From Allofournierella massiliensis (lineage in GTDB: Bacteria > Bacillota > Clostridia > Oscillospirales > Ruminococcaceae): a stretch of DNA of 64,000 bases. The stretch is from NCBI RefSeq assembly GCF_004345265.1, contig NZ_SLUM01000003.1, forward strand, positions 62,001 through 126,000. The letters are read 5' to 3'. The translations under genes were made by a program, and so were the position numbers. A model generated the notes under the pieces. It was not told the origin of the DNA, searched no databases, and saw only the letters and a program-made list of their open reading frames with translations. Below are positions 1-64,000 of this stretch, in pieces. Positions within the stretch are counted from its first letter, which is position 1; each line of letters opens with the position of its first letter.

Positions 1-51
1 GCCCGGGAAAAGCTCCGGGCGGGCGCGAGAGAAACAGAAAGGCGGGACCCT

Positions 52-912
52 ATGCCCAATTTAACGGATATTTCCACCATTCGGGACCTTTGCGCCCGGT
101 ATGACTTCGCACTGTCCAAGGGATTTGGGCAGAACTTCATTGTGAACCCGGGCATCTGCCCCAAGATCGTGGAGGCCGCGGGCATCGACAAGAGCTGGGG
201 CGTGATTGAGGTTGGCCCCGGGGTGGGCGTGCTCACCAAGGAGCTGGCCCTGCGGGCAAACAAGGTGGTGGCCATCGAGGTGGATCAGCGCCTGCCGCCC
301 CTGCTGGCGGAGACGCTGGCCGAGTTCGATAACGTGGAAATCCTTCTGCAGGATGTGCTGAAGGTGGACCTGGCCGGCCTGATCCGGGAGAAATTCGCCG
401 GAATGCCGGTGGCGGTGTGCGCCAACCTGCCCTACTACATCACCAGCCCCATCCTGATGCGGCTGCTGGAGGAGAAACTGCCCATTCAGCACATCACGGT
501 TATGGTGCAGAAGGAGGCGGCAGACCGCATCACGGCCACGCCCGGTACCCGTCAGGCGGGCGCCATCAGCTATGCGGTGGATTACTATGCAAAGCCCCGG
601 CTGCTGTTCACGGTACAGCCCGGCAGCTTCTATCCGCCGCCGAAGGTGACCAGCGCGGTGATTCAGCTGCAGGTGCGCGAGCAGCCCGCGGTGCAGGTGG
701 AAAACGAGGAAGGCTTTTTCAAGCTGGTGCGGGCGGCTTTTGGCCAGCGGCGCAAGACCGCGGCCAACTCCATCAGCAGCGGTCTGGGTCTGCCCAAGGC
801 CCAGGTGGCCGCGGCGCTGGAGGCGGCGGGCCTGAGCCCCACCGCCCGCCCCGAGCAGCTCACGCTGGAAGATTTCTGCGCCTTGCAGAAGGCGCTGGAG
901 GCGGCAAAATAA
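52..912 (+). CDS. rsmA: 16S rRNA adenine dimethyltransferase RsmA (KsgA)
   Basis: This enzyme N6-dimethylates two adjacent adenines in the 3' terminal helix of 16S rRNA with S-adenosylmethionine, late in 30S assembly. The 286-residue product has the usual family length. Visible motifs are the SAM-binding EVGPGVGVLT, the acidic VAIEVD strand end, and the catalytic NLPYYITSP, followed by a small C-terminal helical domain. The ATG follows a purine-rich stretch (aaaggcggga). No partner gene is visible upstream because the window starts here, and a tRNA unit follows. The sequence looks complete and typical of the family. Confidence 0.96.
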   Translation: MPNLTDISTIRDLCARYDFALSKGFGQNFIVNPGICPKIVEAAGIDKSWGVIEVGPGVGVLTKELALRANKVVAIEVDQRLPPLLAETLAEFDNVEILLQDVLKVDLAGLIREKFAGMPVAVCANLPYYITSPILMRLLEEKLPIQHITVMVQKEAADRITATPGTRQAGAISYAVDYYAKPRLLFTVQPGSFYPPPKVTSAVIQLQVREQPAVQVENEEGFFKLVRAAFGQRRKTAANSISSGLGLPKAQVAAALEAAGLSPTARPEQLTLEDFCALQKALEAAK

Positions 913-938
913 GCCGCCGGTTTGCAAAACGGAACCAT

Positions 939-976
939 GTCGCCGGGCCCCGGCAAAAGGGAAGGAGCCCGGCGAC
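939..976 (+). other. GC-rich hairpin downstream of rsmA
   Basis: GTCGCCGGGC and GCCCGGCGAC form a perfect 10-bp stem with an 18-base loop, 27 bases after the rsmA stop. It is followed by A residues rather than a T-run, so it is a weak terminator at best; it may protect the 3' end of the rsmA message. Confidence 0.4.
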
Positions 977-986
977 AAAAACCGTC

Positions 987-1015
987 TTGCACCCGGACGA
1001 TTTTTTTGGTATAAT
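987..1015 (+). promoter_or_regulatory. Promoter of tRNA-Thr
   Basis: TTGCAC (987-992), a 17-base spacer and TATAAT (1010-1015) make a near-consensus housekeeping sigma promoter. It would start transcription a few bases before the tRNA at 1032. Confidence 0.8.
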
Positions 1016-1031
1016 GTCTCTTGTTGAATAT

Positions 1032-1107
1032 GCTGGTGTAGCACAGCTGGTAGTGCAGCTGATTTGTAATCAGCAGGTCGGGGGTTCGAATCCGTCCACC
1101 AGCTCCA
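1032..1107 (+). tRNA. tRNA-Thr (anticodon TGT)
   Basis: A complete 76-base cloverleaf. The acceptor stem GCTGGTG pairs with CACCAGC, the anticodon stem-loop is GCTGA-TTTGTAA-TCAGC with anticodon TGT, the T-arm contains GGTTCGAATCC, and the CCA end is encoded. It has its own promoter and is followed at once by a strong terminator. Confidence 0.96.
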
Positions 1108-1133
1108 GTTCGTCGCGGACTCCGGTCCGTGCA

Positions 1134-1164
1134 AAAGCCCCGGTCGAAGGACCGGGGCTTTCTT
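1134..1164 (+). terminator. Intrinsic terminator of tRNA-Thr
   Basis: A perfect 12-bp stem (1134-1145 with 1150-1161) has a GAAG loop and ends in TTTCTT. It is also the first hairpin of the tandem repeat described at 1134-1361. Confidence 0.85.
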
Positions 1165-1361
1165 CATCCCTGCGTCGCTCCTCACTTCCCCATGAAAATT
1201 TGCTCCGCAAATTTTCATGGGGGCCCCAGCAGGGCGTGGCCTGCCCGATGGACTGCGCTCCATTCAAAAAGCCCGGTCGAAAGACCGGGCTTTTCTCATA
1301 CCGCTGCGTCATTCCTCCTTCTCCCCACGAAACTTTGCTTTGCAAACTTTCGCGGGGGCCC
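1134..1361 (+). repeat. Tandem two-hairpin intergenic repeat, two copies
   Basis: Two units follow each other with a period of about 134 bases. Each has a terminator-like hairpin (1134-1161; 1267-1294) and then a second hairpin starting with CCCC (1188-1222, perfect 16-bp stem; 1323-1357, 14 of 16 paired). Both units end in GGGGGCCCC. In the first hairpin, base changes between copies occur on both arms, so pairing is kept. The spacer between the hairpins is also similar (tgcgtc...ctcctc). No gene is visible here. Confidence 0.8.
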
Positions 1362-1409
1362 CGGAAGTAAGTTCCGCCAAGGAGCTTGTCGATTTTTCCT
1401 TATTTCCTG

Positions 1410-1480
1410 TTCACTATTCACTTTTCACTAAACCGGCAGAGTCGATTTTTGGAAGGGAATAGTGAAGAGTGAATAGTGAA
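1410..1480. repeat. Inverted repeat of GTGAATAGTGAA-type heptads
   Basis: Two 21-base arms (1410-1430 and 1460-1480) match as inverted copies at 20 of 21 positions, with a 29-base loop. Each arm is made of short AGTGAA/GTGAATA iterations. It lies 37 bases before a four-helix-bundle gene. No terminator T-run follows. Confidence 0.75.
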
Positions 1481-1516
1481 TAAGTAAGGTGTGCCGCATG
1501 CGCGGCACGGAGTTTA

Positions 1517-1879
1517 ATGGTTGGGGTGATGATTGTGCCCAGTCCGTTGCAGGATAAATCCAAAGCCTTCGCTTTGGAAATTATCCGGGTATGTAATGAA
1601 ATCAAGCGTGAAAAACGGGAGGGCGTTCTCACCAATCAGCTGATTCGATCTGGTACCAGCGTGGGGGCGAATATCCGGGAAGCCATGTATGCCCACGGTA
1701 AGGCTGATTTTATTGCAAAATTGCAGATTGCCCTGAAAGAATGTTCGGAAAGTGAGTACTGGCTGGAACTGTTGATCGAGAGCGGTTATTATGAAGATTC
1801 TGCCATTTTAAAGCAATGCACAAAGGTCAAACGACTGCTGATTGCTTCCATCAATACAGCGAAGAAGAAGCCAGTGTAA
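1517..1879 (+). CDS. Four-helix-bundle protein (23S rRNA-intervening-sequence / S23 family)
   Basis: A 120-residue protein with the typical family pattern: an N-terminal helix (KSKAFALEIIRVCNEIK), the signature LIRSGTSVGANIREAM at about residues 42-57, then KADFIAKLQIALKECSESEYWLELL. Members fold into a four-helix bundle. They were first found inside 23S rRNA intervening sequences and are related to the Avd proteins of diversity-generating retroelements; their function is unknown. This copy is not inside an rRNA gene. An inverted repeat lies just upstream and a terminator downstream, so it looks like a self-contained cassette. The start could instead be the ATG at 1529. Confidence 0.85.
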   Translation: MVGVMIVPSPLQDKSKAFALEIIRVCNEIKREKREGVLTNQLIRSGTSVGANIREAMYAHGKADFIAKLQIALKECSESEYWLELLIESGYYEDSAILKQCTKVKRLLIASINTAKKKPV

Positions 1880-1909
1880 AAGTATCTGTTGTGTTGCGAT
1901 GTTTCAGCT

Positions 1910-1945
1910 CGCCGCAAGCTGTATTTGCTTGCGGCGCATTTTTTA
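1910..1945 (+). terminator. Intrinsic terminator after the four-helix-bundle gene
   Basis: CGCCGCAAGC (1910-1919) pairs with GCTTGCGGCG (1927-1936) around a 7-base loop and is followed by a T-run. Confidence 0.85.
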
Positions 1946-1963
1946 TATCAGAACGCGCCTCTC

Positions 1964-1992
1964 TTCCAAATTCCGTCGGAGTTTGGTATAAT
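1964..1992 (+). promoter_or_regulatory. Promoter of the ROK gene
   Basis: A perfect TATAAT (1987-1992) lies 17 bases after a weak -35 (TTCCAA, 1964-1969), about 54 bases before the ROK start. Confidence 0.6.
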
Positions 1993-2045
1993 AACCCTCA
2001 AACGACCCTTTGGCACAAAAACATAGTGAAAGTGGAGGCTTTTCC

Positions 2046-2927
2046 ATGAAAACAGCGTGTGTGGACATTGGCGGTACTTATATCAAAACGGCGGTGCTGG
2101 AGGACGGGCGGCTTTCCTCTTTGCAGGAAACGCCCACCAATGCGGCTGCCGGCGCGGAGCAGATGCTCCGGAATGTGGCGGAGCTGGTGCACGGGATGCC
2201 CGGCGTGCAGTGTGTGGGCATTTCCACTGCCGGCGAGGTGGAGCCGCAGACCGGTCGCATCCGGTTTGCCTGCAACATTCCCGGTTATACCGGTATGAAC
2301 CCGAAAACTCTGCTGGAGCAGCAGCTGGGCCTGCCGGTGGCGGTGGAAAACGATGTGAACGCCGCTGCCATGGGCGAATACGCCTTCGGTGCGGCAAAGG
2401 GGAAACGGGATTTTGTGATGCTTACCTTCGGTACCGGCATCGGCGGCGCGGCCTTTGCGGGCGGGCAGCTGTACCGGGGCAGCCTGGGCAGCGCCGGGGA
2501 ATTTGGCGGCCTGATCACCCATCCGGAGGCGGTGGACCCGGCCTGCCAGGGCACGGGCAGCTATGAGCGCTACGCCAGTACCACCGCGCTGGTAAAACGG
2601 GTAAGCGCCCGCTTTCCGGAACTGACCGACGGCCGGGCTATCTTCGCACGGCTGGAGGATGACAGCGTGCGGGCCGAAGTGGACGGCTGGATCCGCGAGA
2701 TCAGCTATGGCCTTGTGTCGCTCATCCACGCCTTTGACCCGGAAGCTGTGGTGCTGGGCGGCGGCGTGATGAAGCAGGACTACATCCAGAGCCAGCTGGC
2801 CCGGCAGCTGCAGCCGCTTTTAAAGCCCAGTTTCCGGGGCTGCCGGCTGATTCCTGCGCAGCTGGGCAACCAGGCGGGCCTGATGGGCGCGGGGTATCTG
2901 GCAGGCCGGTGCGCCGGTCTGGAATGA
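2046..2927 (+). CDS. ROK-family sugar kinase
   Basis: A 293-residue protein of the ROK (repressor, ORF, kinase) family without a DNA-binding domain, so a likely cytosolic sugar kinase. The N-terminal phosphate motif DIGGTYIKTAV, the substrate loop VENDVNAAAMGEY and the second phosphate motif TFGTGIGGA are present. The cysteine-rich zinc motif of many ROK kinases is missing; that region reads DPACQGTGSYERYAS. The start is the ATG after GTGGAGG; a longer reading frame upstream has no ribosome site. The substrate (glucose, mannose, N-acetylmannosamine or a beta-glucoside) cannot be read from the sequence. Confidence 0.88.
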   Translation: MKTACVDIGGTYIKTAVLEDGRLSSLQETPTNAAAGAEQMLRNVAELVHGMPGVQCVGISTAGEVEPQTGRIRFACNIPGYTGMNPKTLLEQQLGLPVAVENDVNAAAMGEYAFGAAKGKRDFVMLTFGTGIGGAAFAGGQLYRGSLGSAGEFGGLITHPEAVDPACQGTGSYERYASTTALVKRVSARFPELTDGRAIFARLEDDSVRAEVDGWIREISYGLVSLIHAFDPEAVVLGGGVMKQDYIQSQLARQLQPLLKPSFRGCRLIPAQLGNQAGLMGAGYLAGRCAGLE

Positions 2928-2966
2928 CAGGCTTTTTCGTAAATTCAAAAAAGGAGGCGAAGGAAT

Positions 2967-3581
2967 TTGCCGGATTTGTATGTGATGTTTTCCCACACCA
3001 ACACCGGAATGGGCCGGATGATCCGGGCGGTGACCGGGAGCAGCTATAACCATGTTTCCATCAGCCTGCGGCCGGATCTGGCGGTCTGCTATTCCTTCGC
3101 CCGCCGCAACAAGCAAAACGCGCTGGCGGGCGGCTTTGTGGCCGAGGATGCGGGCCGCCTGTGCGACGAGGGCGACATCCGGGTGCGGGTTTGCCGGGTG
3201 CCGGTGACCCGGCGCCAGTTCGACGCCGCCCGCAACATGCTCATGGTCTGCCGGGCCCAGCCGGGTCGCACCATCTACAATACATACGGGGCCATGGCCA
3301 GTGTGGTGGGGTTCCATCTGGCCCTGCCCGGGGCCTTCACCTGCGTGGAGTTTGTGAGCCGCTGCCTTGGCCTGCGCGTCATTCAGGTGCAGTCGCTGCT
3401 GCACCGGCTGGAACCGTATGCCATCTACGAGGGCAGTTATCTGGAATACACCCGCGCCGCAGTGCAGCGGCAGGGCGAATATTTCCGGCCCTTGAGCACC
3501 GTGGATGTGGTGCGCCGCAACGCCGGCCACTTTGGAGACCTGAGCCTGCGGCTGGTGTGCAAGATGTATGGCAGAATCTGA
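2967..3581 (+). CDS. Permuted NlpC/P60-like (YiiX-type) protein
   Basis: A 204-residue protein starting at TTG behind a strong AAGGAGG site. It has no signal peptide. The histidine comes first (SSYNHVSISL, residue 29) and the cysteine later (FTCVEFVSRCLG, about residue 132). This is the order of the circularly permuted papain-like enzymes (YiiX/YebB type), which hydrolyse amide or ester bonds. The substrate is unknown. It lies 39 bases after the ROK gene and may be cotranscribed. A repeating family word VRV(C)RVPVTRRQFDAARNML marks the middle. The fold assignment rests on the His/Cys order and length only. Confidence 0.65.
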   Translation: MPDLYVMFSHTNTGMGRMIRAVTGSSYNHVSISLRPDLAVCYSFARRNKQNALAGGFVAEDAGRLCDEGDIRVRVCRVPVTRRQFDAARNMLMVCRAQPGRTIYNTYGAMASVVGFHLALPGAFTCVEFVSRCLGLRVIQVQSLLHRLEPYAIYEGSYLEYTRAAVQRQGEYFRPLSTVDVVRRNAGHFGDLSLRLVCKMYGRI

Positions 3582-3607
3582 AGGTGACCTCTGCCGCAAA
3601 AAATGCT

Positions 3608-3636
3608 TTGCAACCGGGCTCTGGTTCTGGTATAAT
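3608..3636 (+). promoter_or_regulatory. Promoter of the tRNA(CAT) gene
   Basis: TTGCAA (3608-3613), a 17-base spacer and TATAAT (3631-3636), 30 bases before the tRNA. Confidence 0.8.
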
Positions 3637-3666
3637 AAAAACATTCGAGCGGTTCGCCGCCCGTAA

Positions 3667-3743
3667 GGGCCATTAGCTCAGCTGGTCAGAGCTGTCGGCT
3701 CATAACCGATTGGTCCCGGGTTCAAGTCCTGGATGGCCCACCA
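3667..3743 (+). tRNA. tRNA with CAT anticodon (elongator Met or Ile2)
   Basis: A 77-base cloverleaf with acceptor stem GGGCCAT paired to ATGGCCC, anticodon loop CTCATAA (anticodon CAT), T-arm GGTTCAAGTCC and an encoded CCA. The acceptor pairs fully from position 1, so it is not the initiator tRNA. Whether it is elongator methionine or the lysidine-modified isoleucine tRNA cannot be settled by eye. Confidence 0.93.
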
Positions 3744-3747
3744 GACA

Positions 3748-3790
3748 AAAAGCGCCTTTGCCGATGTTCGGCGAAGGCGCTTTTGTTTTG
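3748..3790 (+). terminator. Terminator after tRNA(CAT), facing the AraC gene end
   Basis: AAAAGCGCCTTTGCCGA pairs with TCGGCGAAGGCGCTTTT (one G-T pair) around TGT, followed by TTTTG. The A-rich left flank lets it work for the minus-strand AraC gene as well. Confidence 0.85.
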
Positions 3791-3791
3791 C

Positions 3792-4679
3792 TCAGCTGTC
3801 GGGCTCGGCGGAGAGATCCTCATCGGTGCATCGGCTGGTTTTCCGATAATCGGTGGGGCTTTGGCCGGTGAACCGGCGGAAGCTCTGGGAAAAATAGCTG
3901 GAGGAGGAAAACCCCAGAAAATGAGCAATTTCAGAGAGGTTGTGGTCGGTGTGCTCCAGCAGATATTTGCTTTCCCGGATCCGCCGCTCAATCAGATAGT
4001 TGATGGGGGAGATGCCATATTCCTTCTTGAAGGAATGGGCCAGATAATACTTGTTCACGTGGGTGAGGTTTGCCAGCTGATTCAGGTCGATGGGCTCGGC
4101 AAAGTGTTCGTCGATGTAGCGGCGGGCAGCGGCGCATTCCTTGTTGGTATGCAGCCCCTGCTCGCTGTTCAGGGTAAAATGGGTGTGCCGCAGCAAAAGC
4201 GAGAGCAGCACCACCAGAAGATGCTGGCAGACATTCTCCCAGCCCGGCGGCTGGGTGGAGGCCTCCGAGATCAGCATCCGCAGCAGTGCCGCAATCTCGG
4301 AACGGGATTCCCGGTAGTTCAGCACCGAAAACTGCTGGCCCTTGGTGTCGAACACCAGGTCCACCCCGCTGATGCCCAGAGCGATGTATTCCAGCGGATT
4401 GCTGGGAATGCTGGATTCCGTGTGTTCCACGTTGGGGTTGATGATGATCATGTCGTCGCTGCCCACGGGCAGCACCCGGTCCTTCATGCGGAACTCACCG
4501 ATGCCCCGCACGCAGTAAAACAGCTCCATGTTGGGGTGGCTGTGCAGGGTGCTGTGCCAGTCTGTGTTGAACTGGGCGTCGGTCACATACAGCAGGCTGG
4601 CGTTTCCCAGAAGGGCGGAAAAGGAGCCCGGTGAACGCTGGGAAACGCTCAGATCCAGATCATATCGTTTGGTGCTCAT
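3792..4679 (-). CDS. AraC-family transcriptional regulator, divergent from the glycan operon
   Basis: A 295-residue regulator. The N-terminal half (about 1-180) is a cupin-type sugar-sensing domain (TLHSHPNMELFYCVRG, then PNVEHTESS). The C-terminal 100 residues are the double helix-turn-helix domain, with LNQLANLTHVNKYYLAHSFK, YGISPINYL and LSEIAHFLGFSSSSYFSQSF. The ATG is set by GGGAGG 7-8 bases upstream; an upstream extension of the frame has no ribosome site. It is divergent from the sugar ABC transporter/GH112 operon across 543 bases. By analogy it should activate that operon when the disaccharide or a derivative is present. No effector can be named from sequence. Confidence 0.92.
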   Translation of the reverse strand: MSTKRYDLDLSVSQRSPGSFSALLGNASLLYVTDAQFNTDWHSTLHSHPNMELFYCVRGIGEFRMKDRVLPVGSDDMIIINPNVEHTESSIPSNPLEYIALGISGVDLVFDTKGQQFSVLNYRESRSEIAALLRMLISEASTQPPGWENVCQHLLVVLLSLLLRHTHFTLNSEQGLHTNKECAAARRYIDEHFAEPIDLNQLANLTHVNKYYLAHSFKKEYGISPINYLIERRIRESKYLLEHTDHNLSEIAHFLGFSSSSYFSQSFRRFTGQSPTDYRKTSRCTDEDLSAEPDS

Positions 4680-4820
4680 GCAAAAACCTCCCTGCCGGAT
4701 ATTTTTACGGCCGCATATCCGAACGATTTGTATCCGTTCGGCGGCTGCACAAGGCAAAAGACCGAAAATTCCGGAGAATTTATAAAATATTGAGCAAAAT
4801 ATAATCGATTGTTTGGCTTT

Positions 4821-4849
4821 ATTATAACGCCATTTTTTTAAAATGCAAA
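4821..4849 (-). promoter_or_regulatory. Promoter of the AraC-family gene
   Basis: On the minus strand TTTGCA (4844-4849) is followed by a 17-base spacer and TATAAT (4821-4826). The -35 lies inside the palindrome at 4843-4856. Confidence 0.65.
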
Positions 4850-4856
4850 TTTGCAT
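4843..4856. promoter_or_regulatory. Perfect 14-bp palindrome over the AraC promoter -35
   Basis: ATGCAAATTTGCAT is a perfect palindrome that covers the -35 hexamer of the AraC promoter, so it is a candidate operator, for example for autoregulation. Confidence 0.5.
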
Positions 4857-5098
4857 GAACAATTTTGGTTGATAAAGTGAAAAAATATGAGAGTGTGATG
4901 AAAAATTGGTCGTTTTGAATTGACGATAAAAACAAAAAATAGTGAGCTGTTCTACGAATTTTTTGACAATGGCAATATAGCCAGAAATTGTTTGGTTTTT
5001 TTGTTGATGTTAAATACAAAAATTACTCCCAAAAGGAGCACATACTGGGGAAAATGAACACAAAAACAAGCAGTATAAAAGTTAGAGCAAGAAAACTC

Positions 5099-5126
5099 TT
5101 GTATTCCTGGTTGGAAACGGTATACT
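5099..5126 (+). promoter_or_regulatory. Probable promoter of the glycan operon
   Basis: TTGTAT (5099-5104), a 16-base spacer and TATACT (5121-5126). Both hexamers deviate from consensus, as expected for an activator-dependent promoter. Confidence 0.5.
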
Positions 5127-5222
5127 GGAATCAGGAAATGCAGGGAAGCGCGAAAACCGAAGGAAGTGCAACAGCGTTCCTTCCGTCCCTGCGTTATGGA
5201 TACACGAAACAGGAGGTACACT

Positions 5223-6593
5223 ATGAAAAAGGCACTTAGCATGCTGCTGGCAGTCATGATGGCTGCATCCGTGTTCACCGCTTGCGGCGGTGGCACCACC
5301 AGCACCGGCTCTACCAGCACCGCCGCTTCCGGCGCGTCCGGTTCCACCGCTTCCGCAGAGGGCGATTACGCCGGCCAGACCCTGAAGGTCGCCGCCATTG
5401 AGACCGCTTACGGCTCCGAGATGTGGCAGAAGGTTGTGGATGGCTTCGAAGCCAAGACCGGCGCTACCGTAGAGCTGACCACCGACAAGAACCTGGAGGA
5501 CGTGATCGATCCCCAGATGAAGGCCGGCAACTTCTACGACGTGGTTCATCTGGCCACCGGCCGTGAGAAGGCTCTGCCCGAGACCATGCTGAAAGAGAAC
5601 GCTCTGACCGACCTGAGCGACGTTCTGGACATGAAGGTTCTGGGTGAGGACGTGACCGTGGGCGAGAAGATCATCCCCGGCTTCACCGGCAACCTGACCA
5701 CCAACCCCTACAACGACGACCGCGTTTACATGATGCCCATGTTCTACAGCCCCTGCGGTCTGTTCTACAACAAGGCAAACTTCACCGAGGGCGGCGGCGA
5801 GCTGACCCTGCCCACCACCTGGGATGAGTTCTTCGCTCTGGCCGACCAGACCGACATCCCCCTGTTTACTTACCCCACCGCCGGCTACCTGGATGCGTTC
5901 ATCTACGCCATGATCCCTGAGGTGGGCGGTCAGGACTTCTTCAACAACGCTCTGCGTTACGACGAGGCTACCTGGGCCAGCGAAGAGATGGGCCAGATGT
6001 TCGACGTGCTGGGCAAGCTGGCTGCGAACACCGAGAAGTCCACTCCCTCCAACGGCAACTCCGACAACTTCACCAAGAACCAGCAGCTGATCCTGGACAA
6101 CAAGGCGCTGTTCATGCCCAACGGCAACTGGGTCATCGGCGAGATGGCCGACGCTCCCCGTGCTGACGGCTTCGAGTGGGGCTTCATGGCTCTGCCTGCA
6201 ATGGAGCAGGGCGGCGACCGCTACAGCTACACCTTCTTCGAGCAGTGCTGGGTTCCCGCCGGTTCTCAGAATCAGGAGCTGGCCAAGGTATTCATCAGCT
6301 ACCTGTACAGCGATGAGGCTGCTGCCATCTTCGCCGAGTCCGGTGCGGTTCAGCCCATCGTTGGCATGACCGACAAGCTGAGCGACGACAACAAGGTCTA
6401 CTACAGCGTATACGACAACGGCGCCAAGGCTGCCATCGGCACCTTCGCCACCACCAAGCCCGTGGAAGGCATGGACTTCAAGCAGGTCTTCTGCTTCACC
6501 ATGGACAGCGTTGTGAACGGCAACAAGACTGCTGAGCAGTGGCATACCGATATGCAGGATACCTGCAAGACCATGGCCGCAGCCATGGAGTAA
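5223..6593 (+). CDS. Sugar ABC transporter substrate-binding lipoprotein
   Basis: A 456-residue solute-binding protein of the MsmE/family 1 type, tethered outside the membrane. The signal peptide (KKALSMLLAVMMAASVFTACGG) ends in a lipobox with the modified Cys at about residue 20. A Ser/Thr/Gly-rich linker precedes the two-lobe binding domain. The start is the ATG after AGGAGG. It is the first gene of the operon, followed by a hairpin terminator and two permeases. From the downstream GH112 phosphorylase, the ligand is inferred to be lacto-N-biose or galacto-N-biose. The codons are strongly optimised, which suggests high expression. Confidence 0.93.
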   Translation: MKKALSMLLAVMMAASVFTACGGGTTSTGSTSTAASGASGSTASAEGDYAGQTLKVAAIETAYGSEMWQKVVDGFEAKTGATVELTTDKNLEDVIDPQMKAGNFYDVVHLATGREKALPETMLKENALTDLSDVLDMKVLGEDVTVGEKIIPGFTGNLTTNPYNDDRVYMMPMFYSPCGLFYNKANFTEGGGELTLPTTWDEFFALADQTDIPLFTYPTAGYLDAFIYAMIPEVGGQDFFNNALRYDEATWASEEMGQMFDVLGKLAANTEKSTPSNGNSDNFTKNQQLILDNKALFMPNGNWVIGEMADAPRADGFEWGFMALPAMEQGGDRYSYTFFEQCWVPAGSQNQELAKVFISYLYSDEAAAIFAESGAVQPIVGMTDKLSDDNKVYYSVYDNGAKAAIGTFATTKPVEGMDFKQVFCFTMDSVVNGNKTAEQWHTDMQDTCKTMAAAME

Positions 6594-6683
6594 ACGTTGT
6601 CGGCGCTGGCCACAATGTTCAAATGCGCATGGCAAACTGGATGCGCCGTAAGGCGCCTGCCGCGCAGGTAATCTGGTAAACCG

Positions 6684-6725
6684 GGCGGTGAACAGAAGGA
6701 ATCAGCCTTTTGTTCACCGCCTTTT
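6684..6725 (+). terminator. Internal terminator between binding protein and permeases
   Basis: A 16-bp stem with one G-T pair (6684-6699 with 6706-6721) has a 6-base loop and ends in TTTT. It sits between the first and second genes of the operon. Partial read-through would give much more binding protein than permease. Confidence 0.8.
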
Positions 6726-6745
6726 AGGTGAGAGGAGTTGGCACA

Positions 6746-7636
6746 ATGCAAAAAAATAAAGCGCGCAGCCGGTTTATTGTGGCATGCGTGGCGCCGGCCA
6801 CAATATTGGCGTTCATTTTCCTGGCAATCCCCACATTCAACGTGTTCCGCATGTCCCTGTTCCGCTGGGGCGGCTATTCCCCCAATCAGGAATTTGTGGG
6901 TCTGGAAAACTTTGTCACCCTGTTCAAGGATGAAAACTTCCTCCGTTCCTGCCGCAACAGCATCCTGCTGATCGTGCTGGTCACAGCGGTGACCATCGTG
7001 TTCGCACTGCTGTTTGCCGCCATCCTGACCCGTGAGAACCTCAAGGGTCAGAACTTCTTCCGCGTGATCTTCTACATCCCCAACATTCTGTCTGTGGTTG
7101 TTATCAGCGCCATCTTCAGCGCCATCTACGACGCCAACAACGGCCTGCTGAACAGCATCCTGAACATCTTCCGGGGCGACGCGGAGCCCATCTACTGGAT
7201 GGGTGACCAGAAGATCGTTATCTACAGCCTGGCCATCGCCATGGTATGGCAGGCCATCGGTTACTACATGGTCATGTACATGGCCAGCATGTCCTCCATC
7301 TCCGAAAGCCTGTACGAGAGCGCGAACCTGGAGGGCGCTTCCCGGACCAAGCAGTTCTTCAGCATCACCCTGCCTCTGATCTGGACCAACATCCGCACCA
7401 CTCTGACCTTCTTCATCATTTCCAACATCAACATGAGCTTCCTGTTTGTAAAGGCCATGACCAACGGCGGCCCGGACGGCGCCACCGAGGTGTTCCTGAG
7501 CTACATGTACAAGCAGGCCTACACCAACTCCACCTACGGCTACGGCATGGCCATCGGTGTTGTGGTGTTCACCTTCTCCTTCGCACTGGCCGCCATCGTG
7601 AACAAGGTGACCGAACGCGAAGCGCTGGAATTCTGA
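6746..7636 (+). CDS. Sugar ABC transporter permease 1 (MsmF/UgpA type)
   Basis: A 296-residue polytopic membrane protein with about six transmembrane segments. The first is RFIVACVAPATILAFIFLAI. The cytoplasmic EAA loop reads ESANLEGASRTKQFFSITLP and is where the ATPase docks. It forms the channel with the permease encoded next. The start is the ATG after GAGGAG; an upstream GTG in frame lacks a ribosome site. No ATPase gene is present in the operon, so a shared MsmX/MsmK-type ATPase encoded elsewhere must be used, as is common for this transporter class in Firmicutes. Confidence 0.93.
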   Translation: MQKNKARSRFIVACVAPATILAFIFLAIPTFNVFRMSLFRWGGYSPNQEFVGLENFVTLFKDENFLRSCRNSILLIVLVTAVTIVFALLFAAILTRENLKGQNFFRVIFYIPNILSVVVISAIFSAIYDANNGLLNSILNIFRGDAEPIYWMGDQKIVIYSLAIAMVWQAIGYYMVMYMASMSSISESLYESANLEGASRTKQFFSITLPLIWTNIRTTLTFFIISNINMSFLFVKAMTNGGPDGATEVFLSYMYKQAYTNSTYGYGMAIGVVVFTFSFALAAIVNKVTEREALEF

Positions 7637-7657
7637 TCGGAAAGGAAGCGTGTGCGA

Positions 7658-8554
7658 ATGAATGCAAACAAGAAAACAAGCGGCCAGAGAAGCGATGCGC
7701 TGATCAAAGCCGTGATTTATATCGTGCTGATCGTGCTTGCAGTCACGATCATTGTGCCCGTGGCGTGGGTGTTTATGGCATCCGTAAAGCAGAACAGCGA
7801 GTTCTACGGCAACCCCTTCACCCTGCCTCAGGGCCTCTACCTGCAAAACTTTGTGGATGCCTGGACCAAGGCTCGCATGGGCGAGTACTTCATGACCTCG
7901 GTCATGATCACCGCCATGTCGCTGGCGATCCTGCTGCTGGTGGCTCTGCCCGCGGCCTATGTGCTCAGCCGCTACAACTTCATCGGCCGCAAGGTCATCC
8001 GCGGCGGCTTCATGGCCGGCCTGTTCATCAACGTGAACTACATCGTTGTTCCCATCTTCCTGATGTTCGTGGCCGGTGACCGGGTTCTGAACTCTCTGTT
8101 CGGCAAATCCTTCTTCTTGAACAATCCCTTCGTGGTATCGGTGGTTCTGGCCTCCACCACGCTGCCCTTCACCATCTACCTGCTGAGCAGCTACCTGGCC
8201 ACTCTGCCCAAGGACTACGAGGAAGCCGCCTATGTGGACGGCGCGGGCTACTTCACCACCATGGTGCGCATCATCCTGCCCATGGCCAAGCCCAGCATCA
8301 TCACCGTAATTCTGTTCGAGTTCCTGGCTTACTGGAACGAGTACATCATCTCCATGACCATGCTCACCGATCCCAACGGCGCCCGCACCCTGCCGGTTGG
8401 CCTGCTGAACCTGATGAAGGCCCAGAACGCCAAGGCCGAGTACGGCCAGATGTACGCCGGTCTGGTTCTGGTCATGATCCCCACGCTGATCCTGTATATG
8501 TGTGTACAGAAAAAGCTCACTCAGGGCATGACTCTGGGCGGCCTGAAGGGCTAA
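7658..8554 (+). CDS. Sugar ABC transporter permease 2 (MsmG/UgpE type)
   Basis: A 298-residue permease with about six transmembrane segments. The EAA loop (EEAAYVDGAGYFTTMVRIIL) is close to consensus. It pairs with the permease 21 bases upstream. The ATG at 7658 is preferred because AAGGAAG lies 9 bases upstream; a GTG two codons earlier is too close to that site. The C-terminus (KKLTQGMTLGGLKG) is typical of the family. Confidence 0.93.
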   Translation: MNANKKTSGQRSDALIKAVIYIVLIVLAVTIIVPVAWVFMASVKQNSEFYGNPFTLPQGLYLQNFVDAWTKARMGEYFMTSVMITAMSLAILLLVALPAAYVLSRYNFIGRKVIRGGFMAGLFINVNYIVVPIFLMFVAGDRVLNSLFGKSFFLNNPFVVSVVLASTTLPFTIYLLSSYLATLPKDYEEAAYVDGAGYFTTMVRIILPMAKPSIITVILFEFLAYWNEYIISMTMLTDPNGARTLPVGLLNLMKAQNAKAEYGQMYAGLVLVMIPTLILYMCVQKKLTQGMTLGGLKG

Positions 8555-8567
8555 GGAGGGAAACACG

Positions 8568-8771
8568 ATGAATGAATACACCAAAAAGACCGTGAAACTG
8601 ATCCTGGCCGGCATTGCTGCACTGGTGTGCCTGGCGCTGGTCATTGCGGGCCACTCCATGGGCTTCATGGCCGACACCCGGCAGGGAACGATCGGTCTGG
8701 GCATCCAGCTGGTGGGTCTGGCCGGCATCCTTGTGCTGCTGTATCTGTATAACAAACCCTACACAAAATAA
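8568..8771 (+). CDS. Small two-helix membrane protein of the sugar operon
   Basis: A 67-residue protein with two predicted membrane helices (about residues 9-28 and 42-61) joined by a short loop (SMGFMADTRQGT). An AGGAGG site precedes it, and it starts 13 bases after the second permease, so it is translated with the transporter. Small proteins of this kind recur in GH112 operons of Clostridia as a DUF family; I recall DUF6903 but could not check it. A role as a transporter accessory subunit is an inference from position. Confidence 0.8.
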   Translation: MNEYTKKTVKLILAGIAALVCLALVIAGHSMGFMADTRQGTIGLGIQLVGLAGILVLLYLYNKPYTK

Positions 8772-8783
8772 AACGCACAAACG

Positions 8784-8828
8784 CGGCGTTCTGCCCGCGC
8801 CGAAAAGAGCGGGCAGAACGCCGTATTT
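8784..8828 (+). terminator. Hairpin upstream of the GH112 gene
   Basis: A perfect 15-bp stem (8784-8798 with 8809-8823) has a 10-base loop and is followed by TATTTT. The T-run is short, so it may be a partial terminator or an mRNA-stabilising element between the transporter genes and the enzymes. Confidence 0.6.
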
Positions 8829-8856
8829 TGGTCAAAACCAGGAAAAGAGGAACAAC

Positions 8857-11025
8857 ATGAGCGAGAAAAAACTGACCGGCCGGGTAACCATTCCCACCAA
8901 TCTGGACATTGTGCCGGAAACCATTGATATTCTGAAGCGCTGGGGCGCAGACGCCATCCGCGACTGCGACGGCACCGAATTTCCCGAAGAGCTGACCAAG
9001 GTGGGCGCGAAGATCTACTCCACCTACTACACCACCCGGAAGGACAACGCCTGGGCCAAGGCCAACCCGGACGAGGTGCAGCAGTGCTACATCATGACCG
9101 GCTTCTACACCGCCACCGGCGACACTCTGTCGATTCCTCTGATGAAGGGCGTTTCCCAGGAGCTGATGGAAGTAAACACCCGCGACGACATCAAGCGCTG
9201 GTGGGAAGTGATCGACCGCACCACCGGTGAGGTGGTTCCCGTGGAGCAGTGGAGCTACAACGAGGCCACCGGCTGCGTGGAGATCACCGGCTGCACCGCC
9301 TTCCACGACTACACCGTGAGCTTTCTGGCCTACCTGATCTGGGACCCCGTGCACATGTACAATGCGGTGACCAACAACTGGCAGAACTTTGAGCACCAGA
9401 TCACCTTCGACGTGCGCCAGCCCAAGACCCACAAGTTCACCATGGAGCGCCTGCGCAAGTTCATTGCCGAGCATCCCTATGTGAACGTGATCCGCTACAC
9501 CACCTTCTTCCATCAGTTCACCCTGCTGTTCGACGAGCTGAAGCGTGAGAAGTATGTGGACTGGTACGGCTATTCCGCCAGCGTTTCCCCCTACATCCTG
9601 AAGCAGTTTGAGGAGGAAGTGGGCTACAAGTTCCGCCCCGAGTTCATCATCGATCAGGGCTACTACAACAACCAGTACCGGGTGCCCAGCAAGGAGTTCA
9701 AGGACTTCCAGGCCTTCCAGCGCCGCGAGGTTGCCAAGCTGGCCAAGGAGATGGTGGACATCACCCACGAGCTGGGCAAGGAAGCCATGATGTTCCTGGG
9801 CGACCACTTCATCGGCACCGAGCCCTTCATGGACGAGTTCAAGACCATCGGCCTGGACGCCGTGGTGGGCAGCGTGGGCAACGGCTCCACCCTGCGTCTG
9901 ATTTCCGATATTCCCGGCGTGAAGTACACCGAGGGCCGATTCCTGCCCTACTTCTTCCCGGATACCTTCCACGAGGGCGGCGACCCGGTGAAGGAAGCCA
10001 AGGAGAACTGGGTGACCGCCCGCCGCGCCATCCTGCGCAAGCCCGTGGACCGGATCGGCTACGGCGGCTACCTGAAGCTGGCGCTGGACTTCCCCGAGTT
10101 CGTGGATTACATCGAGAGCGTCTGCAACGAGTTCCGTGAGCTGTACGAGAACGCCAAGGGCACCACCGCCTACTGCGTCAAGACCGTGGCTGTGCTGAAC
10201 AGCTGGGGCAAGGCCCGCAGCTGGGGCTGCCACATGGTGCACCATGCGCTGTACCAGAAGCAGAACTACAGCTACGCCGGCGTGATCGAGGCGCTGAGCG
10301 GCGCTCCCTTCGACGTGAAGTTCATCAGCTTCGACGACATCAAGGCCGACCCGAAGCTGCTGGATTCCATTGACGTGCTGATCAACGTGGGCGACGGCGA
10401 CACCGCCCACACCGGCGGCGCCGTGTGGGAGGACCCGGAGATCGCTTCTGCCATCAAGGCCTTCATCTACAACGGCGGCGGCTTCATCGGCGTGGGCGAG
10501 CCCGCCGGCCACCAGTATCAGGGCCACTACCTGCAGCTGGCCACCGTGATGGGCGTGGAGAAGGAGACCGGCTTCACCCTGAACTACGACAAGTACAACT
10601 GGGATGAGCATCGGGATCACTTCATCCTGGCCGACGCCACCAGGGAAGTGGACTTCGGCGAGGGCAAGAAGAACATCTACGCGCTGGAGGGCGCCCAGAT
10701 CCTGGTTCAGAAGGACAAGGAAGTGCAGATGGCAGTGAACGAGTTCGGCGCCGGCCGCACCGTTTACATCAGCGGCCTGCCCTACACCTTCGAGAACAGC
10801 CGCATGCTGTACCGTTCCATCCTGTGGAGCGCCCACGACGAGGACAACCTGCATCGCTGGTTCTCCTCCAACTTCAACGTGGAAGTACATGCCTATGTGA
10901 AGAACGGCAAATACTGCGTGGTGAACAACACCTACGAGCCCCAGCATACCACCGTTTACAAGGGCGACGGCACCAGCTTCGAGCTGGATATGGACGCCAA
11001 CGAGATCAAGTGGTATGAGATCTGA
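8857..11025 (+). CDS. lnpA: 1,3-beta-galactosyl-N-acetylhexosamine phosphorylase (GH112)
   Basis: A 722-residue cytosolic enzyme of family GH112. It splits lacto-N-biose (Gal-beta-1,3-GlcNAc) or galacto-N-biose (Gal-beta-1,3-GalNAc) with phosphate to give galactose-1-phosphate and the free N-acetylhexosamine. The N-terminal region (GRVTIPTNLDIVPETIDI, then RWGADAIRDCDGTEFP) and the segment MMFLGDHFIGTEPF are characteristic, and the length is close to the bifidobacterial enzyme. No signal peptide is present, in line with import of the intact disaccharide. The sulfatase, GalE, nucleotidyltransferase and kinase genes that follow complete the pathway. Preference for GlcNAc over GalNAc cannot be read here. 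Confidence 0.95.
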   Translation: MSEKKLTGRVTIPTNLDIVPETIDILKRWGADAIRDCDGTEFPEELTKVGAKIYSTYYTTRKDNAWAKANPDEVQQCYIMTGFYTATGDTLSIPLMKGVSQELMEVNTRDDIKRWWEVIDRTTGEVVPVEQWSYNEATGCVEITGCTAFHDYTVSFLAYLIWDPVHMYNAVTNNWQNFEHQITFDVRQPKTHKFTMERLRKFIAEHPYVNVIRYTTFFHQFTLLFDELKREKYVDWYGYSASVSPYILKQFEEEVGYKFRPEFIIDQGYYNNQYRVPSKEFKDFQAFQRREVAKLAKEMVDITHELGKEAMMFLGDHFIGTEPFMDEFKTIGLDAVVGSVGNGSTLRLISDIPGVKYTEGRFLPYFFPDTFHEGGDPVKEAKENWVTARRAILRKPVDRIGYGGYLKLALDFPEFVDYIESVCNEFRELYENAKGTTAYCVKTVAVLNSWGKARSWGCHMVHHALYQKQNYSYAGVIEALSGAPFDVKFISFDDIKADPKLLDSIDVLINVGDGDTAHTGGAVWEDPEIASAIKAFIYNGGGFIGVGEPAGHQYQGHYLQLATVMGVEKETGFTLNYDKYNWDEHRDHFILADATREVDFGEGKKNIYALEGAQILVQKDKEVQMAVNEFGAGRTVYISGLPYTFENSRMLYRSILWSAHDEDNLHRWFSSNFNVEVHAYVKNGKYCVVNNTYEPQHTTVYKGDGTSFELDMDANEIKWYEI

Positions 11026-11051
11026 TCGGCCCTGATCCGGTTTTGCATCAA

Positions 11052-11095
11052 GGCGGCCGCCCTCGGGAATGCCCGGCGGCGGCCGCCTCTTTCAT
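11052..11095 (+). other. GC-rich hairpin between GH112 and sulfatase genes
   Basis: GGCGGCCGCC at 11052-11061 pairs with the same sequence at 11078-11087, with an inner CGGG/CCCG pairing. A weak T-rich tail (TCTTTCATT) follows. It may be a leaky terminator. Confidence 0.5.
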
Positions 11096-11151
11096 TGTCG
11101 CGGCGGGGGAAAAACGCCCTGTCGCCTGTTTTCGGAAAGGTTGTGAACGCT

Positions 11152-12603
11152 GTGACGGACCGCCCCAATATTCTTTTCATCATGACCGATGAGCAGCGGG
11201 GAGACTGCCTGGGCTATGCCGGGCACCCGGATGTGAAAACCCCGTATCTGGACTCCCTTGCCGCCGACGGCATCTATTTTCCCAATGCCTGGTCCGCCTG
11301 CCCCACCTGCGTGCCCGCCCGGGCCATCCTGCACACGGGCCTGAGCCAGCGCCACACCGGAAAGGTGGGCTATCAGGATCGGGTGGACTGGAACTACGGC
11401 TGCACCATGGCCGGAGAACTGAGCAGGGCCGGCTACTACACCCAGTGCGTGGGCAAGATGCATGTGCATCCCCTGCGCAACTATCTGGGCTTCCACAACG
11501 TGGAGCTGCACGACGGCTACCTGCATGAATATCGTTACCCCAATGTGGAATACGGCGAAAACCAGCTGATTGCGGACGATTATTTCCACTGGCTGAAAAG
11601 CGAGCTGGGCGCGGATGCGGACGTGACCGACACCGGCATGGACTGCAACGGCTGGACCGCCCGCCCCTGGCCCTATGCGGAAAAATACCACCCCACCAAC
11701 TGGGTGGCCAGCCGGAGCATCGACTTTCTGCGCCGCCGGGACCCCCGCCAGCCCTTCTTTCTGATGGCCAGCTTCGTGCGGCCCCACGCCCCCTACGACG
11801 CGCCCCAGTATTACTTCGACCTGTATAAGGACAAGGATCTGCGGCCGCCGGTGAAGGGTGACTGGAACGACACCGCCATGCTGGAAAAGCGGGGTATGGT
11901 GTTCAATTCCTGCACCGGGCCAAAAGACCCGGAGCTGATCCGCCAGCAGCAGATCGGCTACTACGCCTGCATCACCCATCTGGACCACCAGATCGGCCGC
12001 ATCATTCAGGCGCTGATCGAGCACAGGCTGATGGACAACACCGTGATCCTGTTCACCTCCGACCATGGGGAGATGCTGTCCGACCACGGGTGGTGCCGTA
12101 AAGCACTGCCCTACAACGGCAGCGCCCACATTCCCATGTTTATCAGCGGGCCGGAGCGGTACATCGGCCCCCGGGGCCGCACCGACGATTCGCTGGTGGA
12201 GCTGCGGGACGTGATGCCCACCCTGCTGGAGCTGGCGGGCGCACCGATCCCCGCCCATCTGGACGGGCGCAGCATGCTGCATCCGCTGGACCGGGAATAC
12301 ATCCACGGGGAGCACACCTTCGGCTTCAACCGCTGGTCCAGCCAGTTTATTGTGACAAAGACCGACAAGTTCATCTGGCTGAACGAGCGGAACGAGGAAC
12401 AGTATTTCGATCTGGTGAACGACCCGGACGAGACCCACAACGCCATCCATGACCCGGACAAGCAGGAGCGGATTGCCTACCTGCGCAATCTGCTGATTCA
12501 GGAGCTGAAGGATTCGGAGGAAGGCTATTCCGACGGTACCCGCCTGATTCCCGGCCGCACCCCGGTGAACTGTTTGTCCAACGTGGAGCTGCCCAACTGC
12601 TGA
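11152..12603 (+). CDS. Cytosolic type I (formylglycine) sulfatase
   Basis: A 483-residue arylsulfatase-type hydrolase. The N-terminal metal motif is NILFIMTDEQRGD. The active-site motif C-x-P-x-R is at residues 53-57 (CPTCVPAR), where Cys53 must be oxidised to formylglycine. Other conserved parts are TGKVGY, SFVRPHAPYD and LFTSDHGEMLSDHG. There is no signal peptide, so it acts on an imported substrate. The GTG start is set by GGAAAGG 11 bases upstream; an earlier in-frame GTG at 11143 is too close to it. Placed between the phosphorylase and galE, it probably desulfates a sulfated mucin disaccharide. An anaerobic maturase (anSME) is required but not in the window. Confidence 0.9.
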   Translation: MTDRPNILFIMTDEQRGDCLGYAGHPDVKTPYLDSLAADGIYFPNAWSACPTCVPARAILHTGLSQRHTGKVGYQDRVDWNYGCTMAGELSRAGYYTQCVGKMHVHPLRNYLGFHNVELHDGYLHEYRYPNVEYGENQLIADDYFHWLKSELGADADVTDTGMDCNGWTARPWPYAEKYHPTNWVASRSIDFLRRRDPRQPFFLMASFVRPHAPYDAPQYYFDLYKDKDLRPPVKGDWNDTAMLEKRGMVFNSCTGPKDPELIRQQQIGYYACITHLDHQIGRIIQALIEHRLMDNTVILFTSDHGEMLSDHGWCRKALPYNGSAHIPMFISGPERYIGPRGRTDDSLVELRDVMPTLLELAGAPIPAHLDGRSMLHPLDREYIHGEHTFGFNRWSSQFIVTKTDKFIWLNERNEEQYFDLVNDPDETHNAIHDPDKQERIAYLRNLLIQELKDSEEGYSDGTRLIPGRTPVNCLSNVELPNC

Positions 12604-12644
12604 ATGATGCCGGAAAACGGTTGAATAAGAAAGGATAAATCATT

Positions 12645-13664
12645 ATGCCTATTTTGGTAAGCGGCGGCGCCGGCTACATCGGCAGCCACACCTGCATTGA
12701 ACTGATGGCAGCCGGCCACGAGATTCTGGTGGCCGACAACTTCTACAACTCCTGCCAGGAGGCTTTGAACCGGGTGGAGCAGATCAGCGGCAAAAAGGTA
12801 CCCTTTGTGAACATCGACCTGTGCGATGCGGCCAGGGTGGACGAGCTGTTCGATGCGCATCCGGAGATTGACGCGGTGATTCACTTCGCTGCTTATAAAG
12901 CAGTGGGCGAGAGCGTTTCCAAGCCGCTGGAATACTACACCAACAATCTGGTCAGCTGCCTGAACGTGCTGAACAGCATGCGCCGCCACGGGGTGAAGAA
13001 CTTCGTGTTCTCCTCCTCCGCCACCGTTTACGGCGACCCGGCCAGCGTGCCCATCCGGGAGGATTTCCCCGTGGGCGCGGCCACCAATCCCTACGGCGCC
13101 ACCAAGGTGATGAACGAGCAGATTCTGAAGGATCTGTGCAAGGCCGACCCCACCATGAATGTGGCCCTGCTGCGCTACTTCAACCCCATCGGCGCGCACG
13201 AGAGCGGTCTGATCGGCGAGGACCCCAACGGCATTCCCAACAATCTGGTGCCCTACATCGCCAAGGTGGCCGTGGGCAAGCTGGAAAAGGTGCATGTATT
13301 CGGCAACGACTACAACACCCCGGACGGCACCGGCGTGCGTGACTACATCCATGTGGTGGATCTGGCCCGGGGCCATGTGGCGGCGCTGAAAAAGCTGTCC
13401 ACCAACTGCGGCCTGTTCATCTGCAACCTGGGCACCGGCCACGGTTACAGCGTGCTGGATGTGATCAAGGCTTACTCCAAGGCCTGCGGCAAGGAGCTGC
13501 CCTATGTGATCGATCCCCGCCGCCCCGGCGACATCGCCGAGTGCTACGCCGACCCCACCAAGGCACGGGAGGAGCTGGGCTGGGAGGCCCAGTACGGCAT
13601 CGAGGAGATGTGCGCCTCCAGCTACAAGTGGCAGAGCATGAACCCCAACGGGTACAAGGGTTGA
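12645..13664 (+). CDS. galE: UDP-glucose/UDP-GlcNAc 4-epimerase
   Basis: A 339-residue extended SDR enzyme. The NAD-binding motif is GGAGYIGSHT at the N-terminus, the catalytic serine lies in SSSATVYGD, and the Tyr-x3-Lys is YGATK. It interconverts UDP-galactose and UDP-glucose, and often UDP-GalNAc and UDP-GlcNAc. Its place in the GH112 operon corresponds to lnpD of bifidobacteria. AAAGGA lies 8-9 bases before the ATG. Confidence 0.95.
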   Translation: MPILVSGGAGYIGSHTCIELMAAGHEILVADNFYNSCQEALNRVEQISGKKVPFVNIDLCDAARVDELFDAHPEIDAVIHFAAYKAVGESVSKPLEYYTNNLVSCLNVLNSMRRHGVKNFVFSSSATVYGDPASVPIREDFPVGAATNPYGATKVMNEQILKDLCKADPTMNVALLRYFNPIGAHESGLIGEDPNGIPNNLVPYIAKVAVGKLEKVHVFGNDYNTPDGTGVRDYIHVVDLARGHVAALKKLSTNCGLFICNLGTGHGYSVLDVIKAYSKACGKELPYVIDPRRPGDIAECYADPTKAREELGWEAQYGIEEMCASSYKWQSMNPNGYKG

Positions 13665-13710
13665 ACGGCCTGCCCGTTAAGATTGCATTGAGAGATAGGG
13701 AGAGAGCATC

Positions 13711-14634
13711 ATGAAAAAACCGATTCTTGTGGTGATGGCAGCAGGTATGGGAAGCCGGTACGGCGGCCTGAAGCAGATTGATCCGGTGGGCAACCACGGC
13801 CAGATCATCATCGACTATTCCGCCTACGACGCACGCCGCGCGGGCTTTGAGACCATCGTGTTCATCATCAAGCACGAAATCGAGGACGCCTTCAAGGAAG
13901 CCATCGGCAACCGGCTGTCCAAAATTATGGACGTGCGCTATGCCTATCAGGATCTGAACGATCTGCCGGAGGGCTATTCCGTGCCGGAAGGCCGCACCAA
14001 GCCCTGGGGCACCAGCCATGCCATTCTGGCCGCCCGTGACGTGATCGACGCACCCTTCGCCGTGATCAACGCCGACGACTACTACGGCCCCGAAGCCTTC
14101 AAGGAGATTTACAACTATCTGTCCACCCATCAGGACGACGACAAGTACCGCTTCGCCATGGTGGGCTATCTGCTGAAGAACACCGTGACCGAGAACGGCA
14201 GCGTGGCCCGCGGCATCTGCGTGGAAAACGCCGACGGCACCCTGGCCAGCGTGACCGAGCGCACCAAGATCGAGACCTACGAGAACGGCATCCACTTCAC
14301 CGAGGACGACGGCAAAACCTGGACCGACGTGGACGCGGACAGCGTGGTTTCCATGAACCTGTGGGGCTTCTCCGAGAACTTCGTGGCCGAAGCCAAGACC
14401 CGCTTCGCCGCCTTCCTGGACAAGGCTCTGGTGGAGAACCCGCTGAAGGGCGAGTACTTCCTGCCCAGCGTGGTCAGCCAGCTGATCGAGGAGGGCAAGG
14501 CCACCGTTCAGGTGCTGCGAAGCACCGACAAGTGGTACGGCGTTACTTACAAAGAGGATAAGCCCGTGGTGGTAAAGGCCATTGCCGACAAGACCGCCGC
14601 CGGCCTGTATCCCGATGATCTGTGGAAGGAGTAA
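13711..14634 (+). CDS. Sugar-phosphate nucleotidyltransferase
   Basis: A 307-residue NTP-transferase. The nucleotide-binding loop is MAAGMGSRYGGLKQ and the metal-binding region reads INADDYYG. It should join UTP to a sugar-1-phosphate and release pyrophosphate. In this operon the candidates are galactose-1-phosphate from the phosphorylase and GlcNAc/GalNAc-1-phosphate from the kinase. It takes the place of the GalT-type lnpC gene of bifidobacteria, which is absent. The GGLKQ variant differs from GalU and GlmU, so the substrate is a guess. The gene lies 5 bases before the kinase, implying tight coupling. Confidence 0.85.
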   Translation: MKKPILVVMAAGMGSRYGGLKQIDPVGNHGQIIIDYSAYDARRAGFETIVFIIKHEIEDAFKEAIGNRLSKIMDVRYAYQDLNDLPEGYSVPEGRTKPWGTSHAILAARDVIDAPFAVINADDYYGPEAFKEIYNYLSTHQDDDKYRFAMVGYLLKNTVTENGSVARGICVENADGTLASVTERTKIETYENGIHFTEDDGKTWTDVDADSVVSMNLWGFSENFVAEAKTRFAAFLDKALVENPLKGEYFLPSVVSQLIEEGKATVQVLRSTDKWYGVTYKEDKPVVVKAIADKTAAGLYPDDLWKE

Positions 14635-14639
14635 GCATC

Positions 14640-15752
14640 ATGGCACTGTGCAAAGCGGAAGAAACCCTGTCCGAGGCCCTGACCGGCTTTGATTTCGGCG
14701 GTCAGATCGTGGGCGCCGTGCGTTACGGCAAGGGCCACATCAACGATACCTTCTGTGTATACACCCAGGACGAGGCGGGCGACTGCGTGCGCTTTATTTT
14801 GCAGCGCATCAACACCAACACCTTCACCGATCCGGACGGCCTGATGGAAAACATCGTGGGCGTGACCGACTATCTGCGCGGCATCATCGAGAAAAACGGC
14901 GGCGATACCGCCCGTGAGACCATGACCGTGCAGCGCACCAAAGAGGGCAAGAACTATTACCGGGACAGCCAGGGCGGCTGCTGGCGTGTGTATCCCTTCG
15001 TGGAGGGCACCGTCTGCCTGCAGGCGGTGGAGGATCCGGAGCAGTTCTACCAGAGCGCCGTTGCCTTCGGCAACTTCCAGCGTCTGCTGGCCGGTTACGA
15101 CGCCTCCACCCTGCATGAGACCATTGCCAAGTTCCACGACACCCGCAACCGGTTTGCCAACTTCAAAAAGGCGCTGGAGGCGGATGCGTGCGGCCGCGCC
15201 AGGGACGTGCAGCCGGAGATCGACTTCGTGCTGGCCCGGGAGAAGGACTGCGCCGTGCTGATGGATCAGCTGGAGGCAGGCAAGCTGCCCCTGCGCGTGA
15301 CCCACAACGACACCAAGCTGAACAACATCCTGATGGACAAGAAAACCGGCACCGGCATCTGCGTCATCGACCTGGATACCGTGATGCCCGGCCTTGCGCT
15401 GAACGATTTCGGCGATTCCATCCGCTTCGGCGCCAACCACTGCGCCGAGGACGAGAAGGACCTGAGCAAGGTGAACTTTGATCTGGATCTGTTCGAGATC
15501 TACACCAAGGGCTTTCTGGAGGCTGCCGGCGATGCGCTGACCGCCGCCGAAAAGGAGAACCTGCCCTGGGGCGCCAAGCTGATGACGCTGGAATGCGGCA
15601 TCCGCTTCCTCACCGACTATCTGGAGGGTGACCACTACTTCCGGGTACACCGGGAAGGCCAGAACCTGGACCGCTGCCGCACCCAGTTCAAGCTGGTGAG
15701 CGACATGGAGGCCAACTGGGACAAGATGAGCGCCATTGTGGCCAAATACTGA
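14640..15752 (+). CDS. nahK: N-acetylhexosamine 1-kinase-like phosphotransferase
   Basis: A 370-residue kinase of the aminoglycoside-phosphotransferase fold. The catalytic loop is THNDTKLNNIL (HxDxKxxN type) at about residues 221-231, and the metal-binding motif is VIDLDTVMPG. In bifidobacteria the equivalent (LnpB/NahK) phosphorylates GlcNAc or GalNAc at C1, the other product of the GH112 reaction. It starts at the ATG 5 bases after the nucleotidyltransferase stop, within reach of GGAAGGAG. It is the last gene before a strong terminator. Confidence 0.9.
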   Translation: MALCKAEETLSEALTGFDFGGQIVGAVRYGKGHINDTFCVYTQDEAGDCVRFILQRINTNTFTDPDGLMENIVGVTDYLRGIIEKNGGDTARETMTVQRTKEGKNYYRDSQGGCWRVYPFVEGTVCLQAVEDPEQFYQSAVAFGNFQRLLAGYDASTLHETIAKFHDTRNRFANFKKALEADACGRARDVQPEIDFVLAREKDCAVLMDQLEAGKLPLRVTHNDTKLNNILMDKKTGTGICVIDLDTVMPGLALNDFGDSIRFGANHCAEDEKDLSKVNFDLDLFEIYTKGFLEAAGDALTAAEKENLPWGAKLMTLECGIRFLTDYLEGDHYFRVHREGQNLDRCRTQFKLVSDMEANWDKMSAIVAKY

Positions 15753-15767
15753 TTTTCAGGCACACAG

Positions 15768-15799
15768 GCGGCAGCCGGTTTTCCGGCTGCCGCTTTTTT
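15768..15799 (+). terminator. Terminator of the glycan operon
   Basis: GCGGCAGCCGG (15768-15778) pairs perfectly with CCGGCTGCCGC (15783-15793) around TTTT, followed by TTTTTT. Confidence 0.93.
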
Positions 15800-15827
15800 G
15801 CGCTGCGCGGGCGTGCTGTGCTATAAT
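15798..15827 (+). promoter_or_regulatory. Promoter of the GH10-like lipoprotein gene
   Basis: TTGCGC (15798-15803), an 18-base spacer and TATAAT (15822-15827). The -35 overlaps the T-run of the preceding terminator. Confidence 0.65.
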
Positions 15828-15920
15828 AAGCACGAATCGCCCCGCATAGGAATGAAACAGGGCGCGGGCCGCCTGCCGCGGGGCCCCTTGCGCAAAGCCC
15901 GCCCCAAAAGGAGTTGATCC

Positions 15921-17192
15921 ATGATGTGGAACAGGATATTCGCCCTGCTGGCCGCCGCCTGCCTTGCGGTGAGCCTTGCCGCCTGCGGCGGAACTGCACC
16001 CGGCGGCACGTCCGCCAGCACCGCCGGCAGCCAGACCGGCAGCCCCATTGTAAACGACACCGGCGACGAAGCCGAAAAGCCCGCTCAGGCTCAGCCGGAA
16101 TACAGGGCCATGTGGGTGAGCTATCTGGAATGGCAGCAGTTCGATTTCTCCAGCGCCGAAGCCTTCCGGGCCGGGGCAGAGGAGATGATGGCCAACTGCG
16201 CCGATCTGGGCCTGAACACGGTCATCGCCCAGGTGCGCCCCTTTGCGGACGCCCTTTACCCCAGCCAGTACTTCCCCTGGAGCCATCTGTGCACCGGCAC
16301 CCAGGGGCAGGACCCGGGCTTTGACCCGCTGGCCATTCTGATCGAGACTGCCCACGCCCACGGCCTTGAACTGGAGGCCTGGCTGAATCCCTACCGGGTG
16401 CAGCTGAACGCCGGCCTGCCCGGTCAGCTGGCGGATTCAAACCCCGCCGTCACCCGGCCGGAGCTGGTCAAGCAGGCGGGGGAGGGGCTGTATTTCGACC
16501 CCTCCAGCGAAGAAGTGCGCCAGCTGATCGTGGACGGCGTGACCGAAATCGTGATGAACTATGAGGTGGACGGCATCCACTTCGACGACTATTTCTACCC
16601 CACCACCGACCCCTCCTTTGACGCGGAGGAATACGCCGCATCCGGCACCTCCCTGAGCCTTGAGGACTGGCGGCGGGACAACGTGAACCAGCTGGTGAAA
16701 GCGGTATACGACGCCATCAAGGCGGCAAAGCCGGAGGTTCGATTCGGGATCAGTCCGCAGGGGAATATGGATAACAATTATAACGGCCAGTATAGTGATG
16801 TGGCCCTCTGGATGAGTACCCCGGGCTATGTGGATTACATACTGCCCCAGCTTTACTGGGGCTACGGCTACACCACTTCCGGCGGGCAGACCCGGTTCGG
16901 CTTCGAGAACATCACAAAGGAGTGGGCCGCGCTGGAGCGGGCCGAGGGGGTAGCCCTCTACTTTGGGCTGGGGGCCTACCGCATCGGCGACGGCGACGGC
17001 GGCAACTACGACGCGGCGGTGACCCAGTGGCAGACCGGCCACAATCTGGCGGATATGATCGGCACCGGCAGGGAAGTGGGCGCGGACGGTTATGTGCTCT
17101 ACCGCTACGATTTTCTGTTCCACAACGGCAGCTGGGCGGATCTGGCCGCCAGCGAGTGCGCGGCCATCCGGGCGGAAAATCAGGTGGCCTGA
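15921..17192 (+). CDS. GH10-like (GHL10, YngK-type) lipoprotein
   Basis: A 423-residue secreted lipoprotein. The signal peptide ends in the lipobox SLAACGG (Cys at about 23), followed by a Thr/Ser/Gly linker and then the PF02638-type glycosyl-hydrolase-like barrel. Family words are EYRAMWVSYLEW, LNTVIAQVRPFADALYPS, LELEAWLNPYRV, VDGIHFDDYFYP and RFGISPQGN. Related proteins are thought to act on cell-wall or exopolysaccharide glycans, but activity is rarely shown. Two start codons lie in tandem after AAAGGAG. Only 26 bases separate it from the beta-galactosidase, so the two are likely cotranscribed. Confidence 0.88.
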   Translation: MMWNRIFALLAAACLAVSLAACGGTAPGGTSASTAGSQTGSPIVNDTGDEAEKPAQAQPEYRAMWVSYLEWQQFDFSSAEAFRAGAEEMMANCADLGLNTVIAQVRPFADALYPSQYFPWSHLCTGTQGQDPGFDPLAILIETAHAHGLELEAWLNPYRVQLNAGLPGQLADSNPAVTRPELVKQAGEGLYFDPSSEEVRQLIVDGVTEIVMNYEVDGIHFDDYFYPTTDPSFDAEEYAASGTSLSLEDWRRDNVNQLVKAVYDAIKAAKPEVRFGISPQGNMDNNYNGQYSDVALWMSTPGYVDYILPQLYWGYGYTTSGGQTRFGFENITKEWAALERAEGVALYFGLGAYRIGDGDGGNYDAAVTQWQTGHNLADMIGTGREVGADGYVLYRYDFLFHNGSWADLAASECAAIRAENQVA

Positions 17193-17218
17193 GAATGGAA
17201 AAGGAGAGAAAAGCATTG

Positions 17219-20020
17219 ATGCAGCCTGATTTGAATTGGCTTGTGAACCCGGAGGTGTTCGCGGTGGGGCGGCTGCCCGCCCACTCGGACCACCGGTGGT
17301 ACCAGAACGAGGCGGAGCTGGCCCAGAAAACCATGGCCCTGCGCCAGAGCCTTAACGGGGAGTGGCAGTTTGCCTATAGCCCGAACCCCGCCGCCCGGCC
17401 CGCGGATTTCTGGAAGGAGGAGGCCGACCGTTCGGCCTTCGGCCGCATCCAGGTGCCCGGCCATGTGGAGCTGCAGGGCTATGGCCAGATCCAGTACATC
17501 AACACCATGTACCCCTGGGATGGCCGCAGCGATCTGCGCCCGCCCCAGATTGACTGGAACGACGCGCCGGTGAGCAGCTATGTGAGCCGGTTCGATCTGG
17601 ACCCGGCCCTGGCGGGCAAGCCGGTCTGCATCTGTCTGGAAGGGGTGGAGCAGGCGTTCTATCTGTGGCTGAACGGCCAGTTCATCGGCTACAGCGAGGA
17701 CTCCTTCACCCCCGCCCATTTCGATCTGACGAACGCCATCCGCCCGAAGGGCAACCTGCTCTGCGTGGAGGTGCACAAGCGCAGCAGCGCCAGCTGGCTG
17801 GAGGATCAGGACTTCTTCCGGTTCAGCGGCATCTTCCGGCCGGTGTATCTGTATGCAAAGCCTCAGGTGCACATCGAGGACCTGTGGCTGCGGGCGGGCC
17901 TTGCCGAGGACAACACCACCGGCACCCTTGCCCCCCGGCTGCGCCTTTCCGGCGAAACGGAGGGCGCGGCGGTGGAATGCCGGGTGAGCGACCCGGCGGG
18001 CCGGGTGCTGTTTGAGGGCCCGGTAAACCCGGACGGCAGCACCGCCATCCGCCTGCCCGATGTGTGCGCCTGGGATCATGAGCATCCGGTGCTGTATTCG
18101 GTGCTGTTCACGGTGAAAAACGTCGCGGGTCAGGTGGTGGAGCTGGTGCCCTATTCCACCGGCTTCCGCCGGTTCGAGCTGAAAAACGGCCTGCTTCTGC
18201 TGAACGGCGAGCGGGTGATGTTCAACGGCGTGAACCGCCACGAGTGGAGCGCCGAGCGGGGCCGGGCCATCACCGACGAGGATATGGACCGGGCCATGGA
18301 TACCTTCCGCCGGGCCAACATCAACGCGGTGCGCACCTGCCATTACCCGGATCAGAGCCGCTGGTATGACCTGTGCGACGAAAACGGCATCTATATGATC
18401 GACGAGACCAATCTGGAGAGCCACGGCTCCTGGCAGAAGATGGGCGCGGTGGAGCCCAGCTGGAACGTGCCCGGCAGCCTGCCCCAGTGGAAGGAATGCG
18501 TGGTGGACCGGGCCCGCTCCATGTTCGAGCGGGATAAAAACCACACCGCCATCCTGTTCTGGTCCTGCGGCAACGAGTCCTATGCGGGCGAGGACATTCT
18601 GGCCATGAGCCGGTTCTTCCACGAAAACGACCCCAGCCGTCTGGTGCATTACGAGGGCGTGTTCCACAACCGGGAATTCGACCGCATCAGCGACGTGGAA
18701 AGCCGGATGTACGCCACCCCCGAGGCAATTCGGGAATATCTGGAGGCAAAGCCGGAAAAGCCCTTCCTGCTGTGCGAGTACATGCACGACATGGGCAACA
18801 GTCTGGGCGGCATGGAAAGCTACATCCGCCTGGGTGAGGAATTCGACCAGTATCAGGGCGGCTTTATCTGGGACTATATGGATCAGGCCCTCTGGCGCAC
18901 CGACAGCCTGGGCCGCCGGGTGCTGGGCTACGGCGGCGACTTCGGCGAGCGCCCCACCGACTACAACTTCAGCGCCAACGGCATCGTGTTTGCGGACGGC
19001 AGCGAAAAGCCCGCCATGCAGGAGGTGCGTTACTGGTATTCCACCCCGGAGCAGCGCGCTGCTCACGATGCGAACAACCGGCGGGCAGCGCAGCAGTCCG
19101 CCCGCCAGCTGGCCGAATTGCAAAAGGAGCGGGCCGGCCGGGCCGAGACTGCCCCGGATCTGACCGTGATCGAGGGCGATGTGAACCTGGGCGTGCAGGG
19201 CGCCGGCTTTGAGGTGCTCTTCTCCTATGTGGAGGCCGGCCCGGTGTCGCTGATTTCCCAGGGTGTGCAGTGGCTCTACCGGGCCCCCCGCCCGGCGCTG
19301 TGGCGGGCCGCCACCGAAAACGACATCGGCAACGGATTCGCGGCGAAGAGCGCGGCCTGGATGGCGGCGGACGCCTTTGCCCGCTGTACCGGCTGGACGG
19401 TGCGGGAAAAGGGCCCCCGCAAGGTGGAAATTGCATACGAATTCGCCTTTGCCGCCGTGCCCGGCGCGAAGGTGGAGATTGTTTACACGGTGGATGCCGC
19501 CGGTACCCTGCGGGTGAAGGCGGAATTTGCCGGAGCGCCCGGCTTGTCCGGTCTGCCGGTGTTCGGCGTGCGGCTGGTTCTCCCCGAGCCCGCGTCCGCC
19601 ATCGGCTGGACCGGCCTGTCCGGCGAGACCTACCCGGACCGGAAGAAGGGCGGGATGTTCGGCCGCCATACCGAGATTCCCCATATCCCGGATTATCTGG
19701 TGCCGCAGGACTGCGGCGTACACATGGACACCCACCAGTTCACGCTGGAGCGGCGGATCGCGGGCCAGCCGGACGCGGCACGGCTGGAGGTGTTCATGGA
19801 GGGCGAGCCCTTTGCCTTCAGCGCCCTGCCCTACACTGCGCAGGAGCTGCAGAACGCCGACCATCGGGAGCAGCTGCCGAACACCGGCCGCACCGTGGTC
19901 ACGGTGATGGGCGCGGTGCGCGGCGTGGGCGGCATCGACAGCTGGGGCGCGGACGTGGAGCCCGCTTACCGGCTGAGCGCCGAAGAGAATCACCGGCTGG
20001 AGTTTGCCATTCAGCTGTGA
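17219..20020 (+). CDS. lacZ: Beta-galactosidase (GH2, LacZ type)
   Basis: A 933-residue cytosolic GH2 enzyme. The jelly-roll N-terminus (GEWQFAYSPNP), the NRHEWSAERGRAI region, the acid/base glutamate in SCGNESYAGED (Glu453) and the nucleophile in LLCEYMHDMGNSLGG (Glu520) are all present. It hydrolyses terminal beta-galactose, probably from lactose, LacNAc or glycan fragments. It is somewhat shorter than E. coli LacZ. The ATG is placed by AAGGAGAG about 10 bases upstream; a TTG one codon earlier is possible. It follows the GH10-like lipoprotein gene and ends before a strong terminator. Confidence 0.95.
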   Translation: MQPDLNWLVNPEVFAVGRLPAHSDHRWYQNEAELAQKTMALRQSLNGEWQFAYSPNPAARPADFWKEEADRSAFGRIQVPGHVELQGYGQIQYINTMYPWDGRSDLRPPQIDWNDAPVSSYVSRFDLDPALAGKPVCICLEGVEQAFYLWLNGQFIGYSEDSFTPAHFDLTNAIRPKGNLLCVEVHKRSSASWLEDQDFFRFSGIFRPVYLYAKPQVHIEDLWLRAGLAEDNTTGTLAPRLRLSGETEGAAVECRVSDPAGRVLFEGPVNPDGSTAIRLPDVCAWDHEHPVLYSVLFTVKNVAGQVVELVPYSTGFRRFELKNGLLLLNGERVMFNGVNRHEWSAERGRAITDEDMDRAMDTFRRANINAVRTCHYPDQSRWYDLCDENGIYMIDETNLESHGSWQKMGAVEPSWNVPGSLPQWKECVVDRARSMFERDKNHTAILFWSCGNESYAGEDILAMSRFFHENDPSRLVHYEGVFHNREFDRISDVESRMYATPEAIREYLEAKPEKPFLLCEYMHDMGNSLGGMESYIRLGEEFDQYQGGFIWDYMDQALWRTDSLGRRVLGYGGDFGERPTDYNFSANGIVFADGSEKPAMQEVRYWYSTPEQRAAHDANNRRAAQQSARQLAELQKERAGRAETAPDLTVIEGDVNLGVQGAGFEVLFSYVEAGPVSLISQGVQWLYRAPRPALWRAATENDIGNGFAAKSAAWMAADAFARCTGWTVREKGPRKVEIAYEFAFAAVPGAKVEIVYTVDAAGTLRVKAEFAGAPGLSGLPVFGVRLVLPEPASAIGWTGLSGETYPDRKKGGMFGRHTEIPHIPDYLVPQDCGVHMDTHQFTLERRIAGQPDAARLEVFMEGEPFAFSALPYTAQELQNADHREQLPNTGRTVVTVMGAVRGVGGIDSWGADVEPAYRLSAEENHRLEFAIQL

Positions 20021-20040
20021 CCGGCTGATTTTGCGCTGTG

Positions 20041-20090
20041 AGCAGCCCCTTCCTGACCCCGAGTAAAGGGTCGGAAGGGGCTGCTTTTTT
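20041..20090 (+). terminator. Terminator of the lipoprotein-lacZ unit
   Basis: AGCAGCCCCTTCC pairs with GGAAGGGGCTGCT, with inner GACCC/GGGTC pairing, and is followed by TTTTTT. Confidence 0.93.
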
Positions 20091-20098
20091 CTGCCTGC

Positions 20099-20127
20099 TT
20101 GTAAGCCGGTGGGTTTTGGATTATAAT
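20099..20127 (+). promoter_or_regulatory. Promoter of the 191-residue lipoprotein gene
   Basis: TTGTAA (20099-20104), a 17-base spacer and TATAAT (20122-20127). The leader is long (about 120 bases). Confidence 0.75.
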
Positions 20128-20253
20128 AAAAAGGTATCCACCCGCCGGCAGGCCCTGTTTTCAACGGGGCGGGGCTGCGGGAACTCTGAACAAAAACCGG
20201 ACTTACGGGCGGCCCGTTGGGGGCTTTGCGCCCGCGAAACGGAGGACACAGCT

Positions 20254-20829
20254 ATGAAACGAATGAAATCTCTGCTTGCCCTGGGCCTGGCGCTTGCCAT
20301 GGCGGCCTTCTGCCTGACCGGCTGCTCGGGCAGCAGCGAGAAGGAAGCCGAGAGCGAAGCGGTGGAGGAAACCTACATCGCCTCTCAGGCAGGCGGCAGC
20401 ATCACCTGGCCGGAAGGGCTGGACACCAGCGCCACCTTCGCCAGCCAGCTGGACGAAGCCAGCGGCACACTGTATGTGGTGTTCAACAGCGTGCAGAACC
20501 GGTTCACCAACTATTTCACCCCGGCGGGCGATTCCATCACGGTGACCAGCTACGCCACCAGCGAAAAGGACACCGCAACCACCCAGTATCTGGTGACTCT
20601 GTGGGAGGAAGCGGAGGGTGGCCGCGCCTATGTGAACGGCCACACCATCGAGTTTGCCACCGGCGGCGACTGCGCCACGGCCACCTTTGACGGCCTGACC
20701 CCCGGCAAGAACTACAAGATCGGCATTGCCTACATGAGCGGCGTCTACCGCATCAGCGGCGGGCTGAGCGTGAGTGGCCTGTCCAGTGCACAGGCGCTGG
20801 AAGCGGACACCAACACCGAAGCCGCCTGA
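20254..20829 (+). CDS. Uncharacterised lipoprotein
   Basis: A 191-residue protein with a clear signal peptide and lipobox (FCLTGCSGSS, Cys at about 23), an acidic linker rich in Glu and Ser, then a compact beta-rich domain of about 140 residues (ITWPEGLD...LYVVFNSVQNRF...YNFT-like Ser/Thr strands). I do not recognise the family. GGAGGA precedes the ATG. It stands alone between two terminators, so it is a single-gene unit displayed on the outer side of the membrane. The domain could be a fibronectin-like adhesion module, but nothing proves it. Confidence 0.8.
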   Translation: MKRMKSLLALGLALAMAAFCLTGCSGSSEKEAESEAVEETYIASQAGGSITWPEGLDTSATFASQLDEASGTLYVVFNSVQNRFTNYFTPAGDSITVTSYATSEKDTATTQYLVTLWEEAEGGRAYVNGHTIEFATGGDCATATFDGLTPGKNYKIGIAYMSGVYRISGGLSVSGLSSAQALEADTNTEAA

Positions 20830-20841
20830 ACCGCAACCAAC

Positions 20842-20877
20842 AAAAATCCCCTTTCCGGCTGGAAAGGGGATTTTTTT
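20842..20877. terminator. Bidirectional terminator between lipoprotein and amidase genes
   Basis: A perfect 15-bp stem (20842-20856 with 20861-20875), A-rich on one side and T-rich on the other. It serves the converging genes on both strands. Confidence 0.92.
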
Positions 20878-20881
20878 ATGG

Positions 20882-21697
20882 TCAGGAATTGCTTTGCTCC
20901 GGTTCGGGCGAAAGGCCGTAATACTGGCGGATGGCCCGGTAGTAGCACCGGGCGGCTAGCTGGCAGCCCTCCGGCGAGGCAAAGGCGGCCAGATCGCTTT
21001 CGTTTGTGATGAAGCACTGTTCCGCCAGCACCGAGGCGCAGCCGGTGCTGTTCACCATGGCGAAACTGGGGTAATCGTTGGGATTGGTGTCGCTGCGCTC
21101 CCGGATGATGCGCTGGTTGTTCTCGTCGTAATAGGCATAGCGCACCCCGCCCTCGCCCCGGAGGCTGGCCCCGGCGGCGCTCATTTCGGCGGCGATGAAA
21201 TCCGCAAAGCGCAGGCTGTTTTTGTTGTACCGATTGCCCGGCGGGGCGGGGAAGCACTCGAAGCCGCTGGCCTGACCGGAGCCGCCGTCTGAATTCATGT
21301 GGATGGACAGGCTGAGGGTGGCGTCCGATGCGGCCACCCGCTTGGCCCGGTCGGCGGCGGGCAGGTCCTCGTTCCAGTCCGAGCGGCACATCACCGGGGT
21401 GATGTCCGGGTCGGCCTCCAGCAGGTCCCACAGGGCCTGGGCGGTGGCCTGGGTCAGGTCGCACTCCCGCACGCCGTTTACCCCGATGGCGCCGGTATCC
21501 GAGCCGCCGTGGCCTGCGTCGATGGCCACGATGCGGGCCTGCCTGGTGGGGTCGTCCTCCCGCTGGGTGGAAAATTTGGCCAGCGCGATCCAGAAGGCGG
21601 CGGCCAGCAGCACAAGGGCGAGAATGGGGGCCGCCAGCCGAAGCAGGCGCGGCCGCTTTTTGCGCCGCCGGGGGCGGCGAAGGGTTGCAGTGGGCAT
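20882..21697 (-). CDS. N-acetylmuramoyl-L-alanine amidase (Amidase_3)
   Basis: A 271-residue zinc amidase that cuts the lactyl-peptide bond in peptidoglycan. A very basic N-terminus (RRPRRRKKRPR) leads into one membrane helix (about residues 22-40), so the catalytic domain is anchored outside. Zinc ligands and catalytic residues appear in IDAGHGGSDTGAIG, in SLSIHMNSD and in the glutamate of VLAEQCFITN. The size and architecture resemble the CwlD and spore/cell-wall type of Clostridia. AAAGGA lies 12 bases before the ATG. Confidence 0.93.
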   Translation of the reverse strand: MPTATLRRPRRRKKRPRLLRLAAPILALVLLAAAFWIALAKFSTQREDDPTRQARIVAIDAGHGGSDTGAIGVNGVRECDLTQATAQALWDLLEADPDITPVMCRSDWNEDLPAADRAKRVAASDATLSLSIHMNSDGGSGQASGFECFPAPPGNRYNKNSLRFADFIAAEMSAAGASLRGEGGVRYAYYDENNQRIIRERSDTNPNDYPSFAMVNSTGCASVLAEQCFITNESDLAAFASPEGCQLAARCYYRAIRQYYGLSPEPEQSNS

Positions 21698-21782
21698 GAA
21701 AAATACAATCCTTTCGGGGAAAAGTCGAAAACTGTCGTCTTTTATAAGACGAGAAAAGCCCCCGGATCATTTCGTTTTGGGG

Positions 21783-21813
21783 CAAAAAAGCCCAGCCGTG
21801 CGTCTGGGCTTTT
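21783..21813 (-). terminator. Terminator after the C39-type peptidase gene
   Basis: On the minus strand AAAAGCCCAG pairs with CTGGGCTTTTTT around an 8-base loop. It separates the peptidase gene from the amidase gene. Confidence 0.8.
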
Positions 21814-21867
21814 GCCCCCGAGGGGCGATAAGAAGGAGTTGAAAAGCAACGAAAAAAGAGGTAAAAT

Positions 21868-22875
21868 TCAGCGCAGCACCACCGCACGGCTTCCCATGGC
21901 GGTGTAGATGGACTCGAACTGACTTCGGTCGATCAGGGTGTCCCCCTGCATGGGGTCGGCCAGATAGCAGCAGGTTTCGTCCATACCGGTGAGCACCACG
22001 CAGTGCAGGTTGGTGTAGGGGGTGTAGGTGCGGCCATTGGGCAGCGTCCAGGTGAAGGAATTGTTGAACCGGGGCTGCTCGTAGTCCTGGGTGAACCACA
22101 CCGCCACCGGCGTGCCCTGCCGCAGCAGCTGCTCCAGCCGGGCCATGTCCGCGCCGGTTTCACTCTCGGCCCGCAGGTCGGAGCCCTGATCCCGAAGATA
22201 AGCGTTGGCCGCTTCGATAATGGGCCCCTCGAAGCAGTACCAGCCGTCCGAGGAGCTGGCCGGATTGCCCGCGTAGGCGGTTTCCGGATCCGGCCCGTAG
22301 CGGTTCAGCCCGTTGTAGGTGAAGCTCTGGCGGGGCAGGTAATCCTCGGCCAGGGCCGCAAGATCTACCGGATAGCCGCTGTATTCCAGCAGGGTGGTAA
22401 GGCTTGCCGCCTCGCAGCCGTTGGGCAGCGCGGGTTTTTGCAGCACCGTGCGCACCGTGAGCATGCCGCTGCCGCTTGCAAAGGCGGTTTCCGGCGCCGG
22501 GTTTGCAATGGTCTGCCCGGTGGCCAGGCTGCCCATGGAGGCCAGCAGCCGGTGTTGAGCCAGCAGATCAAACACCGAGAACAGGGCCGCGGCGCACAGG
22601 GCCAGAACCATCAGCTTGCCCAGCACAAGGGCCAGCGTATGGCGCTTTCTGCGGCGGTGGGCCGGAGCGTGGGCGGCAGGTCGGGGCCGGCGGTAAACGG
22701 TGGGCGCGGGCGCCGCCGCTCGGGCGTTTGACCGCTGCGGCTGGGGATAAGCGGAGACCGGCCGCTCCGCCGGCCGGCGGATGGACCGCTGCCGGCCGGG
22801 CAGGGAAGAAGAACAGGGCGCCGCGTGGTAAACCGGTCGGCGAGCATTTTGAACGGAAAGCGTGCGGGCAGCCAT
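21868..22875 (-). CDS. Membrane-anchored C39-like cysteine peptidase
   Basis: A 335-residue protein with a long, Pro/Arg-rich cytosolic N-terminus, one membrane helix (about residues 80-104) and an extracytoplasmic papain-like domain of the Peptidase_C39_2 type. The catalytic triad is visible: Cys154 in LPNGCEAASL, His291 in NLHCVVLTG and Asp307 in YLADP. Substrate is unknown; related proteins process or bind peptides and cell-wall material. The ATG lies 9 bases after AAAAGGAGG. An upstream extension of the frame has no ribosome site. Confidence 0.88.
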   Translation of the reverse strand: MAARTLSVQNARRPVYHAAPCSSSLPGRQRSIRRPAERPVSAYPQPQRSNARAAAPAPTVYRRPRPAAHAPAHRRRKRHTLALVLGKLMVLALCAAALFSVFDLLAQHRLLASMGSLATGQTIANPAPETAFASGSGMLTVRTVLQKPALPNGCEAASLTTLLEYSGYPVDLAALAEDYLPRQSFTYNGLNRYGPDPETAYAGNPASSSDGWYCFEGPIIEAANAYLRDQGSDLRAESETGADMARLEQLLRQGTPVAVWFTQDYEQPRFNNSFTWTLPNGRTYTPYTNLHCVVLTGMDETCCYLADPMQGDTLIDRSQFESIYTAMGSRAVVLR

Positions 22876-23023
22876 GGCGGCGAACCTCCTTTTCAGCGTT
22901 TGCCTATTAGACGCAGAACCCGCAAAAAAATCACGCGGGCCGCGCCTTTTCCGGCTGACTTTATTATAGAAGGGGAACGGAAACCAAGTCGCCAAAGAAA
23001 TGTATCCAAGTTGCAAATTTTAA

Positions 23024-23047
23024 GGCCCCCCTGCTTTGCAGGGGGGC
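23024..23047. terminator. Terminator at the end of the paralogue/two-component operon
   Basis: GCCCCCCTGC pairs with GCAGGGGGGC around TTT; on the minus strand it is followed by CTTAAAATTT. It ends the operon that runs down from 27397. Confidence 0.75.
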
Positions 23048-23058
23048 TGATGTGTTTT

Positions 23059-24180
23059 TTACTGGAGGCCGAAGCCGGTGTAGGCCTGCAGCAGCGGGTC
23101 AAAATACAGACCCAGCGTATGTTCGGATATCTGGAATAGAACCAGATAACAGCCGTCCTGACGCAGAATCTGCAGGTCGATGTTATACATGGTCGAATAG
23201 TATTCCTGCAAAAAGCGTTCCACGGCCTCCGGGTCGTTCGGGTTCGGCTCGGGCCAGTTAATCTGTTCCCAGGGAGGAAGCTCCAGCAGCTGCTCATTTT
23301 TCTGGAAATTATCCAGCAGAGTGGAGCAGAACCATTCAAGGGTGGAGTAGGTGTAGGAAAATTCGCCCTCTGCGTCTTCTTCCTCACCAGTGCCAAGACC
23401 TGTGATTACAGTGGAGGGAAAGTCCGCCTGCAGGGTGCTGAGCACCCACACCAGCGGACCGTCGCAGTAATAGGGGGCTTCCTGATGCCCCCCACCCGCC
23501 AGCTGCAGCAGCTGCTCCAGCAGCGTTCCGTATGCCTGCCGGTACTGCTCCTCGGTGGGAGCGTCCATGGCGGCCGAGGGGATGATCAGTGCGCTGTAAC
23601 AGTAGCGGCCGGTGCTGATCATTCGGCCGGAACTGGAATTGATCACGCCCTGATAGATCGGGGTATCCGGCGCCTGCGAGTCGGCAATCTGAATGGGGAT
23701 ATTGTCGTAAAAGCGGCAGACCACATTGTCGCGCTGGTAGGCATAGCAGGCAAAGTCGTTCTGCAGCTGGTCGGAAAGGGAGAGCGTCAGCTGCTGATCA
23801 AAGTTGCTGTAATTGAGCAGATTCTGCAAAATCAGGCTGGCATTGTTCTCCTCAAATGCCTGACGGGGGGTGTAGGTCAGCGGATAGCCCAGCGCCTGCG
23901 CCCGGTCGTGGTAGCGGGCCCGGGGCCAGAACTCCACCCGCTCGGTGCGCTGGCCGATCACGTTGTATACCGGCAGCGCGGCAAAGGAGTCCACCTGGCC
24001 GGAGGGGGCGGTCAGCAGGGAGGAGGCCCGCACGGCGCAGGTTCCGCCCGCGGCGAGAATCAACACCGTGAGCAGCACGAAGGCCAGGTTTGCCCGCAGC
24101 GTGCGGGTGAACGGCCAGGATGGCTCTGACCGGGGTGTGCGGCCGGGGCGCACCGGGGATTTTGCTTTGTTTGTGTGCAT
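23059..24180 (-). CDS. Unknown membrane-anchored protein, paralogue B
   Basis: A 373-residue protein with a basic cytosolic N-terminus (about 30 residues), one membrane helix (ANLAFVLLTVLILAAGGTCA), and a large extracytoplasmic domain. It is related to the gene just upstream: both share DSFAALPVYN...FW...YHD near the membrane and end with a repeat-like block (LQILRQDGCYLVLF, then TLGLYFDPLLQAYTGFGLQ). I do not know this family. It lies in the same operon as a kinase and response regulator, 25 bases after its paralogue. The ATG follows GGAAAGGAAAC. A role in sensing or in envelope maintenance is only inferred from position. Confidence 0.8.
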   Translation of the reverse strand: MHTNKAKSPVRPGRTPRSEPSWPFTRTLRANLAFVLLTVLILAAGGTCAVRASSLLTAPSGQVDSFAALPVYNVIGQRTERVEFWPRARYHDRAQALGYPLTYTPRQAFEENNASLILQNLLNYSNFDQQLTLSLSDQLQNDFACYAYQRDNVVCRFYDNIPIQIADSQAPDTPIYQGVINSSSGRMISTGRYCYSALIIPSAAMDAPTEEQYRQAYGTLLEQLLQLAGGGHQEAPYYCDGPLVWVLSTLQADFPSTVITGLGTGEEEDAEGEFSYTYSTLEWFCSTLLDNFQKNEQLLELPPWEQINWPEPNPNDPEAVERFLQEYYSTMYNIDLQILRQDGCYLVLFQISEHTLGLYFDPLLQAYTGFGLQ

Positions 24181-24205
24181 GATATGTTTCCTTTCCCGCC
24201 CGGGC

Positions 24206-25267
24206 TCACAGCTGCTGCAGGCCGAACCCGCACCAGGTTTCCAGCACGGGGCTGTAATAAAGGCCCAGAGTGGAGCTGCTGTCGCCAATGAGTACCAGAT
24301 AAAATTCCTCCAGCCGCAGAATCTGTAACGACAGGCCCTGACTGGAAAAATGATCCTGCAGCAGATCGGTGGCGCGCTCCGGATCGTCCAGATCGTAGGG
24401 GAAGGTGGCGGAGGTATACAGCTGCTCCAGCGTATGCCCCATATAGATGCCCAGATCACTCAGGGCACAGGCGCTCTCGAAGGTCATGCCGGCGTTTTCA
24501 AAGGGAGCGGTTCCCAGGGTGAGGAGCATGGTCTCGATGGAGACAAACCGGTCGATGCGGGCGCCGCACAGCTGCTGCAGATCGTCCACCAGCGAGGCGT
24601 ATGCCTTTTCAAAGGCTTCCTCTCCGGCGTTCTGCTGGGGATGGAACAGCACGGTGTAGCACACGGGCAGGCAGGAAAACCCGGTGGACCAGCCCATGCT
24701 CAAATCCACCGAACCCGGAATCTCCCGGCCGGTGCTGTCGGAATAGGTGCAGGGGATGTCGTCGACGAACCAGCAGCGCACTTCCTGAAGAAGATCGTCG
24801 TACGTCCAGGAGGAAACCAAAGCGCCATCTGCGGCAATCAGGCTGCACATTCCGTCCGGCTGCATCAGCTGCGTCAGATGATCCCGGCTGTTCAGCCGGT
24901 TCAGCGCATCCAGTGCAAAAAACGGATGGTTACTGGAGGAGGTGGGGGGCAGGTCGTGATACTTGGCCATGGACCAGAAGCTGGCCTGATCGTTCTGCTC
25001 GCCCACCATGTTGTAGGCGGGCAGGGCCGCAAGGCTGTCGATCTGGGCGCTGGGCCGGATCAGGCACTGGGCCAGAAAAAACAGGCACAGGGCGCTGCCG
25101 GCCAGCAGCACCATTGCGAGCGCGGTAAACCGCAGCGGGAGACTGCGGCCGGCTGCCGGCTCATTTCGAATGGAATAGCTTGCGGGGATGTGGGGCTGTT
25201 TGCCCGCCGGGGCAGAGCCCGGGCCCGGTTTTGTTTGACTGTGCTGTTGGCTGCGCCGGATTTTCAT
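24206..25267 (-). CDS. Unknown membrane-anchored protein, paralogue A
   Basis: A 353-residue protein with a basic N-terminus, one membrane helix (about residues 48-68) and an extracytoplasmic domain. It shares DSLAALPAYNMVGE...FWSMAKYHD and the C-terminal block LQILRLEEFYLVLIG...TLGLYYSPVLETW with the next gene, so the pair arose by tandem duplication. Its start ATG overlaps the stop of the histidine kinase gene (ATGA), so its translation is coupled to the kinase. This suggests it works with the sensor, for example as a signal-binding or inhibitory partner. No known domain was recognised. Confidence 0.82.
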   Translation of the reverse strand: MKIRRSQQHSQTKPGPGSAPAGKQPHIPASYSIRNEPAAGRSLPLRFTALAMVLLAGSALCLFFLAQCLIRPSAQIDSLAALPAYNMVGEQNDQASFWSMAKYHDLPPTSSSNHPFFALDALNRLNSRDHLTQLMQPDGMCSLIAADGALVSSWTYDDLLQEVRCWFVDDIPCTYSDSTGREIPGSVDLSMGWSTGFSCLPVCYTVLFHPQQNAGEEAFEKAYASLVDDLQQLCGARIDRFVSIETMLLTLGTAPFENAGMTFESACALSDLGIYMGHTLEQLYTSATFPYDLDDPERATDLLQDHFSSQGLSLQILRLEEFYLVLIGDSSSTLGLYYSPVLETWCGFGLQQL

Positions 25268-26730
25268 GCGTTGCCTCCTTTCTCTGCGCCGCCGGAAGAG
25301 GCGGGCGGAAAGGTGAGGGTGATGAGGGTGCCCTCGCCCAGGCGGCTGTCGATGACGAAGCTGCCCTTGTGGATGCGGCAGATCTCCTCACACAGCGCAA
25401 GGCCAAGGCCCGCGCCGCCCGCCTTGCGGCTGCGGGATTTGTCCACCATATAAAAGGGCTGGCGAATCTTTTCCAGCTCCTTTTTGGGAATGCCCTGGCC
25501 GTGATCCCGGATCAGAATCTCGATGTTCTGGCCCTTGCGGTGGGCCAGCAGCTGGATCAGGCTGCCCTCCGGGCTGGCCTTTCGGCCGTTGTCGATGAAG
25601 TTGTACAGCAGCGATTTGAACAGCTCCCGGTCCATGTCCACCCACAGCCCCGGCTCGCAGCCGTACTGCAGGGCAAGCCGGCTGCTGTTCAGCACCGGCT
25701 GCATGGCGGTGGCCACCTCGTCGATCACGCCGGAAAGCTCCTCCGGCGCAAAGATCAGGTTCTGGCTGCCCACGTTCAGCAGCTCCATCAGCTTGCCGGA
25801 CAAACTGCGCATCCGCTTGGTTTCGTCCAGAATGATGCCCGCGTATTCCCGGCGCTTTTTTTCCGGCACATCCTTCTGCAGATAGAGCAGATCCGCAAAG
25901 CCCAGAATGCTGGTGAGGGGTGTTTTCATCTCGTGAGCCATGTTGGCGATGAAGGTTTTCTGATCCTGCGCCACCTGCTCCAGCTGGCCCACATGCTGCT
26001 GCACCGCCTGGGCCATCCGGTTCATGTCCTCGCCCAGATCGGCCAGTTCATCGGCGCCGGAGATCTGCACCCGCTCGGCATAGTTGCCCTTGGCGATGCG
26101 GCGGGACGCCCGGGACAGCTGTTCCAGCCGGCGCAGCTGCACCTTCACCAGCACCAGCAGCACCACCGCGGCGGCAAGGCTCACCACCATGCCGAAGGAC
26201 AGGGCGGTGAGCGCCTGACGCTGCAGCTGAGCGCCCAGATCGGTCACGTCGAACACGGACACGATGCGGAAATCCACCTGCTCCAGCGGCAGCGGGGCAT
26301 TCAGCGCCAGCAGCATCCGGTCGCCCTGATTGAAGATGCGGGTATAGGTGAGGGAGGTGTCCTGCCGGTCACTGCTGATCAGGTCGGCGGCGGCGCACAG
26401 GCCGGTGGGGTCGTCCAGAAGGCTGGCACCGCCCGCATCGAACATCTGGAAGGCCAGCATATAGCTGTCCGTCTCCTGGCTGGACAGGGCCGCCTGCAGC
26501 GCCTGCCGGGTTTCGGTCTCGCTCAGGCTGATCTGGCCGGACTGCAGCCGCTGGTTTACCACGTTGGTTTTGATGGCGTTCATCAAAGACTGCTGCTGCA
26601 GGGCGGCCCGCTGCTTTTCCCGCTGCCACAGCTGGGTCTGGGTGTTGTTCAGAAACAGAAGGCTCAGCCCGCCGGTGGCCAGCACCAGCAGCGCCAGAGA
26701 GGACAAAAAGATCTTCTGCCACAGTTTCAC
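25264..26730 (-). CDS. Sensor histidine kinase
   Basis: A 488-residue two-pass membrane kinase. The first helix is at about residues 5-28, an extracellular sensor domain follows, and the second helix is at about 176-197. Then come a HAMP linker, the phosphoacceptor in MAHEMKTPLTS (His266), and an ATPase domain with NFIDNGRKAS, DHGQGIP and GAGLGLAL. The start is GTG, about 8 bases after AAAGGAG and 13 bases after the response regulator stop. The last bases overlap the start of the unknown paralogue A, an unusual third partner for a two-component pair. Confidence 0.93.
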   Translation of the reverse strand: MKLWQKIFLSSLALLVLATGGLSLLFLNNTQTQLWQREKQRAALQQQSLMNAIKTNVVNQRLQSGQISLSETETRQALQAALSSQETDSYMLAFQMFDAGGASLLDDPTGLCAAADLISSDRQDTSLTYTRIFNQGDRMLLALNAPLPLEQVDFRIVSVFDVTDLGAQLQRQALTALSFGMVVSLAAAVVLLVLVKVQLRRLEQLSRASRRIAKGNYAERVQISGADELADLGEDMNRMAQAVQQHVGQLEQVAQDQKTFIANMAHEMKTPLTSILGFADLLYLQKDVPEKKRREYAGIILDETKRMRSLSGKLMELLNVGSQNLIFAPEELSGVIDEVATAMQPVLNSSRLALQYGCEPGLWVDMDRELFKSLLYNFIDNGRKASPEGSLIQLLAHRKGQNIEILIRDHGQGIPKKELEKIRQPFYMVDKSRSRKAGGAGLGLALCEEICRIHKGSFVIDSRLGEGTLITLTFPPASSGGAEKGGNA

Positions 26731-26743
26731 AGGCGGGCTCCTT

Positions 26744-27397
26744 TCAGTGTTCCAGCCGGTAGCCGATGCGGGGCAGGGTGACCAGCTTGCCGGAAAGGCC
26801 CAGCTTCTGGCGCAGCCGCTGCACATGAATGTCCACGGTACGGGTTTCGCCGGCAAAATCGTAGCCCCACACCAGCGAGAGCAGCTTGTCCCGGGAGAGA
26901 GCCAGATCCTGATTTTGCAAAAAGACCCGCAGCAGCTCGAATTCCTTGGGGCTCAAGGCCACCGGTTTGCCGTTCAGGGTCACTGTGTGGCTGGAAAGAT
27001 CCTGGCAGATGCCCCGGTATTCCAGCACCTCCCGGCCCTTGCCCCGGCGGCGCAGGGCCACCTCCACACGGGCCAGCAGCTCCAGCGCCTCGAAGGGCTT
27101 GGCGATGTAGTCCTCGGCGCCCAGATGCAGCCCGCGCACCTTGTCGGCCACCTGCTGCATGGCGGACAGAAAGATCACCGGGGTACCCTGGCTGGCCACC
27201 CGCTCCATCACGGAGAAGCCGTCCAGCCCGGGAAGCATCACATCCAGCAGCACCAGATCAAAGCCGCCTGCAAAGATGCGCTCCACGGCCTGCGCGCCGT
27301 CGGAACAGATTTCGCAGCTGTAGCCGCCCAGAGACAGGGTGGCCTCGATCATCTGGGCGATGTGTTCTTCGTCCTCCACAATCAGGATATGTGCCAT
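26744..27397 (-). CDS. OmpR/PhoB-family response regulator
   Basis: A 217-residue regulator. The receiver domain has the acidic pocket (VEDEE), the phosphorylated Asp52 in LLDVMLPGLDG and the lysine in DYIAKPF. The C-terminal winged helix reads ALSPKEFELLRVFLQN...RTVDIHVQRLRQKLG. It is the first gene of an operon with its kinase and two paralogous membrane proteins. AGGAGG lies just before the ATG. Confidence 0.95.
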   Translation of the reverse strand: MAHILIVEDEEHIAQMIEATLSLGGYSCEICSDGAQAVERIFAGGFDLVLLDVMLPGLDGFSVMERVASQGTPVIFLSAMQQVADKVRGLHLGAEDYIAKPFEALELLARVEVALRRRGKGREVLEYRGICQDLSSHTVTLNGKPVALSPKEFELLRVFLQNQDLALSRDKLLSLVWGYDFAGETRTVDIHVQRLRQKLGLSGKLVTLPRIGYRLEH

Positions 27398-27453
27398 GGT
27401 TGTTTTCCTCCTTTGGTTCCGGCCGGGGCCGGAAAACCGATCGCGTTACACTT

Positions 27454-27462
27454 ATTGTATCA
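27454..27462 (-). promoter_or_regulatory. Extended -10 promoter of the two-component operon
   Basis: On the minus strand TGATACAAT forms an extended -10 element 57 bases before the response regulator start. No good -35 is visible. Confidence 0.5.
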
Positions 27463-27616
27463 TAATCCGGCCGCAAAATGGGCCAACTGGTAAAATCCTG
27501 TTGAACAGGGCCGGCGTTGTTTTTTCTGCCGCACCGGCCGACAGGGGATTTTGCCTTCGTCTCTATTATTGCATACAAAGGGTAACACTGTCGGCAAGAA
27601 GTTGTATCAAAACTGC

Positions 27617-27667
27617 AAACAAGGCCCCCACGCCGCCGGAAATGTCCGGGGTGCGGGGGCCTTGTTT
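27617..27667. terminator. Terminator after nrdG
   Basis: AAACAAGGCCCCC (27617-27629) pairs with GGGGGCCTTGTTT (27655-27667), with a CCGG inner stem. It lies just after the nrdG stop on the minus strand and can act in both directions. Confidence 0.85.
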
Positions 27668-27680
27668 AAAACATGTGCGG

Positions 27681-28202
27681 TTATTCGTGCTCGCCCACCC
27701 AGCGTTCGCGGGTCTCCCACACGGCCTCGCCCTGGGCAAGGCTTTTGGGAAGATCCAGAATGCGCTGGTTGCGGCTGCCCCGAAAGCGCAGCTCCAGGCT
27801 CATCTCGGCCTGTACGAAGGGGCCGTCGATGAGGGTGTCCAGAAGGGTCAGAAGCTCTTTCTGGGCAGGGGTGCCGTGCTGGTACAGCTCCTCGAAGGTG
27901 TAGCCGGTGTAGCTTGCCACCTCGTAGCCGGCGGCGCGGGCCAGCCGGACGAATTCCAGCATTTCCGGCCCGGCCTGGGCGAAGGGTTCGCCGCCGGACA
28001 GGGTGATGCCGCGGCAGAGCGGATTCTTCTTTGCCATCTGGATCAGCTGTTCGGGGGTAAAGGGGGTGCCGCCCTCAAAGGGCCAGGTTTCGGGGTTGTG
28101 GCAGCCGGGGCAGTGGTGTGGGCAGCCCTGGAAAAACACGGTAAACCGGAGACCGGGGCCGTCCACAATGCTGTCGCCGGCGAAGCCTGCTACCTGCAGC
28201 AT
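27681..28202 (-). CDS. nrdG: Anaerobic ribonucleotide reductase activating enzyme
   Basis: A 173-residue radical SAM protein. The cluster motif C-x3-C-x2-C is in FFQGCPHHCPGCHNPETW, and TLSGGEPFAQ is the SAM-binding GGE motif. It generates the glycyl radical on the class III reductase. The ATG at 28202 fits the family N-terminus (LQVAGFAGDSIVDGPG); a GTG at 28211 that overlaps the previous stop is the alternative. No independent ribosome site is seen, so translation is probably coupled to the 48-residue radical-domain gene only 5 bases upstream. Confidence 0.93.
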   Translation of the reverse strand: MLQVAGFAGDSIVDGPGLRFTVFFQGCPHHCPGCHNPETWPFEGGTPFTPEQLIQMAKKNPLCRGITLSGGEPFAQAGPEMLEFVRLARAAGYEVASYTGYTFEELYQHGTPAQKELLTLLDTLIDGPFVQAEMSLELRFRGSRNQRILDLPKSLAQGEAVWETRERWVGEHE

Positions 28203-28207
28203 GGCGC

Positions 28208-28354
28208 TCACAGGTGCTTCACGCGGTCGCGCTCTTCGGCCTTCTTGGCGTCGTTCCATTTGTCCATGGTGCCGACCAGATAGCCGGTGATGCGGCGGAT
28301 GCGCTCGAAGGGAACGTCCTTACCAACGACGGATTGTTTCTGCATAGCGGACAT
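28208..28354 (-). CDS. 48-residue protein carrying the NrdD glycyl-radical domain
   Basis: The small product reads, after a short leader, VPFERIRRITGYLVGTM, then DKWNDAKKAEERDRVKHL. This matches the extreme C-terminus of class III ribonucleotide reductases (E. coli NrdD ends in a block of the form RRVCGYLG...FNAGKQEE...RVKHL). The radical glycine would be Gly24 of RITGY. The main NrdD gene upstream stops before this block, so the radical site is encoded in a separate gene. It has its own strong AAAAGGAGGAG site and is translationally linked to nrdG. This is a real gene, not a frameshift remnant, judging from the ribosome site and intact ends. Confidence 0.85.
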   Translation of the reverse strand: MSAMQKQSVVGKDVPFERIRRITGYLVGTMDKWNDAKKAEERDRVKHL

Positions 28355-28616
28355 AGAAAACTCCTCCTTTTATCAGGCGCCGCCCGCCCCGAAAAAGGCA
28401 GGCGGCGTAAAAAATTCAAAAGCAAATGGGGGATAAGACCATTATAGAAAGAACACCGGCGGCACAGCGTTGCCGAAGCAACAAAACAATTGTGCGGGCT
28501 TAATCAGCAAAACGCAGAGGGCCAATAAGGCAGCTTGATGTTTTTGCTGAGGAAAGCCGGGTGCGGAAGGCTGGCGCATCGGACCCGGTCAACGGTCGGG
28601 TTCGTTAAAAAATCCG
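28355..28616 (-). promoter_or_regulatory. 262-base gap between nrdD and the radical-domain gene
   Basis: No gene is seen. On the minus strand a TATAAT lies at 28441-28446 without a good -35. An imperfect hairpin with GAACCCG/CGGGTCC arms lies just after the nrdD stop at about 28581-28603. The small gene and nrdG may therefore have their own transcript. Confidence 0.4.
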
Positions 28617-30902
28617 TTAAGAAAGGCCGCAGAAGGTGGGAACGCCGGGATACTTTTTGCGCAGCTCATCCAGCTTTTCGGGGCTCAGGGCCTCGCCGCT
28701 GCGGCGGCCGCAGCGGGGGCAAACGTCACCGATTACGCCGACGTAGCCGCAAACGGGGTCGCGGTCCACGGGATGGTTGATGCTGCCGTAGCCAACGCCG
28801 CTGTCGTGCATGCAGCGCACAACGCTCTCGAAGGCCTCCAGATTGTTGGCGGTGTCGCCGTCCAGCTCCACATAGCTGATGTGGCCCGCGTTGGTCAGGG
28901 CGTGGTAGGGGCCCTCCTTCTGGATCTTGTCGTAGGCGGAGATGGGATACCACACGGGCACATGGAAGCTGTTGGTGTAGTATTCCCGATCGGTCACGCC
29001 GGGAATGATGCCGAACCGCTTCTGATCCATGCGGGTGAACCGGCCGGACAGACCCTCGGCGGGGGTGGCCAGCAGGGTGAAGTTCATCTTCATCTCCTGG
29101 CTCTTGCGGTCGCAGTAATCCCGCATGTGGCCCACGATCTCCAGACCCTTCTTCTGCATCTCGTCGCTCTCGCCGTGATGGTGACCGTACAGGGCGGTCA
29201 GGGTCTCGGCCAGACCGATAAAGCCGATGGACAGGGTGCCGTGCTTGAGCACCTCACGCACCTCGTCGGCGGGGCCCAGCTGGTCGGAATCCAGCCATAC
29301 GCCCTGACCCATCAGGAAGGGGAAGTTGTAAACGCGCTTGGCAGCCTGAATCTCGAACCGGTCCAGCAGCTGGTTTGCCACCAGCTCCATCATGGCGTCC
29401 AGGCTCTCGTAGAACTTCTTCTCGTCGTGGTCGGCCAGAATTGCCAGACGGGGCAGGTTGATGGAGGTGAAGCTCAGGTTGCCGCGGCTGTAGCTGATCT
29501 GGCGCTCCGGGTCGTAGACGTTGCCCATCACGCGGGTGCGGCAGCCCATGGTGGCCACCTCGGTCTCGGGCCGGCCGGGCACATAGTACTGCAGGTTGAA
29601 GGGTGCGTCCAGGAACACATAGTTGGGGAACAGCCGCTTGGCGCTCACCTTCATGCTCAGCTTGAACAGGTCGTAGTTGGGGTCGCCCTCGTTGTAGTTC
29701 ACGCCCTCTTTGACCTTGAAGATGTGAATGGGGAAGATGGGGGTCTCGCCGTGGCCCAAGCCCGCGTCCTCCGCCATCAGAATGTTGCGGATCACCATCC
29801 GGCCCTCGGGGGTGGTGTCGGTGCCGTAGTTGATGCTGCTGAAGGGGGTCTGCGCGCCGGCGCGGCTGTGCATGGTGTTCAGGTTATGCACAAAGCCCTC
29901 CATGGCCTGGTAGGTATCCCGGTCGGTCTGCTTCCAGGCGCGGCGGCGGGCGGTGGCCACCAGACGGCGGGCGGTGTGCTCATCCACACGGCCGCTGGCA
30001 ATCAGCGCGTCGGCCACAATGCGGTCGAATTCCTCCGCATTGGTCTCCAGGCGGGGCTGCTGGTCCAGCTTGGTAACGGCTTTGTCCACCATCTGGTTCA
30101 CAAAGTCGGCCTCGTTCTCGGTCTCCAGCACGTCCTCCAGGCTTTCGGCCAGCTTTTTGCGGTAGGCCCGGGCAAAGGTCTTGCCCACGCCCTCGGCCAT
30201 GCCGTAATCAAAGTTCGGAATGCTCTGGCCGCCGTGCTGGTCGTTCTGGTTGGACTGGATGGCAATGGCCGCCAGTGCCGCATAGCTGCCGATGCTGTTG
30301 GGCTCGCGCAAAAAACCGTGGCCGGTGGAGAACCCGCCGTGGAACAGGCGCAGAATATCGATCTGGCAGCAGGTGGTGGTCAGAGAATAAAAATCAAAGT
30401 CATGGATGTGGATGTCGCCCTCCCGGTAGGCCTTGGCCTGCTCCGGGCGCAGCAGATACGCCGCGTTATAGGCCTTGGCGCCGGCGGTGCCGATCTGCAG
30501 CATGCTGCCCATGGCGGTGTTGCCGTCGATGTTGGCGTTGTCGCGCTTCATGTCGCTGGCGCGGGCGTCCACATTGGTGATCTCGTCGATGGTTTTCATC
30601 AGGCTGGTGTTCGCCTCGCGGATGCGGGTGCGGTTTGCCCGGTACAGAATGTACTGCTTGGCGGCCGCGTCGTGGCCGGTCTCCATCAGCGCGGTTTCCA
30701 CCGCGTCCTGAATCTGCTCAATCTGGGGAGACTCCTCGCCGCAATCCATCTCCAGCTGGCGGGCAGCACGGGCGGCAATGCGGTCGGCTTCGGCGGCATC
30801 CCCTTCCTGGGCGGCTTCCAGCGCCTTCATAATGGCGGCGGTGATCTTGCTCTGATCGTAGAGCACCACACGGCCGTCGCGCTTAATTACACTTTTGATC
30901 AT
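28617..30902 (-). CDS. nrdD: Anaerobic (class III) ribonucleoside-triphosphate reductase, large part
   Basis: A 761-residue reductase that makes dNTPs without oxygen. It has an N-terminal ATP-cone (MIKSVIKRDGRVVLYDQSKI) for allosteric control, the catalytic barrel with LTTTCCQIDILRLF and the cysteine in ATMGCRTRVMGN, and a C-terminal zinc-type segment (DRDPVCGYVG, VCPRCGRR). After CPRCGRR it ends with PEKLDELRKKYPGVPTFCGLS and stops. The usual glycyl-radical tail (R-x-x-GYL) is missing and is found in the next gene. The ATG is fixed by GAGGAG 7 bases upstream. An NrdR box and hairpin lie in front. Confidence 0.95.
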   Translation of the reverse strand: MIKSVIKRDGRVVLYDQSKITAAIMKALEAAQEGDAAEADRIAARAARQLEMDCGEESPQIEQIQDAVETALMETGHDAAAKQYILYRANRTRIREANTSLMKTIDEITNVDARASDMKRDNANIDGNTAMGSMLQIGTAGAKAYNAAYLLRPEQAKAYREGDIHIHDFDFYSLTTTCCQIDILRLFHGGFSTGHGFLREPNSIGSYAALAAIAIQSNQNDQHGGQSIPNFDYGMAEGVGKTFARAYRKKLAESLEDVLETENEADFVNQMVDKAVTKLDQQPRLETNAEEFDRIVADALIASGRVDEHTARRLVATARRRAWKQTDRDTYQAMEGFVHNLNTMHSRAGAQTPFSSINYGTDTTPEGRMVIRNILMAEDAGLGHGETPIFPIHIFKVKEGVNYNEGDPNYDLFKLSMKVSAKRLFPNYVFLDAPFNLQYYVPGRPETEVATMGCRTRVMGNVYDPERQISYSRGNLSFTSINLPRLAILADHDEKKFYESLDAMMELVANQLLDRFEIQAAKRVYNFPFLMGQGVWLDSDQLGPADEVREVLKHGTLSIGFIGLAETLTALYGHHHGESDEMQKKGLEIVGHMRDYCDRKSQEMKMNFTLLATPAEGLSGRFTRMDQKRFGIIPGVTDREYYTNSFHVPVWYPISAYDKIQKEGPYHALTNAGHISYVELDGDTANNLEAFESVVRCMHDSGVGYGSINHPVDRDPVCGYVGVIGDVCPRCGRRSGEALSPEKLDELRKKYPGVPTFCGLS

Positions 30903-30936
30903 GGCGATTCTCCTCATGCAACTGTTACTTTGGTGC

Positions 30937-30979
30937 GGCAAAAAAAATACAGAGCGTAAAGAACTACCCTCTGTATTTT
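30937..30979 (-). terminator. Attenuator-like hairpin in the nrdD leader
   Basis: On the minus strand AAAATACAGAG (30969-30979) pairs with CTCTGTATTTT (30944-30954), followed by a run of 8 T. It lies between the nrdD promoter and its start codon, with no other gene upstream on that strand, so it can only act on the nrdD transcript itself. Confidence 0.65.
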
Positions 30980-31002
30980 GGGGTGATTCGGCCGCGATTA
31001 TT

Positions 31003-31031
31003 ATTATTGCACTAGATATAGTAGAAGTCAA
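31003..31031 (-). promoter_or_regulatory. nrdD promoter with NrdR box in the spacer
   Basis: On the minus strand the -35 is TTGACT (31026-31031), the spacer is 17 bases and the -10 is AATAAT (31003-31008). The spacer contains CTACTATATCTAGTGC (31009-31024), which agrees with the NrdR box consensus (acaCwATATATwGtgt) at 12 of 16 positions. NrdR with dATP bound here would block the polymerase. A weaker half-match lies about 41 bases downstream. Confidence 0.7.
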
Positions 31032-31127
31032 TAGATTCCCGATGCCGATAAGGCCCAAGAACGCCCAAGCTTTTCGGGGAAAATTTGTGAGATATGATGG
31101 CTTGACGAGCCAAACCGCAGAATGTTG

Positions 31128-31136
31128 TGATACAAT
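31128..31136 (+). promoter_or_regulatory. Extended -10 promoter of the metalloprotease-like gene
   Basis: TGATACAAT 41 bases before the ATG; a TTGACG at 31102-31107 is too far for a normal -35. Confidence 0.45.
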
Positions 31137-31176
31137 AAAATGGTCGGAAAACTTTGCCAGGGGGTGGAAAACCAAG

Positions 31177-31725
31177 ATGGCAGGCCAAATTCGCCGGGTG
31201 GCGGGGCTGGAATATGAACTTGTTCGAAAAAAGGTGAAGAATCTGAACCTGCGGGTGCGGCGGGACGGCACGGTGGCGGTGAGCGTGCCGCTGCGGGTGA
31301 GCGCCGACCAGGCGGATGCCTTTGTGGCCCAGCGGATGGGCTGGGTGATCGCCGCAAAGCAGCAGGTGGCCCGGGCCGCCCGAAAGCAGGCGGACTGCCC
31401 GCCCCCCTCGAAGGAGGAGTGCCTTGCGCTGTTCGAGCCGGTCAGCCGGCGGGTGTATCCGGCCTTTGCCGGGGTGCTGGGCGGCCAGCCGCCCGAGCTG
31501 CGCGTGCGGGACATGACCAGCCGCTGGGGCGTGTGCGACGTGGCGAAAAAACGCATCACGCTGGCCTCCCGGCTGGCGCTGCAGCCCGCCGCGGCGGTGG
31601 AATATGTGATCGTGCATGAATACTGTCACTTTGTGCACCCCAATCATCAGAAGGAATTCTGGGCGCTGGTGGAGCGCTTTCTGCCGGACTGGAAAGCCCG
31701 CCGGGCGCTTTTGCGCCAGGGATAG
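31177..31725 (+). CDS. YgjP/DUF45-type zinc metalloprotease-like protein
   Basis: A 182-residue cytosolic protein of the YgjP family, related to the SprT and M48 metallopeptidases. The HExxH zinc motif is VIVHEYCHFVHPNHQKEFW near the C-terminus, and the preceding strand reads MTSRWGVCDVAKKRITLASRL, both family hallmarks. Its substrate is unknown. The ATG follows GGGGGTGG at a distance of about 9 bases; an in-frame extension upstream is non-coding. It stands alone, divergent from nrdD. Confidence 0.9.
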   Translation: MAGQIRRVAGLEYELVRKKVKNLNLRVRRDGTVAVSVPLRVSADQADAFVAQRMGWVIAAKQQVARAARKQADCPPPSKEECLALFEPVSRRVYPAFAGVLGGQPPELRVRDMTSRWGVCDVAKKRITLASRLALQPAAAVEYVIVHEYCHFVHPNHQKEFWALVERFLPDWKARRALLRQG

Positions 31726-31767
31726 GGCAGGGGCGCGGCACTCCAAAAGCGGATTCCGTGGACTTTT

Positions 31768-31797
31768 TTGCCCACAGGCGCTATAATATAGGTTCGT
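31768..31797 (+). promoter_or_regulatory. Promoter of the flippase gene
   Basis: TTGCCC (31768-31773), an 18-base spacer and TATAAT (31792-31797). A second TATAAT within TATATATAATAG lies nearer the gene, about 35 bases before its start. Confidence 0.6.
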
Positions 31798-31868
31798 CCG
31801 AAGAAAATCTGCGGACCATATAATTGTATATATAATAGAATAAAAGAAAACAAGGAGGGCCGCCGGGC

Positions 31869-33296
31869 GTGGAAAACAAATACAAAAAGCTGATGAGCAA
31901 CACCATGCTGTTTGCCATCAGCAACTTTTCCTCCAAGCTGCTCAGCATTATCTTACAACCCTACATCACCTTTGCCATGGGCGAGGTGGACGAGGTGGGC
32001 ATCACCAAGCTGGTGCAGCAGATCGGTTCGCTGCTGATCCCGCTGGTGAGCATGGGCGTGAGCTTCGCCATCATCCGTTTCGGTCTGGAAAAGACCAACA
32101 GCAAAAGCCAGGTGTTTACAAACGGCCTTGTGACCATCGGCCTGGGCTTTGCGCTGATGCTCATCTGTTACCCGGTGCTGCGGCTCATCCCGCTGTTCAG
32201 CGACTATGCGCTGCTTTTGTATGTGCATGTGCTGGTGAGCTGCCTGCGTACCCTGTGCACCCAGTTTGTGCGCAGCCGCCAGCTGAACCGGCTGGTGGCG
32301 GTGGACGGCGTTTTGTGCAGCGCCACCAACCTGGGCTTCATGATCCTGTTTTTGTCCGGCATGGGCATGGGCGCCTCCGGCTACATTCTGGCCATCATCT
32401 GCAGCGACGCGCTGAGCGCTCTGTTCGTATTTCTGGTGGCGGGGCTGCGCCGGTATCTGCATGTGAAGAGCTTCAACAGGGAGCTGTGGGGCCGCATGAT
32501 GCGCTACGCGCTGCCCATGGTGCCGGCTCAGATCAGCTTCTGGGTGATCAACGCCAGCGACCTGTTCTTCGTGCAGGCCATGTGCGAGGGCTACCAGGGC
32601 CAGAGCGGCGAATACTGGACCGGCCTGCTGGGCGTGGGCTATTTCCTGCCCACCATCCTCACGGTGCTGGGCACCATCTTCTATGAGGCCTGGCAGCTTT
32701 CCGCCGTGACCGAGGAAAAGGGCCGCGCCGCCTTTTTCAGCCGGGTGTTCGGCATCTATCAGGCGCTGCTGTTCTGCTGCTGCAGCGGCATCATCCTTCT
32801 GTGCCGCCCGCTGATGTTCATGTTCAAGGCCAACTTCTACGACGCATGGCAGTTTGTGCCCATGCTCACGCTGGCCACCCTGTTCAACTGCTTCAACCAG
32901 TTTTTGAACAGCGTTTACATGGTGGAAAAGCGCAGCACTCTTTCGCTGTACACCATGCTGGCGGGCGCCATCGCCAACTGTGCACTGAACTGGGCGCTGA
33001 TTCCCCTGATGGGCCCCAACGGCGCAACGCTGGCCAGCCTGATCAGCTATGTCATCGTGTTTGTGCTGCGTGCCATCAACACCCGCGGCCTGATGCACAT
33101 GAGCTTCGCGCCCCTGCGCCTGACCATCAACTGCGTGCTGATCGGGGTGGAAACGGTGCTCATGCTGCGCCAGATTCCGGGCTGGCCGGTCTGGTGCACC
33201 CTGCTCACCGCGGTGATCTGCCTGTTCAATCTGCAGGGCATTCTGGGCATGCTGCGCCAGCTGCTGCGCCGCCGCGCCCCCCGCAAGCAGGCATAA
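31869..33296 (+). CDS. Polysaccharide flippase (Wzx/RfbX-like, MOP superfamily)
   Basis: A 475-residue membrane protein with about 12-14 transmembrane helices and no soluble domain. It starts MENKYKKLMSNTMLFAISNF, typical of lipid-linked oligosaccharide exporters of Gram-positive bacteria. It should move undecaprenyl-linked sugars across the membrane. The GTG start follows AAGGAGGG. Two glycosyltransferase genes lie just downstream on either strand (GT8 and GT2), which supports a surface-glycan role. No polymerase or initiating transferase is in the window. Confidence 0.88.
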   Translation: MENKYKKLMSNTMLFAISNFSSKLLSIILQPYITFAMGEVDEVGITKLVQQIGSLLIPLVSMGVSFAIIRFGLEKTNSKSQVFTNGLVTIGLGFALMLICYPVLRLIPLFSDYALLLYVHVLVSCLRTLCTQFVRSRQLNRLVAVDGVLCSATNLGFMILFLSGMGMGASGYILAIICSDALSALFVFLVAGLRRYLHVKSFNRELWGRMMRYALPMVPAQISFWVINASDLFFVQAMCEGYQGQSGEYWTGLLGVGYFLPTILTVLGTIFYEAWQLSAVTEEKGRAAFFSRVFGIYQALLFCCCSGIILLCRPLMFMFKANFYDAWQFVPMLTLATLFNCFNQFLNSVYMVEKRSTLSLYTMLAGAIANCALNWALIPLMGPNGATLASLISYVIVFVLRAINTRGLMHMSFAPLRLTINCVLIGVETVLMLRQIPGWPVWCTLLTAVICLFNLQGILGMLRQLLRRRAPRKQA

Positions 33297-33315
33297 GCAG
33301 CCACAGAACGACAAA

Positions 33316-33370
33316 CAAAAACCGCCCCCGGCCCATGTGTTTTTCACACAGGCCCGGGGGCGGTCTTTTT
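33316..33370. terminator. Bidirectional terminator between flippase and GT8 genes
   Basis: AAAAACCGCCCCCGGCC pairs with GGCCCGGGGGCGGTCTTTTT around a CATGTG...CACA loop. It serves the two converging genes. Confidence 0.92.
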
Positions 33371-33379
33371 ATGGTCGGT

Positions 33380-34219
33380 TCAGTCCGGCATGGCCAGCTG
33401 GGTCAGGCGCATGTAGTGCCGGTACAAAGGGCCAAAGCGCCGCCGGTAGCCCGGCTTCCAGGGCTTGGCCTTGCCGCAGAAGTGCAAAACGGAGGTGTGG
33501 GCGAATACCCAGTCCATATCGCAGTCGCCGCCGCTGCGCAGATAGTAGTTGTTGAAATTGCGGGCGTCGTAGTTCCACACCGCGTCGTCCAGCGGCAGCA
33601 CCAGACTGCCGTACAGCATGTTCAGCAGATCCTGATCCGGGAACAGCAGTTCCCGGGCATGCCGGCGGGTGAAGTCGAACAGGGCCTCCGGGTTGATCCA
33701 GCGGCGGCCGGCGTCCAGATCCATGAGCAGCACGCCGGAATTGAAGTAGTCGTGGTCGGTGCCCAGCCGCACCTGATTCACGCTGTTGGCCAGTTCGGTC
33801 TTGCCGGTGTGGGCCGCCGCCGCGAACAGGTTGCCCGCAAGATCCAGCTCCCACAGCGGGCGCAGCGGGTTGATGACCAGAATGTCCGGGTCCAGATAGA
33901 TCACCCGGTGCATCTCCTCCGGCAGCAGCTGGGCCGCCAGCAGCCGGTAATACATCTCCTGGGGATACTGGCGGGTGAGGGGGGCGTCCGCAAACAGGCG
34001 GGCGTCGGCGGTCACCGGATGAAGCGAAAAGCCCAACAGGCCGCAGCGCCGCTCCAGCCGGGCCAGCTGCTCCGGGGTGAGGGAGCGGTGGATCAGCCAG
34101 ACCGAGACGTTTTCGCCCGGGTTGGATGCGTGCAGGGAGGTGAGCATCACCTCCAGCTGGGGCAGGTAATGCTCGTTCAGGGTCACCAGAATGGAAAGAT
34201 CAGAGGACAAATGAAACAC
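33380..34219 (-). CDS. Family 8 glycosyltransferase
   Basis: A 279-residue retaining glycosyltransferase that uses a UDP-sugar. It has the metal-binding DxD-type motif in YLDPDILVI, the acceptor region FNSGVLLMDLDA, and the family-closing block LHFCGKAKPWK. Donor sugar (glucose or galactose) is not evident. It starts at GTG 34219, or at a TTG three codons later (34210), which is better spaced from GAGGTG. It is divergent from a GT2 gene and faces the flippase gene, forming a small surface-glycan group. Confidence 0.92.
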   Translation of the reverse strand: MFHLSSDLSILVTLNEHYLPQLEVMLTSLHASNPGENVSVWLIHRSLTPEQLARLERRCGLLGFSLHPVTADARLFADAPLTRQYPQEMYYRLLAAQLLPEEMHRVIYLDPDILVINPLRPLWELDLAGNLFAAAAHTGKTELANSVNQVRLGTDHDYFNSGVLLMDLDAGRRWINPEALFDFTRRHARELLFPDQDLLNMLYGSLVLPLDDAVWNYDARNFNNYYLRSGGDCDMDWVFAHTSVLHFCGKAKPWKPGYRRRFGPLYRHYMRLTQLAMPD

Positions 34220-34454
34220 CTCGTTGTATCGCCGGAAAAGATGCCGGCGGGGGATTGAAAACAGAATCGAAAACAGATTCCCTTTCTGTTATGGTACCAC
34301 GTTCCGGGGCGGAATATATGAAGTTTCTGCAAAGAAAGCGGAATTTACGCCCGGCGGTGAAGAACCGGGGCGCCAACCTTCGTTGTATGGGCACAGGCGG
34401 GCGGAAATCCGCCGCCCGCGAAACCCCGCATGCCGAACAGGGAGGTCGATTACC

Positions 34455-35681
34455 ATGGCATATATACTCCTTTCCATCAGCCGGTTCTGGCTGCTGCTGA
34501 TGGGCCTTTGCTGCGCCTACCAGCTGGCCTACACCTTTTTGAGCCTTGTGAAAACGCCCCGCTGGAAGCCGGGGGCGGGCACCAACCGGTACGCGGTGCT
34601 CATCTGCGCCCGCAACGAGGCCGCGGTGCTGCCAAAGCTGCTGGAAAGCCTGCGCGCCCAGGATTACCCCGGCGTGCTGGATTTGTATGTGGCGGCGGAC
34701 AACTGCACCGACGACACCGCCCGCCTTGCCCGAAAGGGCGGAGCCACCGTGTTCGAGCGGCACGACCTAGTCCATGTGGGCAAGGGATACGCGCTGAATT
34801 TTCTGTTGCACCGGATCTGGGCCGAGGGCAAACACTACGACGGCTATCTGCTCTTTGACGCGGACAATCTGGCCCGGCCGGATTTTGTGCGCCGGCTGGA
34901 CGGGGTGTTCGGCCCGGAATGCCCGGTGGTGGCGGGTTACCGGAACACCAAGAATTACCGGGGCTGGGTGGCCGCCGGGCAGGGGCTGTGCTTCATCCGG
35001 GAGGTGCGCTTTCTCAACTGCCCCCGCACCCTGCTGGGCTTCAGCGGCAACGTGACCGGCACCGGCTTTCTGGTGAGCGAGGAGATTCTGCGCACCGCGG
35101 GCGGCTGGCCCTGGCACTGCCTGTGTGAGGATCTGGAATTTTCCACCGTGCAGATGATCGCCGGGCGGCGCATCGCCTACTGCCCCCAGGCGGAATATTT
35201 CGACGAGCAGCCCGCCACCCTTTCCCAGAGCGTGCGCCAGCGGCTGCGCTGGTGCAAGGGCTTTTTGCAGGTGATGGCCAGCCGGGGCGCAGGGCTGGGC
35301 CGGGCGGCGCTGCGGGGCAGCTGGTCCTGCGCGGATCTGCTGATCAGCCGCATTGCACCGGTGCTGTTCAACCTGCTGGCGCTGGGCTTTGCCGCCGTGG
35401 GCGCGGCGCTGGCCGGCGGGCCGGTACTGGTGCTGGCCGCTCTGGGCCGGATTCTTGCCTGCGGCTACCTTTCCATGCTGGTGATGGCGGCGCTGACCAC
35501 CTGCACCGAGTGGAAGCGGATTCAGGCCCCCGCGGTGTGGAAGCTGGCGGGCATCTTCACCTTCCCGCTGTACATGGCCACCTATCTGCCCATTGCGCTG
35601 GTGGCCTGCGTGCGCAGGGTGGAGTGGACCCCGGTGGCCCACACCCGCGCCGTGAGCCTGAACCAGCTGGACGCGGGCTGA
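34455..35681 (+). CDS. Family 2 membrane glycosyltransferase
   Basis: A 408-residue inverting transferase of the cellulose/hyaluronan-synthase-like type. One N-terminal helix precedes the GT-A domain: AVLICARNEAAVLPKLLESL, DNCTDDTA, DADNLARPDF (DxD) and EDLEFS, then the QRLRWCKG motif (Q/RxxRW). Three more helices close the protein. This layout suggests a processive or lipid-linked transferase. The ATG is fixed by GGGAGG 9-10 bases upstream. A 235-base gap upstream, shared with the GT8 gene, shows only small hairpins and no clear promoter. Confidence 0.9.
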   Translation: MAYILLSISRFWLLLMGLCCAYQLAYTFLSLVKTPRWKPGAGTNRYAVLICARNEAAVLPKLLESLRAQDYPGVLDLYVAADNCTDDTARLARKGGATVFERHDLVHVGKGYALNFLLHRIWAEGKHYDGYLLFDADNLARPDFVRRLDGVFGPECPVVAGYRNTKNYRGWVAAGQGLCFIREVRFLNCPRTLLGFSGNVTGTGFLVSEEILRTAGGWPWHCLCEDLEFSTVQMIAGRRIAYCPQAEYFDEQPATLSQSVRQRLRWCKGFLQVMASRGAGLGRAALRGSWSCADLLISRIAPVLFNLLALGFAAVGAALAGGPVLVLAALGRILACGYLSMLVMAALTTCTEWKRIQAPAVWKLAGIFTFPLYMATYLPIALVACVRRVEWTPVAHTRAVSLNQLDAG

Positions 35682-35695
35682 GCCTGCCCAATCAG

Positions 35696-35737
35696 AAAAG
35701 CCCCGCCCTGTTTTTCAACAGGACGGGGCTTTGTTTG
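35696..35737. terminator. Terminator between GT2 and CmpB-like genes
   Basis: AAAGCCCCGCCCTGTT pairs with AACAGGACGGGGCTTT (one mismatch) and is followed by GTTTG. It lies between converging genes. Confidence 0.88.
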
Positions 35738-35745
35738 TGGAAAAA

Positions 35746-36561
35746 TCAGCGGTGCAGCCGCTCGTGCAGGGTTTTCTTCAGCTCGGCCAGCAGCTCGCTG
35801 TGGCGCAGATCCTTCATGGCGGGAAAGGCCTTCATCAGACGGGCCGCGCCGAACAGCCGGGTGTCCAGAATGCGGGCCTGCAAAAAGTCCCGCCGGGCCT
35901 CCAGCTCGGCCAGCTTCTGGGGCAGGGCCTGTCGGCTCTCCTCCAGCCGTTCGTCCGCCGCAAGGGCCGCGTCGCCCAGATTGCGGCTGATGGTGTCGCT
36001 GCCCCTGCGCAGGGCGGCCACCACCTTTTCCAGCTCGCCCAGATCCCGCTCCAGACCAATCAGGGTGCGCAGGGTCACCGCCACGTCGGCCACAAAGACC
36101 GCCATCCACAGCACCAGCAGCGCCAGGCCCACCGGCCGGGGCATCCATCCCACAAAGTGGTTCACCGGCGGATGCAGCACCTTCACCGCAAACATGCCCA
36201 CCAGGCCCCAGGCCAGGCTGAATTTCAGGCAGATGTAACCGCCCAGATTGAATTTCTGTTTGGAATAATCCCACCATGTGGTGTGAAACAGCGTTTTCAG
36301 CGCCCAGCCGGTGACCAGCTCCAGCGCGCTGGTCAGCAGGGCGCTGCCCACAAACAGTGCCAGCGGCCGATCCGCCAGCGGCTCCAGCGCCATGAGCACG
36401 ATCACCATGCCGAAGCCGTAGATGGGGCAGACCGGCCCGTTCAGAAAGCCCCGGTTCACCCATTTGCCGGTGCGCAGGGTGCAGAACACCACCTCAAGGC
36501 ACCAGCCCAAAAAGGCGTAGATCAGAAAGTACCACAAAATCGCGTACAGGGAATGTTCCAT
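35746..36561 (-). CDS. CmpB-like membrane protein (putative ABC-transporter type IV, PF06541)
   Basis: A 271-residue protein with about five membrane helices in the first 170 residues, then a coiled-coil-like tail rich in Leu, Glu and Arg (LERDLGELEKVVAALRRG, then ELEARRDFLQAR). The N-terminal block FLGWCLEVVFCTLRTGKWVNRG and GPVCPIYGFG are typical of the CmpB family, which is widespread in Clostridia and of unknown function. It is a single gene that shares an upstream region with dinB. Confidence 0.83.
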   Translation of the reverse strand: MEHSLYAILWYFLIYAFLGWCLEVVFCTLRTGKWVNRGFLNGPVCPIYGFGMVIVLMALEPLADRPLALFVGSALLTSALELVTGWALKTLFHTTWWDYSKQKFNLGGYICLKFSLAWGLVGMFAVKVLHPPVNHFVGWMPRPVGLALLVLWMAVFVADVAVTLRTLIGLERDLGELEKVVAALRRGSDTISRNLGDAALAADERLEESRQALPQKLAELEARRDFLQARILDTRLFGAARLMKAFPAMKDLRHSELLAELKKTLHERLHR

Positions 36562-36636
36562 TCAGATACCACCTCTCGTAAAACAGCGCCAAGGGGATGC
36601 GTTTGGTTTTATGGAATTCTATGGCGTTGTTTTAAC

Positions 36637-36670
36637 ATTATAGCATCCCGTTGCCCCTGCGTGATATAAT
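36637..36670. promoter_or_regulatory. Divergent promoters of the CmpB-like gene and dinB
   Basis: On the minus strand an extended -10 (TGCTATAAT; core at 36637-36642) serves the CmpB-like gene. On the plus strand TGATATAAT (36662-36670) serves dinB. Neither has a clear -35, and the start sites are only about 30 bases apart, so the two promoters may compete. No LexA-type box is visible. Confidence 0.6.
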
Positions 36671-36717
36671 CAGAACAGAAAAATGAAAAATTTACAAAAA
36701 AAAGGGGGCTTTGCCGG

Positions 36718-37995
36718 GTGGAACGCTGGATCTTTCACTGTGACTGCAACAGCTTTTATGCCAGTGTGGAGCTGCTGCGCCACCCGGAGCTTCGGGACAA
36801 GTGCGTGGCCGTCTGCGGCGACCCGGAGGGCCGCCACGGCATTGTGCTGGCCAAAAACGAGCCCGCCAAGCGCATGGGCGTGAAAACCGCCGAGGTGATC
36901 TGGCAGGCAAAGCGCAAATGCCCGGATCTTGTTCTGCTGCCGCCCCACCGGGAATATTACCGAAAGTACTCGAAAATCATTAACGAAATATACCGCAAGT
37001 ATACCGACCGGGTGGAGCCCTTCGGCATCGACGAAAGCTGGCTGGACGTGACCGGCACCTGGCAGCTGTTTGCCGAAAGCCCGGCGGCCCTGGCGGACCG
37101 GCTGCGGGCCGAGGTGAAGGCGGCCACCGGGCTGACCATCTCGGTGGGGGTGAGCTTCAACAAGGTGTTCGCCAAACTGGGCAGCGACTACAAAAAGCCG
37201 GACGCCACCACCCTCATTACCCGGGAAAACTTCCACCAGATCGTCTGGCCGCTGCCGGCGGGGGATCTTTTGTATGTGGGCGCTTCGGCCCAGAAGCGGC
37301 TGGCCGGCATGGGCATTTCCACCATTGGCGAGCTGGCGGCGGCCCGGCCCGAGGCGCTGGCCGAGGCCCTGGGCAAGCTGGGGCTGGAGCTGAGCCGCTA
37401 CGCCCGGGGCGAGGACGAAGCCCCGGTGCGCCGCTGGGGCGAAAAGGAGCCCATCAAGAGCGTGGGCAACGGCACCACCTTCCGGCGCAACATCAGGGGC
37501 CCGGCGGAGATCCGCTCGGCGCTGAACGTGCTGGCGGATGAGGTGGCCGGCCGGCTGCGGCGGCACGGGGTATGGGCCGGGGCGGTGCAGGTGACCATCC
37601 GGGATCCGAATTTAAAGACCATCACCCGGCAGAAGCAGCTGCCCATGAGCACCCATCTGGCCCGGGATCTGGCCAACGCCTGCTGGGAGCTGATGGAGAA
37701 AAACTGGGACATGGCCCGCCCGGTGCGGATGCTCACCGTGACCGCGCTGGCCATCACCGAGGAGCCCTTTGCGGTGCAGCAGAGCCTGTTTGACGATGCG
37801 CCCAAGGCAGACCCCCGGCGGGAAAAGCTGGAGCAGAGCCTGGACGCCATCCGCAAAAAATACGGCCGGGGAGCCATCGGCGCAGGGAGCATCCTGCACA
37901 ACGACATGGGCCTGGGCGAGCTGGCCATCCGCCCTCAGAGCGAAGGGGACGGGGAGGAAGAGGAGTTCGACGAAAAGGTAAAGGGCCCGCTGTGA
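36718..37995 (+). CDS. dinB: DNA polymerase IV (Y family)
   Basis: A 425-residue error-prone translesion polymerase. The catalytic acids are in FHCDCNSFYASVE and FGIDESWLDVT; the fingers read PAKRMGVKTAEV; the helix-hairpin-helix region has GMGISTIGELA; and the little-finger domain follows (SVGNGTTFRRNI). The first metal-site motif has DCNSF rather than DMDAF, a known variant of this branch. The GTG start follows AAAGGGGG. It is the first of three genes (polymerase, HAD phosphatase, Dabb protein) before a terminator. Confidence 0.94.
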   Translation: MERWIFHCDCNSFYASVELLRHPELRDKCVAVCGDPEGRHGIVLAKNEPAKRMGVKTAEVIWQAKRKCPDLVLLPPHREYYRKYSKIINEIYRKYTDRVEPFGIDESWLDVTGTWQLFAESPAALADRLRAEVKAATGLTISVGVSFNKVFAKLGSDYKKPDATTLITRENFHQIVWPLPAGDLLYVGASAQKRLAGMGISTIGELAAARPEALAEALGKLGLELSRYARGEDEAPVRRWGEKEPIKSVGNGTTFRRNIRGPAEIRSALNVLADEVAGRLRRHGVWAGAVQVTIRDPNLKTITRQKQLPMSTHLARDLANACWELMEKNWDMARPVRMLTVTALAITEEPFAVQQSLFDDAPKADPRREKLEQSLDAIRKKYGRGAIGAGSILHNDMGLGELAIRPQSEGDGEEEEFDEKVKGPL

Positions 37996-38043
37996 GCGGA
38001 CGGAAAACAGGGCGGAGTGCCCGACGACAACGGGGAGGAACGT

Positions 38044-38694
38044 ATGATCGAAGCGGTTTTGTTTGATATGGATGGCCTGATGTTCGACACCGAGCGGATG
38101 TACCAGAAGGCCTGGCTGCAGGCCGGCCGGCAGATGGGGGCGCCCATGGAGCCGGAGATCGTGGACCGGCTGCGGGGCCGCAACCGGGAGGGCTGTGCCC
38201 GGGTGTGCCGGGAAGCGTTCGGTGAGGATTTTGATTTCGACGCCATGCGCACCGCCTGCCGGGCGCTCATGGCCCGGTGGATCGAGGAGGACGGTCTGCC
38301 GGTGAAGCCGGGGCTGTATGAGCTGCTGGCCGAGCTGGAGCGGCGGGGCATCCCGGCGGTGCTGGCCACCAGCACCACAAGGGACAGCGCCTGGGGCCAT
38401 TTGCAGCGGGCGAAGGTGGACCGGTATTTTCTGGGCGCGGTCTGCGGCGACGAGGTAAGCCATTCCAAGCCCGACCCGGAGGTGTTTTTGAAGGCGGCGG
38501 CGCTGGCGGGCAGGGACCCGGCCCGGTGCATGGTTCTGGAGGACAGCCCCGCCGGGGTGCGGGCAGGCGCGGCGGCAGGCTGCTTCACGGTGATGGTGCC
38601 GGATCTGACTGCCCCGGATGAGGAGCTGAAAAAGCTGGCGGATGAGATCCTGCCCGGCCTGAGGGATGTGATTCCCCTTCTGGACCGGGATTGA
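38044..38694 (+). CDS. HAD-family phosphatase/phosphoglucomutase-like hydrolase
   Basis: A 216-residue HAD hydrolase. Motif I is FDMDGLMFDT (nucleophile Asp), motif II is ATSTTRDSA, motif III the lysine in SHSKPDPEVF and motif IV LEDSPAGVRAG. The cap is a helical C1 type, as in beta-phosphoglucomutase and sugar phosphatases. The substrate is not clear. The ATG is set by GGGGAGG and lies 48 bases after dinB, so the genes form one unit. Confidence 0.9.
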   Translation: MIEAVLFDMDGLMFDTERMYQKAWLQAGRQMGAPMEPEIVDRLRGRNREGCARVCREAFGEDFDFDAMRTACRALMARWIEEDGLPVKPGLYELLAELERRGIPAVLATSTTRDSAWGHLQRAKVDRYFLGAVCGDEVSHSKPDPEVFLKAAALAGRDPARCMVLEDSPAGVRAGAAAGCFTVMVPDLTAPDEELKKLADEILPGLRDVIPLLDRD

Positions 38695-38727
38695 TCCAAC
38701 ATACAATACAAAAAGGAGAGAGTGAAC

Positions 38728-39009
38728 ATGATTAAACATATCGTATTGTGGGAGCTGGCGGACAAGGACCAGGCGGATGCCAATGCGGCCAAAATGAAGG
38801 AGCGGCTGGAGGCGCTGGTGGGCCAGACCCCCGGTCTGCTCAGCGCCCATGTGAGCCGGAGCTTTGCCGGTTACGACGTGGCCCTGATTGCCGAGCTGGA
38901 AAGCCGCGAGGCGCTGGAGGCCTACCAGAACTTCCCGCCCCATGTGGAGATCAAAAAGTGGGTGGGCAGCATTGCGAAAAACCGCACCTTCTGTGACTTC
39001 GAGTGCTGA
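38728..39009 (+). CDS. Dabb-domain (stress-responsive alpha/beta barrel) protein
   Basis: A 93-residue dimeric alpha/beta-barrel protein. It has the family start MIKHIVLWEL, the central AHVSRSFAGYDVALIAELES and the end HVEIKKWVGSI. The family is common in bacteria with unclear function; some members are linked to stress. AAAGGAG precedes the ATG at the right distance, and a GTG two codons earlier is too close. Confidence 0.9.
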   Translation: MIKHIVLWELADKDQADANAAKMKERLEALVGQTPGLLSAHVSRSFAGYDVALIAELESREALEAYQNFPPHVEIKKWVGSIAKNRTFCDFEC

Positions 39010-39020
39010 GCTGCACAAGC

Positions 39021-39056
39021 AAAAGCCCCCATTCCCGGCCGGGAATGGGGGCTTTT
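39021..39056. terminator. Bidirectional terminator between Dabb and trmB genes
   Basis: A perfect 36-base palindrome with A4 at one end and T4 at the other. Confidence 0.94.
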
Positions 39057-39079
39057 ATTGTCTTAAACGGGGGAGAAGC

Positions 39080-39838
39080 TTACTGAATGCCCTTTTCGGC
39101 GCGGATGGCGGCGCTTTCTTCCTTGTCCCGCTGGTTGCGGGCGGCCACTGCGGCGGCCAGCTCGTCGGCGGTCATGGGCTTCTTCACCGCGATCAGCGCC
39201 TTGGTGGGAATGCCCTGCTCGGTGAACATGGCCTCGTGCTCGGTGCGGATGTTCCAGTCCGGCTCGTCGGCGTGCAGGTCGAAGGTCTTCCACACGATCT
39301 CGTAGCCTGCCTCCGGGAAGTAGGCAAGGCTGTCGCGGAAGAGATCGTCGTCGTCGGTCTTGAAGTAAATTTCTCCGTTTTCCGCCAGAATGGTGCGGTA
39401 GAGGGCCAGCTGGCGGGTGTGGGTGAGCCGGTGTTTTTTGTGGGCCAGCTTTTTGTTCCAGGGGTTGCAGAAGTTGATGTAGATGCGCTGCACCGTGTCC
39501 CGCTCGTCGAAGGCGTTCAGGATGCGCTCGATGTCCAGGCTCATGATCATCACGTTGTCCGGCGTCATGCCCTTTTCCGCGTAGATGCGCTCGATGTTCC
39601 GCTTGGCCAGAATCAGCACCTTGTCGGTGATGTCGATGCCCAGATAGTTGATGTCCGGGTGGGCGCTGGCCAGCCGGGCCAGAAAGCCGCCCTTGCCGCA
39701 GCCCAGCTCCAGATGCACCGGCTGCTGGGGCCGGGCGAACACGCTGTGCCAGCGGCCCTTGTTCTCCAGCGGGGCGTGGGCATGGTAGTCGCAGGCCAGC
39801 AGCTCCGGCCGGGCGTAGGGTTTGAATCGCATTCTCAT
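39080..39838 (-). CDS. trmB: tRNA (guanine-N7)-methyltransferase
   Basis: A 252-residue SAM enzyme that methylates G46 in the variable loop of tRNAs. Motifs are LELGCGKGGFL (SAM), LGIDITDKVL, the acidic IYINFCNPWNKKLAHKKHRL, and the C-terminal TEHEAMFTEQG. The substitution of FCNPW for the usual FPDPW is a known variant in this group. A short Ala/Glu-rich tail of about 25 residues (ELAAAVAARNQRDKEE) extends past the core. The second Met is three codons in and is also possible. Confidence 0.94.
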   Translation of the reverse strand: MRMRFKPYARPELLACDYHAHAPLENKGRWHSVFARPQQPVHLELGCGKGGFLARLASAHPDINYLGIDITDKVLILAKRNIERIYAEKGMTPDNVMIMSLDIERILNAFDERDTVQRIYINFCNPWNKKLAHKKHRLTHTRQLALYRTILAENGEIYFKTDDDDLFRDSLAYFPEAGYEIVWKTFDLHADEPDWNIRTEHEAMFTEQGIPTKALIAVKKPMTADELAAAVAARNQRDKEESAAIRAEKGIQ

Positions 39839-39892
39839 GGTGTATGGTTCTCCTTCACAAGTGTTTGTCTGAAAAGAAATGAAAAGGGGCGG

Positions 39893-41059
39893 TTACGCCT
39901 GTAGGGCATCCCGCAAAAAGGCCTGTACCTCTTCGAATTCGCCGGTCAGGCTGCCCTGCACAAAGCCGGGCTTGCCGCCGCCCCGGCCGGAAAAGGCCTG
40001 GTTCAGCTGCTTGCACAGCCCCCGCAGATCCGCCCCCGGCCCGGTGCAGGCCAGCGCGTAGGCAAGGGTGCCGGTTTCGGTGGGGCTGAAGGCGGCGCAA
40101 AGGCCGTCGGTGCGCTCGCTCAGCGCCGCGCAGAGCCGCCGCAGCCCGTCCGGGCCCAGATTTGGCCGCAGCAGAATGGCGGCTTCGTCGGGCTGCACAC
40201 TCTCGGCCAGCGCGGCGAACAGCTCGTTTTCCGCCTGCACTGCCCGGTAGCGGGCGGCTTCCAGCTCAACGCTCTGGTGCTGCACCGCCCGGGCCAGCTG
40301 ACCCGGCTTTGCGGAAAGGATGGCCCGGATGGCCGCGGCCTCCGCCCGCTGGGCCTCAAAGTACCACAGCGCCCGCACGCCGCACACCACAAACAGCCGC
40401 ACGCCGCCTTTGTAGTTCTGCCAGTCGATGATCTTGATCATGCCCACCTGACCGGTGCGCTCCACATGGGTGCCGCAGCAGGCGCAGCAGTCCGCCCCCG
40501 GCACCGTGACGATGCGCACCGGGCCTTCCAGCTCCTTTTTGCTCCGGTAGGTAAGGCCTGCCAGCTCCTCCCTGGTGTGCCAGATCGCTTCCACCGGCAC
40601 GTCCTGCCAGATCACCCGGTTGGCCCGGGCCTCGGCTTCGGCCAGCTCTTCGTCGGAAATGGGAACGCTGGTGTCCATGGTCAGGAACTCCTGCCCGATG
40701 TGAAAGCCCACGTTCTCCGCGCCGAACATGGCGTGCAGCATGCCGGAAAGAATGTGCTCGCCGGTGTGCTGCTGGCTCATCTCCAGCCGCCGGGCAAGAT
40801 CCACGCGGCCGGTCACGGTTTCGCCCACCGCCAGCGGGGCGGAAAGGCTGTGCACCACTTCGCCGCCCTTTTCGTGCACGTCCAGCACCTTTGCCCCGCC
40901 AAGGGTGCCCCGGTCGGCGGGCTGGCCGCCCCCCTCCGGGTAAAAGGCGGTGCGGTCCAGCGTAACGGCCCAGGTTTCGCCCGCCGCTTCGCAGGAAAGC
41001 ACCCGGGCGGTGAACTCGCCCACCGGGGGCTGGGTATAATAAAGCGCTTCGGTCTGCAT
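39893..41059 (-). CDS. AlaX-L-type alanyl-tRNA editing protein
   Basis: A 388-residue protein equal to the editing and C-terminal parts of alanyl-tRNA synthetase. It probably removes Ser or Gly from mischarged tRNA-Ala. The zinc ligands are in QQHTGEHILSG and CACCGTHVERTGQVG. The DHHA1-like C-domain ends with SGRGGGKPGFVQG. The ATG is set by AAAGGAG; the frame upstream lacks a start site. It lies divergent from malQ, with only a short promoter region between. Confidence 0.93.
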   Translation of the reverse strand: MQTEALYYTQPPVGEFTARVLSCEAAGETWAVTLDRTAFYPEGGGQPADRGTLGGAKVLDVHEKGGEVVHSLSAPLAVGETVTGRVDLARRLEMSQQHTGEHILSGMLHAMFGAENVGFHIGQEFLTMDTSVPISDEELAEAEARANRVIWQDVPVEAIWHTREELAGLTYRSKKELEGPVRIVTVPGADCCACCGTHVERTGQVGMIKIIDWQNYKGGVRLFVVCGVRALWYFEAQRAEAAAIRAILSAKPGQLARAVQHQSVELEAARYRAVQAENELFAALAESVQPDEAAILLRPNLGPDGLRRLCAALSERTDGLCAAFSPTETGTLAYALACTGPGADLRGLCKQLNQAFSGRGGGKPGFVQGSLTGEFEEVQAFLRDALQA

Positions 41060-41125
41060 CGCAAAAACTCCTTTGCTGCGGGCCTGCGTGCCACCAAGGG
41101 CGCGCAAAGCCCGCTGAGTGCATCT

Positions 41126-41191
41126 ATTATAGCACAAAAGAGCCATACTTTGCGCGTGCCAATGCCATTTTGCCGCGGTTTATGATATAAT
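41126..41191. promoter_or_regulatory. Divergent promoters of the alaX-type gene and malQ
   Basis: On the minus strand TGCTATAAT (core 41126-41131) is an extended -10 for the AlaX gene. On the plus strand TGATATAAT (41183-41191) is an extended -10 for malQ. Both lack a good -35. Confidence 0.6.
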
Positions 41192-41297
41192 AGGGGAAAT
41201 TCAAGAATCAGGCCCCGGAAAAAGGAAGGCGCAGCGCCAGCGTGCGCGCCGCGAGGGGGAAGACCCGGGGTCACACAGCGAAAAAGGAGCGGTTGTT

Positions 41298-42884
41298 ATG
41301 CGGGAATGCGGCGTTTTGATGCCTGTGTCCAGCCTGCCGGGGCCTTACGGCATCGGCAGCTTCGGCAAGCAGGCCTATGCCTTTGTGGACTTTCTGGCCG
41401 GGGCGGGCCAGCAGATCTGGCAGATTTTGCCCCTTTCGCCCACCGGCTATGGCGACAGCCCCTATCAGAGCTGCTCGGCCTTTGCCATCAACCCCTATTT
41501 CATCGACCTGGACACCCTGCGGGACGAGGGCCTGCTGGAAGAGGAGGAGTACGGCACCATCGACTGGGGCGAAGAGCCGAACGCGGTGGATTATGGTGCG
41601 CTGTATACCGGGCGCTTTTCGGTGCTGCGGCTGGCCTATAACCGGTTCAAGGCCTGGCTGCCGGACGACTACTACACCTTCTGCTTCTGGAACGAGGACT
41701 GGCTGGAGGACTACGCTCTCTACATGACCGCCAAGGGCCTGAACAAGATGAAGGCCTACCCGGAATGGCCCGCCGCGCTGCGCACCCGGCAGCCCCGGGC
41801 GCTGGAGCAGCTGCGCGAAGAAAATGCCGACGAGCTGGGCTTCTGGCGCTTTTTGCAGTATCAGGGCTACCGGCAGTGGATGGCCCTGAAGGCCTGCGCC
41901 AACGGCAAGGGCGTGCAGATTCTGGGCGACATTCCCATCTATGTGGCGGCGGACTCCGCCGACGCCTGGGCCGGCGGCAAGCTGTTCCAGGTGGACGGGG
42001 AGGGCAGGCTCACCCGGGTGGCGGGCTGCCCTCCGGACTACTTCTCCGAGGACGGCCAGCTCTGGGGCAACCCGTTGTACGACTGGGCCCAGCACAAGGC
42101 CAGCGGCTACGCCTGGTGGATTCGCCGTGTGGAGCACGCGCTCACCATGTACGACCGGCTGCGGATTGACCACTTCCGCGCCTTCGATACCTATTATGCC
42201 ATTCCCGCCGGGCGCACCAACGCCCGGGTGGGCGACTGGGAATACGGCCCCGGCATGGATCTGTTCCGCACGCTGGAGGAAAAGCTGGGCAAGCTGCCCA
42301 TCGTGGCCGAGGATCTGGGCGATCTGTTCGACAGCGTGCGGGTGCTGCTGAAGGAAAGCGGCTACCCGGGCATGAAGGTGATGCAGTTCGCCTTCGGCAG
42401 CACGGCGGAAAACGAATACCTGCCCCACAACCACATCCCCAACTGTGTGGTTTACCCCGGCACCCACGACAACACCACCCTGCGGGACTGGCTGAAAAAC
42501 GGCGACCCGAAGGAGCTGGCACGGGCCAAGAACTATCTGGGCCTGAACGCCATGGAGGGCTCGGTGCGGGGCTTCTTGCGGGGCGTTTTGTCCAGCTGCG
42601 CCAATCTGGCGGTGATCCCCATGGCCGACTGGCTGGAGCTGGGGGCCGAGGGCCGTATCAACACCCCCGGCACCGGCATGGGCAACTGGGTCTGGCGGGC
42701 CAGGGAGGGCTCCTTCACGCCGGAGCTGGCCCAGCGCATCCGGCGCACCTGCGCCCGCTACGGCCGCTGTGCACCGCTGCCCGAACCGCTGGAAAAACGG
42801 CCGGCTGCCCCGGTGATAAAGACCGGGAAAAAGGCAGGGGAAAAGGCGGCGGAGGCCGCGGGGCGGACGTCTGCTGCAGAATAA
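41298..42884 (+). CDS. malQ: 4-alpha-glucanotransferase (amylomaltase, GH77)
   Basis: A 528-residue enzyme that moves maltodextrin segments between glucans. Conserved parts are LPLSPTGYGDSPYQS, the nucleophile in LRIDHFRAFDTYY, the acid/base in IVAEDLGDL and GTHDNTTLRDW. The start ATG lies behind AAAAAGGAG. After the barrel end, a 40-residue low-complexity tail (KTGKKAGEKAAEAAG) is unusual for the family. It is a single-gene unit and works on glycogen or imported maltodextrins. Confidence 0.95.
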   Translation: MRECGVLMPVSSLPGPYGIGSFGKQAYAFVDFLAGAGQQIWQILPLSPTGYGDSPYQSCSAFAINPYFIDLDTLRDEGLLEEEEYGTIDWGEEPNAVDYGALYTGRFSVLRLAYNRFKAWLPDDYYTFCFWNEDWLEDYALYMTAKGLNKMKAYPEWPAALRTRQPRALEQLREENADELGFWRFLQYQGYRQWMALKACANGKGVQILGDIPIYVAADSADAWAGGKLFQVDGEGRLTRVAGCPPDYFSEDGQLWGNPLYDWAQHKASGYAWWIRRVEHALTMYDRLRIDHFRAFDTYYAIPAGRTNARVGDWEYGPGMDLFRTLEEKLGKLPIVAEDLGDLFDSVRVLLKESGYPGMKVMQFAFGSTAENEYLPHNHIPNCVVYPGTHDNTTLRDWLKNGDPKELARAKNYLGLNAMEGSVRGFLRGVLSSCANLAVIPMADWLELGAEGRINTPGTGMGNWVWRAREGSFTPELAQRIRRTCARYGRCAPLPEPLEKRPAAPVIKTGKKAGEKAAEAAGRTSAAE

Positions 42885-42890
42885 ACAGCA

Positions 42891-42960
42891 CCCCCTTTGG
42901 GAATACTGGCTGTTGCCGGAGCGATTGTGCTCCGTCAGTCAGTTTCCAAAGGGGGCTTTT
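42891..42960 (+). terminator. malQ terminator that overlaps the next ribosome site
   Basis: CCCCCTTTGGGAA (42891-42903) pairs with TTTCCAAAGGGGG (42943-42955), one G-T pair, over a 39-base loop that holds a GGAGC/GCTCC stem. CTTTTT follows, and the next start codon is only 2 bases later. The right arm AAAGGGGG is also the only ribosome site for the next gene. Confidence 0.75.
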
Positions 42961-42963
42961 TGT

Positions 42964-43425
42964 ATGAGTGAACGCAGAAACGACCAGAACCACGGCGACA
43001 ACGACAATCAGGCCGTGCTCAACGAGATCGTGCGCAACACCGAGATGGGCAAAAACAGTCTGGATCAGCTGATCGACGTGACCGACGATCGGCAGCTGAA
43101 GGCCAGCCTGCTGGCCCAGCAGAAGGAGTACCGGCGCATCAACCAGCAGGCCCACGCGGCCATGGCGGCCTGCGGGGCCCAGAGTCAGGGCCAGAGCACC
43201 GCGGCAAAGCTGATGGCAAAAATGGGCATCTGGACCGAGACCCTCACCGACCGCTCCACCCGCAATCTGGCGGACATGGTCATTCAGGGGGCCAATCAGG
43301 GCGTGATGGACTGTGAGAAGGCCCGCAGAGACCACCCCGCCGCCAGCACCGGCGCGCTGGGGCTGCTGAACGAACTGCAGCAGTTCGAGGAGCGCACCGC
43401 CCGCCAGATGCGGGAGTATCTGTGA
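42964..43425 (+). CDS. Helical protein of unknown function (ferritin-like layout)
   Basis: A 153-residue, Gln/Asn-rich, almost wholly alpha-helical protein with three to four amphipathic helices (NQAVLNEIVRNTEMGKNSL, LAQQKEYRRINQQAHAAM, NLADMVIQGANQGVMDCE, LLNELQQFEERTARQM). No catalytic or metal motif is clear. The pattern recalls ferritin-like or DUF2383-type bundles, which often appear in spore-forming Clostridia. The start codon directly follows a terminator hairpin, see 42891-42960. It is followed by its own terminator. Confidence 0.75.
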   Translation: MSERRNDQNHGDNDNQAVLNEIVRNTEMGKNSLDQLIDVTDDRQLKASLLAQQKEYRRINQQAHAAMAACGAQSQGQSTAAKLMAKMGIWTETLTDRSTRNLADMVIQGANQGVMDCEKARRDHPAASTGALGLLNELQQFEERTARQMREYL

Positions 43426-43443
43426 GAAAAAACCGAAAAAATG

Positions 43444-43489
43444 AAAGGCAGGCGGCGGTTCGGCAATGGGAACCGCCGCCTGCCTTTTT
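43444..43489. terminator. Terminator between converging small genes
   Basis: AAAGGCAGGCGGCGGTTC pairs with GGAACCGCCGCCTGCCTTT and is followed by T; it serves 42964-43425 (+) and 43538-43765 (-). Confidence 0.9.
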
Positions 43490-43537
43490 GTGTATGCCAT
43501 AGGTGTGCGCCTGCATCGTGCAGGCGGAACAGGAAGG

Positions 43538-43765
43538 TTACAGCGCATCCAGAACCACATCCAGCAGCTGGGCCGGGTCCAGCTGGCCTTCGGTGCAGCG
43601 TTCCGCAAGATTTGCTGCGAAGGCAGGGTCGGTGGATACGTCCGAAACAAAGGCCAGTCGCTGGCCATCGGGCAGGGCCACCGCCTCAATGCCGTAGCTC
43701 ACATAGCGGCCCAGCTCAGGTGTTTCAAGCGCCTGTTTTACAATCTGATACCGGATCAAGTACAA
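43538..43765 (-). CDS. Small DUF6514-like protein
   Basis: A 75-residue protein (84 residues if read from the ATG at 43792). The pattern YVSYGIEAVAL...FVSDVSTDPAFAANLAERC...LDPAQLLDVVLDAL matches a small family of Clostridia that I recall as DUF6514. Function is unknown. The likely start is TTG 43765, close behind AGAGGGGG; the ATG 9 codons earlier has no ribosome site. A start at TTG 43759 is possible. Confidence 0.6.
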   Translation of the reverse strand: MYLIRYQIVKQALETPELGRYVSYGIEAVALPDGQRLAFVSDVSTDPAFAANLAERCTEGQLDPAQLLDVVLDAL

Positions 43766-44174
43766 CGACCCCCTCTGCGGCGATCGGTGCACGGCGGGAA
43801 GCCCGCCGGGTTGCCATACATCCTTTCATTGAATAAATTCCCCCTTTTCATGCAGCATAACGCAGCAGGGGGCAAATGTCGACGAACTGTTTGTTCGGGT
43901 TTTGGGGTTTGCCGTTCCCGGAATGTCCATCGATGGGCAAAAGGGGCGAAAATCTGCCTGAAAAAGCGCCCGGCGGGCAGGTTTTCCACGGCCGGGCGCT
44001 GATTTTGTTGAAAACTTTTCCAAAAAGAAGAACCCGCAAAACCGGATGCCAAAAGGCTTTGCCGGAGGTTCGGAGGAATCCGACGGAAAAAATTGTGGAA
44101 AAAAGGGACGGCGCAGGCGCTGGAGCCTGCCCGTCCCTTTTTGCAGTCTTTTGGAATGCGGCGCGGCCGGAAAA
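43766..44174. other. 409-base stretch without a convincing gene
   Basis: It holds a strong hairpin (AGCGCCCGGC 43965-43974 with GCCGGGCGCT 43991-44000, then GATTTTG), a short CCATCGATGG palindrome, and the mtnN terminator at the right end. Short frames here have no ribosome site or family resemblance. Codon usage is unlike the neighbours. Confidence 0.5.
44100..44143 (-). terminator. Terminator of the ychF-mtnN operon
   Basis: AAAAGGGACGG pairs with CCGTCCCTTTTT with a GCAGGC/GCCTGC inner stem, 31 bases after the mtnN stop. Confidence 0.88.
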
Positions 44175-44864
44175 TCAGTCCAGACGCTCCAGCATGCGGG
44201 CCACGATGCGGGTGGCGGTGGTCACATATTCACTGATGCTGAATTTTTTTACCACCAGAACCTCATGGCCGGCCTCGTCGGCGTTGTCGCTCATGGCGCG
44301 CAGCACCACGCAGGGCACATTGTTCTTGGCGGCGATCTGGGCCACGGCGGCGCCCTCCATCTCCACGCAGTCCGGGTTCACCCTGGCGGCGATGGCGGCC
44401 TTGGTGGCGCTGTCGCCCACAAACTGGTCGCCGGTGGCGATCTTGCCGGCGATGGCTTTCACGCCCGTTTCCTCGCAGGCGGCCATGGCGGCCTTCACCA
44501 TCTCCTCATCGCCGGGGTACTCGGCGGTGAAGGGGGCGGACTGGGCGATCATGTCGTCCTGCGCGTCGTGGTAGACAACGGTTTTGCCCACCACCACGTC
44601 GCCAATGCCGATCTTGGACGTCATGTTGCCGGCAATGCCGGAAAAGATGATGCGCTGGGCGCCGAACTTGGTAATCAGCACCTGGGTGGTGGCGGCGGCG
44701 TTGGCCTTGCCCATGCCGGCGCAGCACACAACCACCTGCTTATCCCCCAGCATGCCCCGGTGGTACTCCACCCCGGCGTAGGGCTCGATGGTCACCCCGT
44801 CCAGCAGAGCGCACAGCTGCTCCACTTCGTCGGGCATGGCGCCCATGATACCAATGATCTCCAT
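44175..44864 (-). CDS. mtnN: 5'-methylthioadenosine/S-adenosylhomocysteine nucleosidase
   Basis: A 229-residue enzyme that removes adenine from MTA and SAH, products of SAM use. Motifs are IIGIMGAMPDEVEQL, GMGKANAAATTQVL, FSGIAGN, DCVEMEGAAVAQIA (ribose-binding Met-Glu) and LRAMSDNAD (catalytic Asp). The ATG follows AAAGGAGG. It lies 16 bases after ychF and is the second gene of that operon. Confidence 0.95.
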   Translation of the reverse strand: MEIIGIMGAMPDEVEQLCALLDGVTIEPYAGVEYHRGMLGDKQVVVCCAGMGKANAAATTQVLITKFGAQRIIFSGIAGNMTSKIGIGDVVVGKTVVYHDAQDDMIAQSAPFTAEYPGDEEMVKAAMAACEETGVKAIAGKIATGDQFVGDSATKAAIAARVNPDCVEMEGAAVAQIAAKNNVPCVVLRAMSDNADEAGHEVLVVKKFSISEYVTTATRIVARMLERLD

Positions 44865-44880
44865 ATGTTCCTCCTTTGGA

Positions 44881-45993
44881 TCAGACGTTGAACAGGAACT
44901 CGATGATGTCGCCGTCCTGCACCACATATTCCTTGCCCTCGGTGTGCTGCAGGCCCTTGGCCTTCACGGTGGCCATGTTGAAGTCGCAGGCGGCGAAGTC
45001 CTCGTAGTGCACCACGCTGGCGCGGATGAAGCCGCGCTCGAAGTCGGAGTGGATCTTGCCGGCGGCCTGGGGGGCCTTGGTGCCCTTGCGGATGGTCCAG
45101 GCGCGGCATTCCTTCTTGCCGTCGGTCAGGTAGGAGATCAGGCCCAGCAGGCTGTAGCTGGCCTTGATCAGGTTGTCAAGGCCGGTGGCCTCGATGCCCA
45201 TCTCATGCAGGAATTCCTTCTTCTCCTCGGGGGAGTAGTCGGCAATGTCCTCCTCGGTCTTGGCGCAGATGGGAATGCACTCCGCGCCCTCCTCGGCGGC
45301 TAGCTTCTTCACGGCCTGATAGTGCACGTTCTCGTCCATGCCCTCCATCAGGTCGTCCTCGCTCATGTTGGCGGCGTAGATCACCGGCTTGTAGGTGAGC
45401 AGGCCCATCTCCTTCAGCTGCAGCGCCTGATCCTCGTCGTCCAGATCAAAGTCGAAGCTGCGGGCGTTCTTGCCCTTGCCCAGATGGTCGGCCAGCTGCT
45501 CCAGCCAGGCGGCGGAGCCGCCGGCCTTCTTGTCGCCGGTCTTGGCGGCCTTGGTAAAGCGGGCGGCCCGGTTGGAGACCACCTCCAGATCGCTCAGGAT
45601 CAGCTCGGTGTCGATGGTCTCGATGTCGCGCAGGGGATCCACGCTGCCGTCCACATGCACGATGTCGGTGCCGCCGAAGCAGCGCACCACATGCACGATG
45701 GCGTCGCACTCGCGGATGTTGCCCAGGAACTTGTTGCCCAGGCCCTCGCCCTTGGAAGCGCCCTTCACAAGACCCGCGATGTCCACGAATTCCACGATGG
45801 CAGGGGTCTTTTTGTTGGTGTCCCAGATTTCGGCCAGCTTGTCCAGCCGGGCGTCCGGCACGGGCACGATGCCGGTGTTGGGGTCGATGGTGCAGAAGGG
45901 GTAGTTGGCCGCGGCGGCGTTCTTGGTGCTGGTGATGGCGTTGAACAGGGTGCTCTTGCCCACGTTGGGCAGGCCCACGATACCTAATTTCAT
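44881..45993 (-). CDS. ychF: Redox-regulated ATPase YchF (Obg-related)
   Basis: A 370-residue P-loop NTPase that binds ATP rather than GTP and interacts with ribosomes. The Walker A is GLPNVGKSTLFN, switch II is DIAGLVKGASKGEGLGNKFL, and a TGS-like C-terminal domain ends in VQDGDIIEFLFNV. The ATG is set by AAGGAG; seven upstream codons in frame are not used. A strong promoter and a GC-rich leader hairpin precede it. Confidence 0.95.
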   Translation of the reverse strand: MKLGIVGLPNVGKSTLFNAITSTKNAAAANYPFCTIDPNTGIVPVPDARLDKLAEIWDTNKKTPAIVEFVDIAGLVKGASKGEGLGNKFLGNIRECDAIVHVVRCFGGTDIVHVDGSVDPLRDIETIDTELILSDLEVVSNRAARFTKAAKTGDKKAGGSAAWLEQLADHLGKGKNARSFDFDLDDEDQALQLKEMGLLTYKPVIYAANMSEDDLMEGMDENVHYQAVKKLAAEEGAECIPICAKTEEDIADYSPEEKKEFLHEMGIEATGLDNLIKASYSLLGLISYLTDGKKECRAWTIRKGTKAPQAAGKIHSDFERGFIRASVVHYEDFAACDFNMATVKAKGLQHTEGKEYVVQDGDIIEFLFNV

Positions 45994-46076
45994 GGCTTGA
46001 AACTCCTTAAACATTAAACTTCTGGTGTATGGCAGGCGGCGGCCTTGTTGGGCCGCCGCGCGGTTTCGTACCCATC

Positions 46077-46105
46077 ATTATACCCAATCCCGGCGGTTTG
46101 CGCAA
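46077..46105 (-). promoter_or_regulatory. ychF promoter
   Basis: On the minus strand TTGCGC (46100-46105), a 17-base spacer and TATAAT (46077-46082). The leader carries a strong hairpin (GCGGCGGCC around CAACA, about 46034-46059). Confidence 0.75.
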
Positions 46106-46181
46106 CGGCGATTTGCCACCTGCCGCCGGGTTTTTGTCTTTTTGAGGGGGGAGCGTTCTTTTTTTGTCCATATTTCTATTG

Positions 46182-46187
46182 TATAAT
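46182..46187 (+). promoter_or_regulatory. -10 element of the second two-component operon
   Basis: TATAAT 81 bases before the response regulator ATG; the -35 region is a T-run and may need an activator. Confidence 0.5.
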
Positions 46188-46267
46188 AAATACAATTACC
46201 GGAAACAATTCGGGCGGCGCGGAGGATTTTTTGCGCCGCCCGGTAAATGAAAAAGGAGCGGGAGAAT

Positions 46268-46957
46268 ATGCCCAACCAGAAAATTTTGATCGTGGATGAT
46301 GACCAGAACATCTGCGAGCTGCTGAGACTGTATCTGGCAAAGGAAGGCTACGAGACTCTGATCGCCCACGACGGCGAAAAGGCGCTGGAGCTGTTTGAAC
46401 AGAACAAGCCCAATATGGTATTGCTGGACGTGATGATGCCCAGGATGGACGGCTGGGAGGTCTGCCGCCGCATCCGCGCCCAGGCAAACACCCCCATCAT
46501 CATGCTCACCGCCAAGGGCGAGACATTCGACAAGGTGCTGGGCCTGGAGCTGGGGGCGGACGATTATGTGGTCAAGCCCTTCGATTCCAAAGAGGTGGTG
46601 GCCCGCATCAAGGCGGTGCTGCGCCGCTGCAACCCGGAGGATTCTGCAAAGGACGGCGTGATCCAGTTCGAGAACCTCTCGCTGGACATGAGCCGCTACG
46701 AGCTGAAGGTGAAGGGCAAGGTGGTGGAGGCTCCCCCCAAGGAGCTGGAGCTGCTGGCCTATCTGGCCGGCCATCCCAACCGGGTGTTCACCCGCGACCA
46801 GCTGCTGGACGAGGTGTGGGGCTTCGAGTATTACGGCGACTCCCGCACCATCGACGTGCACATCAAGCGCCTGCGGGAAAAGCTGGAGGGCGCCAGCGAG
46901 CAGTGGAGCCTCAAAACCGTGTGGGGCGTGGGCTACAAGTTTGAAGCAAAGGATTGA
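46268..46957 (+). CDS. OmpR/PhoB-family response regulator
   Basis: A 229-residue regulator. The receiver has the VDDDQ acidic pocket, Asp54 in LLDVMMPRMDG and the lysine in DYVVKPFD; the winged helix reads APPKELELLAYLAGH...RTIDVHIKRLREKLEG. This closely resembles the PhoP/SrrA-type regulators of Firmicutes. It is followed after 6 bases by its kinase. The ATG is placed after AAGGAG. Confidence 0.95.
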   Translation: MPNQKILIVDDDQNICELLRLYLAKEGYETLIAHDGEKALELFEQNKPNMVLLDVMMPRMDGWEVCRRIRAQANTPIIMLTAKGETFDKVLGLELGADDYVVKPFDSKEVVARIKAVLRRCNPEDSAKDGVIQFENLSLDMSRYELKVKGKVVEAPPKELELLAYLAGHPNRVFTRDQLLDEVWGFEYYGDSRTIDVHIKRLREKLEGASEQWSLKTVWGVGYKFEAKD

Positions 46958-46963
46958 TCGCGT

Positions 46964-48430
46964 GTGAGAAAAAGCATCAGTTCCATGTATTTCAGCACCA
47001 CCGCCATTCTGCTCATTGTGAGCACGGCGGTGATGGGCCTGATCCAGATGTATCTGGTGATGGGCTATTTTCAGGAGGACAAACGCAGCACCCTGAACGA
47101 CGTGGTGCAGGTGACCGCCATGCAGGTGCAGGAGGGCTCCCCCCTGCGCCGCCTGCTGGAGGATGAAAACGCCCGCTCCAGCGTGCAGGATCAGATGCGC
47201 CTGATCGGCCGCACCAGCAGCACCAACCTGCTGCTCACCGACGCCTCCGGTCAGGTGATGCTGTATACCCAGAACGAGGCCGAGCAGCTGATCGGCAGCC
47301 AGGTGGACGCGGGCATTCTGCGCCAGGCCCAGGAAGAGGACGGCTTTTTTGAAACCGGCAATCTGGGCGGGCTTTACGGCGGCAAATACTACACCGTGGG
47401 CCGGGTCATGCGGGATGAATCCGGCGCCGCGGCGGGCTATGTGTTCGCCTCGGCCAGCGCGGCCAGCCTGAATGTGTTCGTGAGCGACATGTTCTCCATC
47501 TTCGTGCTCAGCGCCGGGCTGCTGCTGCTGGCGGCCAGCCTTCTGGCCATCTTTGTGACCAACCGGCTCACCACCCCGCTGCGGCGCATCAGCGAGGCCG
47601 CCCGCAAGTTCGGCAGCGGCGATTTCAGCGTGCGCGTTCCGGTGGAGGGCAACGACGAGGTGGCCCAGCTGGCGGTGACCTTCAACAACATGGCCCGCAA
47701 TCTGGAGACCATCGATTCCTCCCGCGCCAGCTTCATGGGCAACATCGCCCACGAGCTGCGCACCCCCATGACCAGCATCAAGGGCTTCATCGACGGCATG
47801 CTGGACGGCACCATTCCGGACGAGCTGCGCCAGCATTATCTGGGGCTGGTGAGCCAGGAGGTGGGCCGGCTGACGCGGCTGATCCAGAACATGCTGGACA
47901 TCTCCAAGCTGGAGGCGGGCGAGTACCGGGTGAATGCCCAGAGCTACGACATCTGGGAGAGCATCACCGGCGTGGTGTTCAGCGCCGAGCAGCGCATCCA
48001 GAACCAGCATGTGGAGATTCAGGGCCTTGCGCCCACCCGCACCATGGTCTACGCGGATCAGGATCTGGTGTATCAGGTGGTCTACAACATTCTGGACAAT
48101 GCCATCAAGTTCACCCCGGAGGGCGGCTACATCCGCTTTTCGGTGAAAAAGAGCGGCGGCATGGTCACGGTGTCCATCCGGAATTCCGGCCAGGGCATCG
48201 GGGCGGACGCGCTTCCCTTCGTGTTCGAGCGGTTCTACAAGGAGGATAAAAGCCGCGGGCTCAACGCCCGGGGCAGCGGCCTGGGGCTGCACATCTGCAA
48301 GATTCTGGTGGGCCTTTCCGGCGGCAAGATCTGGGCCGAGAGCGAGGAGGGCCAGTGGTGCCAGTTCAACTTCACCCTGCCCTGCGAGGCCCCGCCTGAG
48401 CAGCGGCGCAAACAGACCGGAAAAAAGTAA
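46964..48430 (+). CDS. Sensor histidine kinase (HAMP, HisKA)
   Basis: A 488-residue membrane kinase. Two helices (about residues 10-34 and 177-199) flank an extracellular Cache/PAS-like domain of about 140 residues. HAMP follows (NRLTTPLRRISEAARKFG), then the phosphoacceptor in IAHELRTPMTS (His263), and the ATPase domain with NILDNAIKFTPEGG, NSGQGIG and GSGLGLHI. GTG start, 6 bases after the response regulator stop. It has the same length and layout as the kinase at 25264-26730 but is not closely similar in its sensor domain. Confidence 0.94.
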   Translation: MRKSISSMYFSTTAILLIVSTAVMGLIQMYLVMGYFQEDKRSTLNDVVQVTAMQVQEGSPLRRLLEDENARSSVQDQMRLIGRTSSTNLLLTDASGQVMLYTQNEAEQLIGSQVDAGILRQAQEEDGFFETGNLGGLYGGKYYTVGRVMRDESGAAAGYVFASASAASLNVFVSDMFSIFVLSAGLLLLAASLLAIFVTNRLTTPLRRISEAARKFGSGDFSVRVPVEGNDEVAQLAVTFNNMARNLETIDSSRASFMGNIAHELRTPMTSIKGFIDGMLDGTIPDELRQHYLGLVSQEVGRLTRLIQNMLDISKLEAGEYRVNAQSYDIWESITGVVFSAEQRIQNQHVEIQGLAPTRTMVYADQDLVYQVVYNILDNAIKFTPEGGYIRFSVKKSGGMVTVSIRNSGQGIGADALPFVFERFYKEDKSRGLNARGSGLGLHICKILVGLSGGKIWAESEEGQWCQFNFTLPCEAPPEQRRKQTGKK

Positions 48431-48502
48431 AGGCAATACCGCACGATTCACGGCTGACGCTCCATCGCCGGGAAGAATGCGCTATTTCCCCAAAAAACAG
48501 CC

Positions 48503-48539
48503 AGCGCGGTTTTCGGAAATGTCCGGAAACCGCGCTTTT
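48503..48539 (+). terminator. Terminator of the second two-component operon
   Basis: AGCGCGGTTT pairs with AAACCGCGCT, with a CGGA/TCCG inner stem, followed by TTTG. Confidence 0.8.
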
Positions 48540-48570
48540 GTGCAAAAAACGTGAAAAGGGTTATGGCGGT

Positions 48571-48599
48571 TTGCTTTTTAGCGGGAAATAGGATAAAAT
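48571..48599 (+). promoter_or_regulatory. rpe promoter
   Basis: TTGCTT (48571-48576), a 17-base spacer and TAAAAT (48594-48599), about 88 bases before the rpe start. Confidence 0.6.
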
Positions 48600-48686
48600 T
48601 ATACTGTATATCCTTGCGCACGCTCTGACGTTTTACAATTTGTAGAGCGGGCCCGTTGCGCATGATCCATAAGGAGGACCTTTCCC

Positions 48687-49337
48687 ATGACTCAACTGAG
48701 CCCCTCGATCCTTGCGGCGGACTTTGCCCGCCTGGGTGAAGAATGCCGCCAGGTGCTGGACGCGGGAGCCGACATGCTGCATTTCGATGTGATGGACGGC
48801 TGCTTTGTGCCCAATATCAGCTTCGGTGTGCCGGTGCTGCAAAGCCTGCACAAGGCGCTGCCCGATGCCTTTTACGACGTACATCTGATGATTCGCCGCC
48901 CGCTGGACTATGTGGACGCCTTTGTGAAGGCGGGCGCAAGCTGCATCACCTTCCATCTGGAAAGCGAAAGCGACGCGGGCGAAACCATCGACGCCATTCA
49001 TGCCGCCGGCTGCAAGGCGGGCCTGTCCATCAAGCCGGGCACCCCGGCCGAGGCCGTTCTGCCCTTTCTGGACCGGCTGGACCTGATTCTTGTGATGAGC
49101 GTGGAGCCGGGCTTCGGCGGCCAGAAATTCATGCCCGGCGCACTGGATAAGCTGAAAACCCTGCGCGCCGAGTGCGACGCCCGGGGCCTTTCGCCCTGGC
49201 TGGAGGTGGACGGCGGCGTGGATGCGGTGACCGGCCCCCAGTGTGTGGCGGCGGGCGCGAACCTGCTGGTGGCAGGCAGCGCGGTATTCGGCAAGGCCGA
49301 CATGGCCGGCGCGGTGCGCGGGCTGAAGGGCCTGTGA
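48687..49337 (+). CDS. rpe: Ribulose-phosphate 3-epimerase
   Basis: A 216-residue TIM-barrel enzyme of the pentose phosphate pathway. Motifs are LSPSILAADFARLGEE, LHFDVMDGCFVPNISFG (metal His/Asp), DVHLMI, VMSVEPGFGGQKF and LEVDGGVD. Length is normal. It precedes the Rnf-like operon by 35 bases and could share its transcript, although no functional link is obvious. Confidence 0.95.
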   Translation: MTQLSPSILAADFARLGEECRQVLDAGADMLHFDVMDGCFVPNISFGVPVLQSLHKALPDAFYDVHLMIRRPLDYVDAFVKAGASCITFHLESESDAGETIDAIHAAGCKAGLSIKPGTPAEAVLPFLDRLDLILVMSVEPGFGGQKFMPGALDKLKTLRAECDARGLSPWLEVDGGVDAVTGPQCVAAGANLLVAGSAVFGKADMAGAVRGLKGL

Positions 49338-49372
49338 GAAGCCCGAATCTTACAAGGAAGGGAGCAGTGCAC

Positions 49373-50374
49373 TTGAAGGAACAACAACTTGCCCGCATCC
49401 GGCAGGATAAGGGCATTCACGCGGATCTGTTTTATATGTGCCTGCCGCTGCTGGCCATGGCCTTTGCGTTTTACGGGCTGCGGTCGGTGCTTTTGTGCGG
49501 CACGGCGGTGATCGCGGCCAACCTGAGCGACAGACTGGTGGCCTGGCTGCGGGGCCGCCCCTACGAAAAAGGGGAGTGGAGCAGCGAGGCTTTTGCCTTC
49601 ATGCTGGCGCTCATCATGCCCGCCACGGTGAGCTACTATGTGGTGATCGTGGGCGCGGTGGCGGCGGTGCTGCTGGGCAAGGAAGCCTTCGGCGGTTATG
49701 GCTGCTATGTGTTCCATCCCACCGCCGTGGGCTACGCGGTGGTGGCGGTGAGCTGGCCGGAGCAGGTGTTCCGGTATCCGGAAGCCCAGCTGTTCCAGAG
49801 CCTGCCTCTGGGCAGTGTTTCCAGCGTGCAGCTGGTGGATTCGCCCCTGCATGCGTTAAAGACCGGCGGCCTGCCCACACTGGACAATACCACCCTGTTT
49901 CTGGGCAACTACGCGGGCCCCATGGGCGTGACCGCGCTGCTGGTGATCATGGCCTGCGCGCTGTTTCTGGCAAACCGGCGCAGCCTGCACCTGAGCGTGA
50001 TGTTCAGTTTTCTGGGCATGTGCGCGCTGGTGGCCTTTGTGGCCCCCCGCTTGGGCGAAATTCCCGCCTTCAGCATGCCCTGGACCTATGTGGCCGACCG
50101 GCTGGCGGTGATGAAATACGAGCTGTGCAGCGGCGGCCTGCTGTTTGCGGCGGTCTTTCTGATGGCAGACCCGGTGATCTGCCCCACCAACCGGATCTCC
50201 CGCATCCTGTATGGTGCGCTCACCGGCTTTATGGCCATGATGTTCCGCTACTACGGCAACTACGAGACCGGCGTGTGCTTCGCCATTCTGGCGGTGAACG
50301 CCTTCTCCGGCTGGCTGGACCGGGCCGTGCTTCGCATCCTGCACCGAAAGGGGGTTGTGCGCCGTGAACTCTAA
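49373..50374 (+). CDS. RnfD/NqrB-like membrane protein lacking the flavinylation loop
   Basis: A 333-residue polytopic protein of the NQR2/RnfD family, with about nine helices (GIHADLFYMCLPLLAMAFAF, then LMPATVSYY...GGYGCYVFHPTAVGYAVV, and DPVICPTNRISRILYG). In RnfD and NqrB an S-G-A-T type motif carries covalent FMN just before a PL..LK..G stretch. Here this place reads QLVDSPLHALKTGG: the loop with the threonine is missing. TTG 49373 is the preferred start, 8 bases after GGAAGGGAG; GTG 49367 is too close. The stop overlaps the next gene by 11 bases. No RnfB, C or G gene is nearby. Confidence 0.85.
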   Translation: MKEQQLARIRQDKGIHADLFYMCLPLLAMAFAFYGLRSVLLCGTAVIAANLSDRLVAWLRGRPYEKGEWSSEAFAFMLALIMPATVSYYVVIVGAVAAVLLGKEAFGGYGCYVFHPTAVGYAVVAVSWPEQVFRYPEAQLFQSLPLGSVSSVQLVDSPLHALKTGGLPTLDNTTLFLGNYAGPMGVTALLVIMACALFLANRRSLHLSVMFSFLGMCALVAFVAPRLGEIPAFSMPWTYVADRLAVMKYELCSGGLLFAAVFLMADPVICPTNRISRILYGALTGFMAMMFRYYGNYETGVCFAILAVNAFSGWLDRAVLRILHRKGVVRREL

Positions 50375-51020
50375 GAAGGCGAAATACCTGTCGGAAAACA
50401 TGGAGCGCATTGCCCGGCGGGACCGGATTTTCCTGAACAACCCGGTCATCATGCAGGGCATGGGCCTTGCGCCGCTGGTGGTGGCTGCCACCAACGGCAT
50501 GAACGCGCTGATGCTCAGCGTGGCGGTGCTGCTGCTGCTCACCCCCACCCGGGTGGTTGCGGCCATGATCTGCCGCACCGGCCGGGGCCAGCTGCGGGCG
50601 CTGGTGTACTGCTTCACCAGCTCGATTCTGTACATCGGCGTATATTTTGCGCTGCGGGCCATTTTTGATGTGGAAATTCTGCAGCTGGGCGTTTATCTGC
50701 CCATGCTGGTGGTGGAGCCGCTGATCATCAAGAGGTACGAGCGGCCCCAGCCCGAGCGGGTGATGACCGCCCTGCGCAAGGGCCTGCGTACCACTGCGGG
50801 CTATGTGCTGGTGCTGCTGCTCATGGGCTGCCTGCGGGAGATTCTGGCCGCAAGCACCCTGTTCGGCGCACCCATTCCCCGGCTGAATACCACCCTGCTG
50901 CCCATGGCCAGCCTGCCCGCCGGCGGGTTTATCCTGCTGGGCGTGGTGTGCGCGGTCTGGCGCGGTCTGGTTCGGGCCTACAAAAAACATGTGCATACGG
51001 AGGCGAGACGAGGCGAATGA
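50364..51020 (+). CDS. RnfE/NqrD-like membrane protein without cluster cysteines
   Basis: A 218-residue protein of the Rnf-Nqr family with about six helices. It aligns well with NqrD/RnfE: RRDRIFLNNPVIMQGMGLAP matches the NNP...GVC(S/P) start, and the GFFREL region is GCLREILAASTLFG. The cysteine in the first half-helix (GLCP) is Ala36 here (GLAP), and the second (NCIV.GR) is replaced by Glu118-Pro119 (VEPLIIKRYER). Those cysteines ligate the intramembrane [2Fe-2S] cluster in true Rnf/Nqr. GTG start 9 bases after AAAGGGGG, overlapping the D-like gene. Confidence 0.87.
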   Translation: MNSKKAKYLSENMERIARRDRIFLNNPVIMQGMGLAPLVVAATNGMNALMLSVAVLLLLTPTRVVAAMICRTGRGQLRALVYCFTSSILYIGVYFALRAIFDVEILQLGVYLPMLVVEPLIIKRYERPQPERVMTALRKGLRTTAGYVLVLLLMGCLREILAASTLFGAPIPRLNTTLLPMASLPAGGFILLGVVCAVWRGLVRAYKKHVHTEARRGE

Positions 51021-51628
51021 TGGAAGTAATAAAAGCCTGCAGCACCTTCTTTTTGTATGCTGTAACGGCAGTGTTTGCGGAAAACGCAGTGTTCGGCCGG
51101 GCGATGGGCGTGTCCCGCCTGGTGAAGCTGGTGGAGGATTCCACCGTGGACACCCTCACCTTCGGCGGCCTGCTCTGCCTGATCCAGCTGGTGGCGGCGC
51201 CCCTGAGCTTCTGGGTGGACCTTCTGCTCACCCCGCTGAGCTGGCGCAACGCCGTGCGCCCGTTCCTGTTCATCCTGTGCAGCACGGTGGCCTTCTTTGT
51301 GGTGCTGGGCGTGCTGCTGCTGATCTGGAAGGAAAAGGCGCGCCGCATGCTGGCGGTGCTGCCCATGGCAACCTTCAACACCGCGGTGCTGGGCGTGCTG
51401 CTGATTGCCGCCACCCAGAGCTTCAATCTGGTGCAGACCATGGGCTTTGCGCTGGGCAGCGGCGTGGGCTACACCGCCGCCGTGGTGGTGGTGAGCGAGG
51501 GCCAGCGCCGCATGCGGCAGGACATGATCCCCGGCAGCTTCAAGGGTCTGCCCGTTACCCTGATTTACATCGGTATCCTGGCGCTGGCCATCTACGGCTT
51601 CACCGGGCACCGCATCTCCATTGGATGA
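51020..51628 (+). CDS. RnfA/NqrE-like membrane protein without cluster cysteines
   Basis: A 202-residue protein of the Rnf-Nqr family with about six helices. The N-terminus VFAENAVFGRAMGVS matches the NqrE start but about five residues with the GMC/GIC cysteine are deleted. The second motif is FNTAVLG where NqrE has NCAIFG (Cys to Thr121). The rest is well conserved (GFALGSGVGYTAAVV, IPGSFKGLPVTLIYIGILALA). Its ATG overlaps the stop of the E-like gene (TGATG); an ATG one codon earlier is also possible. Together with the two genes upstream it makes a D-E-A trio. Confidence 0.87.
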   Translation: MEVIKACSTFFLYAVTAVFAENAVFGRAMGVSRLVKLVEDSTVDTLTFGGLLCLIQLVAAPLSFWVDLLLTPLSWRNAVRPFLFILCSTVAFFVVLGVLLLIWKEKARRMLAVLPMATFNTAVLGVLLIAATQSFNLVQTMGFALGSGVGYTAAVVVVSEGQRRMRQDMIPGSFKGLPVTLIYIGILALAIYGFTGHRISIG

Positions 51629-51670
51629 CACACCGTGGAAAACCCACGCGGAAAGGCGGCTTGATTTGAT

Positions 51671-52771
51671 ATGGCAAAGAAAAATCTGGGCAAAGTGAAG
51701 CGGTACCGGCGCAGCTTTTACAGCGGCCGGCAGCGCGCATCGCGCATCGCCGGGGGCGTTCTGGCTCTGGTGGCGCTGTTTGCGGTGGGCTGGCTGGCAG
51801 GCCCTGCGGTGATCAACTTCGGCACCAGCACCTGGTACAGCATCGTGCGGGGCGATTCCGACAATCCGCCCACAAGCCAGCCGGAAAGCGCCTCCGTGCC
51901 CCAGAGCGCCAGCGAGTCGGAAGGCCAGCCCGCCAGTGAGCCCCAGCCCACCGAAGCGCCCCAGACCGGCGGCGACATGACCCGGGGCAGCTGGGCCTTT
52001 GTGGACGTGGCCAGCCTGACCGGCGAGGGCGCGGCCGAGCAGGTGGCGCAGCAGCTGGCAGGCCAGGGCGTGACCTATGCGGTGGTGCCCCTGAAGGACA
52101 GCACCGGCAGCGTGTACTACGCCAGCGCCCTGCCGGCGGCGGCATCCAGCCTTTCCACCACCCAGATCGACGGCGCGGCGGTGGCTGCGGCCTTCAAAGA
52201 GCAGGGCATCGTGCCGGTGGCGGGTGTGTGCGCCTTCCAGGATCCACTGGCCGCCAGCGCCAACCGGGAAATGGCTGTGAAGTATCAGGGCACCGACTAC
52301 CTGTGGCTGGACGCCGCGCAGGACAAGGGCGGCAAGGCCTGGCTGAACCCGTATTCCAGCGCCGCGGTGGACTACATCGGCGGCATCATCGACGAGGCCA
52401 AAGCCATGGGCTTTGAGCAGATCTGGCTCACCGGCGTGCAGCTGCCCACCACCGCCGGCCGCGACAAGGCCAGCTATGGCGATACGGCCGGCGTGACCGA
52501 GGCCCAGTGCCTGGCAAACGCCCTGGCCGCATGGCAGGAAAAGGCCACCTGCTGGGTGGAATACCCGCTGAACGTGGCCAGCGGCCAGGAGACCCGCCTG
52601 ACCGGCGGTACCATCGACGCGCTGGGCATTGAGAATCTGGCCATCGAGGTGGGCGGCGAGCTCACCGAAGAGACCCAGACCCAGCTGGACGCCGCCAAAG
52701 CCGCAGCCGCGGGCTGCGACTATGTGGGCGTGCGCACCGGCGACGTGTTCGCGGTGGAGGCGGGCCAATGA
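51671..52771 (+). CDS. Membrane-anchored DUF4015-like (glycosidase-like) protein
   Basis: A 366-residue protein with a basic N-terminus, one membrane helix (about residues 26-46), a Ser/Glu/Pro-rich linker, and a C-terminal domain of about 260 residues. The latter has the look of DUF4015, a putative TIM-barrel glycoside hydrolase (YAVVPLKDSTGSVYYAS, AGVCAFQDPLAA, DEAKAMGFEQIWLTGVQLP). Catalytic residues cannot be named. It follows the Rnf-like trio by 42 bases and its stop overlaps the next start (ATGA), so all five genes may form one operon. The domain faces the outside. Confidence 0.75.
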   Translation: MAKKNLGKVKRYRRSFYSGRQRASRIAGGVLALVALFAVGWLAGPAVINFGTSTWYSIVRGDSDNPPTSQPESASVPQSASESEGQPASEPQPTEAPQTGGDMTRGSWAFVDVASLTGEGAAEQVAQQLAGQGVTYAVVPLKDSTGSVYYASALPAAASSLSTTQIDGAAVAAAFKEQGIVPVAGVCAFQDPLAASANREMAVKYQGTDYLWLDAAQDKGGKAWLNPYSSAAVDYIGGIIDEAKAMGFEQIWLTGVQLPTTAGRDKASYGDTAGVTEAQCLANALAAWQEKATCWVEYPLNVASGQETRLTGGTIDALGIENLAIEVGGELTEETQTQLDAAKAAAAGCDYVGVRTGDVFAVEAGQ

Positions 52772-54009
52772 GCCAGCCCTGCTTTGTGCCGGGCCGGCTG
52801 CTTGTGCCCGGCGAAGGCGTTTCGCCGGAACAGTGGGCCTGCCCCTCGGCGGGCGCTTTGAGCCGGGAGAGCTGGCGCGAGCTGGAGGCCCGGCGGGAAA
52901 ACGCTCCGGCGGCCATGCAGCTGCTGGTGCCGGACGCGCTGCTTCAGCGGGTGGAAACCCGGGAGCGGCTGGCCGCGGCAAAGGCGGCCATGGGCCGGGC
53001 CCGGGAGCTGCTGCCCCGCACGGTGAACGGCTTTGTGTATCTGGAGCGCACCCTGCCGGACGGCCGGGTGCGCCGGGGCCTTGTGGGCTGCGTGGATCTG
53101 GAAGCCTACGCTTTTGCCGCAGGCAGCCGCACTCCGGTGCGGGCGCCCTCGGCGCTGGCTGCCCGGCAGGTGCTGCCCCGGCTGGAACGCTGGGAGGATG
53201 CGGCGCTACAGAGCAGCCACATTCTGCTGGCGGCAAACATGGACGAAGCGGCCCTGTTTGCGGCGGTGGAAGAAATTCAAAACCAGGCGCCCCTCTATGA
53301 GGGGCCATTGTGCTATGGCGGCGGCAGTGCCGTGGGCTGGGCGGTGGAATCTGCCGACCGGCTGGGTGCGCTGGCGGCGTTGTTTGACCCGGCACAAGGG
53401 CCTGCGGGCGCGGCGCTGCTTGCCCCGGTGAGCGGGGAAGAGGATCTGGCCGCCGCCCGGGCATACTGGATGATGATGCGGGAGGAGCTGAGCGAAGCGG
53501 AGCGGGAAACGCATCCGGCCCGCTTCTGTCTGGCCGAGGTGTGCAGCATCCGGAGTGCCGGTCTGCGCCTTGCCCCCGCCCACCGGCTGGTGATGGGGGT
53601 GCAGGGCCTGCCGCTGCTGGCGGCCTTCCGCAGCTGGTGCGCCGGTCAAAGCGTGCGGCTGGAGGAGAGCCCGGTTCCCGGCTGCTCCGGGCGGCTGGAC
53701 TTTGTGTACGGTGCCTGGCAGCGGGCGGTGTGGCCTGTCGGGGGCCGCTGGCCGCTGGCGGCTGCCGTGCTGGAAGCCTTTTTGCAGGAGTATCTGCGGG
53801 CGAACCCCGCCTGCTTTGCCGACCGGCTGGCCGATGAGGCCGAGCTGCGGGAGCTGGCGGCGGACGGCAACACCGGCGTGCTGCTGCATGAGACAAACGA
53901 GGATCTGTTCCGGGGCCTTGCGGGGGCCGATTTTCTGCCCCTGGGGCTGTTTGCGCCCCTTGAGGCCCGGGAACAGCGGTACGAGCTGGAGTGCAGGTAC
54001 ATCCGCTGA
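52768..54009 (+). CDS. DUF1015-family protein
   Basis: A 413-residue soluble protein. The family signature is the central NGFVYLERTLPDGRVRRGLVG, then CVDLEAYAFAAGSRTPVRAPSA and the HIL segment SSHILLAAN, plus a C-terminal HRLVMGVQGL block. DUF1015 proteins occur in many Firmicutes and Thermotogae; their function is unknown. The start overlaps the previous stop by four bases (ATGA). The gene ends the Rnf-like cluster and is followed by a helicase operon. Confidence 0.85.
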   Translation: MSQPCFVPGRLLVPGEGVSPEQWACPSAGALSRESWRELEARRENAPAAMQLLVPDALLQRVETRERLAAAKAAMGRARELLPRTVNGFVYLERTLPDGRVRRGLVGCVDLEAYAFAAGSRTPVRAPSALAARQVLPRLERWEDAALQSSHILLAANMDEAALFAAVEEIQNQAPLYEGPLCYGGGSAVGWAVESADRLGALAALFDPAQGPAGAALLAPVSGEEDLAAARAYWMMMREELSEAERETHPARFCLAEVCSIRSAGLRLAPAHRLVMGVQGLPLLAAFRSWCAGQSVRLEESPVPGCSGRLDFVYGAWQRAVWPVGGRWPLAAAVLEAFLQEYLRANPACFADRLADEAELRELAADGNTGVLLHETNEDLFRGLAGADFLPLGLFAPLEAREQRYELECRYIR

Positions 54010-54046
54010 CGGCGGGCCCCTGCGCCCCGGCTTGTTTCAGGCAGGG

Positions 54047-54070
54047 CCGCGCCCGTTTTTTCGGGCGCGG
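54047..54070 (+). other. Hairpin between the DUF1015 and helicase genes
   Basis: CCGCGCCCG pairs with CGGGCGCGG around TTTTTT; without a following T-run it is more likely a processing or stabilising hairpin than a terminator. Confidence 0.5.
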
Positions 54071-54105
54071 TGTTGCCGTTTGAACAAGCGATTATTTGGA
54101 GGACT

Positions 54106-55850
<1,745 letters not shown>

Positions 55851-55854
<4 letters not shown>

Positions 55855-56684
55855 GCGGCTTTGTCTGCCCGGTGTGCGGCGGAAGGCTGACCGATGCGGG
55901 CGGCGCGGTGCGCTGCCCGGCCGGCCACAGCTTCGACCGGGCCAAAGAGGGGTATGTGAACCTGCTGCTTGTCAGCCGGATGCACAGCAAAATCCCCGGC
56001 GACAGCAAGGAGATGGTGGCCGCCCGCAACCGCTTTTTAAACGGGGGCGGCTACGCACCCTTCGCTGCCGAGCTGGCCCGCCTGTGCGCGGAGCTGGCCC
56101 GCAAAAAGGGCGGCGTGTTGCACATTCTGGATGCGGGCTGCGGCGAGGGCTACTACGACGGAGCCATCTGCGCCGAGCTGGAGCGGCAGGGCCTGCCCTT
56201 CCGGCTGGCCGGGTTCGACATCAGCAAGGCGGCGGTGCGGCTGGCAGCCAAACGGAAGCTGCCGAATGCGGCCTTCGCGGTGGCCAGCAGCTTTGCCGCC
56301 CCGGTGGAAAGCGGCTGGGCGGATGTGGTGCTGAACATCTTTTCCCCCTTTGCGGGGGAGGAGTTCCGCCGCTGCCTGGCCCCCGGCGGCCGGCTGATCT
56401 ACGCGGTGCCCACGGCGGAGCATCTGATGGGCCTGAAGGACGTATTGTACGACGAGCCCTACGAGAATCCCTGCCAGCAGGTGGACTATCCGGGCTTTTC
56501 CCCCGCCGGGGAGACCCGGGCGGAGGACCGGATTACCGTGGAGGGGCAGGCCATCGGCGATCTGTTCGCCATGACCCCCTATTACTGGAAAACCCCGGCC
56601 GAGGGCAGCGCCCGTCTGGCCCGGCTGGAGCGGCTGGAAACCCCCATCGGGTTCCGCTTTTTGCTCTACGACCGGCAGGATTGA
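55851..56684 (+). CDS. rlmA: 23S rRNA (guanine-N1)-methyltransferase RlmA
   Basis: A 277-residue SAM enzyme of the RlmA(I/II) type that methylates G745 or G748 in 23S rRNA. The N-terminal zinc finger (CPVCGGRL...[18 protein letters not shown]) and the SAM motif [10 protein letters not shown] are clear. Its ATG overlaps the helicase stop (ATGA), so the two are translated together, a fitting pair for ribosome assembly. No terminator U-run is obvious after it. Confidence 0.93.
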
Positions 56685-56737
56685 CAAAAAAGCATCATTT
56701 TGTTGCCGCTGCAACAAAGAGGTGCTTTTATTCGCCG

Positions 56738-56743
56738 TATAAT
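56738..56743 (+). promoter_or_regulatory. -10 element upstream of the flavodiiron gene
   Basis: A perfect TATAAT lies 108 bases before the start; the -35 is unclear. Confidence 0.45.
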
Positions 56744-56850
56744 AAGGTGTATTTTAAAAGAAGGAGTGCAAAGCGGCCGTTGGCCGCGGCGCGCACGGCA
56801 AATCATATCAACAAGGCGGCCAGCCCGCCCGATAAAGGAGAGACAGAACA

Positions 56851-58047
56851 ATGGGAGCATTACAGGCTAAGGAAAACATCTGGTGGGTCGGCGTACAGGA
56901 CCCGGATCTGCGCGTGTTTGACATCGTGATGTACAGCGAGTACGGCACCAGCTACAACGCCTATGTGGTGAAGGGCACCGAAAAGACCGCCGTGTTCGAG
57001 ACCGTGAAGGCCAAGTTCTTCGACCAGTATCTGGAGAACCTGAAAGAGGTCTGCGATCCCGCCACCATCGATTACATCGTGGTTGGCCACACCGAGCCCG
57101 ACCATGCCGGCGGCGTGGAGAAGCTGCTGGCTCTGGCTCCCAACGCCACCGTTGTGGGCAGCGCCACCGCCCTGACCTTCCTGAAGGAGATCGTGAACCA
57201 TCCCTTCAAGAGCCAGGCCGTGACCGAGAAGGATCAGATCGACCTGGGCGGCATGCACCTGGAATTCCTGAGCGTGCCCTTCCTGCACTGGCCGGACAGC
57301 ATGTACACCTACATCCCCGAGGCCAAGGCTCTGTTTACCGTGGACTCCTTCGGCTGCCACTACGCCGACGACCGGGTATTCAACGACCTGATCGAGGGCG
57401 ACTTCGAGGCTGCCTACAAGTACTACTTCGACAACATCATGGGCCCCTTCAAGCCCTTCGTGCTGAAGGCTCTGAACCGGATCAAGGATCTGGACATCGA
57501 GTTCATCGGCAACGGCCACGGCCCCGTGCTGCGCACCAACATCCAGCACTACTTCGATCTGTACCGCAAGTGGGCCACCCCCGTGAAGAAGGCTCCCGAG
57601 GATCGGAACGTGGTCATCGCCTACGTTTCCGCCTACGGCTACACCAAGCAGCTGGCCGAGACCATCGCCGAGGGCCTGAAGGATGGCGGCGTGCAGCACA
57701 TCCAGATGTTTGATCTGGTCACCGACGACAACGCCGCTGCCAAGGCTGCGCTGCAGTCCTCCGACGGCTTCCTGCTGGGCAGCCCCACTCTGGTGGGCGA
57801 CGCTCTGCCCCCCATCTACGAGATGCTGGTGGGCCTGAACCCCATCATCCACCGCGGCCTGCCCGCCGCTGCCTTCGGCAGCTACGGCTGGAGCGGCGAG
57901 GCGGTTCCCAACCTGACCGCCCGCATGGAGGCCCTGAAGCTGGGTCAGCCTCTGCCCGGCCTGAAGATCCGCTTCAAGCCCAGCGACGCCCAGCTGGCCG
58001 AGGCCCGTCAGTATGGCCGCGACTTCGCCGCCGCCGTGCTGAAGTAA
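56851..58047 (+). CDS. Flavodiiron protein (FprA-type, A-type flavoprotein)
   Basis: A 398-residue enzyme that reduces oxygen to water and/or nitric oxide, protecting anaerobes. The metallo-beta-lactamase domain has the iron ligands in GHTEPDHAGG (H-x-E-x-D), the next His in FLHWPDSMYTY, the bridging Asp in TVDSFGCHYAD, and the last His in GNGHGPVL. The C-terminal flavodoxin domain begins VVIAYVSAYGYTKQLAE. Codons are highly optimised. The electron donor, rubredoxin or another, is not in the window. Confidence 0.96.
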   Translation: MGALQAKENIWWVGVQDPDLRVFDIVMYSEYGTSYNAYVVKGTEKTAVFETVKAKFFDQYLENLKEVCDPATIDYIVVGHTEPDHAGGVEKLLALAPNATVVGSATALTFLKEIVNHPFKSQAVTEKDQIDLGGMHLEFLSVPFLHWPDSMYTYIPEAKALFTVDSFGCHYADDRVFNDLIEGDFEAAYKYYFDNIMGPFKPFVLKALNRIKDLDIEFIGNGHGPVLRTNIQHYFDLYRKWATPVKKAPEDRNVVIAYVSAYGYTKQLAETIAEGLKDGGVQHIQMFDLVTDDNAAAKAALQSSDGFLLGSPTLVGDALPPIYEMLVGLNPIIHRGLPAAAFGSYGWSGEAVPNLTARMEALKLGQPLPGLKIRFKPSDAQLAEARQYGRDFAAAVLK

Positions 58048-58066
58048 GCACAAGCCCAAAAGCAAG

Positions 58067-58384
58067 AAAAAAGAACCGATGCGTTAGCCGGTGTGGCATA
58101 AGAAAACGACGGTTCTGCCTTAGGATTTTGGCGCACAAAATGTTCAAAGGGGCGGGCAAGCCACCAAGGCTTGCGCCGCCCCTTTTCGCACTTTCTGCAT
58201 CCAAAATCCTGGGGCAGAACTGCACAGCACCGGAAAAGGGCCGATTTTGATGGGAGTGCAAGGAAAAGACCCGCAGGCACCCTTGGTGGTTGTCAAGGGG
58301 CTTTGACGCTGCAATCCTGCAAAAGCGGCCCTTTTCCGGCGCTGTTTTCTTATGTCACCCCGGCTGTTTTGCATCGGTTTTTTT
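58067..58384. mobile_element. Nested palindromic element inside a split terminator (MITE-like)
   Basis: A stem of the kind AAAAAAGAACCGATGC lies at 58067-58082 and its partner GCATCGGTTTTTTT at 58371-58384, as in the intact terminator at 59394-59428, but 288 bases separate the arms. Inside are 21-bp near-perfect inverted ends (58087-58107 and 58344-58364; 19 of 21 match). They enclose two long hairpins: GGTTCTGCC...AGGATTTTGG at about 58111-58131 paired with 58201-58220, and CCGGAAAAGGGCCG at about 58230-58243 paired with 58326-58339. No gene is inside. It may be a non-autonomous mobile element or a structured RNA. Confidence 0.7.
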
Positions 58385-58415
58385 GTGCAGCAAGCGCAGT
58401 CAGATAAAGTGATAC

Positions 58416-58438
58416 AGCGGTGTGGTATGTAGAAAAAA
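58416..58438 (+). repeat. Degenerate further copy of the element end
   Basis: CAGCGGTGTGGTATGTAGAAAA resembles the left inverted end (GCCGGTGTGGCATAAGAAAAC) of the element just upstream, in the same orientation. Confidence 0.45.
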
Positions 58439-58461
58439 GCGGCCGGAAATTCTACGTTTTG

Positions 58462-58494
58462 CACTTTGACTTCGATTGGTCAAAGTGGTATATT
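58462..58494 (+). promoter_or_regulatory. SDR promoter with a perfect dyad operator
   Basis: The -35 TTGACT (58466-58471), a 17-base spacer and TATATT (58489-58494). CACTTTGAC (58462-58470) and GTCAAAGTG (58479-58487) are perfect inverted copies separated by 8 bases, covering the -35 and most of the spacer, as for a TetR- or MarR-type repressor. Confidence 0.75.
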
Positions 58495-58575
58495 ACTCTA
58501 CACTGCAAACGGACCCCTGCAAAAAGTGGAAAAAACTGCCCGGAAACGGCAGAAAGAAAAAGGAGATTGTTCAAC

Positions 58576-59367
58576 ATGAATCTGCGCGAAAAATACGGCG
58601 AATGGGGCATCGTTCTGGGTGCCACCGAGGGCGTGGGCAAGGCATTCTGCGAGAAGCTGGCCCAGGGCGGCATGAACGTTGTGATGGTGGGCCGCCGGGA
58701 AGAGAAGCTGAAGGAGCTGGGCGAAAGCATCAAGCAGACCTACGGCGTGGACTACAAGGTGGTCAAGGCGGATTTTTCCACCCCCAACGCCACCGACGCC
58801 ATCTTCGCCGCCACCGAAGGGCTGGACATGGGCTTCATGAGCTATGTGGCCTGCCTGCATTCCTTCGGCAAGATCCAGGATACCCCCTGGGAAAAGCATG
58901 AGGCGATGATCAATGTGAACGTGGTCACCTTCATGAAGTGCTTCTACCATTACATGAAGATCTTCGCCGCCCAGGACCGGGGCGCGGTGATCAATGTGTC
59001 CTCCATGACCGGCATCTCCAGCTCGCCCTGGAACGGCCAGTACGGCGCAGGCAAGGCCTTCATCCTGAAGATGACCGAGGCTGTTGCCTGCGAGGTGGAA
59101 AAGACCAACGTGGATGTGGAGGTCATCACCCTGGGCACCACCCTCACCCCCAGCCTGCTGAGCAACCTGCCCGGCGGCCCGCAGGGCGAAGCGGTGATGA
59201 AGATCGCCCAGACCCCCGAAGAGGTGGTGGACGAGGCCTTCGAAAAGCTGGGCAAGGAATTCTCGGTCATTTCCGGCGAGCGCAACAAAAAGAGCGTGCA
59301 GGACTGGCGCGCCAACCACACCGCCGACGAGTACATCCGCTACATGGGCTCCTTCTATCAGGAATAA
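58576..59367 (+). CDS. SDR-family NAD(P)-dependent oxidoreductase
   Basis: A 263-residue short-chain dehydrogenase. The cofactor loop is VLGATEGVGKAF, the middle NAG-like region MSYVACLHS, the active-site INVSSMTG (Ser) and YGAGK (Tyr-x3-Lys), with a conserved Asn-type INVNVVT. It resembles hydroxysteroid and 3-ketoacyl reductases; the substrate is not evident. The ATG follows AAAAGGAG. It has its own operator-bearing promoter and a strong terminator, so it is a separately controlled single gene. No regulator gene is next to it. Confidence 0.92.
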   Translation: MNLREKYGEWGIVLGATEGVGKAFCEKLAQGGMNVVMVGRREEKLKELGESIKQTYGVDYKVVKADFSTPNATDAIFAATEGLDMGFMSYVACLHSFGKIQDTPWEKHEAMINVNVVTFMKCFYHYMKIFAAQDRGAVINVSSMTGISSSPWNGQYGAGKAFILKMTEAVACEVEKTNVDVEVITLGTTLTPSLLSNLPGGPQGEAVMKIAQTPEEVVDEAFEKLGKEFSVISGERNKKSVQDWRANHTADEYIRYMGSFYQE

Positions 59368-59393
59368 GCACAGCAACCCCCAAACAAGCAAGC

Positions 59394-59428
59394 AAAAAGA
59401 ACCGATGCAACCGCATCGGTTCTTTTTT
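59394..59428. terminator. Terminator between SDR and the 49-residue gene
   Basis: AAAAAGAACCGATGC and GCATCGGTTCTTTTT pair perfectly around AACC. The same stem sequence, split, flanks the element at 58067-58384. Confidence 0.93.
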
Positions 59429-59443
59429 GTGGCGTTTGGGGAA

Positions 59444-59593
59444 TCAAAGATCGTCCGCGTCCTGCTGGGGCATCTCGCCGGGGATGGCGGGCATGCCGGT
59501 GTAGCTGCCCTCCGGGTCGTCCTTCGCGGGGCGGGCGGCCTTCAGCACCTGCTGCGCCGCCGGGGGGATGGGAACGGAATGCTGTTTTTTCAT
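59444..59593 (-). CDS. 49-residue protein with GSYTG...QDADDL motif
   Basis: A small, probably unfolded, acidic and Pro-rich protein. It starts MKKQHSVPIPPAAQQVLKAA and ends GSYTGMPAIPGEMPQQDADDL-type text, a tail that I recall from many short proteins of Clostridia. Function is unknown. GGAGG stands 8 bases before the ATG, which supports real translation. It is divergent from the LCP-like gene and ends at a terminator. Confidence 0.7.
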   Translation of the reverse strand: MKKQHSVPIPPAAQQVLKAARPAKDDPEGSYTGMPAIPGEMPQQDADDL

Positions 59594-59671
59594 GGCAAAG
59601 CCTCCTTCTGGTATAGATTCTGCCCAAACAGCCCATGCTGTATGCGCAATCCATGAAAAGGAGCGATGTGC

Positions 59672-60736
59672 ATGCAAAGCGGCCCAAAGGCCTTCTGGCT
59701 TTCGTTTTTTCTCACTCTGGCCATTCTCGTCCCGCTGCTGGGGGGCTTTGTGCTGTACGGCCTGTGGCAGCAAAGCACCGCCGCCCCCGCCCAGATCACC
59801 CAGAGCGGGGTGCCGGTGGCAAGTCCATCACAGGAAAACGACCACACCCTCTTCGTGGCGGTGGCCGCCGAGGAGCCCGGCTTCGTGCTGCTGCGGCTGG
59901 ACGGAATGAACAATGTGATCCGCATCTGCCCGGTGCCCGCGGTCAGCGTGGTATCCGCCCCCGGCGGGCCCACCCTTCTGCGGGACAGCTACTCCAGCGC
60001 CGGCCCCGGCCGGGCGGCAGAGCTGCTGAGCCAGACATTGAACATTCAGATCGACCGGTATCTGGCCATCACCCCGGCCAGCCTGGGCACTGCCTGGAAC
60101 GGCATGGAGCCGCCCCGGGTGAACCTGACCGGCCTGCTGGAGCCTCAGGAACTGGCGGCGCTGGGCCTTTCGGAGGATCCGGTGGTGAGCCTTGCGCCGG
60201 AGTCCGCTTCGGAATTTCTGGCAAAGCTGAAGGGCGAGGGCGTGCCGCCCGCCCGGCTGGAGCGCATCCGGGGCGCGGTGTGGGACGCGGCTCTGCGCCA
60301 GCAGCTGCCCGGCCTTTCCACCACCCTGATCGAGGGGCTGCGCAAGGCCAGCAGCACCCTGCTTTCCAACCTGACCCTCACCGATCTGTACGACATGCAG
60401 GATACGCTGGAGTTTCTGGCCCGCCAGCAGGCCCAGGTGGAGGCCCAGGTGGTGCCCGGCCGGTGGGAAGGGGAGGAGCGCTACGAGTTCACCGAGGACA
60501 GCGTCGCCTTTGCCCGGAGCTGGTTTTGCCAGCGTGAGCAGGAAACGGAAAGCCCCGCGCTGGCAACGCCCGGGCCCTCGGCAGGCGCTGCCGGGGCAAG
60601 CCCCAGCCCGTCGGCGGGCCCCACCGCCAGCCCTTCGGCACAGGCAGGGCCAAGCCCGTCGCCGGTCGGCAGTCCTTCTTCTTCCGCCAGCCCTGCGCCC
60701 CCGGTGAGCGGGGCCCCGGCGGGGGCGCTGGGATAA
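59672..60736 (+). CDS. Membrane-anchored LCP-like (LytR-CpsA-Psr-like) protein
   Basis: A 354-residue protein with one N-terminal helix (about residues 8-28), an extracytoplasmic domain, and a C-terminal 65-residue tail of Pro, Ser, Ala and Gly. The domain has the phrase LLRDSYSSAGPGRAAELL, then NIQIDRYLAITPASL, like the LCP fold that attaches wall glycopolymers to peptidoglycan. The key arginines of true LCP transferases are not evident, so it may be a binding variant. AAAGGAG supports ATG 59672 over 59666. It ends one base before the opposing regulator gene, without a terminator. Confidence 0.65.
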   Translation: MQSGPKAFWLSFFLTLAILVPLLGGFVLYGLWQQSTAAPAQITQSGVPVASPSQENDHTLFVAVAAEEPGFVLLRLDGMNNVIRICPVPAVSVVSAPGGPTLLRDSYSSAGPGRAAELLSQTLNIQIDRYLAITPASLGTAWNGMEPPRVNLTGLLEPQELAALGLSEDPVVSLAPESASEFLAKLKGEGVPPARLERIRGAVWDAALRQQLPGLSTTLIEGLRKASSTLLSNLTLTDLYDMQDTLEFLARQQAQVEAQVVPGRWEGEERYEFTEDSVAFARSWFCQREQETESPALATPGPSAGAAGASPSPSAGPTASPSAQAGPSPSPVGSPSSSASPAPPVSGAPAGALG

Positions 60737-60737
60737 A

Positions 60738-62123
60738 TCAGGCCCAGAGCCGGGCCAGCAGAGCGGCCAGCGGTTCGATCTGGCCGTCCGCCAGTGCGCC
60801 GTAGCCGGCCACCAGCGTGTTCGGCGGGCAGGAAGCGGTGGTGCAGTATTCCGAAAGACCGGTGATCCGGATTCCCTCAGCCCGGGCACGGCGGACAAGC
60901 TCCGCTTCGCCCGGGCCGTTTTTTACCTGCAAGAGCAGATGCAGGCCGGTGTGCTGGCCGGAAAAATGCAGCCGATCCGGCCCGAAGGCGGTGTCCAGCG
61001 CGCCGGTGAGGGCCTGCATCCGGGTGCGGTATTTTCCCCGGCAGCGGGCCAGATGGCGGGTGAAGTGGCCCTCCTGCAAAAATACCCGAAGCGTCTGCTG
61101 CTCAAACCGGCTCACGGTGGAGGAGTAAAAGCCGAACTGCTCCACAAAACGGGCCAGCAGGTCCCGGGGCAGCACCATGAAGGCGATGCGGATGCTGGGG
61201 GCAAGGCTGCGGGAGAAGGTGGAAAGATACACCACCGGCCCGCCGCTGCCCGCCATGCCCTGCAGGCTGGGCAGCGGGCGCAGGGCAAACCGGAACTCCG
61301 AGTCGTAGTCGTCCTCAAGGATGTACCGCCCCGGGGCGGCCAACGCCCATTGCAGCAGGGCCGCCCGCCGCCCGGCGGGCATCACCGCGCCGGTGGGGAA
61401 CTGGTGGCTGGGGGTCACATAGGCCAGCCGGGCATTGGTTTCGGCCAGCTTTTCCACCACAAGGCCCTGCCGGTCCACCGGAACCGGCACGCAGGGCACG
61501 CCGCTGCTTTGCAGAATGCGCCGGGTGCGGCCGTAGCCCGGGTCCTCCACCGCGGCCGGGCCCTCCACCAGCCGGGCCAGCAGACCCAGCAGATATTCCA
61601 CACCGGCGCCCACCACGATCTGATCCGGCGCGCAGTCCACCGCACGATAGGCGTGCAGATAATCTGCAATGGCGCTGCGCAGATCTTCGTCCCCCTGGGG
61701 GTGGCCGTGGCTCAGCAGCTGGGGCTGGGAATAAAGCAGCTCCTTCTGGATGCGGCCCCAGGTGCGGAAGGGGAAGAGGGCGGTGTCGATGCCGCCGGTG
61801 GAAAGGTCGTACCGCCACACCGGCGCCTCGGCGGGCCGGGGCGCGGGCGCGGGGCCGGGCAGAGCGGTTTTGGGGCCGGTGTAGTGCTGCACAAAAAAAC
61901 CGGACCGGGGCCGTGCCTCCAGATAGCCCTCCGCCACCAGCAGCTGGTAGGCGGTGTCCACCGTGTTCACGCTCACCGAAAGCTCCGCCGCAAGGCTGCG
62001 CTTGCCGGGCAGCCGCTCGCCGGGGGCCAGCTCCCCGTGGCGGATCTGGGCCACGATGGCCCGGTACAGCTGGTCATACAGCGGCCCGCCGGGGTCCGAG
62101 GCCGCAAAGGAAAGCTGAAACAT
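60738..62123 (-). CDS. MocR-type regulator (GntR HTH + aminotransferase fold), Lys to Arg
   Basis: A 461-residue MocR regulator. The N-terminal GntR helix-turn-helix (about residues 12-78) has PGERLPGKRSLAAELSVSVN, and the C-terminal class I aminotransferase fold has TPSHQFPTGAVMP and LEDDYDSEFR. In this family the Schiff-base lysine lies in TFSKSLAP; here the codon is CGC and the text is TFSRSLAP, so covalent PLP binding is not expected. It is divergent from an ECF S component gene, with an inverted repeat between, so it probably controls vitamin uptake. AAAGGAG precedes the ATG by 11 bases. Confidence 0.92.
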   Translation of the reverse strand: MFQLSFAASDPGGPLYDQLYRAIVAQIRHGELAPGERLPGKRSLAAELSVSVNTVDTAYQLLVAEGYLEARPRSGFFVQHYTGPKTALPGPAPAPRPAEAPVWRYDLSTGGIDTALFPFRTWGRIQKELLYSQPQLLSHGHPQGDEDLRSAIADYLHAYRAVDCAPDQIVVGAGVEYLLGLLARLVEGPAAVEDPGYGRTRRILQSSGVPCVPVPVDRQGLVVEKLAETNARLAYVTPSHQFPTGAVMPAGRRAALLQWALAAPGRYILEDDYDSEFRFALRPLPSLQGMAGSGGPVVYLSTFSRSLAPSIRIAFMVLPRDLLARFVEQFGFYSSTVSRFEQQTLRVFLQEGHFTRHLARCRGKYRTRMQALTGALDTAFGPDRLHFSGQHTGLHLLLQVKNGPGEAELVRRARAEGIRITGLSEYCTTASCPPNTLVAGYGALADGQIEPLAALLARLWA

Positions 62124-62163
62124 ATTCCGCAGCTCCTTTCTTTTTGCGCGTTAAAGTGATAAA

Positions 62164-62223
62164 ACTGACCCCATAAAAAAGTTCTGTTCTGGATATTATC
62201 ATGGGGCCAGTATCCGGTATAAT
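62164..62223. promoter_or_regulatory. Intergenic operator and promoter between mocR-type and S-component genes
   Basis: ACTGACCCCAT (62164-62174) and ATGGGGCCAGT (62201-62211) are inverted copies (10 of 11 positions), 37 bases centre to centre. The right half ends 6 bases before a TATAAT (62218-62223) of the S-component gene, with no good -35, which suits activation by the MocR-type protein. Confidence 0.65.
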
Positions 62224-62362
62224 ATGAGCATAGAGAACGGGGCGAAAAAAGTCAAGGCAATCCCGCACAATTCCGCAGGGTGGAGCGCGCCGGAGCCTGC
62301 GGAACCGGATGTGCGGTGGTGCCGAAAAAACAAAAATCGCGGCCCCGCCGGGAGGCATACCT

Positions 62363-62935
62363 ATGGAAAAGAAATTTTGGAGCGTGCAGCGGCTGGCGGT
62401 GTTCGGTCTGATGAGCGCGCTGGTGTTCGCGTCCAGCTGGATGCAGATTCCCATTGGCGATGTGAGCCGGGTGCATCTGGGCAACGGCTTCTGCGCATTG
62501 ACCGGCCTGTTGTTCGGGCCCTGGGTGGGCGGCCTTGCCAGCGGCATGGGCAGCATGCTGTTCGACTTCACCAACCCGCTGTACATTGCCGAGAGCTGGA
62601 TCACCTTCCTGACCAAGTTCTTCATCGGTTTTCTGGCCGGGCTCATCGCCCGCCGGGGCACGGGCAAAAGCCCGGCGGCCCAGCGCGTGTGGGATATTGT
62701 GGGCGCGGTGACCGGTACGCTGGCCTATGTGGTGCTGTATCTGGGCAAGAGCTTCATTGTGATGTATTTCATCGAGCGCCAGACCCTTGGCGCGGTGCAG
62801 GTGCAGCTGGTGACCAAGCTGCTGAGCAGCCTGATCAATGCGGGCGCCGGCGTGCTGGTGGCTGTGATCCTGGCCGGGGCGCTGCGCCCGGCCCTCAAGC
62901 GGGCGGGGCTGTTCCGCAAACAGCTTTTGTGCTGA
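62363..62935 (+). CDS. ECF transporter S component
   Basis: A 190-residue membrane protein with about six helices, the substrate-binding subunit of an energy-coupling-factor vitamin transporter. The N-terminal RLAVFGLMSALVFASSW, the loop VHLGNGFCALTGLLFGPWVGG and GSMLFDFTNPLYI are typical. Neighbouring a MocR gene suggests a vitamin B6 or related ligand (PdxU-type), but this is inference. The ECF ATPases and T component are elsewhere. GGGAGG lies 9 bases before the ATG. Confidence 0.85.
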   Translation: MEKKFWSVQRLAVFGLMSALVFASSWMQIPIGDVSRVHLGNGFCALTGLLFGPWVGGLASGMGSMLFDFTNPLYIAESWITFLTKFFIGFLAGLIARRGTGKSPAAQRVWDIVGAVTGTLAYVVLYLGKSFIVMYFIERQTLGAVQVQLVTKLLSSLINAGAGVLVAVILAGALRPALKRAGLFRKQLLC

Positions 62936-63005
62936 GGCGGCTCACCGCACCGGAGAGGTTCCGGCACACGCCACTGGCTGAAAAATTGAATGGTTCCCCT
63001 TTCGA

Positions 63006-63042
63006 AAGGCGGGCCGCCGGGATTGTTCCGGCGGCCCGCCTT
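63006..63042 (+). other. Hairpin after the S-component gene
   Basis: AAGGCGGGCCGCCGG pairs with CCGGCGGCCCGCCTT around a 7-base loop; the T-run after it is poor (TTCGCTGTTT), so termination is partial at best. Confidence 0.6.
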
Positions 63043-63063
63043 CGCTGTTTCGACACCCCCTGT

Positions 63064-63091
63064 TTGACTTTTGCCCGCCTGCCACTATAAT
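63064..63091 (+). promoter_or_regulatory. Promoter of the lipid kinase gene
   Basis: TTGACT (63064-63069), a 16-base spacer and TATAAT (63086-63091), about 58 bases before the ATG. Confidence 0.8.
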
Positions 63092-63149
63092 AAAAGGTAT
63101 CTTTGCATTCGGCCCGGTACCGGCGGGCCGGGGAACGGAGGGCACGGCA

Positions 63150-64000
63150 ATGGAACATCGGCACCAGGTGCTTTTGATTTATAACGGCGCTGCGGGCAAG
63201 CGGCGGGTGGCGCAGGAGCTGGAATCCATCCTCACCGGTCTGACCCGGGCGGGGTGTATGGTCACCGCCTGCCCGGTGATGGAGGGCTGGAGCGCGGCAC
63301 AGCTGCTGGCGGCATACCCCGGCCGGTTCGATGCGGTGGTCTGCTGCGGAGGCGACGGCACCCTGCACTACACGGTGAACGACGTGATGAACGCGCCCCG
63401 GCCGCTGCCGGTGGGCTATCTGCCCTTTGGCTCCACCAACGACTTTGCCGCCTCGGCCGGGCTTCGCCGCCCGCTGGAGGAAAACTGCGCCGCCATTGGA
63501 GCAATGGCACCCCGGCCGCTGGATCTGGGCCGGTTCAATGAGCGGCACTTCTGCTATGTGGCCGCCTTCGGCATGTTCACGGCGGTGTCGTACCAGACGC
63601 CGCAGGCCACCAAAAACCTGCTGGGCCACTTTGCCTACGTGCTGGAGGGGGTGCTGCGGCTGGATCTTTCCCAGGGCTGGCGGGCCACCATTCAGGTGGA
63701 CGACCGGACGCTGGAGGGGGAATTCTGGTACTGCTCGGTGAGCAACTCCCGCTACATCGGGGGCATGGCGGTGCCGGAGCAGAACGCGGTGCAGCTGGAC
63801 GACGGCCTGTTCGAGGTGATGATCCTGCGCAAGCCCCAGACCCTGCCCCAGGCCCGGCGGCTGGTGACGTGCCTGATGAGCCAGAAGCCGGACGGGGAGC
63901 TTTTGTATCTGCTGCAGGCGCGGCGGGTGCGGGCGGTGTTCGACGAACCCACCGGCTGGACGCTGGACGGCGAAGCCAGCCCCCAGGTGCGCGAGGCGGA
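63150..64000 (+). CDS. YegS/DgkB-type lipid (diacylglycerol) kinase, 3' end cut off
   Basis: At least 283 residues of a soluble lipid kinase of the YegS/Rv2252/BmrU family. The ATP-binding signature is VVCCGGDGTLHYTVND, followed by PFGSTNDFAAS and, near the window end, the metal-related LDGE (WTLDGEASP). It phosphorylates diacylglycerol or a similar lipid in membrane turnover. The ATG lies behind AACGGAGG. The reading frame runs to the last base of the window, so the last 15-25 residues are missing. Confidence 0.92.
   Translation, partial: MEHRHQVLLIYNGAAGKRRVAQELESILTGLTRAGCMVTACPVMEGWSAAQLLAAYPGRFDAVVCCGGDGTLHYTVNDVMNAPRPLPVGYLPFGSTNDFAASAGLRRPLEENCAAIGAMAPRPLDLGRFNERHFCYVAAFGMFTAVSYQTPQATKNLLGHFAYVLEGVLRLDLSQGWRATIQVDDRTLEGEFWYCSVSNSRYIGGMAVPEQNAVQLDDGLFEVMILRKPQTLPQARRLVTCLMSQKPDGELLYLLQARRVRAVFDEPTGWTLDGEASPQVREA

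Follow-up and report, generated by a model that had tools for sequence, protein, structure and literature searches.

A class III ribonucleotide reductase locus of Ruminococcaceae with a putative glycyl-radical subunit encoded by a separate 48-residue gene

Within a stretch of 64,000 nucleotides from Allofournierella massiliensis (contig NZ_SLUM01000003.1; hereafter the window), we analyzed a class III ribonucleotide reductase (RNR) locus in which the catalytic subunit gene nrdD is followed by a very short gene and by the gene of the activating enzyme, nrdG (Table 1). By sequence reading, NrdD ends in ...CPRCGRRSGEALSPEKLDELRKKYPGVPTFCGLS and has no RxxGYL tail, and the 48-residue ORF, preceded by AAAAGGAGGAG, holds RRITGYLVG...RVKH. 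The first-pass annotation had described a tail-less NrdD and, 262 bases downstream, a small gene with the missing tail, a ribosome site of its own and a position 5 bases before nrdG, all of which agreed with the coordinates, the Shine-Dalgarno sequence, the likely nrdG start and the profile matches given below. It had also placed the end of NrdD just after the zinc segment; the tail is indeed missing, but ca. 25 further residues follow, the last of which (755 to 761) have pLDDT values under 50 in the predicted structure. In the 262-base spacer between nrdD and the tail ORF, each of the three frames contains stop codons, and the NrdD reading phase differs from that of the tail ORF. The stretch from 28355 to 28450 folds at -32.5 kcal/mol as a whole and contains a hairpin between the two genes, which may be a terminator or processing site. 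In an Rfam search of this region, the gathering score of no family was reached.

Table 1. Features of the class III RNR locus (positions are those of the window)
Feature	Positions	Strand	Basis
nrdD, class III RNR catalytic subunit without glycyl-radical tail, 761 aa	28617..30902	-	profiles, alignment, model
Parts of NrdD: ATP-cone, barrel, Cys178, finger-loop Cys454, Glu616, zinc-type Cys718/728/731, C-terminal extension of ~25 residues			
GC-rich hairpin between nrdD and tail gene, 13-bp stem, 4-base loop	28378..28407	-	fold
Shine-Dalgarno GGAGGAG of the tail gene	28361..28367	-	sequence
Glycyl-radical tail protein, 48 aa, Gly24 aligned with radical Gly711 of P. copri NrdD	28208..28354	-	profile, alignment
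nrdG, radical-SAM activating enzyme, likely start 5 bases past the tail-gene stop	27681..28202	-	family match, sequence

The Pfam profile NRDD (PF13597, 562 positions) was divided between the two ORFs, with positions 1 to 531 on NrdD and 532 to 562 on the 48-mer, and the NCBIfam NrdD models divide over both in the same manner. The match of the 48-mer to NRDD (E = 5.1e-9) was its only one in Pfam at E ≤ 1, with none to the PFL-type Gly_radical domain (PF01228), and P. copri NrdD (E = 3.3e-7) was its sole PDB match up to E = 10. On these scores, the likeness to an NrdD tail is far beyond chance. NrdD itself reached 608.7 bits with PF13597, 86 bits with the ATP-cone and 1,079 bits with NF005497 (cut-off, 764), and NrdG reached 136.9 bits with TIGR02491 (cut-off, 126.1). 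In a phmmer comparison with P. copri NrdD, the match of the window NrdD extended to chain position 705 and that of the 48-mer ran from 707 to 739, with Gly24 falling on chain position 715. Since residue 1 of the window NrdD corresponds to chain position 5 (an offset of four residues), chain position 715 is native Gly711, named as the radical glycine of P. copri NrdD in the accessible text of PMC11226230.

The predicted structure of the window NrdD (mean pLDDT, 84.6) resembled P. copri NrdD 8p2s with a Z score of 47 and an rmsd of 2.2 over 533 residues. Cys178, Cys454 (in TMGCR) and Glu616, which we take to be the catalytic residues with the roles known from T4 NrdD, are all present and were invariant across 33 aligned NrdDs. 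Class III NrdD has a four-Cys zinc site; the corresponding segment of the window protein holds three Cys (718, 728 and 731), with Asp715 at the position where a relative, L184, has Cys (RDPVCGY versus RCPVCGY). An Asp at this position was also found in fused relatives among the aligned NrdDs.

We scanned 148 family genomes, many of the relatives being draft or metagenome assemblies, for matches to PF13597 and to the 48-mer; 141 had an NrdD match and 137 were classed, NrdD not being among the matches listed for G070, G072, G111 and G121. Among the matches listed, 48 genomes held only a tail-less NrdD, and 46 of them had a free tail. The two exceptions were G016, which is 55% complete, and G079, where the nrdD end lies inside an assembly N-gap and which was dropped from the class, leaving 47 tail-less-only genomes. 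Also among the matches listed, a free tail was found in all five genomes with both kinds of NrdD and in 17 of the 84 with fused NrdD only. Restricted to genomes at least 90% complete, the matches listed included a free tail in 35/35 tail-less-only, 15/66 fused-only and 5/5 genomes with both kinds.

The tail-less-only genomes were then rescanned (46 of the 47, the last being the A. massiliensis genome, scanned separately), and the fused-only classes were kept from the first search. No full-length NrdD was found in the 46 rescanned genomes, where only a few weak partial matches appeared besides the tail-less NrdD and the tail or tails. The pairing of a tail-less nrdD with a short gene beside it, for which the first-pass annotation had suggested a search, recurs in 36 of these 46 genomes, with the frame of the free tail starting at most 350 bases downstream of nrdD. 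Bacteria with the split that bear a species or strain name are Gemmiger sp. An87, Scatolibacter rhodanostii and Subdoligranulum variabile. In 10 of the 46, the free tail is on a different contig from nrdD. In these unlinked cases NrdD stops approximately where TGYL would be expected, and the standalone tail is ca. 85 to 100 aa long and has an extra N-terminal domain. This domain gave no Pfam match (three proteins) and no NCBIfam match (two proteins). An AlphaFold model (whole-model mean pLDDT, 68.1) showed it as beta-alpha-beta-beta with a pLDDT of ~82, against ~50 for the tail, and Foldseek gave no match to it at E 0.001, the best being a hibernating-ribosome entry at E 0.05. Beyond the family, we considered 33 genomes of the phylum that were chosen for having a tail gene. 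A tail-less NrdD was present in 22 of them, two of which (G341 and G513) also have a longer NrdD, and the remaining 11 had full-length NrdD only, with the tail free in nine and joined to NrdG in two.

A full-length nrdD elsewhere in the genome, which the first-pass annotation had named as a possible source of the activity, was looked for in the A. massiliensis assembly (96.8% complete, 76 contigs), and neither it nor any other NrdD was found there. The genome does carry a PF02867 (class I/II-type large subunit) protein, C21, so that NrdD is not its only RNR. Across the family, 44 of 148 genomes gave a PF02867 match at E 1e-5. Among the tail-less-only genomes, no such match was found in 16 of the 35 with a completeness of 90% or more, or in 11 of the 23 with 98% or more. 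As no class I/II RNR was found in these 16 genomes, the split NrdD should work there, and it should be their sole route to DNA precursors unless an RNR was missed.

The tail gene is under strong purifying selection, as judged from codon differences. The 48-residue protein is identical in the window and in G008, a member of another genus, and the two genes differ by 17 synonymous and no nonsynonymous codons. Over distinct tail sequences, pN/pS was 0.139 for split (n = 82), 0.138 for viral standalone (n = 44), 0.161 for cellular standalone (n = 38) and 0.145 for fused tails (n = 54). The tail is preceded by a start codon with a Shine-Dalgarno sequence in 78 of 82 split cases; for standalone tails the counts are 32 of 44 (viral) and 30 of 38 (cellular), and for in-frame controls in fused genes, taken as the chance level, 10 of 54. 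Two genomes of one genus, G449 and G473, have the tail in one open frame with NrdG. In the G473 frame (L359), the NrdD tail lies at residues 69 to 102 and NrdG at 123 to 267 (142.7 bits, above the cut-off); the G449 frame (L364) is alike, judged by eye. Such a fusion links the tail and the activase functionally.

We consider it highly probable that the three genes specify one class III RNR in three parts, made up of a tail-less NrdD, the 48-residue Gly24 protein and the activase NrdG, in which the small protein would be the glycyl-radical subunit of NrdD. The suggestion of the first-pass annotation that the radical is formed on a small protein working with the tail-less NrdD is thus strongly supported at the level of sequence, by the 35/35 co-occurrence, the unlinked copies, the genomes in which no other RNR was found, the purifying selection, the alignment of Gly24 and the tail-NrdG fusion. 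Going by the family, NrdG would take a hydrogen from Gly24 of the 48-mer, which would fill the slot occupied in fused NrdD by the C-terminal glycyl-radical loop, and the Gly24 radical would generate the thiyl radical on Cys454 of NrdD. According to the accessible text of PMC11226230, the glycyl-radical domain of P. copri NrdD is disordered in the inhibited dATP form; this shows the domain to be able to move out of its slot, so that a separate subunit is plausible. Canonical NrdDs (P. copri 8p23/8p2s and T4 1h7a/1hk8) share with the window system the barrel, the ATP-cone, the catalytic cysteines and the NrdG partner. They differ from it in that here the radical tail is on a separate 48-residue chain and NrdD has a C-terminal extension instead.

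Among other readings, the one that holds up best sees the free tail mainly as a cartridge that can be exchanged. Once O2 has cut NrdD at its glycyl position, a new cartridge would restore the enzyme, in the way that YfiD serves pyruvate formate-lyase, and the tail-less state would be the extreme end of such a system. YfiD/GrcA of E. coli and Y06I of phage T4 are likewise small free glycyl-radical proteins homologous to the C-terminus of the big enzyme, are also phage-borne and, in the accessible text of PMC8683613, were the only validated spare parts in 2021, both for pyruvate formate-lyase; its authors speculate there on spare parts for further glycyl-radical enzymes. A spare part would be in keeping with the free tails of the 17 fused-only family genomes noted above among the matches listed, with the tails, free or NrdG-joined, that occur in the 11 phylum genomes with full-length NrdD only and with the extra tails beside existing split sets in G020, G047 and G052. 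However, no intact NrdD to rescue was found in the window genome or in the other tail-less-only genomes, and an all-against-all BLAST of the ORFs surrounding unlinked tails gave no recurrent neighbor, oxygen-related or other. The two largest neighbor clusters contained the tail ORFs or frames lying across them on the opposite strand, and the others covered at most four loci. The window protein also differs from YfiD/GrcA and Y06I in belonging to NrdD and not to pyruvate formate-lyase, in having no intact enzyme found beside it and in its length, with only ca. 15 residues before the radical segment. We regard a spare-part system as possible but somewhat doubtful. The comparison with YfiD made in the first-pass annotation accordingly fits only in part: where a free tail accompanies a fused NrdD, as in some relatives, it is natural to think of a spare part like YfiD, but in the window genome the small protein is, as far as the assembly goes, the only copy, and there it would be an obligate subunit, not a spare.

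The separation might also be a regulatory device, in which a radical part behind the hairpin and beside nrdG would set the number of NrdD molecules that can be activated, oxygen being irrelevant. The hairpin, the separate ribosome site and the place before nrdG in the window would suit such a role, as would the natural tail-NrdG fusion and the disorder of the P. copri glycyl-radical domain in its dATP form (accessible text of PMC11226230). But the spacing is not general, since in several relatives the tail frame overlaps the nrdD end or starts a few bases past the nrdD stop, and we think this explanation unlikely.

Much less probable is that the two frames form one gene joined at expression by an intron, intein, readthrough or frameshift, or parted by a sequencing error. 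Introns or inteins are known to interrupt phage nrdD genes (accessible text of PMC3653736), and among 39 relatives whose tail is adjacent, 12 have just one in-frame stop between the nrdD and tail frames, so that occasional readthrough is conceivable in those relatives. The tail is in the NrdD phase in 21 of these 39, versus 13 expected (p 0.007, relatedness not corrected), an excess that may reflect readthrough in some relatives or a split that often arises by a new stop. Neither of these fits the window, nor do they fit the 10 unlinked cases. An intervening element or an error, which the first-pass annotation had named as an alternative, was tested and rejected: the spacer stops, the phase, the start and Shine-Dalgarno sequence of the tail ORF and the Rfam search stand against an intron, a frameshift or readthrough there, and the location of the tail on another contig in 10 genomes and the recurrence of the same split in many assemblies stand against joining or error more widely. 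We give equally little credence to a decaying or dispensable NrdD with the tail ORF as a relic and another RNR doing the work; the PF02867 proteins of the A. massiliensis genome and of the 44 family genomes would allow it, but it is rejected on the synonymous-only changes, the low pN/pS, the catalytic residues conserved in 33 aligned NrdDs and the 16 genomes in which the tail-less NrdD is the only RNR found.

The split was placed in its evolutionary setting with a FastTree tree of 159 NrdDs (150 different), from which the tail was excluded. The tree requires a minimum of 27 switches between the fused and the not fused state, 15 changes of the fused label being forced by starred branches, with states assigned by a script akin to the viral pattern described below, which misfiled some rows. 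The window NrdD lies within a starred clade of 34 rows, all of them split. On this tree, splitting or rejoining of NrdD occurred many times. One relative, G057 (L117), has two tandem tails on one chain, an intermediate of the kind that could give rise to a split.

Relatives of the 48-mer also occur on viral contigs, where 234 were found and the best 80 of the 234 were kept. By pattern, these best 80 comprised 52 standalone short, 18 fused, 5 NrdD-adjacent and 5 other cases. The pattern was in error for L263 and L264, read in the wrong frame, and for L311, a fragment of NrdD, which it counted as standalone, for L177 and L206, which it counted as adjacent, and maybe for others. Fifty of the best 80 records were then scanned over their full length. 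The 48 that the pattern had called standalone had the tail only and no NrdD on the record, these records having no completeness estimate and including some near-duplicates; many are short, so that a missing NrdD on the record does not mean a phage without NrdD. Two records, L244 and L261, carry a tail-less NrdD together with a tail, and in 45 of the 50 the match was above the family cut-off. Ten neighbors in nine viral contigs were two endolysins, two integrases, a holin, a tail fibre, the large and small subunits of terminase, a DNA methyltransferase and one unknown. Extra tails also occur in bacterial genomes, with an amidase and BppU beside L119, terminase and portal beside L123, PrgI, TraG-type and M23 proteins beside L122, and M23 and an integrase beside L120. 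Free tails are carried by viral contigs and conjugation-type modules. Among annotated phage records, 15 match the 48-mer. Eggerthella phage EL753P1 has a tail-less nrdD followed downstream by a tail, whose frame is broken in the record between RRI and GYL.

A full-text literature search, with subscription papers mostly beyond reach, turned up no account of an NrdD glycyl-radical domain with a gene of its own. The known split RNRs are the phage intron or intein cases and class II NrdJa/NrdJb. NrdJa/NrdJb also spreads an RNR over two genes but belongs to a different class. The phage nrdD genes with introns or inteins are in pieces too, but there, in the accessible text of PMC3653736, it is mostly an intervening element that parts them, whereas here there are two stable genes, sometimes unlinked. 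With the radical site on a 48-residue protein, and with the two-part form as the only RNR found in some genomes, this would be a natural system for the installation and transfer of a radical between chains, in which the cofactor protein is peptide-sized and easily labelled or synthesised. It also makes testable whether spare-part repair extends beyond pyruvate formate-lyase, a speculation in the accessible text of PMC8683613.

For gut and rumen Clostridia, a wider picture, which we judge evenly poised between right and wrong, is that the glycyl radical of RNR is a detachable part. Small tail proteins would move about as genes of their own, lost from NrdD and replaced beside it many times, and phages and conjugation-type elements would supply their own radical part to the host NrdD, keeping or seizing DNA precursor synthesis as T4 does with Y06I for pyruvate formate-lyase. 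The viral tails also suggest a type of phage auxiliary gene that is easily missed because it is so short.

When the glycyl-radical tail is encoded next to an nrdD that lacks it (split NrdD), the two genes share a reading phase more often than expected, in 21 of the 39 adjacent pairs (L065 to L115), and in 12 of those 21 a single stop codon separates nrdD from the tail. Outside the clade of the window, many split NrdDs (within L065 to L098, e.g., L070, L072, and L075) end in a C-terminal stretch resembling G-x-x-G(D/N)..EE.DR..NP with a recurring glycine, which may be a second tail, decayed or altered. One NrdD chain (L117, genome G057) carries two tails in tandem. The second cysteine of the C-terminal extension is missing from the window NrdD (see table).

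The zinc site of class III NrdD is usually a cysteine quartet. Asp at the first of these positions, as in the window, was found in at least 90% of 33 aligned NrdDs, both fused (tail in the same chain) and split; L184 has Cys there.

Free tails were also detected on phages and near genes of mobile elements. Eggerthella phage EL753P1 (L320) has a tail-less nrdD, annotated as 952 aa, and downstream of it a tail frame that is broken in the record. Three viral contigs (L244, L261, and L266) encode short tail-less NrdDs (612 to 623 aa), closely followed by a tail protein with an extra N-terminal domain. In genomes G020 and G047, which already have a split set, additional free tails (L120 and L122, respectively) adjoin M23-peptidase genes, and L122 also lies near PrgI and TraG-type ATPase genes, as in conjugative elements.

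Loci L342 to L347, in family f39 of the phylum, encode a protein paralogous to the longer free-tail proteins. It retains the N-terminal domain, ends in a FERIRRI-like stretch, and lacks TGYL; it may be an adapter or inhibitor that carries no radical. Further families of this phylum have diverged NrdD-tail proteins with the N-terminal domain (L348 to L358, frames of ca. 85 to 170 residues), mostly in genomes with a full-length NrdD. Full-length NrdD is likewise encoded in both genomes where the tail is joined to NrdG, the radical-SAM activase (L359 and L364, the latter judged by eye). The joined product would be an activase bearing its own radical-carrying tail.

Sequence features of NrdD and of the frames joining tail and NrdG
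Record	Position	Strand	Feature
Window	28758-28760		Asp (RDPVCGY) at first cysteine position of zinc quartet
Window	28617-28640		NrdD C-terminus, ...FCGLS (...FCGCE in close relatives)
L359	1432-2316	+	N-terminal domain, NrdD glycyl-radical tail, and NrdG in a single open frame
L364		-	Same three-part join, 370 residues
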